This document shows positions 1 to 38,509 of a stretch of 38,509 nucleotides of DNA, piece after piece (position 1 is the first letter of the stretch; every line of letters begins with the position of its first letter). The notes under the pieces were generated by a model. It saw only the letters and a list, made by a program, of their open reading frames with translations, had not been told where the DNA came from and made no database searches. Origin of the DNA: a virus; IMG/VR virus record IMGVR_UViG_3300047564_002485, positions 1 to 38,509 of that record. The stretch is one strand, 5' to 3'. The position numbers and the translations under genes were made by a program.

Positions 1-59
1 CAAGCAAGTTCTATTTCGGTTGGAGGAGTGTGTTTGTATTGAGATCTTTTTAACTTCAT
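1..59 (-). CDS. Partial small ORF cut by the window edge
   Basis: The frame opens with ATG three bases beyond the stop of the preceding 82-residue gene and runs off the left edge of the window after 19 codons. The visible residues are basic and polar, beginning MKLKRSQYKHTPP. The tight spacing in the replisome operon suggests a real gene. In T4 the gene after gp44 is gp62, the clamp loader small subunit. The few residues visible do not let me say whether this is gp62. Confidence 0.5.
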   Translation of the reverse strand, partial: MKLKRSQYKHTPPTEIELA

Positions 60-61
60 TT

Positions 62-310
62 TTAGATATTAGTATTACCACCTTTATTTATAGGAGGTAA
101 TTCTTTATTTTCATAATCAGGTTTGTTATACTTCAAATATTCCCAGAAAGTAAGTTTCATTTCTTTATGAGTCATACCACAGTGCTTTGCAGCAGCAGGA
201 AGAGTCATTTTAGCACGAAAGAGACCTTCGTTTGCCTCTTTGACATTTTCTGGGGTTGTTTTTACAGGAATATCCTGAAGAAGAGATTTATTGATTTTAT
301 AAGGATTCAT
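62..310 (-). CDS. Conserved hypothetical cyanophage protein, 82 aa
   Basis: A short soluble protein with no membrane segment. The middle (about residues 28-62) is a helical region containing AAAKHCGMTHKEMK, which looks like a small helix-turn-helix. Its start codon overlaps the gp44 stop in an ATGA junction, so translation is probably coupled to the clamp loader. It occupies the position where T4 carries gp62, but it is much shorter than T4 gp62 (187 aa) and I see no resemblance, so I do not call it gp62. I recognise it only as a small conserved protein of T4-like cyanophages. Function unknown. Confidence 0.7.
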   Translation of the reverse strand: MNPYKINKSLLQDIPVKTTPENVKEANEGLFRAKMTLPAAAKHCGMTHKEMKLTFWEYLKYNKPDYENKELPPINKGGNTNI

Positions 311-1251
311 TTAAATTCACACTCCACCATAAGTTCAGTTAGTGCTGCTAACAAGTTAATTTCTTGGTCAGCCACAAACGCACATTGGTATTGATACTTA
401 GCAATAACAAGAACGGCAGCAGGGATAGTTGCGGGTGAAAGACAATCATAACAGGCGTCATAAACCCTGCGAAGTAAATGAGAAGCATCATTGTCCAAGT
501 TGGAGACCACCCACTTTCGGACCTCAGTAAAGTTCTTTTCTTTGAGAGATTTAACCAGTTCATTTACAGAGATGTCCGAGAAAGATGCAAGAATCCCCGA
601 GTCAATCTGTCCACCCACCGAATACCTTTGACATTCATTGAGAACTCGTCGCCAGTCTGGAAAGTGTTTGTTGATGAGTTCTGCAAGGACTTTTTGATCA
701 TATCCGACGCCTTCCGCATCCAAGATGTTTTGTAGACGCTTGAAGAAGGATCCTGCCAATGAGGCTTTTTCTTTCCCTTTAATCCCAAAGTCGATGACGG
801 CACATCGGGAGTGGAGGGGTTCAAGGATTTTGTTTTTATAGTTACAGGTGAAGATGAATCGACAGTTGCCAGCAAACTCCTCAATAAACGCCCGTAGGAG
901 GAGTTGTACGTCGTTTCCTGTGTTATCTGCCTCATCAATGATGACGACTTTGTGTTTAGCAGTTGACGAAAGTGATACGGTCGAAGCGAAGTTCTTCGCA
1001 TTGTTTCTGACAGTATCAAGGAATCTACCTTCGTCGGATCCATTGATGACATAAAAATCTACCCCCAATTCATTGCAGAGTGCTTTTGCCACTGTGGTCT
1101 TGCCGATGCCGGGGGGACCAGCAAGAAGCATATTTGGAATTTCACCCTTATTTAGAAAATCACTAAAAGTTTTCTTAATACTTTCTGGTAGAATACACTC
1201 TTCAATTGTCTTTGGGCGATAACGTTCAACCCATATAAAATCACTGTTCAT
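307..1251 (-). CDS. gp44: Sliding clamp loader large subunit gp44
   Basis: An AAA+ ATPase that opens the gp45 ring and places it on primer-template DNA for the phage polymerase. The 314-residue protein begins with the typical clamp-loader segment WVERYRPKTIEECI. It has a Walker A motif GPPGIGKT at residues 45-52, a Walker B motif VVIIDEAD at 102-109 and the SRC motif carrying the arginine finger at 148-150. The length matches T4 gp44 (319 aa). It lies downstream of the clamp gene gp45 with two small genes between them, whereas in T4 the two are adjacent. The family assignment is secure from the motifs and gene order. Confidence 0.97.
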   Translation of the reverse strand: MNSDFIWVERYRPKTIEECILPESIKKTFSDFLNKGEIPNMLLAGPPGIGKTTVAKALCNELGVDFYVINGSDEGRFLDTVRNNAKNFASTVSLSSTAKHKVVIIDEADNTGNDVQLLLRAFIEEFAGNCRFIFTCNYKNKILEPLHSRCAVIDFGIKGKEKASLAGSFFKRLQNILDAEGVGYDQKVLAELINKHFPDWRRVLNECQRYSVGGQIDSGILASFSDISVNELVKSLKEKNFTEVRKWVVSNLDNDASHLLRRVYDACYDCLSPATIPAAVLVIAKYQYQCAFVADQEINLLAALTELMVECEFK

Positions 1252-1254
1252 AAT

Positions 1255-1767
1255 TTAGACCCATTCAGGTTTTCGTTGTGGCATACGAAGATAATTAGAT
1301 GCAACCCAAGGTTTGGATGCAATATACATCTTGTAAGCAGTAAAAGTGTCAATGCTTGTATCAAATTTATATTCATCTGGCATCGCACGAGCAAATGATG
1401 TTACTTCAGTAATCTTTCCCTTTGGAAAGATATAATACGCATGTACAAGAGTATTATAACACGAATGAACTTTACCATATCGCATCGTATACTCATCACA
1501 TAGATTCATTCCCCACTTGATTAACCAATAGGCATTATGGATACTTTCCATTGCCCATTTGGTACAGGGATGATTACGAAACGCACCTTTTTCAGTTCTG
1601 TAAGGTGTATTATCAGTCTTATAAAGATTGCCATAACCATGACCCCATTTCTCAGACGCCACGATAGAAAGCATTTGGCAGCATTCAAGCGGCATCTTAA
1701 CGATATGTTTATCGGGGAGACAAATTGCACTTTCTGCGGGCCAAGGAGAGGTTACGAAGATGTTCAT
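1255..1767 (-). CDS. Conserved phage hypothetical protein, His-rich motif family, 170 aa
   Basis: The start was set at the ATG overlapping the upstream stop (TGATG), giving the N-terminus MNIFVTSPWPAESA. I recognise the pattern: many phage and bacterial proteins of unknown function share an N-terminal MNIFV segment, then a DKHxVKM helix (here DKHIVKMPLECCQML), an NHPCxKW motif near residue 64, and an EYTxRYGKxH motif near residue 90. The conserved His, Cys, Asp and Glu residues could be catalytic or metal binding, but I know of no proven function. It sits between the putative HExxH protein and gp44 in the replisome operon. Confidence 0.75.
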   Translation of the reverse strand: MNIFVTSPWPAESAICLPDKHIVKMPLECCQMLSIVASEKWGHGYGNLYKTDNTPYRTEKGAFRNHPCTKWAMESIHNAYWLIKWGMNLCDEYTMRYGKVHSCYNTLVHAYYIFPKGKITEVTSFARAMPDEYKFDTSIDTFTAYKMYIASKPWVASNYLRMPQRKPEWV

Positions 1768-2177
1768 CAGAGGCAATATTTTTTAAGATAATAATTAACT
1801 TGCTCAGGTTTATCTTCTAAGTAATATGCTTCCATCTCATATACGGCAGATCCTTGCCGATATGCTTTTACGGAATTTGTAACATCAGTAAGTTTATTAG
1901 ATGGGAGATTAATATTTTTAATACCCAATGCCCCACCTTTACAGGATTGGGCAATGTGAACTGCTTCGTGATAAACAGTTTCATTTACATAGTGCTTAAC
2001 TGGACTAATTCTATTTTTAATATTATTAGTGCAGATTATAAAATTTGGACTTTTAGCAAATCCAAATATATCTTTGTTTCTACAAATCGGTGCATTTTCA
2101 ATAACATTAAAATTTTTCATCATAACACGATTGATAATTTCATTACCAATCGGAGTCAAGTAAAGCAAAAAGTCCAT
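1767..2177 (-). CDS. Small HExxH putative metallopeptidase-like protein, 136 aa
   Basis: The protein has a zincin-type motif HEAVH at residues 70-74. A glutamate-bearing helix around YEMEAYYLED (residues 113-122) follows, where a third zinc ligand such as E116 would be expected. This arrangement is typical of minimal zinc metallopeptidases, though the substrate is unknown and activity is inferred. There is no signal peptide or membrane segment. The chosen ATG follows the gp45 stop by two bases (TGATTATG), which favours coupled translation; a TTG two codons upstream is a less likely start. Its place inside the clamp/clamp-loader operon implies early expression together with the replication genes. 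Confidence 0.75.
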   Translation of the reverse strand: MDFLLYLTPIGNEIINRVMMKNFNVIENAPICRNKDIFGFAKSPNFIICTNNIKNRISPVKHYVNETVYHEAVHIAQSCKGGALGIKNINLPSNKLTDVTNSVKAYRQGSAVYEMEAYYLEDKPEQVNYYLKKYCL

Positions 2178-2179
2178 AA

Positions 2180-2842
2180 TCAAATAGTAGAATCAGGTTC
2201 CAGAGCAATATAATAGCAGAGATTGTACTTAGGATTGGTGAACTGTGACAGAAGTTTTTCTGACACAACCACGTCATAGGCACCAGGAATAATCTTAATA
2301 TTTTCAACCTTGAAGTTAAAAGTGAATTCCTTATCAGTCTCACCAACCACGATGGAATATTCGTTAGAGGTATCGTTTTTCTTATCACGAACCACAAGAC
2401 GAATCACACCCGCCTCACCAACAGCAGAAAGGTCAGGAAGTTGATAAACCGCTGCTGCCTTAAGAAGTTTTTCCAGAGTCACACTATCCAACTGGAAACA
2501 AACATCTTGAGAAGGGAGTTTGATTTCTTTGTCTGGAGGAGAAATAATGACATTAGGATCAGCATAGAAATACTTGACCCGGCGCTTACCTTCACGAATG
2601 GTAATATGCGACTCTTCAGTAAAGTCAAGTTCAGGGTCTTGATGAAGACTCAAACCATTCAGAAATTGATTTAAATCATAAATCGCAAAGTCACGAGAGA
2701 ATTCTTCAGTAATATCTGCCTCGGCAAGAATGTTCTTGGCAACAGAAATTGTGCGAAGGCGATTACCTTTCTTCACAAGAATCGAGTTGTTGATACCCGC
2801 AAAGTTCTTGAGAAGTGCAATAGTATTATCAGAAAGTTTCAT
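2180..2842 (-). CDS. gp45: Sliding clamp DNA polymerase accessory protein gp45
   Basis: The trimeric ring that tethers the phage polymerase and, in T4, also activates late transcription with gp55. The chosen start gives MKLSDNTIALLKNFAGIN, which aligns with the T4 gp45 N-terminus MKLSKDTTALLKNFATIN. The C-terminal part, including TFNFKVENIKIIPGAYDVVV and ALEPDST, also follows the T4 pattern. The length is 220 residues against 228 in T4. An in-frame ATG at 2863 directly follows the upstream stop (TGATTATG) and would add seven residues. The words around the two ATGs are nearly identical, and neither has a Shine-Dalgarno sequence, so the start is not fully settled. Confidence 0.95.
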   Translation of the reverse strand: MKLSDNTIALLKNFAGINNSILVKKGNRLRTISVAKNILAEADITEEFSRDFAIYDLNQFLNGLSLHQDPELDFTEESHITIREGKRRVKYFYADPNVIISPPDKEIKLPSQDVCFQLDSVTLEKLLKAAAVYQLPDLSAVGEAGVIRLVVRDKKNDTSNEYSIVVGETDKEFTFNFKVENIKIIPGAYDVVVSEKLLSQFTNPKYNLCYYIALEPDSTI

Positions 2843-2865
2843 AATTTGGGGTTTAAGTTTCATAA

Positions 2866-3192
2866 TCAACGGAATTCGGTTAGACCATTATCTTGACGAG
2901 TATAATGCCCATCAAAGTGAAGCAGAAGCATAGCATAGTGAATGACTTTCATCAAATCACGCTTGTTACGCCCATCCTTGTCCCCATAACGAGAACCATA
3001 TTTCAGAATGTTTGCCTGACAGAATCCTGCTGCCAGTTTCTTTGCTGCCATCAGGTCAATTGTTTGAATGTCATCATAACCAGACTCATCCCCACAATAA
3101 TGACCGTGATAGGTGCTGGTTACATAATCCTGAATGTCTTTCAGGATTTTATCTTCGTTATATTTCCAAAGATGATTTTTTGATTCACTCAT
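2866..3192 (-). CDS. DUF3310-like protein, 108 aa
   Basis: The sequence fits the DUF3310 pattern: an N-terminal helix, a central FCQANILKYGSRYGDKDGRN segment and then KRDLMKVIHYAMLLLHFD. Members occur in many phages and are sometimes labelled nucleotide kinases, but the biochemical function is not established. I chose the ATG giving MSESKNHLWKYNE from memory of relatives. An in-frame ATG at 3240 would add 16 residues, and no Shine-Dalgarno sequence distinguishes them. It is the first gene after a good sigma70-type promoter and a 5' hairpin, and is followed by gp45, so it is likely an early gene. Confidence 0.8.
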   Translation of the reverse strand: MSESKNHLWKYNEDKILKDIQDYVTSTYHGHYCGDESGYDDIQTIDLMAAKKLAAGFCQANILKYGSRYGDKDGRNKRDLMKVIHYAMLLLHFDGHYTRQDNGLTEFR

Positions 3193-3245
3193 AGTAATTT
3201 TGTATTCGACTAGATTTTTTTCGTCCTCTGGTCCAAACATAATAA

Positions 3246-3270
3246 GGGGAAGTCATAATTTACCTTCCCC
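3246..3270 (-). promoter_or_regulatory. 5' leader hairpin at the start of the replisome transcript
   Basis: A perfect 7-bp stem (GGGGAAG pairing with CTTCCCC) encloses an 11-base loop. It begins two bases beyond the -10 box of the promoter at 3272-3300, so the transcript would start at or within the hairpin. Such a 5' stem can protect mRNA or control translation. A poor T run after it makes a terminator less likely. Confidence 0.55.
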
Positions 3271-3271
3271 A

Positions 3272-3300
3272 ATTATATCAGTTTACTTGTTGTTCGTCAA
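3272..3300 (-). promoter_or_regulatory. Sigma70-type early promoter for the DUF3310-gp45-gp44 operon
   Basis: On the minus strand there is a -35 box TTGACG (3300-3295), a 17-base spacer and a perfect -10 box TATAAT (3277-3272). The -35 box lies inside the last codons of the AAA+ gene. This is the best sigma70 consensus match I found in the window and would make the replication operon an early unit independent of read-through. Confidence 0.8.
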
Positions 3301-4411
3301 CGTATTCTACAGTCAGTTCTGGAGTTGCGGAAGGCATCACGAAATCTGCATCAACCTTGTCATAAAGTTCAAGGAATGCTTGCTTAGTTTCATCATCAAA
3401 ACGATTCACACACACTTGGATTGCCTTTGCCTTATCTTGGAAGATGCTGTAGGCACGAATGATATGCACCAGGCGGCGGGTGCTGATGATTTCCTCAATA
3501 CCACCATCGTAGAAAGTCTTGCGGATAATATCGCCCCAATCAACCAGACGCTTGCAGAAATCACGGTCTTCCACACCCAGGTCCAGAGCAATACCTTCAA
3601 GGATTTTCTGTTCGGTTGCAGGAACAGGATAGGACTGCTCAAAGGTCACGGGGAAACGCTCCAGGAACGCCTCATTAAGCACGTTGGTGCCGATAAACCT
3701 ACCGTCATCAGAACCCTTACCCTTAGTGTTTGCGGTGGCAATCACGTTGAATCCAGCGGCAGGTTTCACGAACTTACCAATCTTCTTCAGGAAGACACCT
3801 TTACCTTCCAGAACGGATTGCAGGCAAAGGATTTTGTTGGAAGCAAGGTCAATCTCATCCAGCAGAAGAATTGCACCACGCTCAAGTGCCTCAATCACAG
3901 GACCATTATGCCAGGCAGTTTCACCATTCACAAGGCGGAAACCACCAATCAGGTCATCCTCATCAGTTTCGATGGTGATGTTGACACGAATGAGTTCACG
4001 CTTCAGTTGAGAACACGCTTGTTCCACACTGAACGTTTTACCATTACCCGACAGACCCGTAATGAACGTAGGGTAAAAGAGACGGGACTGAATAATTTTT
4101 TTGATATCGTTAAAATTACCAAACTTGACGAAGGTATCATCTTTTTCGGGAATGAGGTTTTGGTGATGTTCGGGAAGAACCGCAACATTTTGGAAAGAAC
4201 GCTCAATCTCTTCTACACGTTCTTGCGTCACTTCCAGGTTCCACTTGCCACGGGAAGTTTTGTATTGGGACAGTTTATTGCTTACGGTTTGGTAGTTGAG
4301 CGAACGAGAGGCACAGAAACCCTTGAGGTCGCCAGATGTAATTTCAGAACCATAAAGTTCTTTGATGGATTCAATCAGTTGGGCGTCATTCACAGCAGTT
4401 TTGCGGGGCAT
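3278..4411 (-). CDS. cobS: MoxR/CobS-like AAA+ ATPase
   Basis: A 377-residue AAA+ ATPase of the MoxR type. Residues 1-60 form a basic helical N-terminus. The Walker A motif GLSGNGKT is at 119-126, Walker B ILLLDEI at 181-187, the sensor region NVIATANTKGKG at 222-233 and an arginine-finger segment ERFPVTF at 251-257. Cyanophage homologues are usually annotated as CobS, the AAA+ subunit of aerobic cobaltochelatase. Here it shares a region with a CobT-like VWA protein (5298-7448), so an ATPase-VWA pair is present. Whether it acts in cobalamin synthesis or as a remodelling chaperone is not shown by the sequence. It has its own TATAAT box after a terminator. Confidence 0.85.
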   Translation of the reverse strand: MPRKTAVNDAQLIESIKELYGSEITSGDLKGFCASRSLNYQTVSNKLSQYKTSRGKWNLEVTQERVEEIERSFQNVAVLPEHHQNLIPEKDDTFVKFGNFNDIKKIIQSRLFYPTFITGLSGNGKTFSVEQACSQLKRELIRVNITIETDEDDLIGGFRLVNGETAWHNGPVIEALERGAILLLDEIDLASNKILCLQSVLEGKGVFLKKIGKFVKPAAGFNVIATANTKGKGSDDGRFIGTNVLNEAFLERFPVTFEQSYPVPATEQKILEGIALDLGVEDRDFCKRLVDWGDIIRKTFYDGGIEEIISTRRLVHIIRAYSIFQDKAKAIQVCVNRFDDETKQAFLELYDKVDADFVMPSATPELTVEYVDEQQVN

Positions 4412-4444
4412 GATGTAGTTAGGTCGTTTTGTTTAACTGAAGTT

Positions 4445-4450
4445 ATTATA
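4445..4450 (-). promoter_or_regulatory. -10 box TATAAT ahead of the AAA+ gene
   Basis: A perfect TATAAT lies directly after the T run of the terminator at 4455-4478 and 34 bases before the AAA+ start codon. No good -35 box is visible at 16-18 bases, where the terminator stem sits. The identical context ahead of the VWA gene (7471-7476) supports function. Confidence 0.5.
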
Positions 4451-4454
4451 CAAG

Positions 4455-4478
4455 AAAAAAGGGGGTCGTAGGACCCCC
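4455..4478 (-). terminator. Rho-independent terminator after paralogue A
   Basis: On the minus strand GGGGGTC pairs with GACCCCC across a 4-base loop, a 7-bp stem, and is followed by TTTTTT. It ends the transcript of the 194-residue late gene and insulates it from the AAA+ gene. Confidence 0.9.
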
Positions 4479-4503
4479 AGTGTGCCGGTTTGGAAAGTGG
4501 TTC
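4479..4503 (-). repeat. 25-bp repeat, copy A
   Basis: This stretch, containing GTGCCGGTTTGGAAAGTGG on the plus strand, matches 7504-7528 at 24 of 25 positions. Both copies lie between the stop codon of a paralogous late gene and its terminator. The identity is far higher than between the two coding sequences, so the copies were either recently duplicated or are kept by selection. Confidence 0.9.
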
Positions 4504-5086
4504 AGGCTGGGTCTTCAGCAAATCTACGTCTTGACTCTCTTTCAGCAGGATTTAAATTTTTTCTTCTAGATGCTGCTTCTTCAGTTCCATAAGGTTTTCC
4601 AGTTAGTCTATCAACATGCCCTCTACTACGAGCATCAGCACGTTCTTCTCTTCCAGCAAGACTTCTTCTACGCTTTTTGAATGTTACTTTATTAAGTGGT
4701 TCTTCAACGTTTTCAGGTCTTACACCTTCCATAATCTCTTCTCTCCACTCTTCACTCATATTCACCATAATTTTTTCTGCTGCTTCTGGAGTTTCAGCAT
4801 ATCCTTCATCTAGAAGATGTGAGAGGATGATGTGGTAAATATCTACATCTTCTTTATTAAGTGCTGCTCTTCTTTTTGCTTTGCTTCCCGCACCTCTGTC
4901 CCTATCTTCACCCTCAACACTTGCCCAATAATCTTTATTTCTTCTATTTGGTTGTCCAGGAATACTGCGTTCTCCTTCTGGAGCACTTACCCCACCACGC
5001 TTTCTCACGGGAACCCGGTCTTCATCAAGTTCCTGATAAACTTCTAAATATGCTTCTTGTAGATTGCGAAGTTCCTGAGAGTTCAT
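4502..5086 (-). CDS. Paralogue A: charged late protein with DEGYA/NMSEEWR motif, 194 aa
   Basis: A hydrophilic protein rich in Arg, Glu and Ser. The N-terminal helix reads LQEAYLEVYQELDED (from residue 8). A conserved core around residues 95-125 contains LSHLLDEGYAETPEAAEKIM followed by NMSEEWREEI. The C-terminal third is a highly basic tail. The core is clearly shared with the protein at 7529-8101, and I recognise it from small unknown proteins of T4-like cyanophages. The LDE tripeptide fits the (L/I)-x-E site of a gp21-type prohead protease, so a virion internal protein is possible, but this is inference. It has its own late promoter and terminator. Confidence 0.8.
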   Translation of the reverse strand: MNSQELRNLQEAYLEVYQELDEDRVPVRKRGGVSAPEGERSIPGQPNRRNKDYWASVEGEDRDRGAGSKAKRRAALNKEDVDIYHIILSHLLDEGYAETPEAAEKIMVNMSEEWREEIMEGVRPENVEEPLNKVTFKKRRRSLAGREERADARSRGHVDRLTGKPYGTEEAASRRKNLNPAERESRRRFAEDPA

Positions 5087-5094
5087 CTTTACCG

Positions 5095-5113
5095 ATACTT
5101 TCTAGTTATTTAT
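5095..5113 (-). repeat. 19-bp promoter repeat, copy A
   Basis: The sequence ATAAATAACTAGAAAGTAT on the minus strand matches the copy at 8111-8129 at 18 of 19 positions and lies at a similar distance ahead of the start codon of the paralogous gene. It contains the late promoter core. Confidence 0.8.
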
Positions 5114-5291
5114 CAATTTGATTACGTAGTTTATTCAAATAGTCTTCACTTGCAATATGTCCAGTGTATCCGGGATAATACTTTTCAACAAGTGCGGGAA
5201 TACCCATAGCACTAATGCTACTGGTGCATCTAATCCAGACTTCTTTAGTGTCGTATTTTACAACGTGTTCAAATGGGAATTTAGTTTTCAT
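5106..5291 (-). CDS. Conserved hypothetical cyanophage protein, 61 aa
   Basis: A small soluble protein beginning MKTKFPFEHVVKYD, with a central CTSSISAMGIPALVEKYYPG segment of the type seen in related small cyanophage proteins. I recognise it only as conserved and unknown. It begins seven bases after the VWA gene stop and should be transcribed with it. Its stop codon overlaps the late promoter of the next gene. Confidence 0.7.
   Translation of the reverse strand: MKTKFPFEHVVKYDTKEVWIRCTSSISAMGIPALVEKYYPGYTGHIASEDYLNKLRNQIDK
5107..5114 (-). promoter_or_regulatory. Late promoter GATAAATA ahead of paralogue A
   Basis: The octamer GATAAATA on the minus strand differs by one base from the T4 late consensus TATAAATA. 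It lies 21 bases before the start codon of the gene at 4502-5086, within a repeat shared with the other paralogue. Confidence 0.7.
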
Positions 5292-5297
5292 AATAAT

Positions 5298-7448
5298 TCA
5301 AGCAACCAATTCAATAAACTCACCCAGAACCTTCTTATTCATTTTTTTACTCCTCAGACTTTTAACAAATGCGGATTTGATTTGAGATTTAGAAGCACAT
5401 TCGGCAACATCAAATTCAGTTTCCTGTGAAAGGGCACTCGCAGAAAGACCAAAGTAAGAATGATAACCCGATTTTTTGATGGTGAATGCCTTTTCTTTTT
5501 TCCAGGCAGACATTACTTTATCATAATCAGGTCCATAATATCCACAATAACGGCGAATAAAATTGCCAGAATCACGTGATTCCAAAACACGAATACCAAT
5601 AAAGTTAGTATCCACAAAATTATCCCTCAAATTACGCAGAAGAACATCAGTCATTCCGTACCATTCACAGTCCAAAGAATAAGTATTTCCAGTCTTACGA
5701 TCACGCAGAAAAGAATTACTAGAAACGTGATTAGTTCCCATAAAACTTTCCTTTTCCCAATCACGCTTCACTTCACGATGATATTTGAGACCTTGTGCTT
5801 CACCATCAGTTAAAATTACACACTGAACTTTCTGTAGTTTATTTTCTTTCTGGAACTTAGGAAGAATTTGGTGCAAAGAGACCAGAGATTCATTCAGGGG
5901 AGTTCCGGAAAGGTTCATACCAACAGGAACAGGATAAGAAGAATAAAAACTACGACCAAAGGAAACAGCAAGACGAAAGAGATTTTTCATTTGCTCATCC
6001 AGATTCTTACCACTTACCTTACTGGTAAGAATATTCATCATAGTGAACCACTCACTCACTTGAAGAAGTCCATCTTTTTTCTTGTAGGAAAGTTCACGAA
6101 GAGTTGCCTTACCATCCTCATCATATGAAACCAGAGGGTAATCATTCGTGAAGGCATAAACCTCAAAAGGAATAGAAACTTTCTTACAGAACCACACAAG
6201 ATTGAAGAGTTGCTTAATAGTATCCAACATCACTTCGCCCATAGATCCAGACCAGTCCAGAACAAATACCAGACCGTGATTCTTACCATCGGCAAGTGTC
6301 GTAACCTTCTTAAAAAGGTCCTCATTATACTTATAGGTATGAAGTTTGGTACAGTCCAAAACACCTGTGCGAGCAGTAGTGGCACGAGCATAGGAGTCTG
6401 CTGCCTTACGACACTCAAACTCTTTGACCAGATAGTTGACTTCTTTCTGTGCCGAACGCTTGAAATCCACAAACTTCTTATCTACTTCACCGAAAATATG
6501 AAATTCGGTGTATTCGTGCCTCTCAAGATAAGAATTCCATTCTTGCTTACACTTGGAATGAATTTCTGCGTTGGAAACAATAATCTTTTTCAGGTCAACT
6601 TTGGGGAGTTCAAGATAAACATTCTCATAACCATTCTGATTGACAAGTTCTTTAAGAGATTCTTCAAGAGAATCTACGGTTTTTACTTCAGGTTCTTCAT
6701 TCTTCTCACCACCCTGATTGGAAATTTGCTGTTGCTGAGAACCTTGTTCGGATGCAGAACTAGAACTATCACTACCTTCAGACTCAGGTTGGTCGTTTTC
6801 ACCTTCCTGTTGGTCACTAAAATCGAAAGAAGGTTGCTCATCAGCACCACTCTGTTGAGACTCAAGATTATCCAGAGAAATCTTAGTTTCTTCCTGCTGC
6901 TTTTGCTTACAATACTTATACAGTTCTTCTGCGGCAATCAGAGCATCGGCAAAAGTTTCGGCAGATGCAATCAGATTGATAATATCAGACTCTTCACCAC
7001 GCTCAATCGGAACATCGGTGAAATTACCAACCTTGAAGTAAAGATTTGCACGGTCGGCAAGATTATAAGTTTCTAGATTATCATCACCAATCTGAAAGAA
7101 ATCCTCATCGGAAAGTTCTTTATAACCGGCATAGAAGGTCTTGGCAAGACCGGCATACCGACGCTTCATCAATTTCTCAATACGGGCATCCTCAACCACA
7201 TTCACAAACTGGGGTGGGATTTTATTTTCCTTCAACCAGTCCTCATCAGGAGTATAGAGAGCGTGACCAACCTCGTGACCCACCAGAAGGTCATAGACGG
7301 TATTGCTGGCACGTTCCCACATCGGCAGGGTAAGCACACGGGTATGAACGTTAAAGCAGGCAGTCTCTACTTTCTTGTGCTCAACTACAAGGTCTTCGGT
7401 CGCAAGCAGTCGGGCAAGGTGGGACTTGATTTCGTGGTTGACGGTCAT
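5298..7448 (-). CDS. CobT-like protein with HExxH motif and VWA/MIDAS domain, 716 aa
   Basis: The N-terminal region has HEVGH at residues 58-62, a zincin-type motif, followed by a CobT-like segment VEDARIEKLMKRRYAGLA at 85-102. Residues about 185-256 are an acidic, Ser/Gln-rich linker. A VWA domain follows, with the MIDAS motif DWSGS at 398-402, a later SGTPLNES loop and an ILTDGEA segment. No signal peptide or membrane segment is seen. Cyanophage homologues are often labelled peptidase. With the MoxR/CobS-like ATPase downstream it forms an AAA+/VWA pair resembling CobS-CobT. Protease activity and cobalt insertion are both unproven. It is preceded by a terminator and a TATAAT box. Confidence 0.85.
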   Translation of the reverse strand: MTVNHEIKSHLARLLATEDLVVEHKKVETACFNVHTRVLTLPMWERASNTVYDLLVGHEVGHALYTPDEDWLKENKIPPQFVNVVEDARIEKLMKRRYAGLAKTFYAGYKELSDEDFFQIGDDNLETYNLADRANLYFKVGNFTDVPIERGEESDIINLIASAETFADALIAAEELYKYCKQKQQEETKISLDNLESQQSGADEQPSFDFSDQQEGENDQPESEGSDSSSSASEQGSQQQQISNQGGEKNEEPEVKTVDSLEESLKELVNQNGYENVYLELPKVDLKKIIVSNAEIHSKCKQEWNSYLERHEYTEFHIFGEVDKKFVDFKRSAQKEVNYLVKEFECRKAADSYARATTARTGVLDCTKLHTYKYNEDLFKKVTTLADGKNHGLVFVLDWSGSMGEVMLDTIKQLFNLVWFCKKVSIPFEVYAFTNDYPLVSYDEDGKATLRELSYKKKDGLLQVSEWFTMMNILTSKVSGKNLDEQMKNLFRLAVSFGRSFYSSYPVPVGMNLSGTPLNESLVSLHQILPKFQKENKLQKVQCVILTDGEAQGLKYHREVKRDWEKESFMGTNHVSSNSFLRDRKTGNTYSLDCEWYGMTDVLLRNLRDNFVDTNFIGIRVLESRDSGNFIRRYCGYYGPDYDKVMSAWKKEKAFTIKKSGYHSYFGLSASALSQETEFDVAECASKSQIKSAFVKSLRSKKMNKKVLGEFIELVA

Positions 7449-7470
7449 AGATTTGATTTCTTATGAACGT

Positions 7471-7476
7471 ATTATA
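7471..7476 (-). promoter_or_regulatory. -10 box TATAAT ahead of the VWA gene
   Basis: A perfect TATAAT directly follows the terminator T run and lies 22 bases before the start codon. A good -35 box is not visible. The arrangement matches that ahead of the AAA+ gene at 4445-4450, so the two partner genes may share regulation. Confidence 0.5.
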
Positions 7477-7477
7477 C

Positions 7478-7502
7478 AAAAAAAGAGGGTGGTGAGACCC
7501 TC
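7478..7502 (-). terminator. Rho-independent terminator after paralogue B
   Basis: On the minus strand GAGGGT pairs with ACCCTC across a 6-base loop and is followed by seven T residues. It closes the 190-residue late gene and separates it from the VWA gene. Confidence 0.85.
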
Positions 7503-7503
7503 T

Positions 7504-7528
7504 AGTGTGCCAGTTTGGAAAGTGGTTC
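7504..7528 (-). repeat. 25-bp repeat, copy B
   Basis: It matches 4479-4503 at 24 of 25 positions and lies between the stop codon at 7529 and the terminator. See the finding on duplicated cassettes. Confidence 0.9.
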
Positions 7529-8101
7529 TCAACCTCTAGTTTTCCCGCCGTGCTTTGCAGCAACTGAACGCATTTTATCTGCTCTATCATAATCTCTTTT
7601 TTGTTTGACAGAATCACCAGAGTCTCCCGCAGTTTCTCCAGAGTCCATAGCATCATAAACTTGTCTATCAACTCTCTTATGAGGAAACTCTTTCTTACCT
7701 TCAACAATACTCTGTCTCCACTCCTCACTCATATTCGCCATAATTACAAGTGCCGCTTCATTCGTATCAGCATATCCTTCATCTAAGAGATGCTCTAGAA
7801 TAGCATCAAAAGCATCATACTCCATTTCCATATTCAGTCTTGCACTAGCACCTTTATGAGGATCATCTGGTTGCCCTGGAGAGGTTTTTCTTGCAATTGC
7901 TTTTTGCGTTCTGCGTAATTTTTTTCTACCTTCTGCATCTTCTCCACCAGATGATTCAATTTCATCAACTTTTTTAAATCTTTTTTTACGAGCCGAACGT
8001 AAAGTATCAAGCGAAAGTTCATCAAGTTGCTCTACATCTTCAACTTGAGTATAAATTTGGTTATAGGCTTCCCAAAGACCTAAAATTTCTTTATCTGTCA
8101 T
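7529..8101 (-). CDS. Paralogue B: charged late protein with DEGYA/NMSEEWR motif, 190 aa
   Basis: A hydrophilic protein whose N-terminal helix reads WEAYNQIYTQVEDVEQLDEL. A shared core around residues 98-128 contains LEHLLDEGYADTNEAALVIM and NMSEEWRQSI, matching the protein at 4502-5086. The flanks are rich in Lys, Arg, Asp and Ser and poorly conserved between the two. The LDE tripeptide near residue 28 fits a gp21-type prohead protease site, so it could be a processed virion protein. This is inference. The gene is monocistronic, with a TATAAATA promoter, a 25-bp repeat and a terminator. Confidence 0.8.
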   Translation of the reverse strand: MTDKEILGLWEAYNQIYTQVEDVEQLDELSLDTLRSARKKRFKKVDEIESSGGEDAEGRKKLRRTQKAIARKTSPGQPDDPHKGASARLNMEMEYDAFDAILEHLLDEGYADTNEAALVIMANMSEEWRQSIVEGKKEFPHKRVDRQVYDAMDSGETAGDSGDSVKQKRDYDRADKMRSVAAKHGGKTRG

Positions 8102-8110
8102 TTTCTACAA

Positions 8111-8129
8111 ATACTTTTTAGTTATTTAT
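8111..8129 (-). repeat. 19-bp promoter repeat, copy B
   Basis: ATAAATAACTAAAAAGTAT on the minus strand matches the copy at 5095-5113 with one mismatch and contains the late promoter core. Confidence 0.8.
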
Positions 8130-8264
8130 AAAAAAAGAAGCGTCCCCGTGTTGGAGACGCTTCTTGAGTGCTTGGCGACGTGCCTTTGCTTGTCGGAGTG
8201 CCTGCGGTTTCAGTTTCCGCTTCTGCTCCTTTTTGGAGTGGTGTTGCCAGTTGGGAAGTTTCAT
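8118..8264 (-). CDS. Tiny highly basic protein, 48 aa
   Basis: The ATG overlaps the gp46 stop as ATGA, which implies coupled translation. The product begins MKLPNWQHHSKKEQKRK and is then mostly Lys, Arg, Gln and Ala, with QALRQAKARRQALKKRL forming an amphipathic basic helix. It could bind nucleic acid, but I cannot assign a function. The last codons, GDASFFINN, are encoded by the right arm and T run of a strong terminator, so the gene ends inside the terminator. It resembles small basic proteins found after gp46 in related cyanophages, as far as I recall. Confidence 0.65.
   Translation of the reverse strand: MKLPNWQHHSKKEQKRKLKPQALRQAKARRQALKKRLQHGDASFFINN
8123..8130 (-). promoter_or_regulatory. 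Late promoter TATAAATA ahead of paralogue B
   Basis: A perfect T4-type late promoter octamer on the minus strand, 22 bases before the start codon at 8101 and immediately after the terminator of the gp46 operon. Confidence 0.8.
8131..8163 (-). terminator. Rho-independent terminator of the gp47-gp46 operon
   Basis: On the minus strand GAAGCGTCTCC pairs with GGGGACGCTTC (11 bp with one G-T pair) across a 5-base loop and is followed by a run of seven T residues. It overlaps the 3' end of the 48-residue gene and abuts the next late promoter. Confidence 0.9.
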
Positions 8265-9991
8265 TCGCCTTGTGCTTGTGAGGACATCATACGAGAAAAA
8301 CCTTTGACTTTCTCAAACCTTATGACACTTTCAAATTTGTCATGTAAGTCAGTCTTATGAGAAATTACAAATATATTAGCATCTTTAATCACATAACGAA
8401 TGATCTTAAGAAACTCATCAGTGCCAAATCCATCAAGTGAAGAATCAAAGACTTCATCCATAATCAGCAGGTTAGTATTCACGGAGTTCTTGACTCTTGC
8501 AACTTCTCTCCAAGTAAAGAGTAGTGCTAAATCAATTCTCATTTTTTCACCTTCACTAAAAGAACTATAAGAAAAATCTTCGTGAATAGGTGACTTTACC
8601 GTTTCGTTGAACTCTTCGTCAAGATGGAAATTGATATAAAAATCCATCATCTGAAGATAACGATTAACCTGCTGATTTATGAACGGAAGATACTTTTTAA
8701 TTATCTTCGTTTTAACGCCATCATCCTTGAGTAAGGAGTAGGCAAAATCGTAATAAACGATTTCTTCTTTTTTCTTAGAAAGGTCTTCAAATGTTTTTTG
8801 GAGATTGGTTTGAAATTCTTCTAACTTCTCATGCTCAGTATTTCTGTTTGCAAGGTTTTGGGCAATAATTTGAATTTCAGATTCAAGGTCTCGGATTTGC
8901 CTCTGATTGAGTGATATCCGAGTATTGTTTTGAGAAATCTCATGATTGAGTTTCGTAATCTCCTTCGATAGAACTGTGAATTGACGCTCTCGTTCTTGTT
9001 CTAACTTTATAGTCTCCTCAAGTTCTTGAAAACCTTTTTGGAGTTCCTTTGCTTTATTTTGAGCATCTACAATTCTATTTAACCTAAACTCTTCTTCGAT
9101 TGTCTGAGTACAGGTAGGGCAGACCGTATTTTCATTAAAAAACTTATGCTCTTTGGTAATGACAGATACTTTTTGAGAGATTTTACCCTTAAGATTGTTA
9201 AGCTTTACTAACTTATCATCTGCACCTATCACTTCTTCCTGCTCTTTAGTATATACAAAAATCTGCTCTTCAGTTTTAGCATTTTCAGTCATATAAGTTC
9301 CAACTTCAGCATCTAAGTTGGCAATCTTTTCTTTGTTGGCATTGATATTGGCATTACCACGATTCTCAAGTTCTTCAATAAACTCTTTTTGCATTTTCAT
9401 CTTATCTTTAAGAGTTTCTTTCTTAAGCTCAAGAGATTTAACCTGATCTTTTTGAGTACGAATCTTATCTTTAATAAGATTATTCATTGCAGAGAAAATA
9501 CGAATATCCAACAAGTCTTCAATCACCTCACGGCGATTGGCAGTTGTAAGTTGCATAAAAGGCACAAAGGTACTTGAACCCAGAATCACAATCTGAGTAA
9601 AAGACTTATAATTTACCTTCAGGATATTTTCTTCAAGAATTCTTTGGTTGGAACGATCATCCGCTTCCTTATGAAGTTGATTTCCATTTACTTCAATATC
9701 AAAAATATTTGGTTTAATTCCACGACGAACCAAGTAATTACGACTATTAACAGAAAATTCAATTTCAACAAGACAATCTTTTTCGTTTACAGTATTAACC
9801 AACTGTGGTTTGTTTATTTTGCGAAATGGTTTATTAAACAAAACAAAAGTTAATGCATCAAGTATTGTTGATTTTCCTGCACCGTTTGTTCCGATGATTA
9901 AATTTGTATTATGTTTTTGAAAATTAATATCCGTCCAAGAATTTCCAGTGGACAGAAAATTTTTCCAACGAATTTTATGAAATACTAACAT
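8261..9991 (-). CDS. gp46: Recombination nuclease ATPase subunit gp46 (SbcC/Rad50-like)
   Basis: The SMC-like ATPase of the gp46-gp47 complex, which resects DNA ends for recombination-dependent replication. The Walker A motif GTNGAGKS is at residues 34-41. Long coiled coils flank the zinc-hook motif CPTC at 291-294. The signature motif FSEGEK is at 478-483 and Walker B LLIMDEVFD at 508-516. At 576 residues it is close to T4 gp46 (560 aa). Its start overlaps the end of the DUF3110-like gene by 17 bases, and gp47 lies just upstream. Assignment is secure. Confidence 0.97.
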   Translation of the reverse strand: MLVFHKIRWKNFLSTGNSWTDINFQKHNTNLIIGTNGAGKSTILDALTFVLFNKPFRKINKPQLVNTVNEKDCLVEIEFSVNSRNYLVRRGIKPNIFDIEVNGNQLHKEADDRSNQRILEENILKVNYKSFTQIVILGSSTFVPFMQLTTANRREVIEDLLDIRIFSAMNNLIKDKIRTQKDQVKSLELKKETLKDKMKMQKEFIEELENRGNANINANKEKIANLDAEVGTYMTENAKTEEQIFVYTKEQEEVIGADDKLVKLNNLKGKISQKVSVITKEHKFFNENTVCPTCTQTIEEEFRLNRIVDAQNKAKELQKGFQELEETIKLEQERERQFTVLSKEITKLNHEISQNNTRISLNQRQIRDLESEIQIIAQNLANRNTEHEKLEEFQTNLQKTFEDLSKKKEEIVYYDFAYSLLKDDGVKTKIIKKYLPFINQQVNRYLQMMDFYINFHLDEEFNETVKSPIHEDFSYSSFSEGEKMRIDLALLFTWREVARVKNSVNTNLLIMDEVFDSSLDGFGTDEFLKIIRYVIKDANIFVISHKTDLHDKFESVIRFEKVKGFSRMMSSQAQGE

Positions 9992-10244
9992 TCTTAGGGG
10001 GGATTACAATATCGTCAGGTGTGACCACAGCATACTTGTAATTATACATCTTACAAGTCTTTATTGCAAGTTCATCATCAACTTCAACAACATCCATTTC
10101 AGTTTCTTGGATGTCTTCTAGCATTAAAGCATATCTAACTGCATCATCCTCATCCTCAAAAAGAAATAAGACTTTTTGTCCATATTCATCTTGAACAGCG
10201 TATGCACCATCGTCTTTTCTATCTTTGAGTGTGAGAAGAAACAT
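9975..10244 (-). CDS. DUF3110-like protein, 89 aa
   Basis: A small acidic protein starting MFLLTLKDRKDDGAYAV, with VLFLFEDEDDAVRYALMLED near the middle and a C-terminal YAVVTPDDIVIPP. This resembles DUF3110, a small domain known from cyanobacteria and cyanophages and without proven function. The ATG overlaps the gp47 stop (TAATG), and the gene sits between the two subunits of the recombination nuclease. A longer in-frame start at 10259 is possible but lies inside gp47. The family supports a cyanobacterial host. Confidence 0.8.
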   Translation of the reverse strand: MFLLTLKDRKDDGAYAVQDEYGQKVLFLFEDEDDAVRYALMLEDIQETEMDVVEVDDELAIKTCKMYNYKYAVVTPDDIVIPPKNVSIS

Positions 10245-11281
10245 TACTCTACTTCGCAAGCTTGTTGATAAAGATCTTGAAAGATTCCTTTAATAATGTT
10301 TTTGTCGTATGAAAACTCAGATTCTTCAATATATCGATTTAAAATTGTAAGGGTGTTTTCGTCTTCACTAATTTCAAATTCCTCATTTTCTTGAATTTCA
10401 AAGTTTTCAATAATTTTTAATTCTTGAATTCCAGCGGTATAAAGTTTATCAATAAATTTTTCAAAATCTTTTGGTTTAGATTTTTTACGAACAATCACCT
10501 TAACAATCTTATTTTCATACTCACTAGTATCAAATAACTGATATGGAGTATCCTCATAATAAATGTTATAGAATAATTTATAAGGATTGTTAATTGGAGT
10601 ATGAGTAAGGGTTTCCGTATCGAAGATATGAAATCCACGAGTATCATTCACATCCGTCCAGTACATTTCATAAGGATTACCAAGATAGAAAATGCGTCCA
10701 TTATCAGAACGAGTGTGGTAATGACCAGAAAATACCTTTTTGAACTTTGCAAAAATATTCGCTTCCAGTCCATGTTCCTCCATAATTAGATTGCGATTTA
10801 CACGAAAACCCTGTAGTTCAAGGTGCCCCATCGCAACTTTTGCTTTAGTCTTCTGAATTTGATTCAAAGTTTCATCGTAGTTCTCGCTACAAATCCAGGG
10901 AACCATCAAGATGTTCAATCCACCAACTTGGATGGTTTGTGGAGAACTATAAGTTTTAACATTTGGATAAGTTTGAAGAAGCAGACTTGGAGAGTTGACG
11001 CTATTGGTATTCTTGTAGTAACAATCATGATTACCAATAATCATATGAACATCATAGTTCCGCAAAGGTTCAAATACAACTCTCTTTGCCCATTCAAGAC
11101 TTTGATAATCAATTGACTTACGACTATCAAAAGCATCACCCATGTGAATGACTGCCTCTACTCCGTGTTCTTTTAGAGCAGGGAAAAATACATTCTTATA
11201 AAAGAGTTCAAAATGGTCATGAAGATACTTAGAACCCTTTCTTGCACCGTAGTGAGTATCCGTTAAAATTGCAACCTTCAT
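10244..11281 (-). CDS. gp47: Recombination endonuclease subunit gp47 (SbcD/Mre11-like)
   Basis: A metallophosphoesterase-type nuclease that pairs with gp46. The start is set at the ATG giving MKVAILTDTHYGARKG, because the metal-binding DTHYG must lie near the N-terminus and the upstream 25 codons overlap the preceding gene. Further motifs follow in order: GDAFD (about 47-51), GNHD (about 82-85), GHLE and GHYH, all ligands of the two-metal site. The length of 345 residues fits T4 gp47 (339 aa). It follows the endonuclease VII-like gene by two bases (TGATTATG). Confidence 0.96.
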   Translation of the reverse strand: MKVAILTDTHYGARKGSKYLHDHFELFYKNVFFPALKEHGVEAVIHMGDAFDSRKSIDYQSLEWAKRVVFEPLRNYDVHMIIGNHDCYYKNTNSVNSPSLLLQTYPNVKTYSSPQTIQVGGLNILMVPWICSENYDETLNQIQKTKAKVAMGHLELQGFRVNRNLIMEEHGLEANIFAKFKKVFSGHYHTRSDNGRIFYLGNPYEMYWTDVNDTRGFHIFDTETLTHTPINNPYKLFYNIYYEDTPYQLFDTSEYENKIVKVIVRKKSKPKDFEKFIDKLYTAGIQELKIIENFEIQENEEFEISEDENTLTILNRYIEESEFSYDKNIIKGIFQDLYQQACEVE

Positions 11282-11283
11282 AA

Positions 11284-11739
11284 TCAGTTTAAATAAGTAA
11301 TTGCTTTTGTAAATAAAGAAATATCGTCGTTTAATAATCCTATTGCCCGATTGCATTTACCACATAGCAATCCCCTTACTTGATTGGTTTCGTGATTATG
11401 GTCTATGTGTAGATTACCCTCTGTTTTTTTAGAACATATGGCACATACACCGTTTTGTTTTTCAAGCATAGCATCATAATCCTCCAAAGTCAATCCATAA
11501 AGAGAAACTTGCTGTTTTCTATTCCTAAGGATTTTTTCTTCGGGAGTTAATGAATGATAATATGAATTATTCTTAGAATTTATTTTCTCCTTATTTTGCC
11601 TAGACCACTCGGTCCTTTTACCATTTTTAGAACGAAGATTAGAATTTTCTTTTACGCACCTAACACAAGGTTTATTTCCGGAACAGTATCTTTCACTATT
11701 TCCACATTTCTTACAAGGTTTTCCAATAAAAGTATTCAT
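11284..11739 (-). CDS. Endonuclease VII-like HNH endonuclease, probably a free-standing homing type
   Basis: The C-terminal half has the zinc and His-Me-finger signature of the endonuclease VII family: CAICSKKTEGNLHIDHNHET followed by VRGLLCGKCNRAIGLLNDD. The N-terminal part has paired Cys motifs (CKKCG, CVRC) and a basic linker. T4 gp49 has the nuclease domain at the N-terminus with a distinct C-terminal domain, whereas this protein carries it at the C-terminus. I therefore favour a homing-type nuclease over the packaging resolvase. It is inserted between gp55 and gp47 with its own TATAAATA box. Confidence 0.85.
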   Translation of the reverse strand: MNTFIGKPCKKCGNSERYCSGNKPCVRCVKENSNLRSKNGKRTEWSRQNKEKINSKNNSYYHSLTPEEKILRNRKQQVSLYGLTLEDYDAMLEKQNGVCAICSKKTEGNLHIDHNHETNQVRGLLCGKCNRAIGLLNDDISLFTKAITYLN

Positions 11740-11760
11740 ATATTTCTATAATACTATTAC

Positions 11761-11768
11761 TATTTATA
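11761..11768 (-). promoter_or_regulatory. Late promoter TATAAATA ahead of the endonuclease gene
   Basis: A perfect late octamer on the minus strand 21 bases before the start codon at 11739, in the short gap after gp55. Confidence 0.7.
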
Positions 11769-11780
11769 AAATAATAGTAT

Positions 11781-12257
11781 TTAACGATTATTTCTATATG
11801 AAATATTATCCTTTATTGTGTTGTAATCACTACTGCTGCCAGAAAGCAAGCTGTCATCAATCATCATAACCTCATCAAAACCAGTTCGTTCAATAATCTT
11901 AGTCTTGATTTCAAGTTGCTTTTTCTCTTTTTGAATACGACGGAGAAAAGCGTAATGAATGATTTGAGTAAAATATGCAAAGGGATTCTGAGATTTCTCT
12001 GGATTGAAATTGTGAATGTATTGAACGCAATTTTCAATTCCATCAGAAATCATATCATCCCTAAACATGTAGTTTACAAAATTAGGTTTATATGATAGGT
12101 GAGTAGCAATCTTCAAAAAACATTCTCCCAAATAGTTTGTAATTCTTGGTTTGGGAAGACCTTTTTCCTTTGCTTCTGCAACTTTTGTACGATATACAAT
12201 CAGTGCTTCTAAAAGTTCTTTATTATTAACATAGTGTTCGGATCTTTTCTTAGACAT
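11781..12257 (-). CDS. gp55: Late transcription sigma factor gp55
   Basis: A short sigma-70 family protein that directs host RNA polymerase to phage late promoters, acting with the gp45 clamp in T4. The 158-residue product has a sigma region 2-like centre: MFRDDMISDGIENCVQYIHN followed by NPFAYFTQIIHYAFLRRIQKEKK, the part that contacts core polymerase and recognises the -10-like late box. Sequence and size fit T4 gp55 (185 aa) without region 4. It has its own sigma70-type promoter (12300-12327) in a 122-bp gap, so it can be made before late transcription starts. Confidence 0.93.
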   Translation of the reverse strand: MSKKRSEHYVNNKELLEALIVYRTKVAEAKEKGLPKPRITNYLGECFLKIATHLSYKPNFVNYMFRDDMISDGIENCVQYIHNFNPEKSQNPFAYFTQIIHYAFLRRIQKEKKQLEIKTKIIERTGFDEVMMIDDSLLSGSSSDYNTIKDNISYRNNR

Positions 12258-12299
12258 AACATCTTATTTAATTTTAAATTAATTTATTGATAATAACTA

Positions 12300-12327
12300 A
12301 TTATAGCACATAAACAGGGCTTGACAA
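12300..12327 (-). promoter_or_regulatory. Sigma70-type promoter for gp55
   Basis: On the minus strand a -35 box TTGTCA (12327-12322) is separated by 16 bases from a perfect -10 box TATAAT (12305-12300), with an extended -10 TGC just before it. It lies 43 bases ahead of the gp55 start codon. The rest of the 12258-12379 gap holds no gene that I can see. Confidence 0.75.
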
Positions 12328-12379
12328 CATCAAGAATTTTAAGTAGACTAGGTTTGTCTCCGTTGAAGATGAGATATAG

Positions 12380-12811
12380 CTAATCTTTAATATCTTTGTT
12401 GTTAAATATATTTTCTAGTTTCTTTCGGGCTTCTTCTACTGAAGATAAGTAACCCATATTATCTGAGATATCTACTTTGTTTGAATCTGAATTAACTTTA
12501 TTAAGTAGAGAAATATTATCATCACCATCATCATCTTGAATATATTTTTGATATATCGATATCATATTTTCATCACTGACTTCACTCATTGTAATAATTT
12601 TATCATTCCTAATAATAAAGATATTATCACTTGGAATCTCCATCCATGGTTTTATCTTTATAAAAGTTCCCATTTGATTGGAACCTATTTTTATAATAAC
12701 AGGATTTTGCATTATTACTATTGGATCATCATTATTTTCATCAATAGAAATTAATGCAAATACTTCTTCTCCAGATACTAGTTTTAAAACACAGTAAAAC
12801 TCTTCGCCCAT
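12380..12811 (-). CDS. Conserved hypothetical cyanophage protein, 143 aa
   Basis: The N-terminal 80 residues are rich in beta-strand-forming stretches, starting MGEEFYCVLKLVSGEEVFALI and continuing with IKPWMEIPSDNIFIIRND. The pattern suggests a small beta barrel such as an Sm-like or SH3-like fold, though that is a guess. The C-terminus is acidic and probably disordered up to a final helix. It begins one base after the uvsW stop and is probably cotranscribed with it. I recognise it as conserved in T4-like cyanophages, with unknown function. Confidence 0.75.
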   Translation of the reverse strand: MGEEFYCVLKLVSGEEVFALISIDENNDDPIVIMQNPVIIKIGSNQMGTFIKIKPWMEIPSDNIFIIRNDKIITMSEVSDENMISIYQKYIQDDDGDDNISLLNKVNSDSNKVDISDNMGYLSSVEEARKKLENIFNNKDIKD

Positions 12812-12812
12812 A

Positions 12813-14276
12813 TTAATTCTTAAATGGTATGTTTACAATTTCATAATTAAAATTTTCTTCGTTATAAACTTTAATTCTTTCAATCAAGTGATTAAGTGTA
12901 TAATTTTTCTTTGATTTATAACTAATATCATCGGCAATATCATATAGAGTTGCTTTCACTTTATTTTCTCCTTTTCGGAGAACTCTTCCGATTGATTGAA
13001 GATTTCTGATTCTTGATTTACTAGGGGAAGCAAAGATAACATTATGTAAATTTTTAATGTTGATACCAGTAGAAAAAGTACCGTAAGAAGCAACGATGAT
13101 TGCGTTATTTTCTTTTTCAGTAATTTCTCTAACTTTTTCTCTATCCTCAGTATCTACACCACCATGTACAAAAAATACATGACGATTTTCAACGATACTG
13201 TTATTTATCAATTCGTACAAAGGTTGACCATGACCTTCTACTCTAGAGAAAAGAATTAAAGTATTACCTTTAAGATCAATGGCAAGGTTTTTAATGAACT
13301 TATTGCGTTTCTCATGATTGATGATATACTGAACTTCTTCTTCAAAGGTTTCAAATTTATTTGGTGAGTGTTTTAACAAGAGAATGTTGATATCTAGAGT
13401 GGCAACATGACCCTTCTTCATTAACTCATCAGTACGGATAATCTTATAAGATGGTCCGAATAAACCTTCCAATACCCACTTATGAGTTTGTGTTCCATCA
13501 AGTGTCCCAGTAAATCCGAAACGATATTTGCAATCGGAAAGTTTTGTCATTATAGATACTAATGACTTTGATTTAAACTGGTGTGCTTCATCACCAACAA
13601 CCACATTAAATCTTGAAAAGTATTGACGGGGAAGTTTGTAGATGGACTGCCAGGTTGTGATAATTACCTGAGAATCCGTTTCTCTTTCTTTTCCAGCATA
13701 AATCTTGTGGCAAAATGAACCCACATCCCATCCATAATCTGCAAAATCTTTATACATCTGCTCTACAAGGGATGTCGTTGGAACGACTATCAACGTATTT
13801 TGCCCTTTCTCAACGTAATATCTCACAAGAGCATATATCATCAACGACTTTCCAGAAGCAGTTGGAGATATCAACAACTTTCGATTATGTTTTAAAGCGT
13901 CGTATACTCCCTCAACTTGGTATTCACGGGGAGCATACTTACAGATAGAAGTCATATAGTCTTTTACACCCTCTTTTGAAATCATTTCATTGACTTCAAA
14001 AGGAAGACCATAGAATTTATTGTTTACAAACTCATAGGTATACTCATGGTTTTCACAAAAACGAATGAGTTTATCTAAAAGACCAACGTATATTTCACCA
14101 GTTTGTGGATTGAATAGGCGTATTTTTCCATCCCAGTGTCTGTTGCGAAACTGAGGCATGAATTTAGCACCAGGTACATCAAAGGTAAATTGATCCTGAA
14201 GTTCGTAGTAAACGTGTGGTTCAGATTTTACCTGCAAATATACTTCGTTCTTTTTTGATATAATCAAATGTGACAT
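12813..14276 (-). CDS. uvsW: RNA-DNA and DNA-DNA helicase UvsW
   Basis: A superfamily 2 helicase that unwinds R-loops and branched recombination intermediates and, in T4, helps switch replication from origin- to recombination-dependent initiation. The N-terminal domain includes FRNRHWDGKIRLF. The helicase core has Walker A SPTASGKS at residues 137-144, DEAH at 229-232, motif III-like GFTGTLDG and motif VI QSIGRVLRKGE. At 487 residues it is close to T4 UvsW (about 500 aa). A weak AATAAATA box precedes it. Confidence 0.96.
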   Translation of the reverse strand: MSHLIISKKNEVYLQVKSEPHVYYELQDQFTFDVPGAKFMPQFRNRHWDGKIRLFNPQTGEIYVGLLDKLIRFCENHEYTYEFVNNKFYGLPFEVNEMISKEGVKDYMTSICKYAPREYQVEGVYDALKHNRKLLISPTASGKSLMIYALVRYYVEKGQNTLIVVPTTSLVEQMYKDFADYGWDVGSFCHKIYAGKERETDSQVIITTWQSIYKLPRQYFSRFNVVVGDEAHQFKSKSLVSIMTKLSDCKYRFGFTGTLDGTQTHKWVLEGLFGPSYKIIRTDELMKKGHVATLDINILLLKHSPNKFETFEEEVQYIINHEKRNKFIKNLAIDLKGNTLILFSRVEGHGQPLYELINNSIVENRHVFFVHGGVDTEDREKVREITEKENNAIIVASYGTFSTGINIKNLHNVIFASPSKSRIRNLQSIGRVLRKGENKVKATLYDIADDISYKSKKNYTLNHLIERIKVYNEENFNYEIVNIPFKN

Positions 14277-14297
14277 TCATAAAATATCAGTTATGAA

Positions 14298-14305
14298 TAT
14301 TTATT
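14298..14305 (-). promoter_or_regulatory. Possible late promoter AATAAATA ahead of uvsW
   Basis: One mismatch from TATAAATA, overlapping the stop codon of the 651-residue gene and 22 bases before the uvsW start. It is less certain than the perfect octamers because the region is AT-rich. Confidence 0.4.
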
Positions 14306-16256
14306 GCTGTTCTTCAGGTGCTCCCTCTGCTGGTTGCTTTTGTGGTTTTTTCTTTTGGTTCGGTTTAGACTGTTGTTGAGTTGGTTTTGGTTGAACTTCT
14401 GGTTTTGGTTGTTGAGTTGGTTCTGGTTTTTGAGTTGGTTCTGGTTGAACTTCTGGTTTTGGTTGTTGAGTTGGTTCTGGTTGAACTTCTGGTTTTGGTT
14501 GTTGAGTTGGTTCTGGTTTTTGAGTTTGTGTTGATACTTGTTGTTCTTCTCCTCCCTGTGCTTTTGCAGCTCCCTGACGAATAGTATCAAGAGTTGCAGT
14601 TGGAGGTGTACTTAAGTGTGTTTGATATGCCGCAACAGTATCATTTGCTGCTGCCTGTGTTGCTGCAAGATTATTTTGTGCTGCTTCCCTTTTTTGAACT
14701 ATTTTTTTGACAGAAGGATCTGATTGATTTCTATCTATAAATGATTGGAATCTAGGTAAATTTTGTAACAGTGGTCTGGTTCCATCAGAATACCTAAGTT
14801 TTGTTGGATCGTTTGCCTTATCAACTTCTGTCTGTGCAGTTTGCATATCTAATTGAGACTGTGCAACTTGCTGCTCCAACTCTGCCGCTGTTTGAGTATG
14901 TTGCGCTTCTGCCTCTGCCTGTGCTTGTTGTTCTTGCTGTTTAATTTCTCTAACTTTTTTTGCCCGAATGTCAAAAGTTTCAAAATCAACAAGATCTTTT
15001 AAATCAAATTCACCTTTAGATTGAAGGTTTCTTATTTCATCTTGAATCTCTGGTTCAAAATTAGCAATTTTTTTCTCCCATGCTGGTACTCCCCATTCTT
15101 CTCTCCATTTTTTCAGATATTCACTATCTGTTGGTTTGTCTTCAGCATCTTGATAATTTTTAATGTCCCCAGACATTGTAGTTGGTCTTTGAATTGCACC
15201 TTCTTTTGTTTTACTGGTTCCCTTGCCAAGTCTTCCTCTTTGAAAAACATATTGAGCCAACCATGATGGATCTTCAATAACTTCTCCACCCCTACCAGTA
15301 GAGAATAAAGCATCTACTGTACTAGCATCTCCATATTTACCTTTTCCAGTTATCGCCTCTCTAGACATGGCCTGAATGGTTCCTGGAATAACAGATTCTA
15401 TACTATTCAAATACTCTTGCATTTGAGGAAGAGCATCCTTTTGCTGCTCCTTACTCATCCCTCTTGTGCTAGACATATAGAGTGCAAGTTGATTGGCAAG
15501 TTCTTTACCCATTGCCTCCCTTTCTGCTCTTTGTTCTGGAGTAATTATTTTATCAACTTTTTCTTGCTGATCCAAAAGAGAATTCATTCCAAGAAGAATA
15601 TATGCTTTTGTTTCTTCTGCTCCAGAAGAATTAACTACAGCACCTTTAGCGTCTTTCAAACTTATTCCATATTTTTTCCCATTTTCATCTACAAATGAGA
15701 CATCAACTTTAGATGTATCCTGTTCTTTTCCGGTTATTTCTCTTGCTTTATCAGTTAATGCAATTTTAGTGGCTCCCTCACGTTCGGCAATATGTCCTCT
15801 AGATGCTTGTATTTTGCCACTTTCACTTTGAACAAAATTTAATAAAGAATATTGTTGATTTAATAATTTATTATAATATGCTTCTCTATGTGCTTCCTTA
15901 TCCTGAACCTCTCCAGATTTAGACCTTTTTCCTCCAGTAAAACCAGCATCGTTAGGATTAAGATTGTCAAAATACAGTGGAGAAGTTGGATCGGTTTGTG
16001 CTCTTTGTACTTCTTTTGCAATGAGATCTGTTATAGTAAACATATCGCCACGTTGTACCGCACCTCTGAACAACTTTCTCATATCTGCACCCTCAGAGTC
16101 ACTCTTATTAACCATGTGGTTATAGAGATTTACGAAAGATTGCTCATAGTCATAATCTGGACCACCCCTTTTAGATTTAACTTCTGCAATTAATTCTTGT
16201 GTTGATTTATATTCCTTAAAGTAGCAATCGAATATAAATTCCCTAAACTTCTTCAT
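14301..16256 (-). CDS. 651-aa protein with capsid-targeting-like N-terminus, nuclease-like region and Pro-rich repeat tail
   Basis: Not recognised as a T4 core gene. Residues 1-10 (MKKFREFIFD) resemble the T4 capsid targeting sequence, and LIAE follows at 22-25, matching an (L/I)-x-E prohead protease site. A region at 155-215 has E158/E160, then VDVSFVDENGKKYGISLKDAKG (184-205), where D185 and K201 resemble a PD-(D/E)xK nuclease core, though the usual acidic residue before K is Ser. Residues 430-480 are Gln/Glu-rich coiled coil. Residues 579-627 are tandem 12-residue Pro/Gln/Glu repeats ending in a basic, then acidic tail. It lies between uvsY and uvsW and has a perfect late promoter. Function unknown; the nuclease assignment is tentative. 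Confidence 0.75.
   Translation of the reverse strand: MKKFREFIFDCYFKEYKSTQELIAEVKSKRGGPDYDYEQSFVNLYNHMVNKSDSEGADMRKLFRGAVQRGDMFTITDLIAKEVQRAQTDPTSPLYFDNLNPNDAGFTGGKRSKSGEVQDKEAHREAYYNKLLNQQYSLLNFVQSESGKIQASRGHIAEREGATKIALTDKAREITGKEQDTSKVDVSFVDENGKKYGISLKDAKGAVVNSSGAEETKAYILLGMNSLLDQQEKVDKIITPEQRAEREAMGKELANQLALYMSSTRGMSKEQQKDALPQMQEYLNSIESVIPGTIQAMSREAITGKGKYGDASTVDALFSTGRGGEVIEDPSWLAQYVFQRGRLGKGTSKTKEGAIQRPTTMSGDIKNYQDAEDKPTDSEYLKKWREEWGVPAWEKKIANFEPEIQDEIRNLQSKGEFDLKDLVDFETFDIRAKKVREIKQQEQQAQAEAEAQHTQTAAELEQQVAQSQLDMQTAQTEVDKANDPTKLRYSDGTRPLLQNLPRFQSFIDRNQSDPSVKKIVQKREAAQNNLAATQAAANDTVAAYQTHLSTPPTATLDTIRQGAAKAQGGEEQQVSTQTQKPEPTQQPKPEVQPEPTQQPKPEVQPEPTQKPEPTQQPKPEVQPKPTQQQSKPNQKKKPQKQPAEGAPEEQQ
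14376..14519 (-). repeat. In-frame 36-bp tandem repeat coding PEPTQQPKPEVQ units
   Basis: About four imperfect copies of a 36-bp unit encode the Pro-rich tail of the 651-residue protein. Some units are shortened, as where PEPTQK interrupts the pattern. The near identity of the copies at the DNA level suggests recent expansion by slippage or unequal recombination. Confidence 0.9.
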
Positions 16257-16270
16257 CTTTATAGGCAGTT

Positions 16271-16278
16271 TATTTATA
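16271..16278 (-). promoter_or_regulatory. Late promoter TATAAATA ahead of the 651-aa gene
   Basis: A perfect octamer on the minus strand 14 bases before the start codon, in the 23-base gap after uvsY. Confidence 0.7.
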
Positions 16279-16279
16279 T

Positions 16280-16711
16280 TTAGTTAAACCCCGCCTGGAA
16301 GCGATGCCACTCTATGGCATTTTTGATTTGATATGTTCTATTGGAAATAGTTCTAATAATTTCTTCAAGAAATTTTAGCATCATATCATAGTATCTTATT
16401 TTAAGATCAAGTTTACTTAGTCTCTCATCACCTTCCATATGCCTCTGTAACGCTTCTTTATCACGAACTTTATATGGGAAAGGTTCTTCTTCATAAACCT
16501 CAATTGGTGCCTTTCCAGTGTAGTAATTGTATCGTTCTAGTCTTACCTTATTGTATGTTTCTCTTGCTTTTTCACGTAGAAGTGTGACTGTATTATAAAC
16601 AATATAATATTTTGCGTGTAGTTGAGGAATTTTTAAAGATTCATCATGTAAGTTATCAGGATCAATGACAGAATCTTTTTGCCACATTTCCTGAATTTGT
16701 TCAAGATTCAT
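16280..16711 (-). CDS. uvsY: Recombination mediator UvsY
   Basis: UvsY loads the UvsX recombinase on single-stranded DNA covered by the phage SSB. The 143-residue helical protein starts MNLEQIQEMWQKDSVID, like T4 UvsY MRLEDLQEELKKDVFID. It also keeps an RLERYNYYTGKAP segment equivalent to the T4 RLDYYSGRG region and a C-terminal helix ending FQAGF. The length agrees with T4 (137 aa). The start overlaps the gp3 stop by four bases (ATGA), so it is translationally coupled to a tail gene. Confidence 0.93.
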   Translation of the reverse strand: MNLEQIQEMWQKDSVIDPDNLHDESLKIPQLHAKYYIVYNTVTLLREKARETYNKVRLERYNYYTGKAPIEVYEEEPFPYKVRDKEALQRHMEGDERLSKLDLKIRYYDMMLKFLEEIIRTISNRTYQIKNAIEWHRFQAGFN

Positions 16712-17253
16712 AAAGGTTGTCCGTCAGTTCCTAGGATATTATACACAGTATACTTGAAAATTGCCTCTGCTGTAAAGTAGTTATAGTCTTCTTCTCCAGA
16801 TTGAAATTCCAAAGATGACAAAGCAATTGGAAACAAATCAAGAAATTTTACAACTGCAACATCTCTATAATTGCTGTTTAAAATATGAAGTGATCCGTCA
16901 CTAAAAGCCATCTTCTCATCTTTAATATCTTCAGTTAAATATACCAAATCTCTATATTGTTCTGCTGTTTCTGGGAATCCTAGACCAGTCAACCAATTGT
17001 GAATGGTCATATAATTTTCCATGTTTTCATCAACTAAAAACTTAAGACTTAAATCTCCATAAGTTAGTTTTTCTCCAGGAACACTTATGTCTTTTAAGTA
17101 AGTTGGTTGTGTTGCAGTTGATAGATTTATTTCTGGAATTTTGATGGAGTTGCAGAAAAATGCAGCCTTTGGTTCCTTCGCCAAAGTAAATTTAAATCCT
17201 ATTGGCGACAGATAATTTCTATTTTGTATCTGATTGGCGAAGAGGGAATTCAT
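16708..17253 (-). CDS. gp3: Tail completion and sheath stabilizer protein gp3
   Basis: The 181-residue protein begins MNSLFANQIQNRNYLSPIGF, followed by FTLAKEPKAAFFCNSIKIP and a HNWLTGLGFPE motif. These features match the protein annotated as gp3 in T4-like cyanophages. In T4, gp3 (176 aa) caps the end of the tail tube. The tube-like beta pattern also recalls gp19 and gp54, so relatedness to those is possible. It starts just beyond the gp23 terminator, with a CTAAATA box in the gap, and overlaps uvsY. Confidence 0.82.
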   Translation of the reverse strand: MNSLFANQIQNRNYLSPIGFKFTLAKEPKAAFFCNSIKIPEINLSTATQPTYLKDISVPGEKLTYGDLSLKFLVDENMENYMTIHNWLTGLGFPETAEQYRDLVYLTEDIKDEKMAFSDGSLHILNSNYRDVAVVKFLDLFPIALSSLEFQSGEEDYNYFTAEAIFKYTVYNILGTDGQPL

Positions 17254-17266
17254 TGAATTTTATTTT

Positions 17267-17273
17267 TATTTAG
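17267..17273 (-). promoter_or_regulatory. Late promoter CTAAATA ahead of gp3
   Basis: The heptamer CTAAATA on the minus strand lies between the terminator of gp23 and the gp3 start codon, 13 bases before the ATG. The same heptamer occurs ahead of gp18, gp20 and the 536-residue gene. Confidence 0.55.
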
Positions 17274-17276
17274 ATG

Positions 17277-17301
17277 AAAAAGGGGGGTCGATTGACCCCC
17301 C
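17277..17301 (-). terminator. Strong rho-independent terminator after gp23
   Basis: On the minus strand GGGGGGTC pairs perfectly with GACCCCCC across a 4-base loop, followed by five T residues. It lies 25 bases past the gp23 stop, as expected for the most abundant late transcript. Confidence 0.93.
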
Positions 17302-17325
17302 CGTGAATGAAATATAAGGAAAGAA

Positions 17326-18720
17326 TCACATGAGATTCTTAACTTGTACTCTTCTGTAGTAACGGTTTGCGTTAACTTGAAGACGACCAAGAGCAGAGTC
17401 GTTGGTTCCCTCAGCGAATGGGTTGGCGACCAGACCATATCTGGTCTTAAAGCCAATCTTTGGCTGGAAGGAGTTCTCACCAACGGCACGTACCATTTGG
17501 AGAGGAACATATGGGCAATAGAAGAGTCCAGCGTCATAAGGTGAAGAACCCTTATAACCTACAACATAGTAGTGAACTCCATTTGCATTAGGAAGGTTTG
17601 CCGAATAAGGATCGATGTATACACGATACTTACCAGCAAGAATACCAGCAAAGGTGTTACCAGTATCATCAACATTCAGGTTAGCATTGAGTGCTGGGGT
17701 ATAATCCAGAACTCCTGCCATGGTGAGAGCGGAAGCAACGTCTGCAGAGCAGAGGATCATGTTGCCCTTTCCTCTACGAGTTCTTTGGGCAATTGCGTTT
17801 GCATCACGCTCAATTTGGAAGATCAGACCTTTGAACTTCTCAACTGACCAACGACCGTTGGAGTCAACATCAAGGTCAAAAATTCCATTGGTTGCTACGT
17901 TTTGCTGAGCACCCGATTCAGCGACCTTATAGATGGTTCTGATGACTTCACGGTTGATTTCAGCAAGAATCTCAGTTGACAGAATGTTTGCCAACTCAGC
18001 TTCTGCATTCAGACCGTGAATTGCCTTGAGGTCCTGAGCAAGCTCAAGGGTGTACTCGGCTTTCAGAGCTCTTGACTTTGCAGTAACGGTGACTTTCTCA
18101 ATCGAGAATGCCATCTCGTTGAAAGCATCATTGCCAGTTCCAAGAGCTTCTGCCTGAGCAGTGCCCATTCCCTGACCTACGCTGTAGGTAGTGGCGGTTT
18201 GACCAGACTCTGGGTTAAGAAGACCTGGGTTGCTGCCTGCTTGAGCAGTAGTACCCATACCAACAGAAGTGCCGGTATTGTACTGATTGAAGTTGAATTC
18301 GTCACTCTGACCAGAGAATCCGGTATCAGCTTCGTTGAAGAGAGCTTCAGTACCGCTCTGATTAGCGTAGCGTGAACGCATTGCGAAGATGAGTCCAGTA
18401 GGACCGTTCATTGGTTGAACACCAGCCAGGTCATAAGCGACCAGGTTAGGCATTGAACGTCTGATGAGTGAAATCAGAACTGGATCGAAACCGGCAACAG
18501 GTGAAGATGCATCAGCACTGAAACCTGCTGCGCCAGTTGTTGATTGAGTTGTGCTACCTTCTGAAAGGAACTCACGCTCCTCACGAAGTGCTTTTTCTTG
18601 GTTCTCCAGGAGAACGGCAGTTACCATTCTACGATGCGAGTCTCTGATTGGATCAAGACCATCGTAATCTAGGAGTGGTGCCCACTTCTCCTGCAGATGC
18701 TCTGCATTGAACATTTGCAT
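17326..18720 (-). CDS. gp23: Major capsid protein gp23 precursor
   Basis: The main head shell subunit, 464 residues. The N-terminus FNAEHLQEKWAPLLD and the segment FDPVLISLIRRSMPNLVAYDLAGVQPMNGPTG (split here by position, about 78-109) are hallmarks of T4-type capsid proteins. A prohead protease site LSE lies at residues 52-54, before GSTTQS, so about 54 residues would be removed, compared with 65 in T4. The ATG at 18720 has an AGAGG Shine-Dalgarno nine bases upstream. The ATG two codons later is spaced too far. A strong terminator follows. Confidence 0.97.
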   Translation of the reverse strand: MQMFNAEHLQEKWAPLLDYDGLDPIRDSHRRMVTAVLLENQEKALREEREFLSEGSTTQSTTGAAGFSADASSPVAGFDPVLISLIRRSMPNLVAYDLAGVQPMNGPTGLIFAMRSRYANQSGTEALFNEADTGFSGQSDEFNFNQYNTGTSVGMGTTAQAGSNPGLLNPESGQTATTYSVGQGMGTAQAEALGTGNDAFNEMAFSIEKVTVTAKSRALKAEYTLELAQDLKAIHGLNAEAELANILSTEILAEINREVIRTIYKVAESGAQQNVATNGIFDLDVDSNGRWSVEKFKGLIFQIERDANAIAQRTRRGKGNMILCSADVASALTMAGVLDYTPALNANLNVDDTGNTFAGILAGKYRVYIDPYSANLPNANGVHYYVVGYKGSSPYDAGLFYCPYVPLQMVRAVGENSFQPKIGFKTRYGLVANPFAEGTNDSALGRLQVNANRYYRRVQVKNLM

Positions 18721-18769
18721 TTGATTTTACCTCTTTGAAAATTAGTTTGATTTGTTTATGATTTAGAAA

Positions 18770-19882
18770 TCACTTTTTAGAAACTCTTTGAAGAGTCTGG
18801 AGATAAGTACCCATTACTCCTTCAGCAAGAACTGAATTCTTAATGTCGTACTCTACTTCTTCAGACAGATTTTCAGAAATGTTTCTTTGAGTACCAGTGT
18901 TAGTGGAGAAATAAGAATTTCTCAAAGTTACCAGTTTCTCACGATAGTTTGCTTCACAATCAAACTCAACATTTTCCGCCAGAGAAGCGAGTTTATCCTT
19001 TTGCGAAAGTGCAAGACCTTCGGAAACTTCTGCAAAGACTGCAGTAATAACTGACTCAGCTAATCTCTTATTAAGAGCAATATTCTTTTCGATTTGCTCG
19101 TTGAGTTTTGTCTCCATTTCATCAAGTTTATCTACCATATTCTCGATAACATCATATCTATCTTCAGGAACAGTTACATAATGATCTTCAAAAAGACCTC
19201 TCATTCCAGCAAGGAATGATTCAGTCATTTCATTTTTGAGCCCGTGCTCAATTGCAATTTCGTTTTCTTGCATCCACTCATCAGATGCATACTCTAAATA
19301 TGCATCTACTCTTTCTACAAGTTCAGACTTAATTGATTGAATTTCTTCAATCAATTGCTCTTGATATGCTACTTCCAAGTCTTCTTTGATTTCAGCAATT
19401 TTAGATTTAATTGCTGCTTCAAAAATAGTACGTGCTTTCTCTTGAAACTCTTCAGACAATTCTTCACCTGCAAGAAGAGCATCCATATCTTCTTCAATAT
19501 CAAATTCTTCTTCTACCTTCTCTTCTTTTTTAGATTTCTTTTTGGAAGAAGGATGCATATCATCATCCTCCTTCTTCTTATCCTTGTCATCTTCTTCCGA
19601 GTGGGAAGCTTCTAAGAGTTCATCTTCTTCATCATATTCAGACTCCTCTTTAGCAACAGACATCGGTTCAGCTGCAACTGCTGATTGGTTAACAACATTC
19701 TTAACTGATTTAAGAGTTGCTCCTGGCATTTTGAGTTGAGCCGAATTATCGTCTGGGCGATAATTTTCGGGAGTAGGACCACCGAGATCTTCCCATGACC
19801 CAGTTTTATTCATTGGCTCGGCAGGTGCTGCCCCTTTGGTTACTACGTTTTCCATTTCTTGTAAATTTCTACCAACGGACAT
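18770..19882 (-). CDS. gp22: Prohead core scaffold protein gp22
   Basis: The main internal scaffold of the prohead, degraded by gp21 during maturation. The 370-residue protein is very acidic. A central region of Glu, Asp and Lys runs is followed by long helices with coiled-coil character, for example DKLDEMETKLNEQIEKNIALNKRL. Several (L/I)-x-E sites are present, including LQE near residue 9, LLE before ASHSEE and LSE before EFQEK, consistent with processing into small internal peptides. T4 gp22 is shorter (269 aa). Gene order gp21-gp22-gp23 is as in T4. Confidence 0.94.
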   Translation of the reverse strand: MSVGRNLQEMENVVTKGAAPAEPMNKTGSWEDLGGPTPENYRPDDNSAQLKMPGATLKSVKNVVNQSAVAAEPMSVAKEESEYDEEDELLEASHSEEDDKDKKKEDDDMHPSSKKKSKKEEKVEEEFDIEEDMDALLAGEELSEEFQEKARTIFEAAIKSKIAEIKEDLEVAYQEQLIEEIQSIKSELVERVDAYLEYASDEWMQENEIAIEHGLKNEMTESFLAGMRGLFEDHYVTVPEDRYDVIENMVDKLDEMETKLNEQIEKNIALNKRLAESVITAVFAEVSEGLALSQKDKLASLAENVEFDCEANYREKLVTLRNSYFSTNTGTQRNISENLSEEVEYDIKNSVLAEGVMGTYLQTLQRVSKK

Positions 19883-19908
19883 TTGTTTAGATATTTATGT
19901 ATAATCTA

Positions 19909-19920
19909 TATTTATTTATT
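19909..19920 (-). promoter_or_regulatory. Late promoter AATAAATAAATA ahead of gp22
   Basis: Two overlapping ATAAATA cores on the minus strand lie 27 bases before the gp22 ATG, just after the gp21 stop. A third, CATAAATA, at 19892-19899 is too close to the ATG to give a useful leader. Confidence 0.55.
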
Positions 19921-19923
19921 AAA

Positions 19924-20574
19924 TTAAAGATTTGAAAGAAACTGCTGAAACAATTCAACTTTATGTTCCTGTAGTTTTCTTTCATCAACTAGTGTGTTAA
20001 TTCTACGCTTTGTGGATTCTGATAGTCTTTCACGAAGAATTCCTCCTTCCCAAACCCATTCTTTACCTTCCATGATTCCTTGAACAAAGGCATCAGGTGC
20101 AGATGGATCGGCAACAATATCTGCCGCAGTTGCAAGCATAAAATCTTCACCAACTACTTTATGACCCTCATTGGTCATTTTAAGTGATCCAACACCACGA
20201 GAAGAAACGCCAAGGCAAACACCCTCTTTAATCAGAGACATTGCAATTTTGCCCATCGGGGTTTCAAGAATTTGAGCCTTACCGATGAAATTTTTTCCAT
20301 CTTTGTAAAGTTCACAAATTTTGTGTGACACCCTATCAAGATTTACGGTAGGTCCATCTGGGTGGCCCAGTTCTCCAAGAGCACGACCTTTTGCGACAAA
20401 ATTTTCATTGTAACGATTCACTTCACGTTCCATAATAGACATGGGATACATTCTCCCATTTCTATTAACTTGCTCTGCTTGTAAGAAGATTCCCTTGATG
20501 TAACATCTTTGGGAAGAACCCTTACCTTCAGTAATAAATTCTACTTTTGATACTTCTTCTGTGATGAGTTTCAT
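19924..20574 (-). CDS. gp21: Prohead core protease gp21
   Basis: The serine protease that matures the prohead by cutting capsid, scaffold and internal proteins after (L/I)-x-E. The 216-residue protein has the family motifs NRNGRMYP (about 37-44), GELGHP with the catalytic His71, and LGVSSRG with the nucleophilic Ser near 124-125. These match the herpesvirus-assemblin-like protease family that contains T4 gp21 (212 aa). It lies between the small head genes and the scaffold gene gp22. Confidence 0.96.
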   Translation of the reverse strand: MKLITEEVSKVEFITEGKGSSQRCYIKGIFLQAEQVNRNGRMYPMSIMEREVNRYNENFVAKGRALGELGHPDGPTVNLDRVSHKICELYKDGKNFIGKAQILETPMGKIAMSLIKEGVCLGVSSRGVGSLKMTNEGHKVVGEDFMLATAADIVADPSAPDAFVQGIMEGKEWVWEGGILRERLSESTKRRINTLVDERKLQEHKVELFQQFLSNL

Positions 20575-20578
20575 TGCT

Positions 20579-20851
20579 TTAATTTGTAAATCCTACTTTT
20601 GCTCCTAAAATTGCAACGTTTGCTGCATAAACACAATGTGAGGGTTGCTTTTCTAACAATTCACTTTGTGATCTCATAACCGTAAAGGAACCAACTACAG
20701 AACCACCTTGGGTTTCAACAACCGTTACCAAATAATCAGCAGCAGTTGCAGTATTTACTAATCTAACTACAGTTGCAGAACTAAAGCTAGTAGCTGCTCC
20801 AGTTGTAGTTGGAAGTGCTGCTTCTGCACCAAGAACTTTAATCCTTGCCAT
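20579..20851 (-). CDS. Small probable virion protein between gp20 and gp21, 90 aa
   Basis: A beta-rich, Ala/Thr/Val-rich protein starting MARIKVLGAEAALPTTTGAA, with a C-terminal VYAANVAILGAKVGFTN. Small proteins with this look occur at this position in T4-like cyanophages, where they are called structural or hypothetical. It takes the place of T4 gp68 in gene order but does not resemble it. The ATG overlaps the upstream stop (TAATG) with a GAGGA Shine-Dalgarno in the end of that gene. Its place in the head cluster suggests a capsid component, by inference. Confidence 0.72.
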   Translation of the reverse strand: MARIKVLGAEAALPTTTGAATSFSSATVVRLVNTATAADYLVTVVETQGGSVVGSFTVMRSQSELLEKQPSHCVYAANVAILGAKVGFTN

Positions 20852-21042
20852 TATTCCTCTTCCTGAGTGTAATCTTCATCATCATATTCATCAACATTAT
20901 TTGTTCCGAATAATGAAGCTGCAACAAAAGGTCTAGCATCATCTAGTTTTTCAGATGCTTTAACATATAAAGCATCCTTTATCTTGCTATTAATTTCAGA
21001 TGCCGAAGCATTTGTTGCAATTAAATCGATAATTTCTTCCAT
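20851..21042 (-). CDS. gp67: Prohead core protein, gp67-like
   Basis: A 63-residue acidic protein starting MEEIIDLIATNASASEINSKI and ending in a run of Asp and Glu. Size, acidity and position directly after the portal gene match T4 gp67 (80 aa), a prohead core component cut to small peptides by gp21. The assignment rests on synteny and composition more than on sequence identity. A perfect TATAAATA late promoter overlaps the portal stop codon just upstream. Confidence 0.72.
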   Translation of the reverse strand: MEEIIDLIATNASASEINSKIKDALYVKASEKLDDARPFVAASLFGTNNVDEYDDEDYTQEEE

Positions 21043-21064
21043 AAAAAAAGTTGTGATATATGAT

Positions 21065-21072
21065 TATTTATA
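21065..21072 (-). promoter_or_regulatory. Late promoter TATAAATA ahead of the gp67-like gene
   Basis: A perfect octamer on the minus strand overlapping the gp20 stop codon and 22 bases before the ATG at 21042. It could drive the small head genes and gp21. Confidence 0.7.
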
Positions 21073-22804
21073 TTTCGGCTTTTTTACTATCTTTTCCCAA
21101 TTGTGCATTGAAAGCAGATGACTGCTGTTCTAAGTCTGGTTCTGTTGGAACTTGACCAATATCACTTGCAGGATTTTGACCCATATCACCCATTCCCATA
21201 GCATCTTGACCTTCCATATTTTCTCCTTGTGGAGGTAAAGATTCTCCTGTTATCGGATCAATTGCATTTGGATCGGGAATTATTCCCTTCTTAATTTCAT
21301 CTTCTATTTGTAAATCTAATTCAATAATTTCCGAATCAGTTTGTCTGAGAATCTTCTTTCTCACATATTCTGCTGAATAGTATTTACCGATGTATGGTTC
21401 GGCAGTGCTTAGGAGTGTGAGCCTATTTGTTAATAATTCAGATTCTTTTAATTCTGCAAAATGATTATCATATAAAAAGTCATATTGAATATGATCAGAT
21501 ATTAAAACCCAATCTTCTGGAGTTATAACATTTTTGAGAATCAATTGAGTTCTTAAGATATCGCTAAAAACATTAGCAAAACGTTTTCTAAGTCTTCCTA
21601 CAAACTTTGAAAATTTTAATTCGTCTCTTAAAATTTCAGATGATCTACCTAGATTAAATCCACCATCACTTGCAATTCTTGATTCTGGTACATTTAAGGA
21701 ACGATATAATTTTTTCTGGAAGTATTCAATATCAGAAAGTTCTCCAAGATTCTGACCACCAGGAAGAGTTGTGATTTCTGTGCCACGACCACCCTCTCTA
21801 CGTGGTAGCCAGAAGTCCTCAAGCATACTCATGAACTTACGGTCATCACGAACTTCTCCAGTATTTGCATCGTAAACTAATTTGTTACGATAACGACTCA
21901 TTACTTCACGAAGATATTGCTCCGCCTTTACCTTCGGAAGATTGCCTACGTCAATATAGAAGATTCTTCTTTCTGGTGCTCTCGATAATCTATAGATAAC
22001 CAGAGAGTCTTCAATCATCCGAAGTTGATTGAGTGACTTGATAGCTTTATGTAAGTATGAAAGAATTGTATTTTTATTTCTATCAACTAATCCAGATGTG
22101 CAATAGGCAATTGAATCTTTTGCAATTTTAACTCCCTTTGCTGCCCCTCCGGCACTTGAAACCATCCCAGTAGGATAGTTTGGAGATGGGGTATACATGA
22201 AGTATTCATCAAGTTCTGGACTAATCGATGTATAAGGATTTTCTTCCGAATTTGCAGTCTTATAAGTTAATTGCTGGTGCTTATTTTTTTTCTTTTCCTT
22301 CCTCACATGCCTAATTTTCATGGCATCAATATATCTCAAGTCCTTGATTCCATCTTGAGGATTTTTTACATCAATAACTTTTAAGTAATAAATTCTACCA
22401 TCAATATACCAATTTCTAAAAATCTCATGAGATTTCTTATCGAAATCCATAATTTCTTTTATATACTTAAACTCCTTCCTGATGGCATCTTTTAATGCGT
22501 CACTGGCATTTAAATTTGAAAGTTCAATTTCAACTGGAGAATCATAAAGATCACTTACAATTGCTTCATTCACAATATCTTCAATGGCACTATCACATTC
22601 TGGATGAAGTGCCATTTCACGATATCTTTTAATTAATTCAAACTCAGTCCTGTAGACTCCTTCAATATCAACATATTGACCATAAAATCCACTTTGAATA
22701 AAATGATCAACCCCATCCTCATTATTAACGGGGACGGGGGATAGTATATTCTTTGAATTTTTTTCTTGCGAATCTTCAATAGAAAAACCAAAAAGTTTTG
22801 CCAT
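21068..22804 (-). CDS. gp20: Portal vertex protein gp20
   Basis: The dodecameric portal through which DNA enters and leaves the head. The 578-residue protein has typical T4-type portal segments: FELIKRYREMALHPECDSAIEDIVNEAIV split over about residues 55-83, APERRIFYIDVGNLPKVKAEQYL near the middle, LPGGQNLGELSDIEYF and the RSLNVPESRIASDGGFNLGRSSEI region. The C-terminus is low-complexity and rich in Gln, Gly, Asp and Pro. T4 gp20 is 524 aa. A CTAAATA late box precedes it. Confidence 0.97.
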   Translation of the reverse strand: MAKLFGFSIEDSQEKNSKNILSPVPVNNEDGVDHFIQSGFYGQYVDIEGVYRTEFELIKRYREMALHPECDSAIEDIVNEAIVSDLYDSPVEIELSNLNASDALKDAIRKEFKYIKEIMDFDKKSHEIFRNWYIDGRIYYLKVIDVKNPQDGIKDLRYIDAMKIRHVRKEKKKNKHQQLTYKTANSEENPYTSISPELDEYFMYTPSPNYPTGMVSSAGGAAKGVKIAKDSIAYCTSGLVDRNKNTILSYLHKAIKSLNQLRMIEDSLVIYRLSRAPERRIFYIDVGNLPKVKAEQYLREVMSRYRNKLVYDANTGEVRDDRKFMSMLEDFWLPRREGGRGTEITTLPGGQNLGELSDIEYFQKKLYRSLNVPESRIASDGGFNLGRSSEILRDELKFSKFVGRLRKRFANVFSDILRTQLILKNVITPEDWVLISDHIQYDFLYDNHFAELKESELLTNRLTLLSTAEPYIGKYYSAEYVRKKILRQTDSEIIELDLQIEDEIKKGIIPDPNAIDPITGESLPPQGENMEGQDAMGMGDMGQNPASDIGQVPTEPDLEQQSSAFNAQLGKDSKKAEI

Positions 22805-22832
22805 CTTATAAAAACTAACCTAATATTATCTC

Positions 22833-22839
22833 TATTTAG
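22833..22839 (-). promoter_or_regulatory. Late promoter CTAAATA ahead of gp20
   Basis: The heptamer overlaps the gp19 stop codon (AACTAAATAG on the minus strand) and lies 28 bases before the gp20 ATG. It occurs in the same form ahead of gp18. Confidence 0.6.
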
Positions 22840-23429
22840 TTAATATCTTCACCGCCTGCTGAAGGACCATTACCTCTAATAGCCTCCCACCACTGAACTT
22901 GAAGTTCTACAGTGAATTGCTCAATATCAGCATTTGCGTCATAAGCAAGATCAATTGCACTAATTTGAGTTGGGAATACATCATAAAAATGATATACTCT
23001 GAGTACAGATCCATCACGGTCTAATTGATAGACATATGCATCTGCTTGATATGCCTCTGGATTTGTAACTCCAGTATTATCTGATACTCTATTAATCGTG
23101 TTCATCCACTTTTCAAATGATGAGCGGAGAGCAAAATCAGTATCGTTGATAATCGTAACAGTCCAACTATCAAAGGTTCTTTCACCTGCAACTTTTAAAA
23201 TTCTTCCTCTAAATGGAACTTCAATTGGTGCGACATTTGAAGCTGGAAGATTTGCTGCCTTGACAAGAAATCTTGCCTTATCCAAGATTGCGTTATCTAC
23301 TGGAGATGCCGCAGGGAAAGAAAGGACACATTCAAAGAGATTAGGTCTGGCACCACCACCAGACATCTTGCTCTTAAAATCAGTGATTCTTCTTAGTGGT
23401 GGTGTATTTAATTGAGTTCTGGTAGCCAT
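22836..23429 (-). CDS. gp19: Tail tube protein gp19
   Basis: The subunit of the inner tail tube. The 197-residue protein contains SFPAASPVDNAI, then VKAANLPASNVAPIEVPFRGR and FDSWTVTIINDTDFALRSSF, the usual tube pattern of two beta sheets around the IxVPFRGR-type strand. A C-terminal FTVELQVQWWEA strand is also typical. T4 gp19 is 163 aa. It lies next to the sheath gene gp18 and the portal gene gp20, as in T4. An AGAGGTT Shine-Dalgarno precedes the ATG. Confidence 0.95.
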   Translation of the reverse strand: MATRTQLNTPPLRRITDFKSKMSGGGARPNLFECVLSFPAASPVDNAILDKARFLVKAANLPASNVAPIEVPFRGRILKVAGERTFDSWTVTIINDTDFALRSSFEKWMNTINRVSDNTGVTNPEAYQADAYVYQLDRDGSVLRVYHFYDVFPTQISAIDLAYDANADIEQFTVELQVQWWEAIRGNGPSAGGEDIN

Positions 23430-23451
23430 TTTTTTTAAACCTCTATGTTAA

Positions 23452-25620
23452 TTAGAAATTTCCAATAACTTCTTCAAATGCAACACCAGTTCTGGTGGCA
23501 ATAAATGTAAGACCAATGAAGTTAATCGATCTTGCAGGTTTAATATAGATGTCGGCAACAAATTCATTATTATCAATAATCGCTGGTGTGTTATTTGTTT
23601 CATCACAAACAACAACATAATCAAAAATTCCACGCTTAGCTCTTACATCACGTAAGAACGGTTCGACAATATTGACAAAGTTTGTTCTGGTAATTTCATC
23701 GTTAAATTCAAACAGAACATCCTTAGCTGCCTGAGAAATTGCTTGCTCAACATAAATGAACAGTCTGCGGACGTTGATTCTATCAAATGCAGATGCTTTT
23801 CCGAGTCCAGTCTTATCACCGAAAAGAAGAATACCAGATCCAGTTGAGAATATTACTGGATTAATTCTATTTGAGTACAGGCGATCTCTTTGAGACTTCG
23901 TTGGGTCATAAACTAGTTTAACTGCATTGAGGATTGAACCTCTACTTGTTCCTGCTGGAGAATACCATGGAAATACATTAATATCAGTTCTTGCACACAA
24001 TCCAGCAATATCACCATTTAATGGAATGTATCTGAATGTGTTTGAGAATCTATCATATGTGTACTTATAACCACTATCAAATACAGCGTATGAGGATGAT
24101 GTAATTGGTGAATAGAAACTAATTACATTGTCCGTAATTTCTTCTGGACCATTTACAGTAACTGATCCAACTCCAGTATCATTTAAAAATGCTCCTCTAT
24201 ATGGTGAAATAAATGCAACTGCATCTTTTCTAAGTTCCGCAACTGAAATAATTTTATTTGCTAAAGCCTGAGCGCCTTCTTTTGTATAGTTGGCAGATCC
24301 CATAAGTAGAAAATCTACTTTAAATGTATCTGTACTTTCAAATAAATCGTATCCATCAGAAAGCTCTGCAATGGTTGCAGTTAATGCTCCTGAAGTGGTA
24401 ATACCAGTTTGCCCATTATAATTTAATCCACCAGTTAAAGTCAAATTTCTATTTCCACAAGCAGCAAAAGTAATACCTTCTGCATCTTGATCCCAACCAA
24501 TATCTAATGCTAATTCAAAATTTTCAGTATAACCGGTTGTGGTCAGTCCCGCTGGAGCACTTCCTCCAAAAATAATAGCAGAATTTTCTGCCAAATATTT
24601 TCTCCAGTATGATGGGCTTCCTACCGAGAATGTAGCATCTTTTGCTTTTGAGAGTCCAAGATGCTTTTCAAGAATTGTTCCTGAGTTTCCAGTAATAAGA
24701 CCCTCAGCATCAATCAAAACTACATGAAGTTCATCAAATCTTGATCCTCTTGAATCAGCATAGTCTGAAGTTCCAGGTCTATTTGCAAGATTATTCCATG
24801 AAATCGTTAATGTCGATGTTATTCCAATAGTTTGTGTATCGAACCAATCGACAGCTGCTGTTACAGATGTATTTGATACTACGCTACTATTGTTGTCTAA
24901 AAATGAAATTGCACCATTATCAAATTCATAAACACCTAATGGTTGATATTCTACGGCAGTTTCATTAGTGAGAGTAGAACTTACTGTTGATAATATTTTA
25001 GCCGCTACTTGATTAGTTCCAAGACCTGCTGCAGCACCAACACCAGTAATAATTCCCTTAATAAAACCAGAACCAGCGGTTGTTGTTCCTACTCCAGCGA
25101 TTACTTTACTGGAAAGGGATTGACTTACTCCATATCCAACTTGAAGCCCTGCTGTAGTTGGTACGGTTAAGACAACATCAGCAAACGAATCAATAATTGC
25201 AACTTTAATTCCGTTTGCCCAAGAACCAGGATTCTGAGCAACGACAGTTACGCCGTTGATTGTGTTTTCATCATACCCTAATTGAGTATATTGTTCTAAA
25301 CTTTTAATTTTTACTGATGTAATGCCAGATGAAGCATTTCTAAAATCAGAATCATCTGCTCTTACAACTCTAAGAGATCCACCATATGCCAAATAGGATG
25401 ATGCAACCATCCAATGCTCATAGTGCTTGTCTGTCGCATATGGAGAACCGAAAATATTTAAAAGATCATTTTCGGTCTCTACTAAAGTAGGTACATCTAC
25501 AGGTCCCTTTGCAAATGGAGCACAAATGGCTCCGAATTGACTAGCGGCTGGATTTACTCTTCCAGTTGTTAAGTCAATTTCTCTAACGACAATTCCGGGA
25601 GATGCTAAATTTAGCGCCAT
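23452..25620 (-). CDS. gp18: Contractile tail sheath protein gp18
   Basis: The outer tail sheath subunit, whose contraction drives DNA injection. The start is set at the ATG giving MALNLASPGIVVREIDLTTG, the expected sheath N-terminus, with an AGAGGG Shine-Dalgarno eight bases upstream. An earlier in-frame start at 25680 would add 20 residues across the late promoter and is rejected. The C-terminal half, including VFPWYSPAGTSRG, INPVIFSTGSGILLFGDKT and VRRLFIYVEQAI, is conserved among sheath proteins. Length 722 against 659 in T4. Confidence 0.97.
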   Translation of the reverse strand: MALNLASPGIVVREIDLTTGRVNPAASQFGAICAPFAKGPVDVPTLVETENDLLNIFGSPYATDKHYEHWMVASSYLAYGGSLRVVRADDSDFRNASSGITSVKIKSLEQYTQLGYDENTINGVTVVAQNPGSWANGIKVAIIDSFADVVLTVPTTAGLQVGYGVSQSLSSKVIAGVGTTTAGSGFIKGIITGVGAAAGLGTNQVAAKILSTVSSTLTNETAVEYQPLGVYEFDNGAISFLDNNSSVVSNTSVTAAVDWFDTQTIGITSTLTISWNNLANRPGTSDYADSRGSRFDELHVVLIDAEGLITGNSGTILEKHLGLSKAKDATFSVGSPSYWRKYLAENSAIIFGGSAPAGLTTTGYTENFELALDIGWDQDAEGITFAACGNRNLTLTGGLNYNGQTGITTSGALTATIAELSDGYDLFESTDTFKVDFLLMGSANYTKEGAQALANKIISVAELRKDAVAFISPYRGAFLNDTGVGSVTVNGPEEITDNVISFYSPITSSSYAVFDSGYKYTYDRFSNTFRYIPLNGDIAGLCARTDINVFPWYSPAGTSRGSILNAVKLVYDPTKSQRDRLYSNRINPVIFSTGSGILLFGDKTGLGKASAFDRINVRRLFIYVEQAISQAAKDVLFEFNDEITRTNFVNIVEPFLRDVRAKRGIFDYVVVCDETNNTPAIIDNNEFVADIYIKPARSINFIGLTFIATRTGVAFEEVIGNF

Positions 25621-25655
25621 TTTTTTCCCTCTGCAATCCAGAATTACTCTAATAT

Positions 25656-25662
25656 TATTTAG
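25656..25662 (-). promoter_or_regulatory. Late promoter CTAAATA ahead of gp18
   Basis: The heptamer lies 36 bases before the gp18 start codon, in the only real gap between gp17 and gp19. Confidence 0.6.
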
Positions 25663-25706
25663 AAAAACTACTTCTTTCAATGGGGAAACAGTGCATGAAC
25701 ACTATT

Positions 25707-25934
25707 TCACCAATCAGGATATTCCCACTCTACTTTTTTTGCTACTTTTTTTCTTGATTCCGTTATTCTTTTAATTGTACATTCCTTACATTCATATGCG
25801 TATGACGATGAAATAGTGTTATTTTTTCTAATTTTATAAAAACCATCTGTTAAATTTTTTCTCTTTCCACACGCTCTACATTTTCTTTCGGAAAAGAATA
25901 AATGCTCTAGTTCAAATTGATCATTTAAATCCAT
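25707..25934 (-). CDS. Small zinc-ribbon-like protein between gp17 and gp18, 75 aa
   Basis: The protein has two CxxC pairs, CRACG near residues 19-23 and CKEC near residues 49-52, separated by about 27 residues, consistent with a zinc ribbon. The C-terminus ends WEYPDW, and I recall the same ending in relatives at this position in cyanophages. The start codon follows the gp17 stop directly (TAAATG), so it is part of the terminase-tail transcript. A DNA- or protein-binding role is possible; the function is unknown. Confidence 0.78.
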   Translation of the reverse strand: MDLNDQFELEHLFFSERKCRACGKRKNLTDGFYKIRKNNTISSSYAYECKECTIKRITESRKKVAKKVEWEYPDW

Positions 25935-27656
25935 TTATCTGTATTCCCACATATATGACTTATCTCCATATTCATCAACATTCCATATCTCTGCAGTTTG
26001 CATTTGATTATCTTGAGTTGCAAACATCCATCTATCTCCCGTGTTACTATCAATAGTAACTTCTGAATCATCTAATCCATCAACAATAAATCCAAATGGA
26101 GACATGTCCTGCTCAATTTGATTTTTTTGTTCTTCATATATTCTTTTTCTGATATCATTATCAGTCATCTCTTTAAAATAATCTTGAGCGACTAACCATG
26201 AAAAAATAACAAGACACATTGCTAAGTCATCATTACATCCCTCTTCTGCTTGGAATGAATTGTGCTTTTGAATGAATGTAGTTAACTCACTTATGATATC
26301 ATAATCATTAATTAAAAGTTTATCGTCTTCTACTAAAGTTCTTAAATTAGAACATCCAAGTTTTTTAACTGCAGAAGTCATTCTGACTCCCAGTTGAGAT
26401 TTTTTACCACTAAATCCAGATCCGACAATTTGACCAGCTCTTCCACGCATCGAGCACATTAAAACATTATCATACTCTAAGTCAAAATGTAAAATACTAG
26501 CTACTTGATCTCCAATATCATTAACTTCGATTAGTATCCAAGCATTATTATATCCTTTTGCAACTTCATTAATTATGCTTGGAAAAAGCATTGGTTTTAT
26601 TTCATTATTCCTATATTTGGCAACTACTTTGTATGGGAAATTAGTAATATCAAAAACTATAAATGCTGAATAATCATTTCCAATTCCTCTAGCAACGTCT
26701 ACTGTGATAAGATAATTATTTTCAGTTATTGGTTTTTGATATATGTCCAATCCCTTATTTCTTTTAATTGGATCATCATAAACTAGAGATTTTAATTTTG
26801 TTGGATTAATTAAAGTATCGACAGATCCTAAAAACTCACATTCAAATTCAACTTTAAATTGTTGCTCAGAAGTGTTTGCAATTGTTTGAGCTTTCCACTT
26901 ATCATCTCTTCCTGGAACTTCCGACCAATGAACATCAGTTGGTACATATTCATTTTTACTTTTTTCAGCATCATGCCACATGCGATAAAAATGATTCATA
27001 CCTCTAGGGGTAGAAACAATAATTACCTTAGTGCTTTGACCTGAAGAAATTGTAGGATAAACCGAAGCAAAAAAGTCATCTGCAATATGGTTTGGGATAA
27101 ACGCAAATTCGTCCAAGAAGATAATATTATATGAACCACCACGAACCGCTGAGGCGGACGTAGACGCTGCCATTACCTTCGATCCATTCTCTAGTTCTAA
27201 ACTACCTCTATTCCACTGTAGAACGCCTTGCTGCATCCACTTAGGTAGGTTCTCATAAGCTAACTGTAATCTTTGTAGTAAATCTCTTGCAGTTGATGCC
27301 TTGTTAGCAAGAATTGCAATATTTACGTTATCATTAAAAAGAGCATAATGTAAAAGATAAGACACGACAGTGGTAGATTTACCAGTCTGCCTAGGCATTT
27401 TACAAATGTTGAAACGATTCTCGTGAAATCGTGTAATTAATCTTTCTTGAAATTCATATAATTTAAAAGGTATTAATCCATGGTCCAGAGAAACAATCTT
27501 AATATAATTTTTAGCAAAATAAACCGGATCATCCTTACATTTAAGGAATTCTATGATTTGTTCTTGAGTCCACTGAATTGTAGTATTTGCTCTTTTTAAA
27601 TTCGGATTAGAAAGGTAAGCATCCGAATGCTTTAGTTGAATATCTTCAATTGCCAT
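25935..27656 (-). CDS. gp17: Terminase large subunit gp17
   Basis: The packaging motor ATPase and headful nuclease. The ATPase domain has a Walker A motif PRQTGKST at residues 88-95, Walker B IIFLDEFA at 178-185 and the coupling motif STPRG at 215-219. The C-terminal RNase H-like nuclease has ITVDVARG with Asp320, ILIEVND near 375-380 and CNDDLAMCLV near the end. The length of 573 residues fits T4 gp17 (610 aa). Unlike T4, its small-subunit partner gp16 is not adjacent but lies 3.3 kb upstream. Confidence 0.98.
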   Translation of the reverse strand: MAIEDIQLKHSDAYLSNPNLKRANTTIQWTQEQIIEFLKCKDDPVYFAKNYIKIVSLDHGLIPFKLYEFQERLITRFHENRFNICKMPRQTGKSTTVVSYLLHYALFNDNVNIAILANKASTARDLLQRLQLAYENLPKWMQQGVLQWNRGSLELENGSKVMAASTSASAVRGGSYNIIFLDEFAFIPNHIADDFFASVYPTISSGQSTKVIIVSTPRGMNHFYRMWHDAEKSKNEYVPTDVHWSEVPGRDDKWKAQTIANTSEQQFKVEFECEFLGSVDTLINPTKLKSLVYDDPIKRNKGLDIYQKPITENNYLITVDVARGIGNDYSAFIVFDITNFPYKVVAKYRNNEIKPMLFPSIINEVAKGYNNAWILIEVNDIGDQVASILHFDLEYDNVLMCSMRGRAGQIVGSGFSGKKSQLGVRMTSAVKKLGCSNLRTLVEDDKLLINDYDIISELTTFIQKHNSFQAEEGCNDDLAMCLVIFSWLVAQDYFKEMTDNDIRKRIYEEQKNQIEQDMSPFGFIVDGLDDSEVTIDSNTGDRWMFATQDNQMQTAEIWNVDEYGDKSYMWEYR

Positions 27657-27659
27657 AAA

Positions 27660-28997
27660 TTAATAAATCTCTCTCCATCTAATAGAAACACCTACGTTGG
27701 TACTAGCATCACTTATATTAGTTACACGAACTGAAAATAGTTCTGAGTCTGTTGAATCAAAACTTTGTGCTATGTAATTTTTCTTAGATGATGGTCCTAA
27801 TTGAGCATCTGCAGTTGTTGCTGATGGTTTTTGTGAATTTTGACTTTCTCCCGCAGCATAACCACCCATAAAATCTTCAAAATATACAGTGCTAATTCCA
27901 GTAGCACTTTCATTAAATTCAACCACAGATTCTGTATTCTCAGAAACCCAAGTTCCTGTCGAATTGATGCCAACAGAACTTCTTAATTTTACAACCTCAT
28001 ATTTTACATTTGCTCCATTACTAAAGACGGAAACATCTTCAAGTTTTACTGTTGCTCTATTTGGATATCCTTTAAATGAATTCTTGAGCCTAATTGCAAT
28101 AATTGGAACTGTACTACCAATACCAACAGTCCTAAGGTTCGTTGTATGTGAAAATTCTCTACCCGCTTCCACGTATCCACCTTCACTCATTACAGTAGAA
28201 CAAATTTGAATGAAAGAACCGCCAGCACCTACTTGTGTTCCTACATTTCTAACCTCACATCTTACTGGAAGATTTGGATTAGACATATAAACTGTTGGAA
28301 GAACATTTGAATTATAAAATTCGTGGGCAATAAGATTTAATCCATTAATACTAAATCCACAACGAACTCTACCCACACCCAACCATTCAAAATCAGTCAT
28401 GAATAATTGAGTTTTTGTAATGTCTAAATTAAATCTAGAAGGACCAGTTCCATCGAGTTTATCTTTATTCCATTCTGATTGAGTAACTCTTCTATCTGAT
28501 GCAATACCAGTTACATAAGATCTAATTACAAAACTCAAAGTTCCATCTGGTGCTTGCTCAAAGAAAATACCATCTCTATCATCAAAATATCCAGTCCTCT
28601 TATAAACATTTTGTTGTGCTGCACCAAAATTGAATGTTGAATAAATTACCTGAGATTTACCGGGCATATAATGATGGTATCTCTTTGTCTGGTGAATGGT
28701 ATATCCATCAGTACTAATACCAGAACTTAAAATTGCTGCTGCTTGATTGGCATCAAAACTTACATTTGCACCAGTACCTACTTTAACATCTATAAAATCG
28801 GGATCAATAGAATAAAGATGCTTATAATCTCCAAGAGTGTAAGGACTTGATGTTCTCAGTCTTCCAAAAGCATCTCCAGAAAATCCCTGACCAAGATCTT
28901 CATAAATTTGACCATACTTATCAGCCCTCATATAAACTTCAAAGAGGGTTCTTTCCTGATTTAGATAATCTTGTTCGTTCTTATTCCACTGAGCCAT
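27660..28997 (-). CDS. Virion structural protein, 445 aa
   Basis: Recognised as a family of large structural proteins found in T4-like cyanophages. The N-terminal part contains GQGFSGDAFGRLRTSSPYTL and a QTKRYHHYMPGKSQ segment. The rest is beta-rich with many Gly, Thr and Ser residues. The final strand VGVSIRWREIY is typical of such proteins. No catalytic motif or signal peptide is visible. It is encoded three bases before gp17 in the transcript, so it is expressed with packaging and tail genes. Its location in the particle cannot be read from the sequence. Confidence 0.8.
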   Translation of the reverse strand: MAQWNKNEQDYLNQERTLFEVYMRADKYGQIYEDLGQGFSGDAFGRLRTSSPYTLGDYKHLYSIDPDFIDVKVGTGANVSFDANQAAAILSSGISTDGYTIHQTKRYHHYMPGKSQVIYSTFNFGAAQQNVYKRTGYFDDRDGIFFEQAPDGTLSFVIRSYVTGIASDRRVTQSEWNKDKLDGTGPSRFNLDITKTQLFMTDFEWLGVGRVRCGFSINGLNLIAHEFYNSNVLPTVYMSNPNLPVRCEVRNVGTQVGAGGSFIQICSTVMSEGGYVEAGREFSHTTNLRTVGIGSTVPIIAIRLKNSFKGYPNRATVKLEDVSVFSNGANVKYEVVKLRSSVGINSTGTWVSENTESVVEFNESATGISTVYFEDFMGGYAAGESQNSQKPSATTADAQLGPSSKKNYIAQSFDSTDSELFSVRVTNISDASTNVGVSIRWREIY

Positions 28998-29011
28998 AGT
29001 TTAATCCTCTA

Positions 29012-29323
29012 TTATTCAGACCATGAGAGTCTTTCTGGTTGATATCTTTGTGCGTTTTTAACCTTGATAGAACTAGTTGAATTTGGATAAATGTTATGGA
29101 CAATTGCACCAGGATATTCATCTTGCAATTGTTCAGCAAGTTGATTTTTTGAAATCATTTTACCTTCCAATTCCATACGATATATCTTACCGTTCCAAAC
29201 TACGTCGGCAATAAAAGATTCTTTAGATAATTCAGGTTGTGAAGAACCATTCATATAAAGATTTCCGTTAAAATCTCCAGAAATATTAATACTTTCTGAA
29301 ATGAATTGATTGAAAGATTTCAT
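29012..29323 (-). CDS. Putative capsid-targeted internal protein, 103 aa
   Basis: The chosen ATG overlaps the upstream stop (TAATG) and has a strong GGAGGTG Shine-Dalgarno. The N-terminus MKSFNQFISES aligns residue by residue with the T4 capsid targeting sequence MKTYQEFIAEA of internal proteins: Lys2, an aromatic at position 4, Phe7, Ile8 and Glu10, with the gp21 cleavage point after Glu10. In T4 this 10-residue signal sends proteins into the prohead core. The mature part would be a 93-residue small soluble protein, including VVWNGKIYRMELEGKMI, of unknown function. It may therefore be packaged and injected, but this is inferred. Confidence 0.75.
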   Translation of the reverse strand: MKSFNQFISESINISGDFNGNLYMNGSSQPELSKESFIADVVWNGKIYRMELEGKMISKNQLAEQLQDEYPGAIVHNIYPNSTSSIKVKNAQRYQPERLSWSE

Positions 29324-30933
29324 TAGTTGCACCTCCAGCGGCGTAAAGCTTTGTTAATTCTTGAATCTGGATCTCTGGCAGTTTCTGCAGATGTTAATCT
29401 TTTTTTCATCCCACTCATTCTACTGCAAAAGTTTTTTCTACGCTGAGCTCTCTTCCCGGAAGGATTTTTTTCGGTTACTGCTGTCTGAAGTTTAGAACCT
29501 GGATTCTCACGACGATAAGCATCTACTGCTGATTGACTCAATCCATCCGTGTTGTCTTTACGATTAACTTTTTGCCAATCTTCACTAACTAAATCACTAC
29601 CAATACCTCTAGTTGGTTGTAGAGGATCCGGTTTTATCAAATCAACAAACTCAAAGGTTGTTGGATTTAATTGCAACTCTTCTCTCCAATTTGAATACGT
29701 TTCTTTCACACAAGAACCTGGAGAAAACTTTTTAGTTTTGGGTTTTCTTTTATATCCCGGCCAACAAGATTCACCAACATCATGTTCACCACTTTCAATG
29801 TAATCTGCAGCAGTATCTAGATAATCTGCTGCTTTAGTAATTTTTGATTGAACCCATGCTTCAATATTACCCTCACCTTTCATTTTTTTCCTAATTCTTT
29901 TTGCAGCTGCAATGATTGTGGAGATTTCTGAACGAGCCATCGAATATTCATGATCTGGTTCCTTGGACTCATTTGCTGGATGAGGTCTATTTGGATTATA
30001 TTTAATTTTATTAGTGGAAATTAAATCATCCGTTGATATTTTTTCATATCCAGAATACGGCAAGGTTGTTTTAAAATCATTTTTATTTGAAATTACCTCT
30101 GCTGGCAACGAGAACATATCCCAATATTTGACACCGTACTTACATTCATTTCTTGTTTCAAGCTTCTCACACTTTGGACAATATCTATCTGCTCTTTCAC
30201 GAATTGGAGTGTCCCAATCATAATTTAAGGACATTGAGTTTTCTTCAGTTTTTGTTCCCCAATTTGCAGCGCCAACTTTTCTACATTTTACAAGTGCTCC
30301 TGATGCATATGCACTTGGCCAAACATCATATCTTGAACGAACCTTATGGTAGCAAGCATCTTTTTTACCACTACCTTTACTTGGTTTGTCCTTTACTTCT
30401 TGTAAGTCCATTTCCTCTTTCCTTGTTTTTCTATCTGTTTGCACCATAGTTGGTTTAGCAGCACCAGATTTTTGTGGTTGATTTGGGTCTTCTCTTCTTT
30501 TTGCTGCCTGTGCGGCAAGCCTTTCTTCTCTACTCATTGAAGCACGTTTTTCGGAAGAAACGCATTTTGGAGTCGCAGTTTCTCCCTCCTCTCTTGCACA
30601 AGCATCGCCATCTACAACATCAACCCAACCTGGTTTTTTATTTTTTGATTTAGATTTACCAAACCAATCACGAAGACCTTCTTCCTTTATATTTACATCT
30701 TTAAACTTTTTATGATGCTTTTTGGCATCTGCCTCCATTTTTTTCAAGCGAGTATAATAATCAGGAATTTCATCAAGATGCTGCAAAGCAATGTATTTTG
30801 CTAATGTGTGATTTTTTGTATGCTCATGCTCAATAGGTTCACCCATATCAAGTTGCCTTTGTATGAAAGAAACACTGAGGCGGTGTTTCTTTGCAATTTG
30901 TTCAACCGTTTTATGGGGTTTGAATTTATTCAC
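29323..30933 (-). CDS. Modular multidomain protein with DUF5661-like N-terminus, 536 aa
   Basis: A mosaic of short domains. Residues 5-70 resemble DUF5661, with IEHEHTKNHTLAKYIALQHL and IPDYYTRLKKME. Residues 86-165 form a basic module with CAREEGETATPKC. Residues 185-226 hold YDVWPSAYASGALVKCRKVG. Residues 240-320 include CPKC at 252-255 and Cys264, possibly zinc binding. Residues 355-385 form a helical AWVQSKITKAADYLDTAADY segment. Residues 490-536 hold a basic end module with FCSRMSGMKKRLTSAETA and RINKALRRW. I recall similar pieces as separate or shuffled units in other large phages. IKE (82-84) and LQE (177-179) lie between modules. Function unknown. Confidence 0.8.
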   Translation of the reverse strand: MNKFKPHKTVEQIAKKHRLSVSFIQRQLDMGEPIEHEHTKNHTLAKYIALQHLDEIPDYYTRLKKMEADAKKHHKKFKDVNIKEEGLRDWFGKSKSKNKKPGWVDVVDGDACAREEGETATPKCVSSEKRASMSREERLAAQAAKRREDPNQPQKSGAAKPTMVQTDRKTRKEEMDLQEVKDKPSKGSGKKDACYHKVRSRYDVWPSAYASGALVKCRKVGAANWGTKTEENSMSLNYDWDTPIRERADRYCPKCEKLETRNECKYGVKYWDMFSLPAEVISNKNDFKTTLPYSGYEKISTDDLISTNKIKYNPNRPHPANESKEPDHEYSMARSEISTIIAAAKRIRKKMKGEGNIEAWVQSKITKAADYLDTAADYIESGEHDVGESCWPGYKRKPKTKKFSPGSCVKETYSNWREELQLNPTTFEFVDLIKPDPLQPTRGIGSDLVSEDWQKVNRKDNTDGLSQSAVDAYRRENPGSKLQTAVTEKNPSGKRAQRRKNFCSRMSGMKKRLTSAETARDPDSRINKALRRWRCN

Positions 30934-30945
30934 TTATTGAAAAAA

Positions 30946-31374
30946 CTACTCTTTATTATTTAGAAAACCTTGCTTCAATAACTTTGACAGTTCGGCAGTC
31001 GATCCAACAAATAGTGAATTGTTGGTAACATTGTTTGTTGTTTTGGGGGAATCTTCCTCAACTTCTTTTAATTTTTTTTGAAGGTCAATTAATTTATCCG
31101 TAGTATCTGCAACGTTTTTAATTAATTGACCTGCTACTTCATAAGCTCTTGGAGAGTCACTTTCTCCCGCTAATTCCATAATACCGTTTATAGCCTCTTG
31201 ACCCTTTTCAATCAAAGAGTATAAATTTGCCCTAGTATATTCATAATCTTTTCTTATATCACCATCTGTTTTATCGACTGGTAATACCTCAATTTCCGAT
31301 GTTGATTTTTTTATTTCTGTTGGAATACTAGTATCTACATTTAATGAATTTGAAATTGCATCAAAGGAATCCAT
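30946..31374 (-). CDS. gp16: Terminase small subunit gp16
   Basis: The small packaging subunit that recognises DNA and regulates gp17. The 142-residue protein has an acidic N-terminus, DIRKDYEYTRANLYSLIEKGQ starting the helical core, a central coiled-coil stretch (SPRAYEVAGQLIKNVADTTD, then LIDLQKKLKEVEED) that would form the oligomer, and a C-terminal FVGSTAELSKLLKQ. This layout matches T4 gp16 (164 aa). It follows gp15, as in cyanophages. Confidence 0.92.
   Translation of the reverse strand: MDSFDAISNSLNVDTSIPTEIKKSTSEIEVLPVDKTDGDIRKDYEYTRANLYSLIEKGQEAINGIMELAGESDSPRAYEVAGQLIKNVADTTDKLIDLQKKLKEVEEDSPKTTNNVTNNSLFVGSTAELSKLLKQGFLNNKE
30957..30963 (-). promoter_or_regulatory. Late promoter CTAAATA ahead of the 536-aa gene
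   Basis: The heptamer lies in the last codons of gp16, 24 bases before the start codon at 30933. It could drive the three inserted genes and gp17 independently of gp16. Confidence 0.55.
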
Positions 31375-31383
31375 ATTTTATAC

Positions 31384-32184
31384 TCAAATATCAGTTTGTT
31401 GGGTTGGACTATATTCTCTAGAATCGTAGAAGTTTTCTATAGTTTCACTAAACCCGAAATCATCAGATGGTTCAGCATCTATTGGATCTGGGACAAGAGT
31501 ATATCTCATTTCTCTCTTAGCAGTAGTTCTATCAATTGATGTATAAGTATCAACTTGAACTTTTCTAATGAGACCATCAGTGCTCTCAGAAATTGGACCG
31601 AACATATGAACCTTAGCCGTAAAGGCAAAAGTGTAAATCAATGATCTTCTGGTGCTGAAATCTCCTTCATAATCATCTTGGAATGATATATTGTTCAGGA
31701 CAATTGGAATATCTCTTTTTTCTCCAATAGAATCAATTAAATCTATAGTTACATTAAATCCTGGTTGAAAAATTGGAAGTATTTGCTCAACTATTTGTAA
31801 AGCATCATCATTTAATTTTGCAAGAACACTTAATTCAAATCCAATATTATATGGAACTGGCATGTAGACTTTTTTAATATTATCATTTGAATCTACAGCC
31901 TTAAATGTTTGTGTAATTCCAGTCTTTCTTGTTGCGTCGTATGCCAAAGATGTCATCTCAAAAGACATTCGTGGAAGTGTGATTGCAATCGGTTTATTTA
32001 ACTCAGATTGTTGTTTAATCTTAGCTAGAAATTTTTGAGAAGGTCCATACGCCAATGGAACTTTTATTTCAGAAATATCGTTAGAATCTGCATCTTGATG
32101 TCTAATATAAATGTCATTAAATAAATTTCCAAAGGCAACGATCGTTTTCCTTATAATTTGATGATAGTAATATGTTCCAAGCAT
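31384..32184 (-). CDS. gp15: Tail sheath stabilizer and completion protein gp15
   Basis: gp15 caps the finished tail and joins it to the neck. The 266-residue protein starts MLGTYYYHQIIRKTIVAFG and includes LFNDIYIRHQD, PLAYGPSQKFLAKI and LPRMSFEMTSLAYD, segments conserved in T4-type gp15 (T4: 272 aa). Its ATG overlaps the gp14 stop (TAATG), consistent with coupled synthesis of the neck proteins. Confidence 0.95.
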   Translation of the reverse strand: MLGTYYYHQIIRKTIVAFGNLFNDIYIRHQDADSNDISEIKVPLAYGPSQKFLAKIKQQSELNKPIAITLPRMSFEMTSLAYDATRKTGITQTFKAVDSNDNIKKVYMPVPYNIGFELSVLAKLNDDALQIVEQILPIFQPGFNVTIDLIDSIGEKRDIPIVLNNISFQDDYEGDFSTRRSLIYTFAFTAKVHMFGPISESTDGLIRKVQVDTYTSIDRTTAKREMRYTLVPDPIDAEPSDDFGFSETIENFYDSREYSPTQQTDI

Positions 32185-33584
32185 TAGTAAGTACCAAATG
32201 GATTAGTCTCAGAAAAATCTAAAATTTGTTCAGCTTCTTTTTGGAATTCTTGATTTTCTGCATAATCATCATTGGTATCAATTTTAGAAAAAGATTTTAC
32301 ACTATATGATGCAGATGATGCTGTACCAACTACAGATTCTCCTGGTATGAAAGTACCATTATTTAGATAGATTTTAAGAACCTTTTCACCAGAAACATCA
32401 TCCCAGGTTTTTATTGTTGCTCTTGCTCCAGATGTTGACCCAACAACCTCCTCATCTTTCAAGAAAGTTCCTACACCAACATTGGGTGGTGGTGAAATTG
32501 TGATTGATGGTGGAGATGTATATCCTGTTCCAGAATCGGAAATTCTAATTGTTGAAATTGTTCCAACAGAAGTCAATAATGCTGAAACAATTGCTGTTGA
32601 AACACCTACATTAGGCGATCCAATTGTTATTGTTGGTTGTGAATAATATCCAGAACCTGCGTTTAGTAAGTTTATTTTATAAACAGAATCTGAAACAATG
32701 GCGCAAGTTGCTGCAGCTCCAGCCCCACCACCGCCACTTATCGTAACTGTTGGTGCAACTGTGTATCCATATCCAGCATTTGTTAGTAATATTTCATTTA
32801 TACCCTTGTTACGAATAACTGCAACAGCAGATGCTCTTTGTCCACCTGCAGGAGGTTCCGAAATAGTTACTATTGGTGTGCTGACGTAGTTATATCCATC
32901 ATTATTTAAATAAATCTTTCTTACAACTCCCGTAGATGCAATTGAAACACTCGCAGTTGCAGTAACACCAGTTCCAATCAAAACTAATGTAGACATAAAT
33001 CCATAATCTTCAACTGTATTTTGTATTTCATCAATACTAGTATCAATTTTTTCATCTTCATATTCAAAGAGTTCACATTTCAATTCATAGATATAATTTT
33101 TACCTAACTGATAAAAAGGATTCTCAAACTCAACTCTTTTAATTTCAAATAATCTTTCTCCTAATGGAAAGTATATTAGGTCTCCCTCTTTAGGTCTCGT
33201 AGCTAGAACAGTTTTTGCACCATTATCGTAATTAGGATCAGATTCTTCAGCATCAACCATTGATTGTAAGAATGGGGCAATAAATTCTTCAAATCTTTCT
33301 CTAGATATTGTCAATGTAAGTTCATTTGTCAATTTAAGACCAAATTTTGTCATTATGTCACTTGATGAACCATATCCTTCATAGTTGTTCAAATAAGCCT
33401 CAATAATAAAGTTGTCATCAAACTTTGATGATTGAACTTCATTTAAGATGTTATCGGTATCTATTTGTTTTCTTGGAATATAATAAACATCAACCCCGAA
33501 CATTTTTAAATGTTCATTTATTAAATCTTGTACTAAATTCTGCTCTCCGGGAGAGCCTTGTAAAAAATATGGATTTAGTGCCAT
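32184..33584 (-). CDS. gp14: Neck protein gp14 with a large repeat insertion
   Basis: gp14 forms the neck with gp13, sealing the head after packaging. Residues 1-200 match the T4-type protein: MALNPYFLQGSPGEQNLVQD, then VDVYYIPRK, and ENPFYQLGKNYIYELKCELF. At 466 residues it is far longer than T4 gp14 (256 aa). The excess is mostly residues 205-430, which hold about four tandem 40-residue units with the pattern G-x-G-Y-x(3)-P-x-[IV]-T-I, for example AGYGYTVAPTVTIS and SGTGYTSPPSITIS, then a GEEV-type pair. The C-terminal 30 residues return to the gp14 type, ending DFSETNPFGTY. The insertion is in frame. Confidence 0.93.
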   Translation of the reverse strand: MALNPYFLQGSPGEQNLVQDLINEHLKMFGVDVYYIPRKQIDTDNILNEVQSSKFDDNFIIEAYLNNYEGYGSSSDIMTKFGLKLTNELTLTISRERFEEFIAPFLQSMVDAEESDPNYDNGAKTVLATRPKEGDLIYFPLGERLFEIKRVEFENPFYQLGKNYIYELKCELFEYEDEKIDTSIDEIQNTVEDYGFMSTLVLIGTGVTATASVSIASTGVVRKIYLNNDGYNYVSTPIVTISEPPAGGQRASAVAVIRNKGINEILLTNAGYGYTVAPTVTISGGGGAGAAATCAIVSDSVYKINLLNAGSGYYSQPTITIGSPNVGVSTAIVSALLTSVGTISTIRISDSGTGYTSPPSITISPPPNVGVGTFLKDEEVVGSTSGARATIKTWDDVSGEKVLKIYLNNGTFIPGESVVGTASSASYSVKSFSKIDTNDDYAENQEFQKEAEQILDFSETNPFGTY

Positions 33585-34411
33585 TATCCAATAAAATCTA
33601 ATGGTGGTATTTCATAATCAAGAGTCATTCTTGATTTAATATCTGCTATCTCTTTTTCAGCATCATCATATATTTGCCTTCCATTCAATTCAATTCCACC
33701 AGGAAGTTTTACTCCCTGGAACTTAATTAAGTTCTGTCCCCACTGTCTTTTAATTAAAGACGTTAAATATTGTTTTAGAAAACTGTCATTATATACTTTA
33801 GTGAAATCATTTGGATCTAAAATTCTAAAGCAGTCAAAAATTATATAATTTCCAGCTTTTTGTGAACCCCAATCAATATCCAAATAAAGTCTATTTTGTC
33901 TTTTATTGAATCTTACCTGCTTATCAGTTGTCAATAAGAAATCAATATCCTCCAAATAACTTTTAACCATGGCATATTGTAAAAGTTCAACCGAGTTAAA
34001 ATAATATAAATCATTTAAAAATAGTTGATATTTGATACTAAACATACCACCAGAAATAGAGCTAGTATCAAACTTAAATACCTTTTCTATACCAATTACT
34101 GAATCTGGAACTTGTATATAATTTGAACTTTCGTAAAAATTTTGTGTTCCTACTGGAGATGTTGCAGATGTAGTAACTATACCAACTCCATTTGGTGCAT
34201 TTGCTGTTCCCCTGTCAATATCCTCTTGAGTTATTTGATATTTTAAATACATTCTTTCAACACCATCAAAATGACGCTCATGGAAATATTGAAGGGCATC
34301 ATCGACCAAATCATCAATTTGATCATCATCAATATTTATTTCTAGAACAGGAGCTCCTAATCTTCTTAAACAATAATTGACAAGTTCCTGTCTTGTAGAT
34401 GGTTTAGCCAT
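33584..34411 (-). CDS. gp13: Neck protein gp13
   Basis: The head-completion neck protein that partners gp14. The 275-residue product starts MAKPSTRQELVNYCLRRLGA and continues PVLEINIDDDQIDDLVDDAL, then QYFHERHFDG, all well conserved in T4-type gp13 (T4: 309 aa). A later segment, IKRQWGQNLIKFQGVKLPGG, is also typical. A GGGGGGA Shine-Dalgarno precedes the ATG and the stop overlaps the gp14 ATG (TAATG). Confidence 0.96.
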   Translation of the reverse strand: MAKPSTRQELVNYCLRRLGAPVLEINIDDDQIDDLVDDALQYFHERHFDGVERMYLKYQITQEDIDRGTANAPNGVGIVTTSATSPVGTQNFYESSNYIQVPDSVIGIEKVFKFDTSSISGGMFSIKYQLFLNDLYYFNSVELLQYAMVKSYLEDIDFLLTTDKQVRFNKRQNRLYLDIDWGSQKAGNYIIFDCFRILDPNDFTKVYNDSFLKQYLTSLIKRQWGQNLIKFQGVKLPGGIELNGRQIYDDAEKEIADIKSRMTLDYEIPPLDFIG

Positions 34412-34423
34412 TAGAAATCCCCC

Positions 34424-34774
34424 CTATTTTGTTACACCGGCTCTAACTAATGCCATTCCTTCTACAACTTTTTGCTTGTCGTTCTCAGAAGAAAATCCAC
34501 CTTCTTGAATTGCAACATCATAAACATATCTACCTGGTTTTAATGTGGCAGTTTGCTCATCAGTTAAAGAGATTTTAATTTTTCCAGTCGAACCTGTAAC
34601 AACAGTACACGCAAAAGAAACTGCGCTGGAACTGGAATAATTTTTTCTCAACTGTGCAGTTATACCATAACCAGATAAATTTAATTCAGTATTTGTAACA
34701 ATAGATTCAAATTCAAATGTATTATTGAAATTAAATCCCTGCTCAATTACAATGTTGGATACATATACTGCCAT
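34424..34774 (-). CDS. Small probable virion structural protein, 116 aa
   Basis: A beta-rich protein starting MAVYVSNIVIEQGFNFNNTF. It contains LNLSGYGITAQLRKNYSSSS, then GKIKISLTDEQTATLKPGRYVYDV and a C-terminal VEGMALVRAGVTK. The pattern resembles small beta-sandwich domains found in phage tail and baseplate proteins, and homologues occur before gp13 in cyanophages. It is led by a perfect TATAAATA late promoter and precedes gp13 by 12 bases. The exact role is unknown. Confidence 0.78.
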   Translation of the reverse strand: MAVYVSNIVIEQGFNFNNTFEFESIVTNTELNLSGYGITAQLRKNYSSSSAVSFACTVVTGSTGKIKISLTDEQTATLKPGRYVYDVAIQEGGFSSENDKQKVVEGMALVRAGVTK

Positions 34775-34795
34775 TTTATGGATAGACTTTTAATC

Positions 34796-34803
34796 TATTT
34801 ATA
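34796..34803 (-). promoter_or_regulatory. Late promoter TATAAATA ahead of the neck gene block
   Basis: A perfect octamer on the minus strand 22 bases before the ATG at 34774, overlapping the stop codon of the 58-residue gene. It can drive the 116-residue gene, gp13, gp14, gp15 and gp16. Confidence 0.75.
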
Positions 34804-34975
34804 TTTCAATGCTTTGAATAGACTGCAAAACTTCTTGCTGTTTTAAATACATCTTACAATATAGTTTTGCAAAATCTTTCAACTCATCCACGGATAACGT
34901 GTCAATAAATCTAGAATGTTTTTCATATTCAAATAATTTATTCATAGATTGTAAATCAATGTTTTCTGGATTCAT
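34799..34975 (-). CDS. Small conserved hypothetical protein, 58 aa
   Basis: An ORF starting MNPENIDLQSMNKLFEYEKH and ending YLKQQEVLQSIQSIEI. It is entirely helical in character, with a Cys in the second half (KLYCKMYLK). The start overlaps the preceding gene by 20 bases, a common arrangement here. I recall similar tiny proteins in this position in T4-like cyanophages; the function is unknown. Its stop codon lies inside the late promoter of the next gene. Confidence 0.65.
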   Translation of the reverse strand: MNPENIDLQSMNKLFEYEKHSRFIDTLSVDELKDFAKLYCKMYLKQQEVLQSIQSIEI

Positions 34976-35180
34976 TTATTAACTCCATTAAAAGAGATTT
35001 AATTTCACCAACTTCATTTTTTAAGTTGTTAATTTCTTCTTTTTGCTTTTCTCTTTCATTCATTCTAATTTTGGATGCATTTTTATAAGCATTAAATCCA
35101 ATGTCATCATAATTTATAATAGCTCCTGTTTTTTCATCCCTATAAAGATTTGGATGACCTTCGACTGGTATCATTTTCAT
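34956..35180 (-). CDS. Small coiled-coil protein, 74 aa
   Basis: The N-terminal part, PVEGHPNLYRDEKTGAIINY, is a small motif I recognise from short proteins of T4-like cyanophages. The C-terminal half is a charged heptad-like helix (EREKQKEEINNLKNEVGEI) that should form a coiled coil. The start overlaps the end of the large structural gene by four bases. Its location suggests a virion or assembly role, but no function is known. Confidence 0.75.
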   Translation of the reverse strand: MKMIPVEGHPNLYRDEKTGAIINYDDIGFNAYKNASKIRMNEREKQKEEINNLKNEVGEIKSLLMELINESRKH

Positions 35181-38100
35181 GCTAGTGCAAGAACTCTAAT
35201 GTCGTTAAGTGTTACAATTTTAGTCTGATCTCTAGAAGACATAACCACTTTAATTGCAAATTCAGTAAACTCACCCAAGTTATTTGCAGTAAACTGATAC
35301 TCGGAAAGTCTCCTAGGATCGGGATTAGCATCTACGAATGCATCAGAGTGACCGGTATTTTCTACTGGATCAACTACTCTATCACCAAATCCATCCCCAT
35401 CAGTATCAACTAAGTTTTCATATCCAGGGAATAATTCAAATACTTGCTGTTGTGCTTCCGAATCTGGTCTAGTAATACTGTACAAGACTCTGAAATCTGT
35501 TCCAGCTGGTCTATTGGCAGTTATAATAACTCTTAAAGATGTTGCTGGATTTTTTAATCTAATTCTATTGGAAATGTATTTCGCCGCATGGGGATCGGAA
35601 TCAAGTGAATTTGTCAAAGAACTATTTACATAGTCATCAATTGGAGCATCAATTCTATTAAATCTAAATTCAGTATTAGCAACGTCAGTATAAAGAATTG
35701 GTGATAAATTCTTATCAGTTGTCCTTAAAACAATTGCTGTTGTGAATGATTTATTTCTTGGTAGTCCATCCAGATATTCATCTTCATTTGGTTTAGACGC
35801 AACCATTCTCATGGATGTTAAATTATTTACCTGATTTAACTGAACTCTCTCAAATCCTTGATCGACAAAAGAAATTTCAGATCCATTTACACTAGTTGCA
35901 CTAATTGTTCTTATAGATGCTTCTACAGTGGTTACAGTGCCTGGAGTAATAAATCCATATGTTGGAGTTACAGATCCAAACAAAATATTCTCTGTTGCTT
36001 TAACTCCTTCTCCACCCAAAGGTGCCTCAGAAGAAAAACTTAGTTGTGGGAAAGTTCCATCAGTAGATCTATTTACTCCATTTTTACTTCTATCGATTTC
36101 AATATAATAAAGATCTAAAGATTTGGAAATATTGCTAATAAAATGATTTGTATTGATTCTTCTAAGAGAAACCCCATTCAATTCATACTTATAGACTAAA
36201 CTTCCAGCCAAGTGTTGTTCTATATTAGTTGAATCTTGCCCTCTAGTGATAGCCTCCAGAGAATTGCTAGATACACTTTCATATTTAATTATCTCTTGGT
36301 CAATTAATGCATATCCTGGATTTGAAGCACTAACTGTTTGTCCCTCAAAAGTTCCAAATATACTAGTATTTGCAGTTCCAACTGGTATTGAAGTTCCAGA
36401 AACTTCTAAATCATCTTGTATCACTACTGGAATTGAGTCACTTGCAACATTTGATAGTGTTACAATATTATTTGTAGTGTGCATACCATGTCCAGGATGG
36501 ATGACTCTAATTATGTTCCCTCTATAATTATCTCCAGGTGCATTTGAACTTTTAACTAAAGTCGATGCCAAACTAACTCTAGCATTACTGTCATTGAAAT
36601 ATACTAATGATACTTCAGGGGTGAAAGACTGCCCCTGAACATCACTAAGATATAGAGTGTCTATGCCATCAACAGAACCAACCGTTATTACAGCTCTTCT
36701 ACCAGTTGCACCAGCTGAAGAAGTTACAATACCTACAGTGTCACCCCTAGCATATCCGTTTCCACCTCTTGCAACACTTACTGCAGTAATAGCACCAGAA
36801 GTTGCTGTAATATTCAATCTAAGACCGGTTCCAGATCCAGTAAGTGGGAAAGTCTCCACATTTGATTGTGTAGTGTAATTAATACCTGCTGTTGCAATTC
36901 CAACAGATGTTACGCTACTTCCCGTAGAAACTATCGTTCCAAAGACATTTGTTTTTGCTGCTTCTCCAACTTTTCTACCAGATGTTAATAATGACAACAT
37001 TGCAGTACTGGATGCTGGAATTGTTGTGATTCCAACAGCTAGATTTCTATTATAGACAGTAATTGGTTCTGGTTCTAAAGTCTGGACATATCCATTACTT
37101 TCATTTAATTCTGGATTGTAGAAAATTACAGTCCCTGGATTGGTTGTGAATTGTGCTTTATATAATCTAAATTTCAAATCCTGATATTGGTTTGCAGTCC
37201 AAATTGAACCATTTTGTGACTTAAACAAACTTCCCATAGCCCACTGTCTATTATAAAGAACTTCATTAGGGGAAAGTCCAGGATTTAATGCTTTTTCACC
37301 CATTTCTGCTATGAAAACTTCATATGAGTCACTTTGTGGAGATAATAAAACTAGAGCATATTCTTGCCCAGGTGAAAGATAAATTGGGAATGGGAAAGTA
37401 ACTTTCGTTGCAACACTTGCATCGTCGGAGATACTAATTTGTTCTGGGCGAATAGTTACGGATTGACCAACAACTGTTCTTGTTGGTGTGCCCAATTCCA
37501 TAGTTCTAATTTCAACAGTAACTGGGAATTCAGTGTCTTTACTATAGAAATAAAGATCAGCAGCAGTTAAAAATGCACCATTCTTGTCATCTTCAGGAAC
37601 ATTTCCATTAGGTGCTTCTACCGTTCCACCAACAGTAAATGATTGTGCTAATGGATCAACATAGTCTGTTATAAAAGTGGTAATAGTTCTTTGGAATGTA
37701 TTAACTGTTCCGGTTGATGTAAATGTAGTTTCACCATTGCAAATTTTTGTAGAACCTGGTAATGGTTTTTCATCAGATGGACTAGAGCTAACTCTATAAG
37801 TTTTAGTTCCAGTATTGATTCTGATTGCTGGTGGTGGATTTGAATGAGGATCTCTTAAGAAGAATGCGCCAACCAAATCCCCATAGTTATCAGATACCAG
37901 TCTGAGTTCTTTAACATAGCAAACAGCACCACTAGTTTGACCAACTAATTTTGTTCCAACTTCAACATATCCACCAAAGGCTCCCTGTGCTTCTTCTGCA
38001 AGAGATACCGTATCAACGTTCAAATATGAACTTGATTGACTATAAGTTGTTAGGATATTCACTGAAGAATTATATGGATATTGGTTATAAGTTTTTTCCG

Positions 38101-38509
38101 GATTATTGTATGGACCTATTTTATGATTAGGTGTACAAATTCTAAATGATATTGTTTTAGTTCCGGAATTATTATATCCAATAACCGTTTCTCCAACAGT
38201 GAAAGTTCCAACTGAACCTGAAGTAGATAAATTTGAACTATTTGCTATTTCCAAGAGTTTTGGAACAAAATCAACACCACTTATACCGTCAATAAATTGA
38301 TAATATCTTGTTCTTGGTTTTGAGTTGGTGATGAAAAATTGAGTATTTCTTGATCTAATGTACTGCTCGGTCTGAGAACTAATTAATTCATTTGCCTCAG
38401 TTGTTCCTGTTACAACGCTAGTGCCAGCAAGCCTGTTGATGATAGTTGGTTGCCATGACCACCATCCCCAACTACGACGCCATCCCCAGCCCCACCAGCC
38501 GCCTCTACC
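35177..38509 (-). CDS. Large virion structural protein, 5' end missing
   Basis: The frame is open to the right edge of the window, so at least 1,110 residues are present and the true start lies outside. An apparent start at 38254 is only an internal TTG. The first 19 visible residues are an extreme Gly/Trp run with eight Trp. A central region, DYVDPLAQSFTVGGTVEAP, then AADLYFYSKDTEFPVTVEIRT, MGSLFKSQNGSIW and LKFRLYKAQF, is a pattern I know from large structural proteins of cyanophages. The rest is beta-rich with Gly-x-Gly-Tyr repeats like those in gp14. The C-terminal segment SRDQTKIVTLNDIRVLALA is also typical. Probably a tail or baseplate component. Confidence 0.85.
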   Translation of the reverse strand, partial: GRGGWWGWGWRRSWGWWSWQPTIINRLAGTSVVTGTTEANELISSQTEQYIRSRNTQFFITNSKPRTRYYQFIDGISGVDFVPKLLEIANSSNLSTSGSVGTFTVGETVIGYNNSGTKTISFRICTPNHKIGPYNNPEKTYNQYPYNSSVNILTTYSQSSSYLNVDTVSLAEEAQGAFGGYVEVGTKLVGQTSGAVCYVKELRLVSDNYGDLVGAFFLRDPHSNPPPAIRINTGTKTYRVSSSPSDEKPLPGSTKICNGETTFTSTGTVNTFQRTITTFITDYVDPLAQSFTVGGTVEAPNGNVPEDDKNGAFLTAADLYFYSKDTEFPVTVEIRTMELGTPTRTVVGQSVTIRPEQISISDDASVATKVTFPFPIYLSPGQEYALVLLSPQSDSYEVFIAEMGEKALNPGLSPNEVLYNRQWAMGSLFKSQNGSIWTANQYQDLKFRLYKAQFTTNPGTVIFYNPELNESNGYVQTLEPEPITVYNRNLAVGITTIPASSTAMLSLLTSGRKVGEAAKTNVFGTIVSTGSSVTSVGIATAGINYTTQSNVETFPLTGSGTGLRLNITATSGAITAVSVARGGNGYARGDTVGIVTSSAGATGRRAVITVGSVDGIDTLYLSDVQGQSFTPEVSLVYFNDSNARVSLASTLVKSSNAPGDNYRGNIIRVIHPGHGMHTTNNIVTLSNVASDSIPVVIQDDLEVSGTSIPVGTANTSIFGTFEGQTVSASNPGYALIDQEIIKYESVSSNSLEAITRGQDSTNIEQHLAGSLVYKYELNGVSLRRINTNHFISNISKSLDLYYIEIDRSKNGVNRSTDGTFPQLSFSSEAPLGGEGVKATENILFGSVTPTYGFITPGTVTTVEASIRTISATSVNGSEISFVDQGFERVQLNQVNNLTSMRMVASKPNEDEYLDGLPRNKSFTTAIVLRTTDKNLSPILYTDVANTEFRFNRIDAPIDDYVNSSLTNSLDSDPHAAKYISNRIRLKNPATSLRVIITANRPAGTDFRVLYSITRPDSEAQQQVFELFPGYENLVDTDGDGFGDRVVDPVENTGHSDAFVDANPDPRRLSEYQFTANNLGEFTEFAIKVVMSSRDQTKIVTLNDIRVLALA

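What the first reader, a model, noticed from the sequence alone, without database searches (positions are those of the whole stretch)
14301..16256. 651-residue late protein combining a capsid-targeting-like start, nuclease-like core and proline-rich tail
The protein interrupts the uvsY-uvsW region, has its own TATAAATA promoter, starts MKKFREFIFD and has a LIAE site at 22-25. Residues 155-215 look like a PD-(D/E)xK arrangement (Glu158/Glu160, Asp185, Ser-Leu-Lys 199-201). A packaged nuclease injected with the genome could degrade host DNA or act in conflict with other phages. The repeat tail could be a flexible tether. I know of no described protein with this combination.
Basis: inference. Interest (0 to 1): 0.72.

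Follow-up and report, generated by a model that had tools for sequence, protein, structure and literature searches.

The report
Putative nuclease cargo of cyanophage heads
A gene that moves between sites in viruses of cyanobacteria seems to encode a protein packed into the virus head and injected with the DNA, and its core resembles the active-site layout of DNA-cutting enzymes, so it may be a natural injected DNA cutter.

Summary
The 651-residue gene is real, sits between uvsY and uvsW of a T4-like cyanophage contig, and belongs to an undescribed family: 51 IMG/VR contigs plus one isolate, P-RSM6.

Packaging is well supported by sequence. Of 28 representatives, 25 begin M-[KR]-x-F-x-x-F and 3 carry the motif shifted; all 28 have an [IL]xE protease-like site before the folded part. 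This mirrors T4 internal head proteins. The window protein has Asp at position 10, a change reported in T4 to block cleavage but not targeting, and a second site, LIAE, at 22-25. No virion data exist for the family.

The nuclease reading is partly supported. Asp185, Ser199 and Lys201 are invariant in 24 sequences reaching 17% identity, with an acid 13-14 residues after the lysine in 28 of 28: a D...SxK...E layout as in CCGG-type restriction enzymes. Models show helix-strand-strand-strand-helix order. But fold searches found no nuclease, profile hits are sub-threshold, and Glu158/Glu160 are not conserved.

The gene hops between hotspots, as expected of accessory cargo. Best explanation: an injected internal head protein with a restriction-enzyme-like nuclease core. 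Activity and target are untested.

The parts
14301..16256 (-). the gene, 651 codons plus stop, between uvsY and uvsW
   Evidence: relatives
16271..16283 (-). late-promoter-like CTAAATA (16283-16277) overlapping TATAAATA (16278-16271)
   Evidence: [ACT]TAAATA upstream in 26 of 28 relatives
16227..16256 (-). capsid-targeting-like N-terminus, residues 1-10 (MKKFREFIFD; F4, F7, D10)
   Evidence: T4 counterparts; roles of positions 4, 7, 8, 10 from passages of PMC9026906
16182..16193 (-). LIAE, residues 22-25, putative prohead-protease site (cut after Glu25)
   Evidence: [IL]xE before the folded part in 28 of 28
15993..16148 (-). helical N-domain, residues 37-88
   Evidence: AlphaFold model
15555..15899 (-). 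nuclease-like core, residues 120-234 (helix, three strands, helix)
   Evidence: models; alignments A5/A6
15702..15704 (-). Asp185, invariant
15654..15662 (-). Ser199-Leu200-Lys201; Ser and Lys invariant
15612..15614 (-). Glu215, acid 14 residues after Lys201; an acid at +13 or +14 in 28 of 28
15348..15539 (-). C-terminal helices of the conserved part, residues 240-303
14304..14537 (-). P/Q-rich repeat tail, residues 574-651

Best explanation
It is an accessory late internal head protein of a T4-like cyanophage. Its first ~10 residues dock it into the prohead core; the prohead protease cuts after Glu25 (not after residue 10, which is Asp here) and frees the mature protein among the packaged DNA; it is ejected into the next cell with the genome. 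Its core (about 120-234) is a PD-(D/E)xK-like nuclease of the rearranged kind, in which Ser replaces the acid of (D/E)xK and Glu215 of the following helix takes its metal-binding role. It cuts DNA in the entered cell, of the host or of a rival phage, and is held inactive in the head. Shown: the gene, the conserved start and protease-like site, the invariant D, S and K with an acid at K+13/14, and several relocations between cargo hotspots. Inferred: packaging, cleavage, ejection, fold, cutting and target.
For: Start and [IL]xE site in 28 of 28, shuffles 9.8 on average and at most 18; F4 and F7 in 25 of 28; same layout in T4 IPI, IPII, IPIII; same start on the S-SM1 cytidylyltransferase, which PMC3037559 reports in the virion. 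D185, S199, K201 invariant in 24 sequences; acid at K+13/14 in 28 of 28, matching the KX12-13E of CCGG-family enzymes (PMC4652773). Helix-strand-strand-strand-helix order in two models. In six frames of the window's record the only RE_TdeIII profile match is this core, below threshold. Accessory and relocating gene. T4 heads tolerate packaged EcoRI or staphylococcal nuclease (passages of PMC9026906).
Against: No nuclease among fold-search or PDB profile matches. RE_TdeIII hits are below the family cut-off, in 1 of 24 and 1 of 20 members, among chance-level hits, and absent from P-RSM6. In one branch the +14 residue is Gln and the acid is Asp at +13. D-to-K spacing (x15) is shorter than the X21-53 given for the CCGG family. 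No virion data for any member.
Confidence: 0.42

Rival explanations
1. An injected anti-defence protein like T4 Ip1-Ip3: packaged and cleaved the same way, but the core binds and blocks a host restriction or defence enzyme, perhaps as an inactive nuclease mimic.
For: T4 Ip1, Ip2 and Ip3 each inhibit a distinct GmrSD enzyme (passages of PMC12373910); same N-terminal layout; no fold match to active nucleases; a packaged nuclease is a danger to the phage's own DNA.
Against: Invariant Asp, Ser and Lys and a constant acid look like a maintained active site, whereas inhibitors of changing targets should vary at such places.
Confidence: 0.25
2. A head-assembly or DNA-organising internal protein without enzymatic role: the start targets it to the core and the basic, P/Q-rich parts interact with DNA or scaffold.
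For: Weak match to phrog_1383, virion structural protein (E 0.006); long low-complexity tail; helical rest of the protein.
Against: Accessory and relocating; absent from near relatives such as S-SRM01 at this site; invariant polar residues in the core.
Confidence: 0.18
3. A freestanding homing-type endonuclease whose relocation is its own doing, with a chance resemblance of its start to capsid-targeting sequences.
For: At least 5 changes of location forced by well-supported branches for the uvsY-uvsW label; tRNA-Ala upstream in 10 of 17 sources scanned; a GIY-YIG-like ORF directly upstream in L075 (named by eye).
Against: Targeting-like start and protease-like site in 28 of 28 and late-promoter-like element in 26 of 28 relatives are not expected of a homing endonuclease; one copy per record in 13 of 13.
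Confidence: 0.07

Closest known systems
T4 internal head proteins IPI, IPII, IPIII (capsid-targeting sequence)
   Same: N-terminal M-K-x-[FY]-x-x-F start, [IL]xE site before the mature part, late accessory gene that differs between related phages; IPI also has its site well after residue 10, at 17-19
   Different: Much larger; core with D...SxK...E layout; no sequence similarity in the mature part noted; no virion or injection data
CCGG-family Type II restriction enzymes (NgoMIV, Cfr10I, Bse634I, BsaWI)
   Same: Asp, Lys and an acid 12-13 residues further on in place of the acid of (D/E)xK; BsaWI uses Asp (passage of PMC4652773)
   Different: No detectable sequence or fold-search similarity; D-to-K spacing x15 against X21-53; R-(D/E)R recognition motif not looked for
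Type II restriction endonuclease TdeIII (PF09520)
   Same: Sub-threshold profile match over residues 169-232, the core
   Different: 11.9-14.2 bits against a cut-off of 27.2; 1 of 24 members; not in P-RSM6
Engineered T4 heads with CTS-fused EcoRI or staphylococcal nuclease
   Same: A nuclease carried in an infectious head by a capsid-targeting start (passages of PMC9026906, PMC3012670)
   Different: Man-made; here the combination would be natural
Polyvalent proteins of phages (PMC5512222, start of abstract seen)
   Same: Large phage proteins thought to enter with the DNA and act in conflicts
   Different: No recognised domain found here by Pfam; enters by a T4-type head route if at all

Membership tests
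T4-type CTS internal head proteins | N-terminal ~10-residue targeting start with aromatic 4 and Phe 7 | tested here: met
   25 of 28 exactly, 3 of 28 shifted; window has F4 and F7
T4-type CTS internal head proteins | prohead-protease site ending in Glu between start and mature part | tested here: met
   [IL]xE in 28 of 28 by sequence; actual cleavage not testable
T4-type CTS internal head proteins | present in virions and injected | not testable with these tools
   no proteomics of any member; only the S-SM1 cytidylyltransferase with a like start is reported in virions
T4-type CTS internal head proteins | accessory late gene | tested here: met
   absent at this site in S-SRM01, S-SKS1, P-SSM2; late-promoter-like element in 26 of 28 relatives
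PD-(D/E)xK nucleases | core order helix, three strands, helix with Asp on the second strand and Lys on the third | tested here: inconclusive
   order seen in two models of moderate confidence, the SxK just after the third strand; no fold-search match
PD-(D/E)xK nucleases | Asp and Lys of the active site conserved | tested here: met
   D185 and K201 invariant in 24 sequences
PD-(D/E)xK nucleases | acid two residues before the Lys (canonical form) | tested here: not met
   Ser199 in all; so it is not filed as a canonical member
PD-(D/E)xK nucleases, CCGG-type variant | acid 12-13 residues beyond the Lys (KX12-13E) | tested here: met
   acid at K+13 or K+14 in 28 of 28; variant from PMC4652773
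PD-(D/E)xK nucleases | DNA cutting with divalent metal | not testable with these tools
   needs an assay
RE_TdeIII (PF09520) | profile score over the curated cut-off | tested here: not met
   11.9 to 14.2 bits against 27.2
homing endonucleases | a known homing-endonuclease domain | tested here: inconclusive
   none found by Pfam, PHROGs or NCBIfam, but relocation is seen

The most novel reading that the evidence does not exclude
A mobile family of natural, virion-packaged restriction-enzyme-like nucleases: T4-like cyanophages load a dormant D...SxK...E nuclease into their heads with a capsid-targeting peptide and inject it with the genome, where it destroys host or rival phage DNA. It would be nature's version of the engineered T4 heads that carry EcoRI or staphylococcal nuclease.
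Probability: 0.35. Interest if true: 0.82.

Novelty: new variant of a known kind. Interest (0 to 1): 0.62.

Why it matters
T4 Ip1-Ip3, the internal proteins of this type with assigned roles, are inhibitors of restriction enzymes. A packaged protein that itself carries a restriction-enzyme-like active site would turn the same delivery route into a weapon, would raise the question how the phage's own DNA is spared in the head, and would give cyanophages a defined class of injected effectors. It also extends the capsid-targeting code (residues 4 and 7, protease site) from enterobacterial phages to cyanophages, so that other cargo genes can be read off from sequence. P-RSM6, a cultured phage, makes it directly testable.

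Tried and rejected
Fold searches with both models (PDB by Foldseek; BFVD; VIA-align): the one good match was BFVD entry M4SQ08 (E 2e-11, 392 aa), which I take from its length to be the P-RSM6 relative. No nuclease family appeared; this is not evidence against one. Profile searches of the PDB with A6 and A8 gave HSP70 tails, armadillo repeats and other helical proteins. PADLOC and NCBIfam scans of A6 gave scattered hits that I judged to be chance; the best, an S1-domain family at E 0.00018 in 2 of 24 members, was not followed up. The Pfam PARP hit on the tail is low complexity. The neighbouring phrog_1462 gene, which also has a D...SLK pattern, was tested as a relative: hhalign probability 1.8%, rejected. 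Cellular relatives: a genome-contig scan with A1 confirmed none of 145 matched stretches; a scan with A6 could not be run, as no stretch was conserved enough. E158/E160 as catalytic acids: rejected on conservation.

Rows dropped: of 51 distinct IMG/VR contigs, 27 (with the window, 28 rows) served as representatives; 24 near-copies or truncated contigs were left out (L006, L009-L011, L013, L019-L024, L027, L042-L048, L050, L052, L070, L072, L076). A6 (24 rows) leaves out L016, L032, L068 and L073 of the 28; A3 holds 13 rows and A8 20. In one search the 28 are the 27 loci plus P-RSM6, without the window. In the tree 3 of 28 rows had no location label.

Full report
What is there. The ORF is exactly as described. 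The window is a 38,509-base virus record of a T4-like cyanophage, nearest among phage records to S-SRM01, S-SKS1 and P-SSM2. In S-SRM01 uvsY and uvsW are 32 bp apart; in S-SKS1 one and in P-SSM2 three small ORFs lie between, and in S-SM1 an oxygenase gene, so this is a site of variable cargo. The finding's gene fits between them with 23 and 24 bp.

Relatives. tblastn against 50,697 phage records found one phage, P-RSM6 (two accessions), 25.6% identity over residues 35-214; its gene is annotated hypothetical. Five scans of IMG/VR gave 51 distinct contigs, my count over their tables. A scan of bacterial and archaeal genomes confirmed none. No Pfam, PHROG or NCBIfam family covers it convincingly.

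The N-terminus. In 28 representatives (window plus 27 of 51 contigs), 25 have K/R2, F4 and F7; L007, L012 and L018 carry a similar motif three residues later. All 28 have at least one [IL]xE before the folded part; shuffling each N-terminus gives 9.8 of 28 on average and at most 18 in 2000 shuffles, though the sequences are related, so this is no probability. T4 IPII and IPIII start MKTYQEFIAEA; IPI starts MKTFKEF and has ITE at 17-19, leaving 76 residues, the length given for mature IPI in a passage of PMC3012670. Passages of PMC9026906 report that residues 4 and 7 carry targeting, 8 and 10 processing, and that Asp at 10 blocks processing but still allows targeting. Position 10 is Glu in 19 of 28, Asp in the window alone, neither in 8; the window has LIAE at 22-25. 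Passages of PMC5694885 say that the T4 protease cuts after Glu, with ITE and LTE as sites in Alt. The window's own gp23 has FLSE at 51-54 and T4 gp23 FLTE at 62-65. One cyanophage virion protein has this start: the S-SM1 cytidylyltransferase begins MKKFSAFLNEA. It was the only ORF of 60 aa or more in the four S-SM1 pieces with MKxFxxF, in a scan of ATG starts that also allowed internal ones, and passages of PMC3037559 list it (T4-GC190) among proteins found in purified S-SM1 virions (gene and GC number). This links the start to the virion in cyanophages by one case; the family itself has no virion data.

Expression. 26 of 28 relatives have [ACT]TAAATA within 70 nt upstream, shuffled mean 2.2; the two without are P-RSM6 and its near-copy L025. 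The window has CTAAATA at -27 overlapping TATAAATA at -22. TATAAATA is in none of the 28 relatives. T4 late promoters with A for T at one position of the TATA box are listed in a passage of PMC2988020. Late expression is therefore likely but inferred.

The core. AlphaFold on residues 1-420 with 13 sequences (pLDDT 65.8, pTM 0.57) and on 106-300 with 24 sequences (pLDDT 76.0, pTM 0.62) both give helix, strand, strand, strand, helix across 120-234, with Asp185 on the second strand and Ser199-Lys201 just after the third. In the 24-sequence alignment, down to 17% identity, the invariant residues are Tyr127, Gly161, Gly176, Asp185, Ser199, Lys201 and Ser210. Leu200 varies (L, M, G); Glu158 and Glu160 vary; the stretch between Asp and Ser varies in length. 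An acid stands 13 or 14 residues after the lysine in 28 of 28: Glu at +14 in 19, Glu at +13 without one at +14 in 2, Asp at +13 in 7. A passage of PMC4652773 gives PDX21-53KX12-13E for CCGG-family restriction enzymes and an Asp variant in BsaWI; ours is D-x15-K-x13-E.

Results against. Foldseek and VIA-align found no nuclease for either model; the VIA-align rows cover mainly the C-terminal helices. Profile searches of the PDB found none. RE_TdeIII matches the window's core below threshold (E 0.041 and 0.033; 1 of 24 and 1 of 20 members) among other hits of like strength. Searching the whole record in six frames with that family, its only match is this core (E 0.002, 11.9 bits), and P-RSM6 has none. 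I take the nuclease reading as the best of several, not as shown.

Movement. Marker genes were mapped on the loci. Counting each of the 51 contigs once: 25 lie at uvsY/uvsW, 18 in the gp41-mazG-cytidylyltransferase region (one, L053, by its cytidylyltransferase alone), 3 downstream of ribonucleotide reductase, 4 had no marker, and 1 (L024, a fragment) gave no core match; the window adds one to the first group and P-RSM6 one to the second. On a tree of 28 rows (25 labelled) the three locations need 6 changes, and well-supported branches alone force at least 5 for uvsY-uvsW. Four of the five sub-branches occur at two places; the window's own sub-branch (6 rows) only at uvsY-uvsW. Records searched whole hold one copy each (13 of 13). 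A tRNA-Ala gene lies upstream in 10 of 17 sources scanned. This is the pattern of exchangeable cargo.

How it may work. Packaged nucleases are tolerated when idle: T4 heads have carried EcoRI and staphylococcal nuclease fusions, the latter cutting the DNA after calcium was added (passages of PMC9026906 and PMC3012670). A natural nuclease would need such a restraint, by metal, site, DNA modification or its own other domains; which one is unknown. The main rival is an injected inhibitor, as T4 Ip1, Ip2 and Ip3 are (passages of PMC12373910).

Novelty. Searches for P-RSM6 (6 papers, listing only), for capsid targeting with nuclease and internal protein, for capsid targeting sequence with phage, for cyanophage with virion proteome or internal head protein, for injected proteins and nucleases in T4-like phages, for polyvalent proteins and for packaged endonucleases in competition showed, in their listings and in the passages read, no description of this family. 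Most subscription papers are not in the library.

Noticed in passing
window 29012-29323 (-): A 103-residue protein starting MKSFNQFISESINISG, another capsid-targeting-like start.
   Followed up: no
L007:3475-4902, L013:7389-8927, L054:5665-7080: phrog_1462 genes next to the family in the gp41-mazG hotspot have their own WNPxDxW...SLKK pattern, possibly a second nuclease-like family; no profile similarity to the finding's core.
   Followed up: partly
L007:5141-6442, L013:9160-10452, L001:2585-3682: Cytidylyltransferase-like proteins with capsid-targeting-like starts (MKSFFHFLKEV, MKNFFQFLSEA, MITFHVFITEA) in the same hotspot; the S-SM1 one is reported in virions.
   Followed up: partly
L001:1406-2584: DUF6267 protein with a TKWDGAPA stretch that by eye recalls a ligase lysine motif; PHROG 455 joins such a part to a cytidylyltransferase.
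   Followed up: no
L075:5347-5889: A GIY-YIG-like ORF (by eye) lies between uvsY and the family gene.
   Followed up: no
window 4502-5086 and 7529-8101 (-): Two ORFs that share NMSEEWR stretches and look like paralogues.
   Followed up: no
L068, L069, L071, L073, upstream of the gene: A GGGGAG...CTGCAG...CTCCCCTTTTT terminator-like hairpin lies between ATAAATA and the start codon in this branch.
   Followed up: no

Follow-up and report, generated by a model that had tools for sequence, protein, structure and literature searches.

A probable T4-like capsid targeting sequence at the N-terminus of the cyanophage protein family phrog_1742 and of unrelated cyanophage proteins

INTRODUCTION

The internal proteins IPII and IPIII of phage T4 are small cargos that carry a ten-residue N-terminal capsid targeting sequence (CTS), MKTYQEFIAE, which ends in an (I/L)-x-E site for the prohead protease gp21. 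Residues 4 and 7 of the CTS matter for targeting, while residues 8 and 10 matter for processing and cleavage; the proteins that T4 loads with this signal include some that are ejected (PMC9026906).

In cyanophages, an enzyme of the NMNAT/cytidylyltransferase type has been found in the virions of S-SM1, as T4-GC190 (PMC3037559), of S-SCSM1 (PMC9602691), of S-SZBM1 (PMC9146016), and of S-CREM2 and S-CBWM1 (PMC10665884). The available text of these four reports allows that the protein could also be carried over from infected cells, and nowhere ties its presence to a targeting sequence. A literature search combining cyanophages with the capsid targeting sequence found no paper linking the two; both terms occurred only in a T4 review. 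Here, a small cyanophage gene of the family phrog_1742, whose product starts with a CTS-like decamer, is compared with these systems.

RESULTS

The phrog_1742 gene and its surroundings

The DNA analysed (38,509 nucleotides, hereafter 'the window'), a 38.5-kb virus record, comes from a T4-like cyanophage. Its closest named relative at the DNA level is Synechococcus phage S-SRM01 (77% identity over 40% of a 21.5-kb stretch), which was obtained from a freshwater reservoir, so that the marine origin assumed in the initial annotation is not shown. The relevant features are collected in Table 1. The translation of the phrog_1742 ORF opens with MKSFNQFISESINISG / MKSFNQFISESINISGDFNGNLYMN, that is, MKSFNQFISE|S, and its ATG shares one base with the stop codon of the upstream gene (TAATG). 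On the minus strand the order of genes is gp14, gp15, gp16, the gene for a DUF5661/DUF6321 protein, the phrog_1742 ORF, phrog_1645, gp17 and gp18 to gp23, including gp21; gp14 and gp17–gp20 were named from their position and from the annotation of relatives. This packaging and virion gene order around phrog_1742 is conserved across the phages inspected, in every one of which the gene directly 3′ of phrog_1742 is either virion structural (the usual annotation) or unnamed.

Table 1. Coordinates in the window of the phrog_1742 ORF, its parts and the neighbouring genes discussed
Feature	Position	Strand	Remarks
phrog_1742 ORF, 103 aa, stop codon included	29012..29323	-	ATG at 29323, stop ends at 29012
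GGAGG ribosome-binding site	29332..29336	-	8 nt before the phrog_1742 ATG, from sequence
MKSFNQFISE, codons 1-10, putative CTS	29294..29323	-	gp21 predicted to cut behind E10 (29294|29293)
Linker, codons 11-35	29219..29293	-	pLDDT mostly <50; first half conserved, S(I/V)(N/T)IxGDFNG; model and alignment
Beta-beta-alpha-beta core domain, codons 36-80	29084..29218	-	pLDDT mostly ∼90 or above; homologous to DUF6321 domain
Upstream neighbour, DUF5661/DUF6321 protein	29323..30933	-	Homologue SSCSM1_29 detected in virions by MS; PMC9602691
Downstream neighbour, virion structural protein phrog_1645	27660..28997	-	Homologue S-SZBM1_190 detected by MS
gp21 prohead protease (Peptidase_S77)	19924..20574	-	Domain match
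gp22 prohead core scaffold	18770..19882	-	Presumed CTS-binding core
gp23 major capsid protein	17326..18720	-	Propeptide end FLSE|GS, almost the same site as FISE|S

Conservation of the N-terminal decamer

The product matches the phrog_1742 profile, annotated as of unknown function, over residues 1–101 (E 1.7e-39). Homologues with at least 80% coverage occur in 135 phage records, all of them Synechococcus or Prochlorococcus cyanophages, and among the matches of this coverage listed each begins at residue 1. Homologues were also found in 279 IMG/VR stretches. The pattern M-[KR]-x-[FY]-x-x-F-[ILM]-x-E was kept in all 180 environmental homologues extracted, a figure that slightly favours conservation of the full tag because one of the six seeds used in the environmental scans was the N-terminal peptide itself; the phage-record search is free of that bias. 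In the family alignment the entropy is zero at F7 and E10, positions 5, 6 and 9 drift, and position 8 is M instead of I/L in some homologues. As aligned, the conservation thus falls on the residues that have been mapped functionally in the T4 CTS. It is not limited to the tag, since residues 11–22 are conserved too, and the N-terminus could therefore serve another role.

The initial annotation had called this N-terminus a near-exact T4 signal. Five of its ten residues (M1, K2, F7, I8 and E10) are identical to those of MKTYQEFIAE and position 4 is aromatic in both, so the wording was too strong. The underlying observation of a T4-like tag stood: the ORF is genuine, all 180 homologues keep the pattern, and the motif is specific to gene starts. 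Counted over the window and two complete cyanophage genomes, [KR]x[FYW]xx[FYW][ILVM]xE followed the start Met at 5 of 906 ORF starts and occurred at none of 170,131 internal positions. A DNA version of the pattern lacking the ATG was counted genome by genome; ten genomes held 43 matches, and 29 of these stood right behind an ATG (∼1.1 expected). Since these counts contain homologous genes, the binomial figure overstates independence, and it is safer to go by how many unrelated families carry the tag. The DNA pattern also picked up T4 ipII and ipIII, which provided a positive control.

A predicted gp21 site at the end of the tag

The gp23 propeptide encoded in the window ends in EFLSE|GS and those of other cyanophages in FLYE|A, FLYE|S, FLAE|A or ILTE|A, the exact cut in gp23 having been placed by analogy with T4. 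The FISE|S of the phrog_1742 product, and the FLSE|S of many homologues, fit a site of this type. The window encodes both a gp21-type protease and, where the tag ends, an (I/L)-x-E site, as had been proposed, and cleavage of the tag by gp21 after E10 is plausible on these grounds. The sequence spanning the site is SFNQFISESINI, and the putative mature N-terminus starting at S11 would be SVNISGDFNGNLY.

The same tag on unrelated proteins

The initial annotation had suggested searching cyanophages for the same N-terminus on unrelated proteins. A looser pattern gave 35 matches in 15 cyanophages plus T4, and its reversed control gave 2. When the mature parts were clustered, the cyanophage proteins bearing the tag fell into at least ten unrelated families. 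Besides phrog_1742 these include the NMNAT/cytidylyltransferase family (phrog_395), an RlpA-like double-psi barrel (PF03330), a 67-aa protein with a weak HiPIP match, a DUF6321 protein and several unnamed proteins; the T4 matches were ipII, ipIII and gp61.1. The last of these is a 54-aa hypothetical protein (T4 18966-19130; L115 / L297 567-731) that starts with the CTS-like decamer MKTFKEFIKE.

Tagged NMNAT/cytidylyltransferases were seen in L117, L118, L119, L121, L014, L015 and L093, and as SSCSM1_91 (L128 39819-41048). Their tags vary: Syn33_182 (T4-GC190) begins MKKFSAFLTEA and SSCSM1_91 begins MKSFLQFLKEA, while the NMNAT-type S-SZBM1_140 begins MRFRQFIIEA, a variant one residue shorter. 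These enzymes occur in the same phages as phrog_1742 and share its CTS-like N-terminus, but they are unrelated to it, are encoded elsewhere in the genome, and have been seen in several virion proteomes. For S-SCSM1 and S-SZBM1 the N-termini read are those of the virion NMNATs themselves; the T4-GC190 tag is that of the Syn33 protein.

RlpA-like double-psi beta-barrel proteins (L099, L101) likewise bore CTS-like N-termini, as did a further, unassigned family (L085, L095); judged from their sequences, it is possible that both groups are head-packaged cell-wall proteins. The 67-aa protein is a cysteine protein (L111 1501-1701; S-SRM01 47292) with a CTS-like start, and its HiPIP match is marginal (E 6e-5). 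The tagged S-SZBM1_192 (L124 4504-5001), a DUF6321 protein starting MKTFKQYITE, adjoins the phrog_1742 gene on its upstream side, so that two tagged genes stand in tandem. In SSCSM1_93 (L128 42626-42835), a 69-aa virion protein detected by MS, it is the C-terminal end, KKRTFKEFLEYIE, that resembles a CTS.

Virion proteomes of phages that carry phrog_1742

The phrog_1742 member was missing from both published virion proteomes of carrier phages (S-SCSM1 and S-SZBM1). In GenBank, SSCSM1_30 is annotated as 'hypothetical' and is flanked by two genes marked 'virion protein' (the virion list for this phage was taken from GenBank notes so marked, and may differ slightly from the 45 proteins listed in the paper). 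Similarly, S-SZBM1_191 is not in Table 1 of PMC9146016, whereas S-SZBM1_190 is. Proteins of 61–122 aa were detected in these studies, so that small size alone does not explain the missing product, although a small protein at low copy may have escaped detection; S-SZBM1_191 is predicted to yield usable tryptic peptides. Copy numbers in the hundreds, as in T4, are therefore unlikely. Two of the five CTS-like proteins of S-SCSM1 and S-SZBM1 were detected, both of the NMNAT type, numbers too small to demonstrate an association. Of the initial proposal that the protein is packaged inside the head, the targeting signal is well supported, while presence in the mature head, with some negative evidence against it, stays a proposal.

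The mature part is related to a DUF6321 module

AlphaFold2, run on 54 sequences from the window and IMG/VR only, predicted a short helix at residues 4–9, low confidence over most of residues 9–32, and a confident core at 36–80. The predicted 93-residue mature part is acidic (net charge -2; family range -7 to -2). A Pfam search of the product gave no match, and no sequence relative of known structure was found in the PDB at E values up to 10.

The core matched the DUF6321 protein of S-CAM9 (HMM E 2.7e-7), and its comparison with the DUF6321 domain gave reciprocal tblastn matches and an HHalign probability of 97.6% (E 3e-12). A Foldseek search with the core retrieved the DUF6321 proteins of P-HM1 and S-CAM9 and an S-SCSM1 virion protein. 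In several phages, DUF6321 proteins with this module are encoded directly upstream of phrog_1742. In SSCSM1_29, a virion protein detected by MS and homologous to the upstream neighbour in the window (E 3e-71), the module is weak by HMM (E 0.07), and in the neighbour itself, which starts MNKFKPH and has no CTS, a module copy was undetectable. This neighbour is multidomain and has a homologue in virions; no function is described for its family, and a literature search for DUF6321 was empty. Sharing its core with DUF6321 virion proteins encoded nearby, the phrog_1742 product looks like a tag joined to one module of the adjacent virion-protein kit. The DUF5661/DUF6321 virion proteins (phrog_727, phrog_3477; SSCSM1_29), some of which hold a copy of the module and whose genes lie directly or nearly directly upstream, are by contrast large and multidomain.

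Among structures in the PDB, the top fold match of the core was T7 Gp2 (Foldseek probability 0.99, TM 0.63 by target, E 0.18), an inhibitor of bacterial RNA polymerase. Structural alignment (VIA) gave a Z of 4.4, typical of common arrangements, with an rmsd of 2.6 over 49 residues; the two share at most a small beta-beta-alpha-beta arrangement of a common kind. Profile comparison with a 16-sequence Gp2 alignment gave an HHalign probability of 0.3% over 8 columns. Gp2 requires R56 and R58 for binding (PMC3541766); both, in strand 3, are invariant in the Gp2 set, while the equivalent phrog_1742 strand, VHNIYP (aligned by eye), has no arginines. Homology to T7 Gp2 was therefore rejected.

DISCUSSION

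The phrog_1742 product shares with T4 IPII and IPIII a ten-residue N-terminal tag with K2, an aromatic residue at position 4, F7, I8 and E10, an (I/L)-x-E site for gp21, a small cargo, and a phage background with gp20–gp23 and gp21. It differs from them in being conserved family-wide and in being no more than a candidate virion protein. Its mature part showed no sequence relation to IPI, IPII or IPIII, is acidic where those proteins are basic, and clusters apart from ipII and ipIII; together with the lack of a Pfam or PDB match, this places it outside the T4 internal protein family. As the same tag is found on unrelated cyanophage proteins, one of them seen repeatedly in virions, it is probably a real loading signal. 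The broader finding, a cyanophage CTS on many cargos with a known virion enzyme among them, is of greater interest and draws on sequence together with published MS.

We consider it probable, from the sequences, that the phrog_1742 tag targets the protein to the prohead and that gp21 then cleaves it. The product would be made late in infection, at the same time as proteins of the head and neck. Through F4 and F7 its N-terminal helix would bind the gp22-type prohead core, and the protein would be carried into the prohead, where gp21 would cleave behind E10, leaving a mature product of 93 residues made of a flexible arm and a beta-beta-alpha-beta module. Core binding, cleavage, a low copy number and any delivery with the DNA are inferred steps, and the best reading is of a cargo that is either present at low copy in the virion or lost on maturation.

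The fragments of T4 gp67 and gp68 are degraded or leave the head on maturation, and the phrog_1742 product might likewise be a transient component of the core, brought into the prohead by the same signal and then degraded or released, with a role in head assembly rather than injection. Absence from two virion proteomes despite a strong CTS, a location among the late virion genes, an overlapping start preceded by a ribosome-binding site, and a conserved L-x-E (LAE/LTE/LVE) in the helix of the module, which could be an internal cut site, all speak for this; however, the small folded module looks stable (pLDDT ∼90), and a single-domain cargo with one clear terminal site is more like the internal proteins than a scaffold, which leaves this alternative possible but doubtful. 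Since it includes the prohead-targeting step, the likelihoods given to the alternatives are not exclusive of that given to targeting and cleavage. The initial annotation went further and saw an injected effector acting on host defences, a claim that found no direct support. A protein packaged with the DNA that binds a cyanobacterial host protein, for instance RNA polymerase in the manner of T7 Gp2, would have a precedent in the ejected CTS proteins of T4 and a hint in the top fold match, but that match failed the sequence tests given above and neither published proteome lists the product; we regard such an effector as unlikely.

In all phages inspected the next gene downstream is virion structural or unnamed, and the N-terminal helix, rather than being a head signal, could direct assembly with a different late product such as phrog_1645; the protein would then serve part of the neck or tail as a chaperone or partner. 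The ten-residue pattern is, however, also found on unlinked, unrelated genes such as those for NMNAT, which a partner-specific tag fails to explain, and this proposal appears a little less likely still. A motif this short and degenerate might arise by chance, yet its restriction to gene starts against 170,131 internal positions, and its retention in 180 homologues, make a fortuitous resemblance very improbable.

Beyond phrog_1742, it is conceivable, if somewhat short of an even prospect, that T4-like cyanophages load unrelated proteins into their heads by means of one ten-residue address and deliver them with the DNA, some acting on the host early. The repertoire would then comprise NMNAT/cytidylyl-type nucleotidyltransferases, RlpA-like double-psi barrels, small cysteine proteins and the phrog_1742 module, and some of these cargos would act on the cyanobacterial host within the first minutes of infection. 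If this were true, a CTS-like decamer would simply account for the recurring presence of NMNAT in virions, a reason absent from the available text of the MS papers, and ten residues at gene starts would list the candidate head-carried proteins of cyanophages, providing a small number of testable candidates for early manipulation of the host by viruses of the main photosynthesisers of the ocean.
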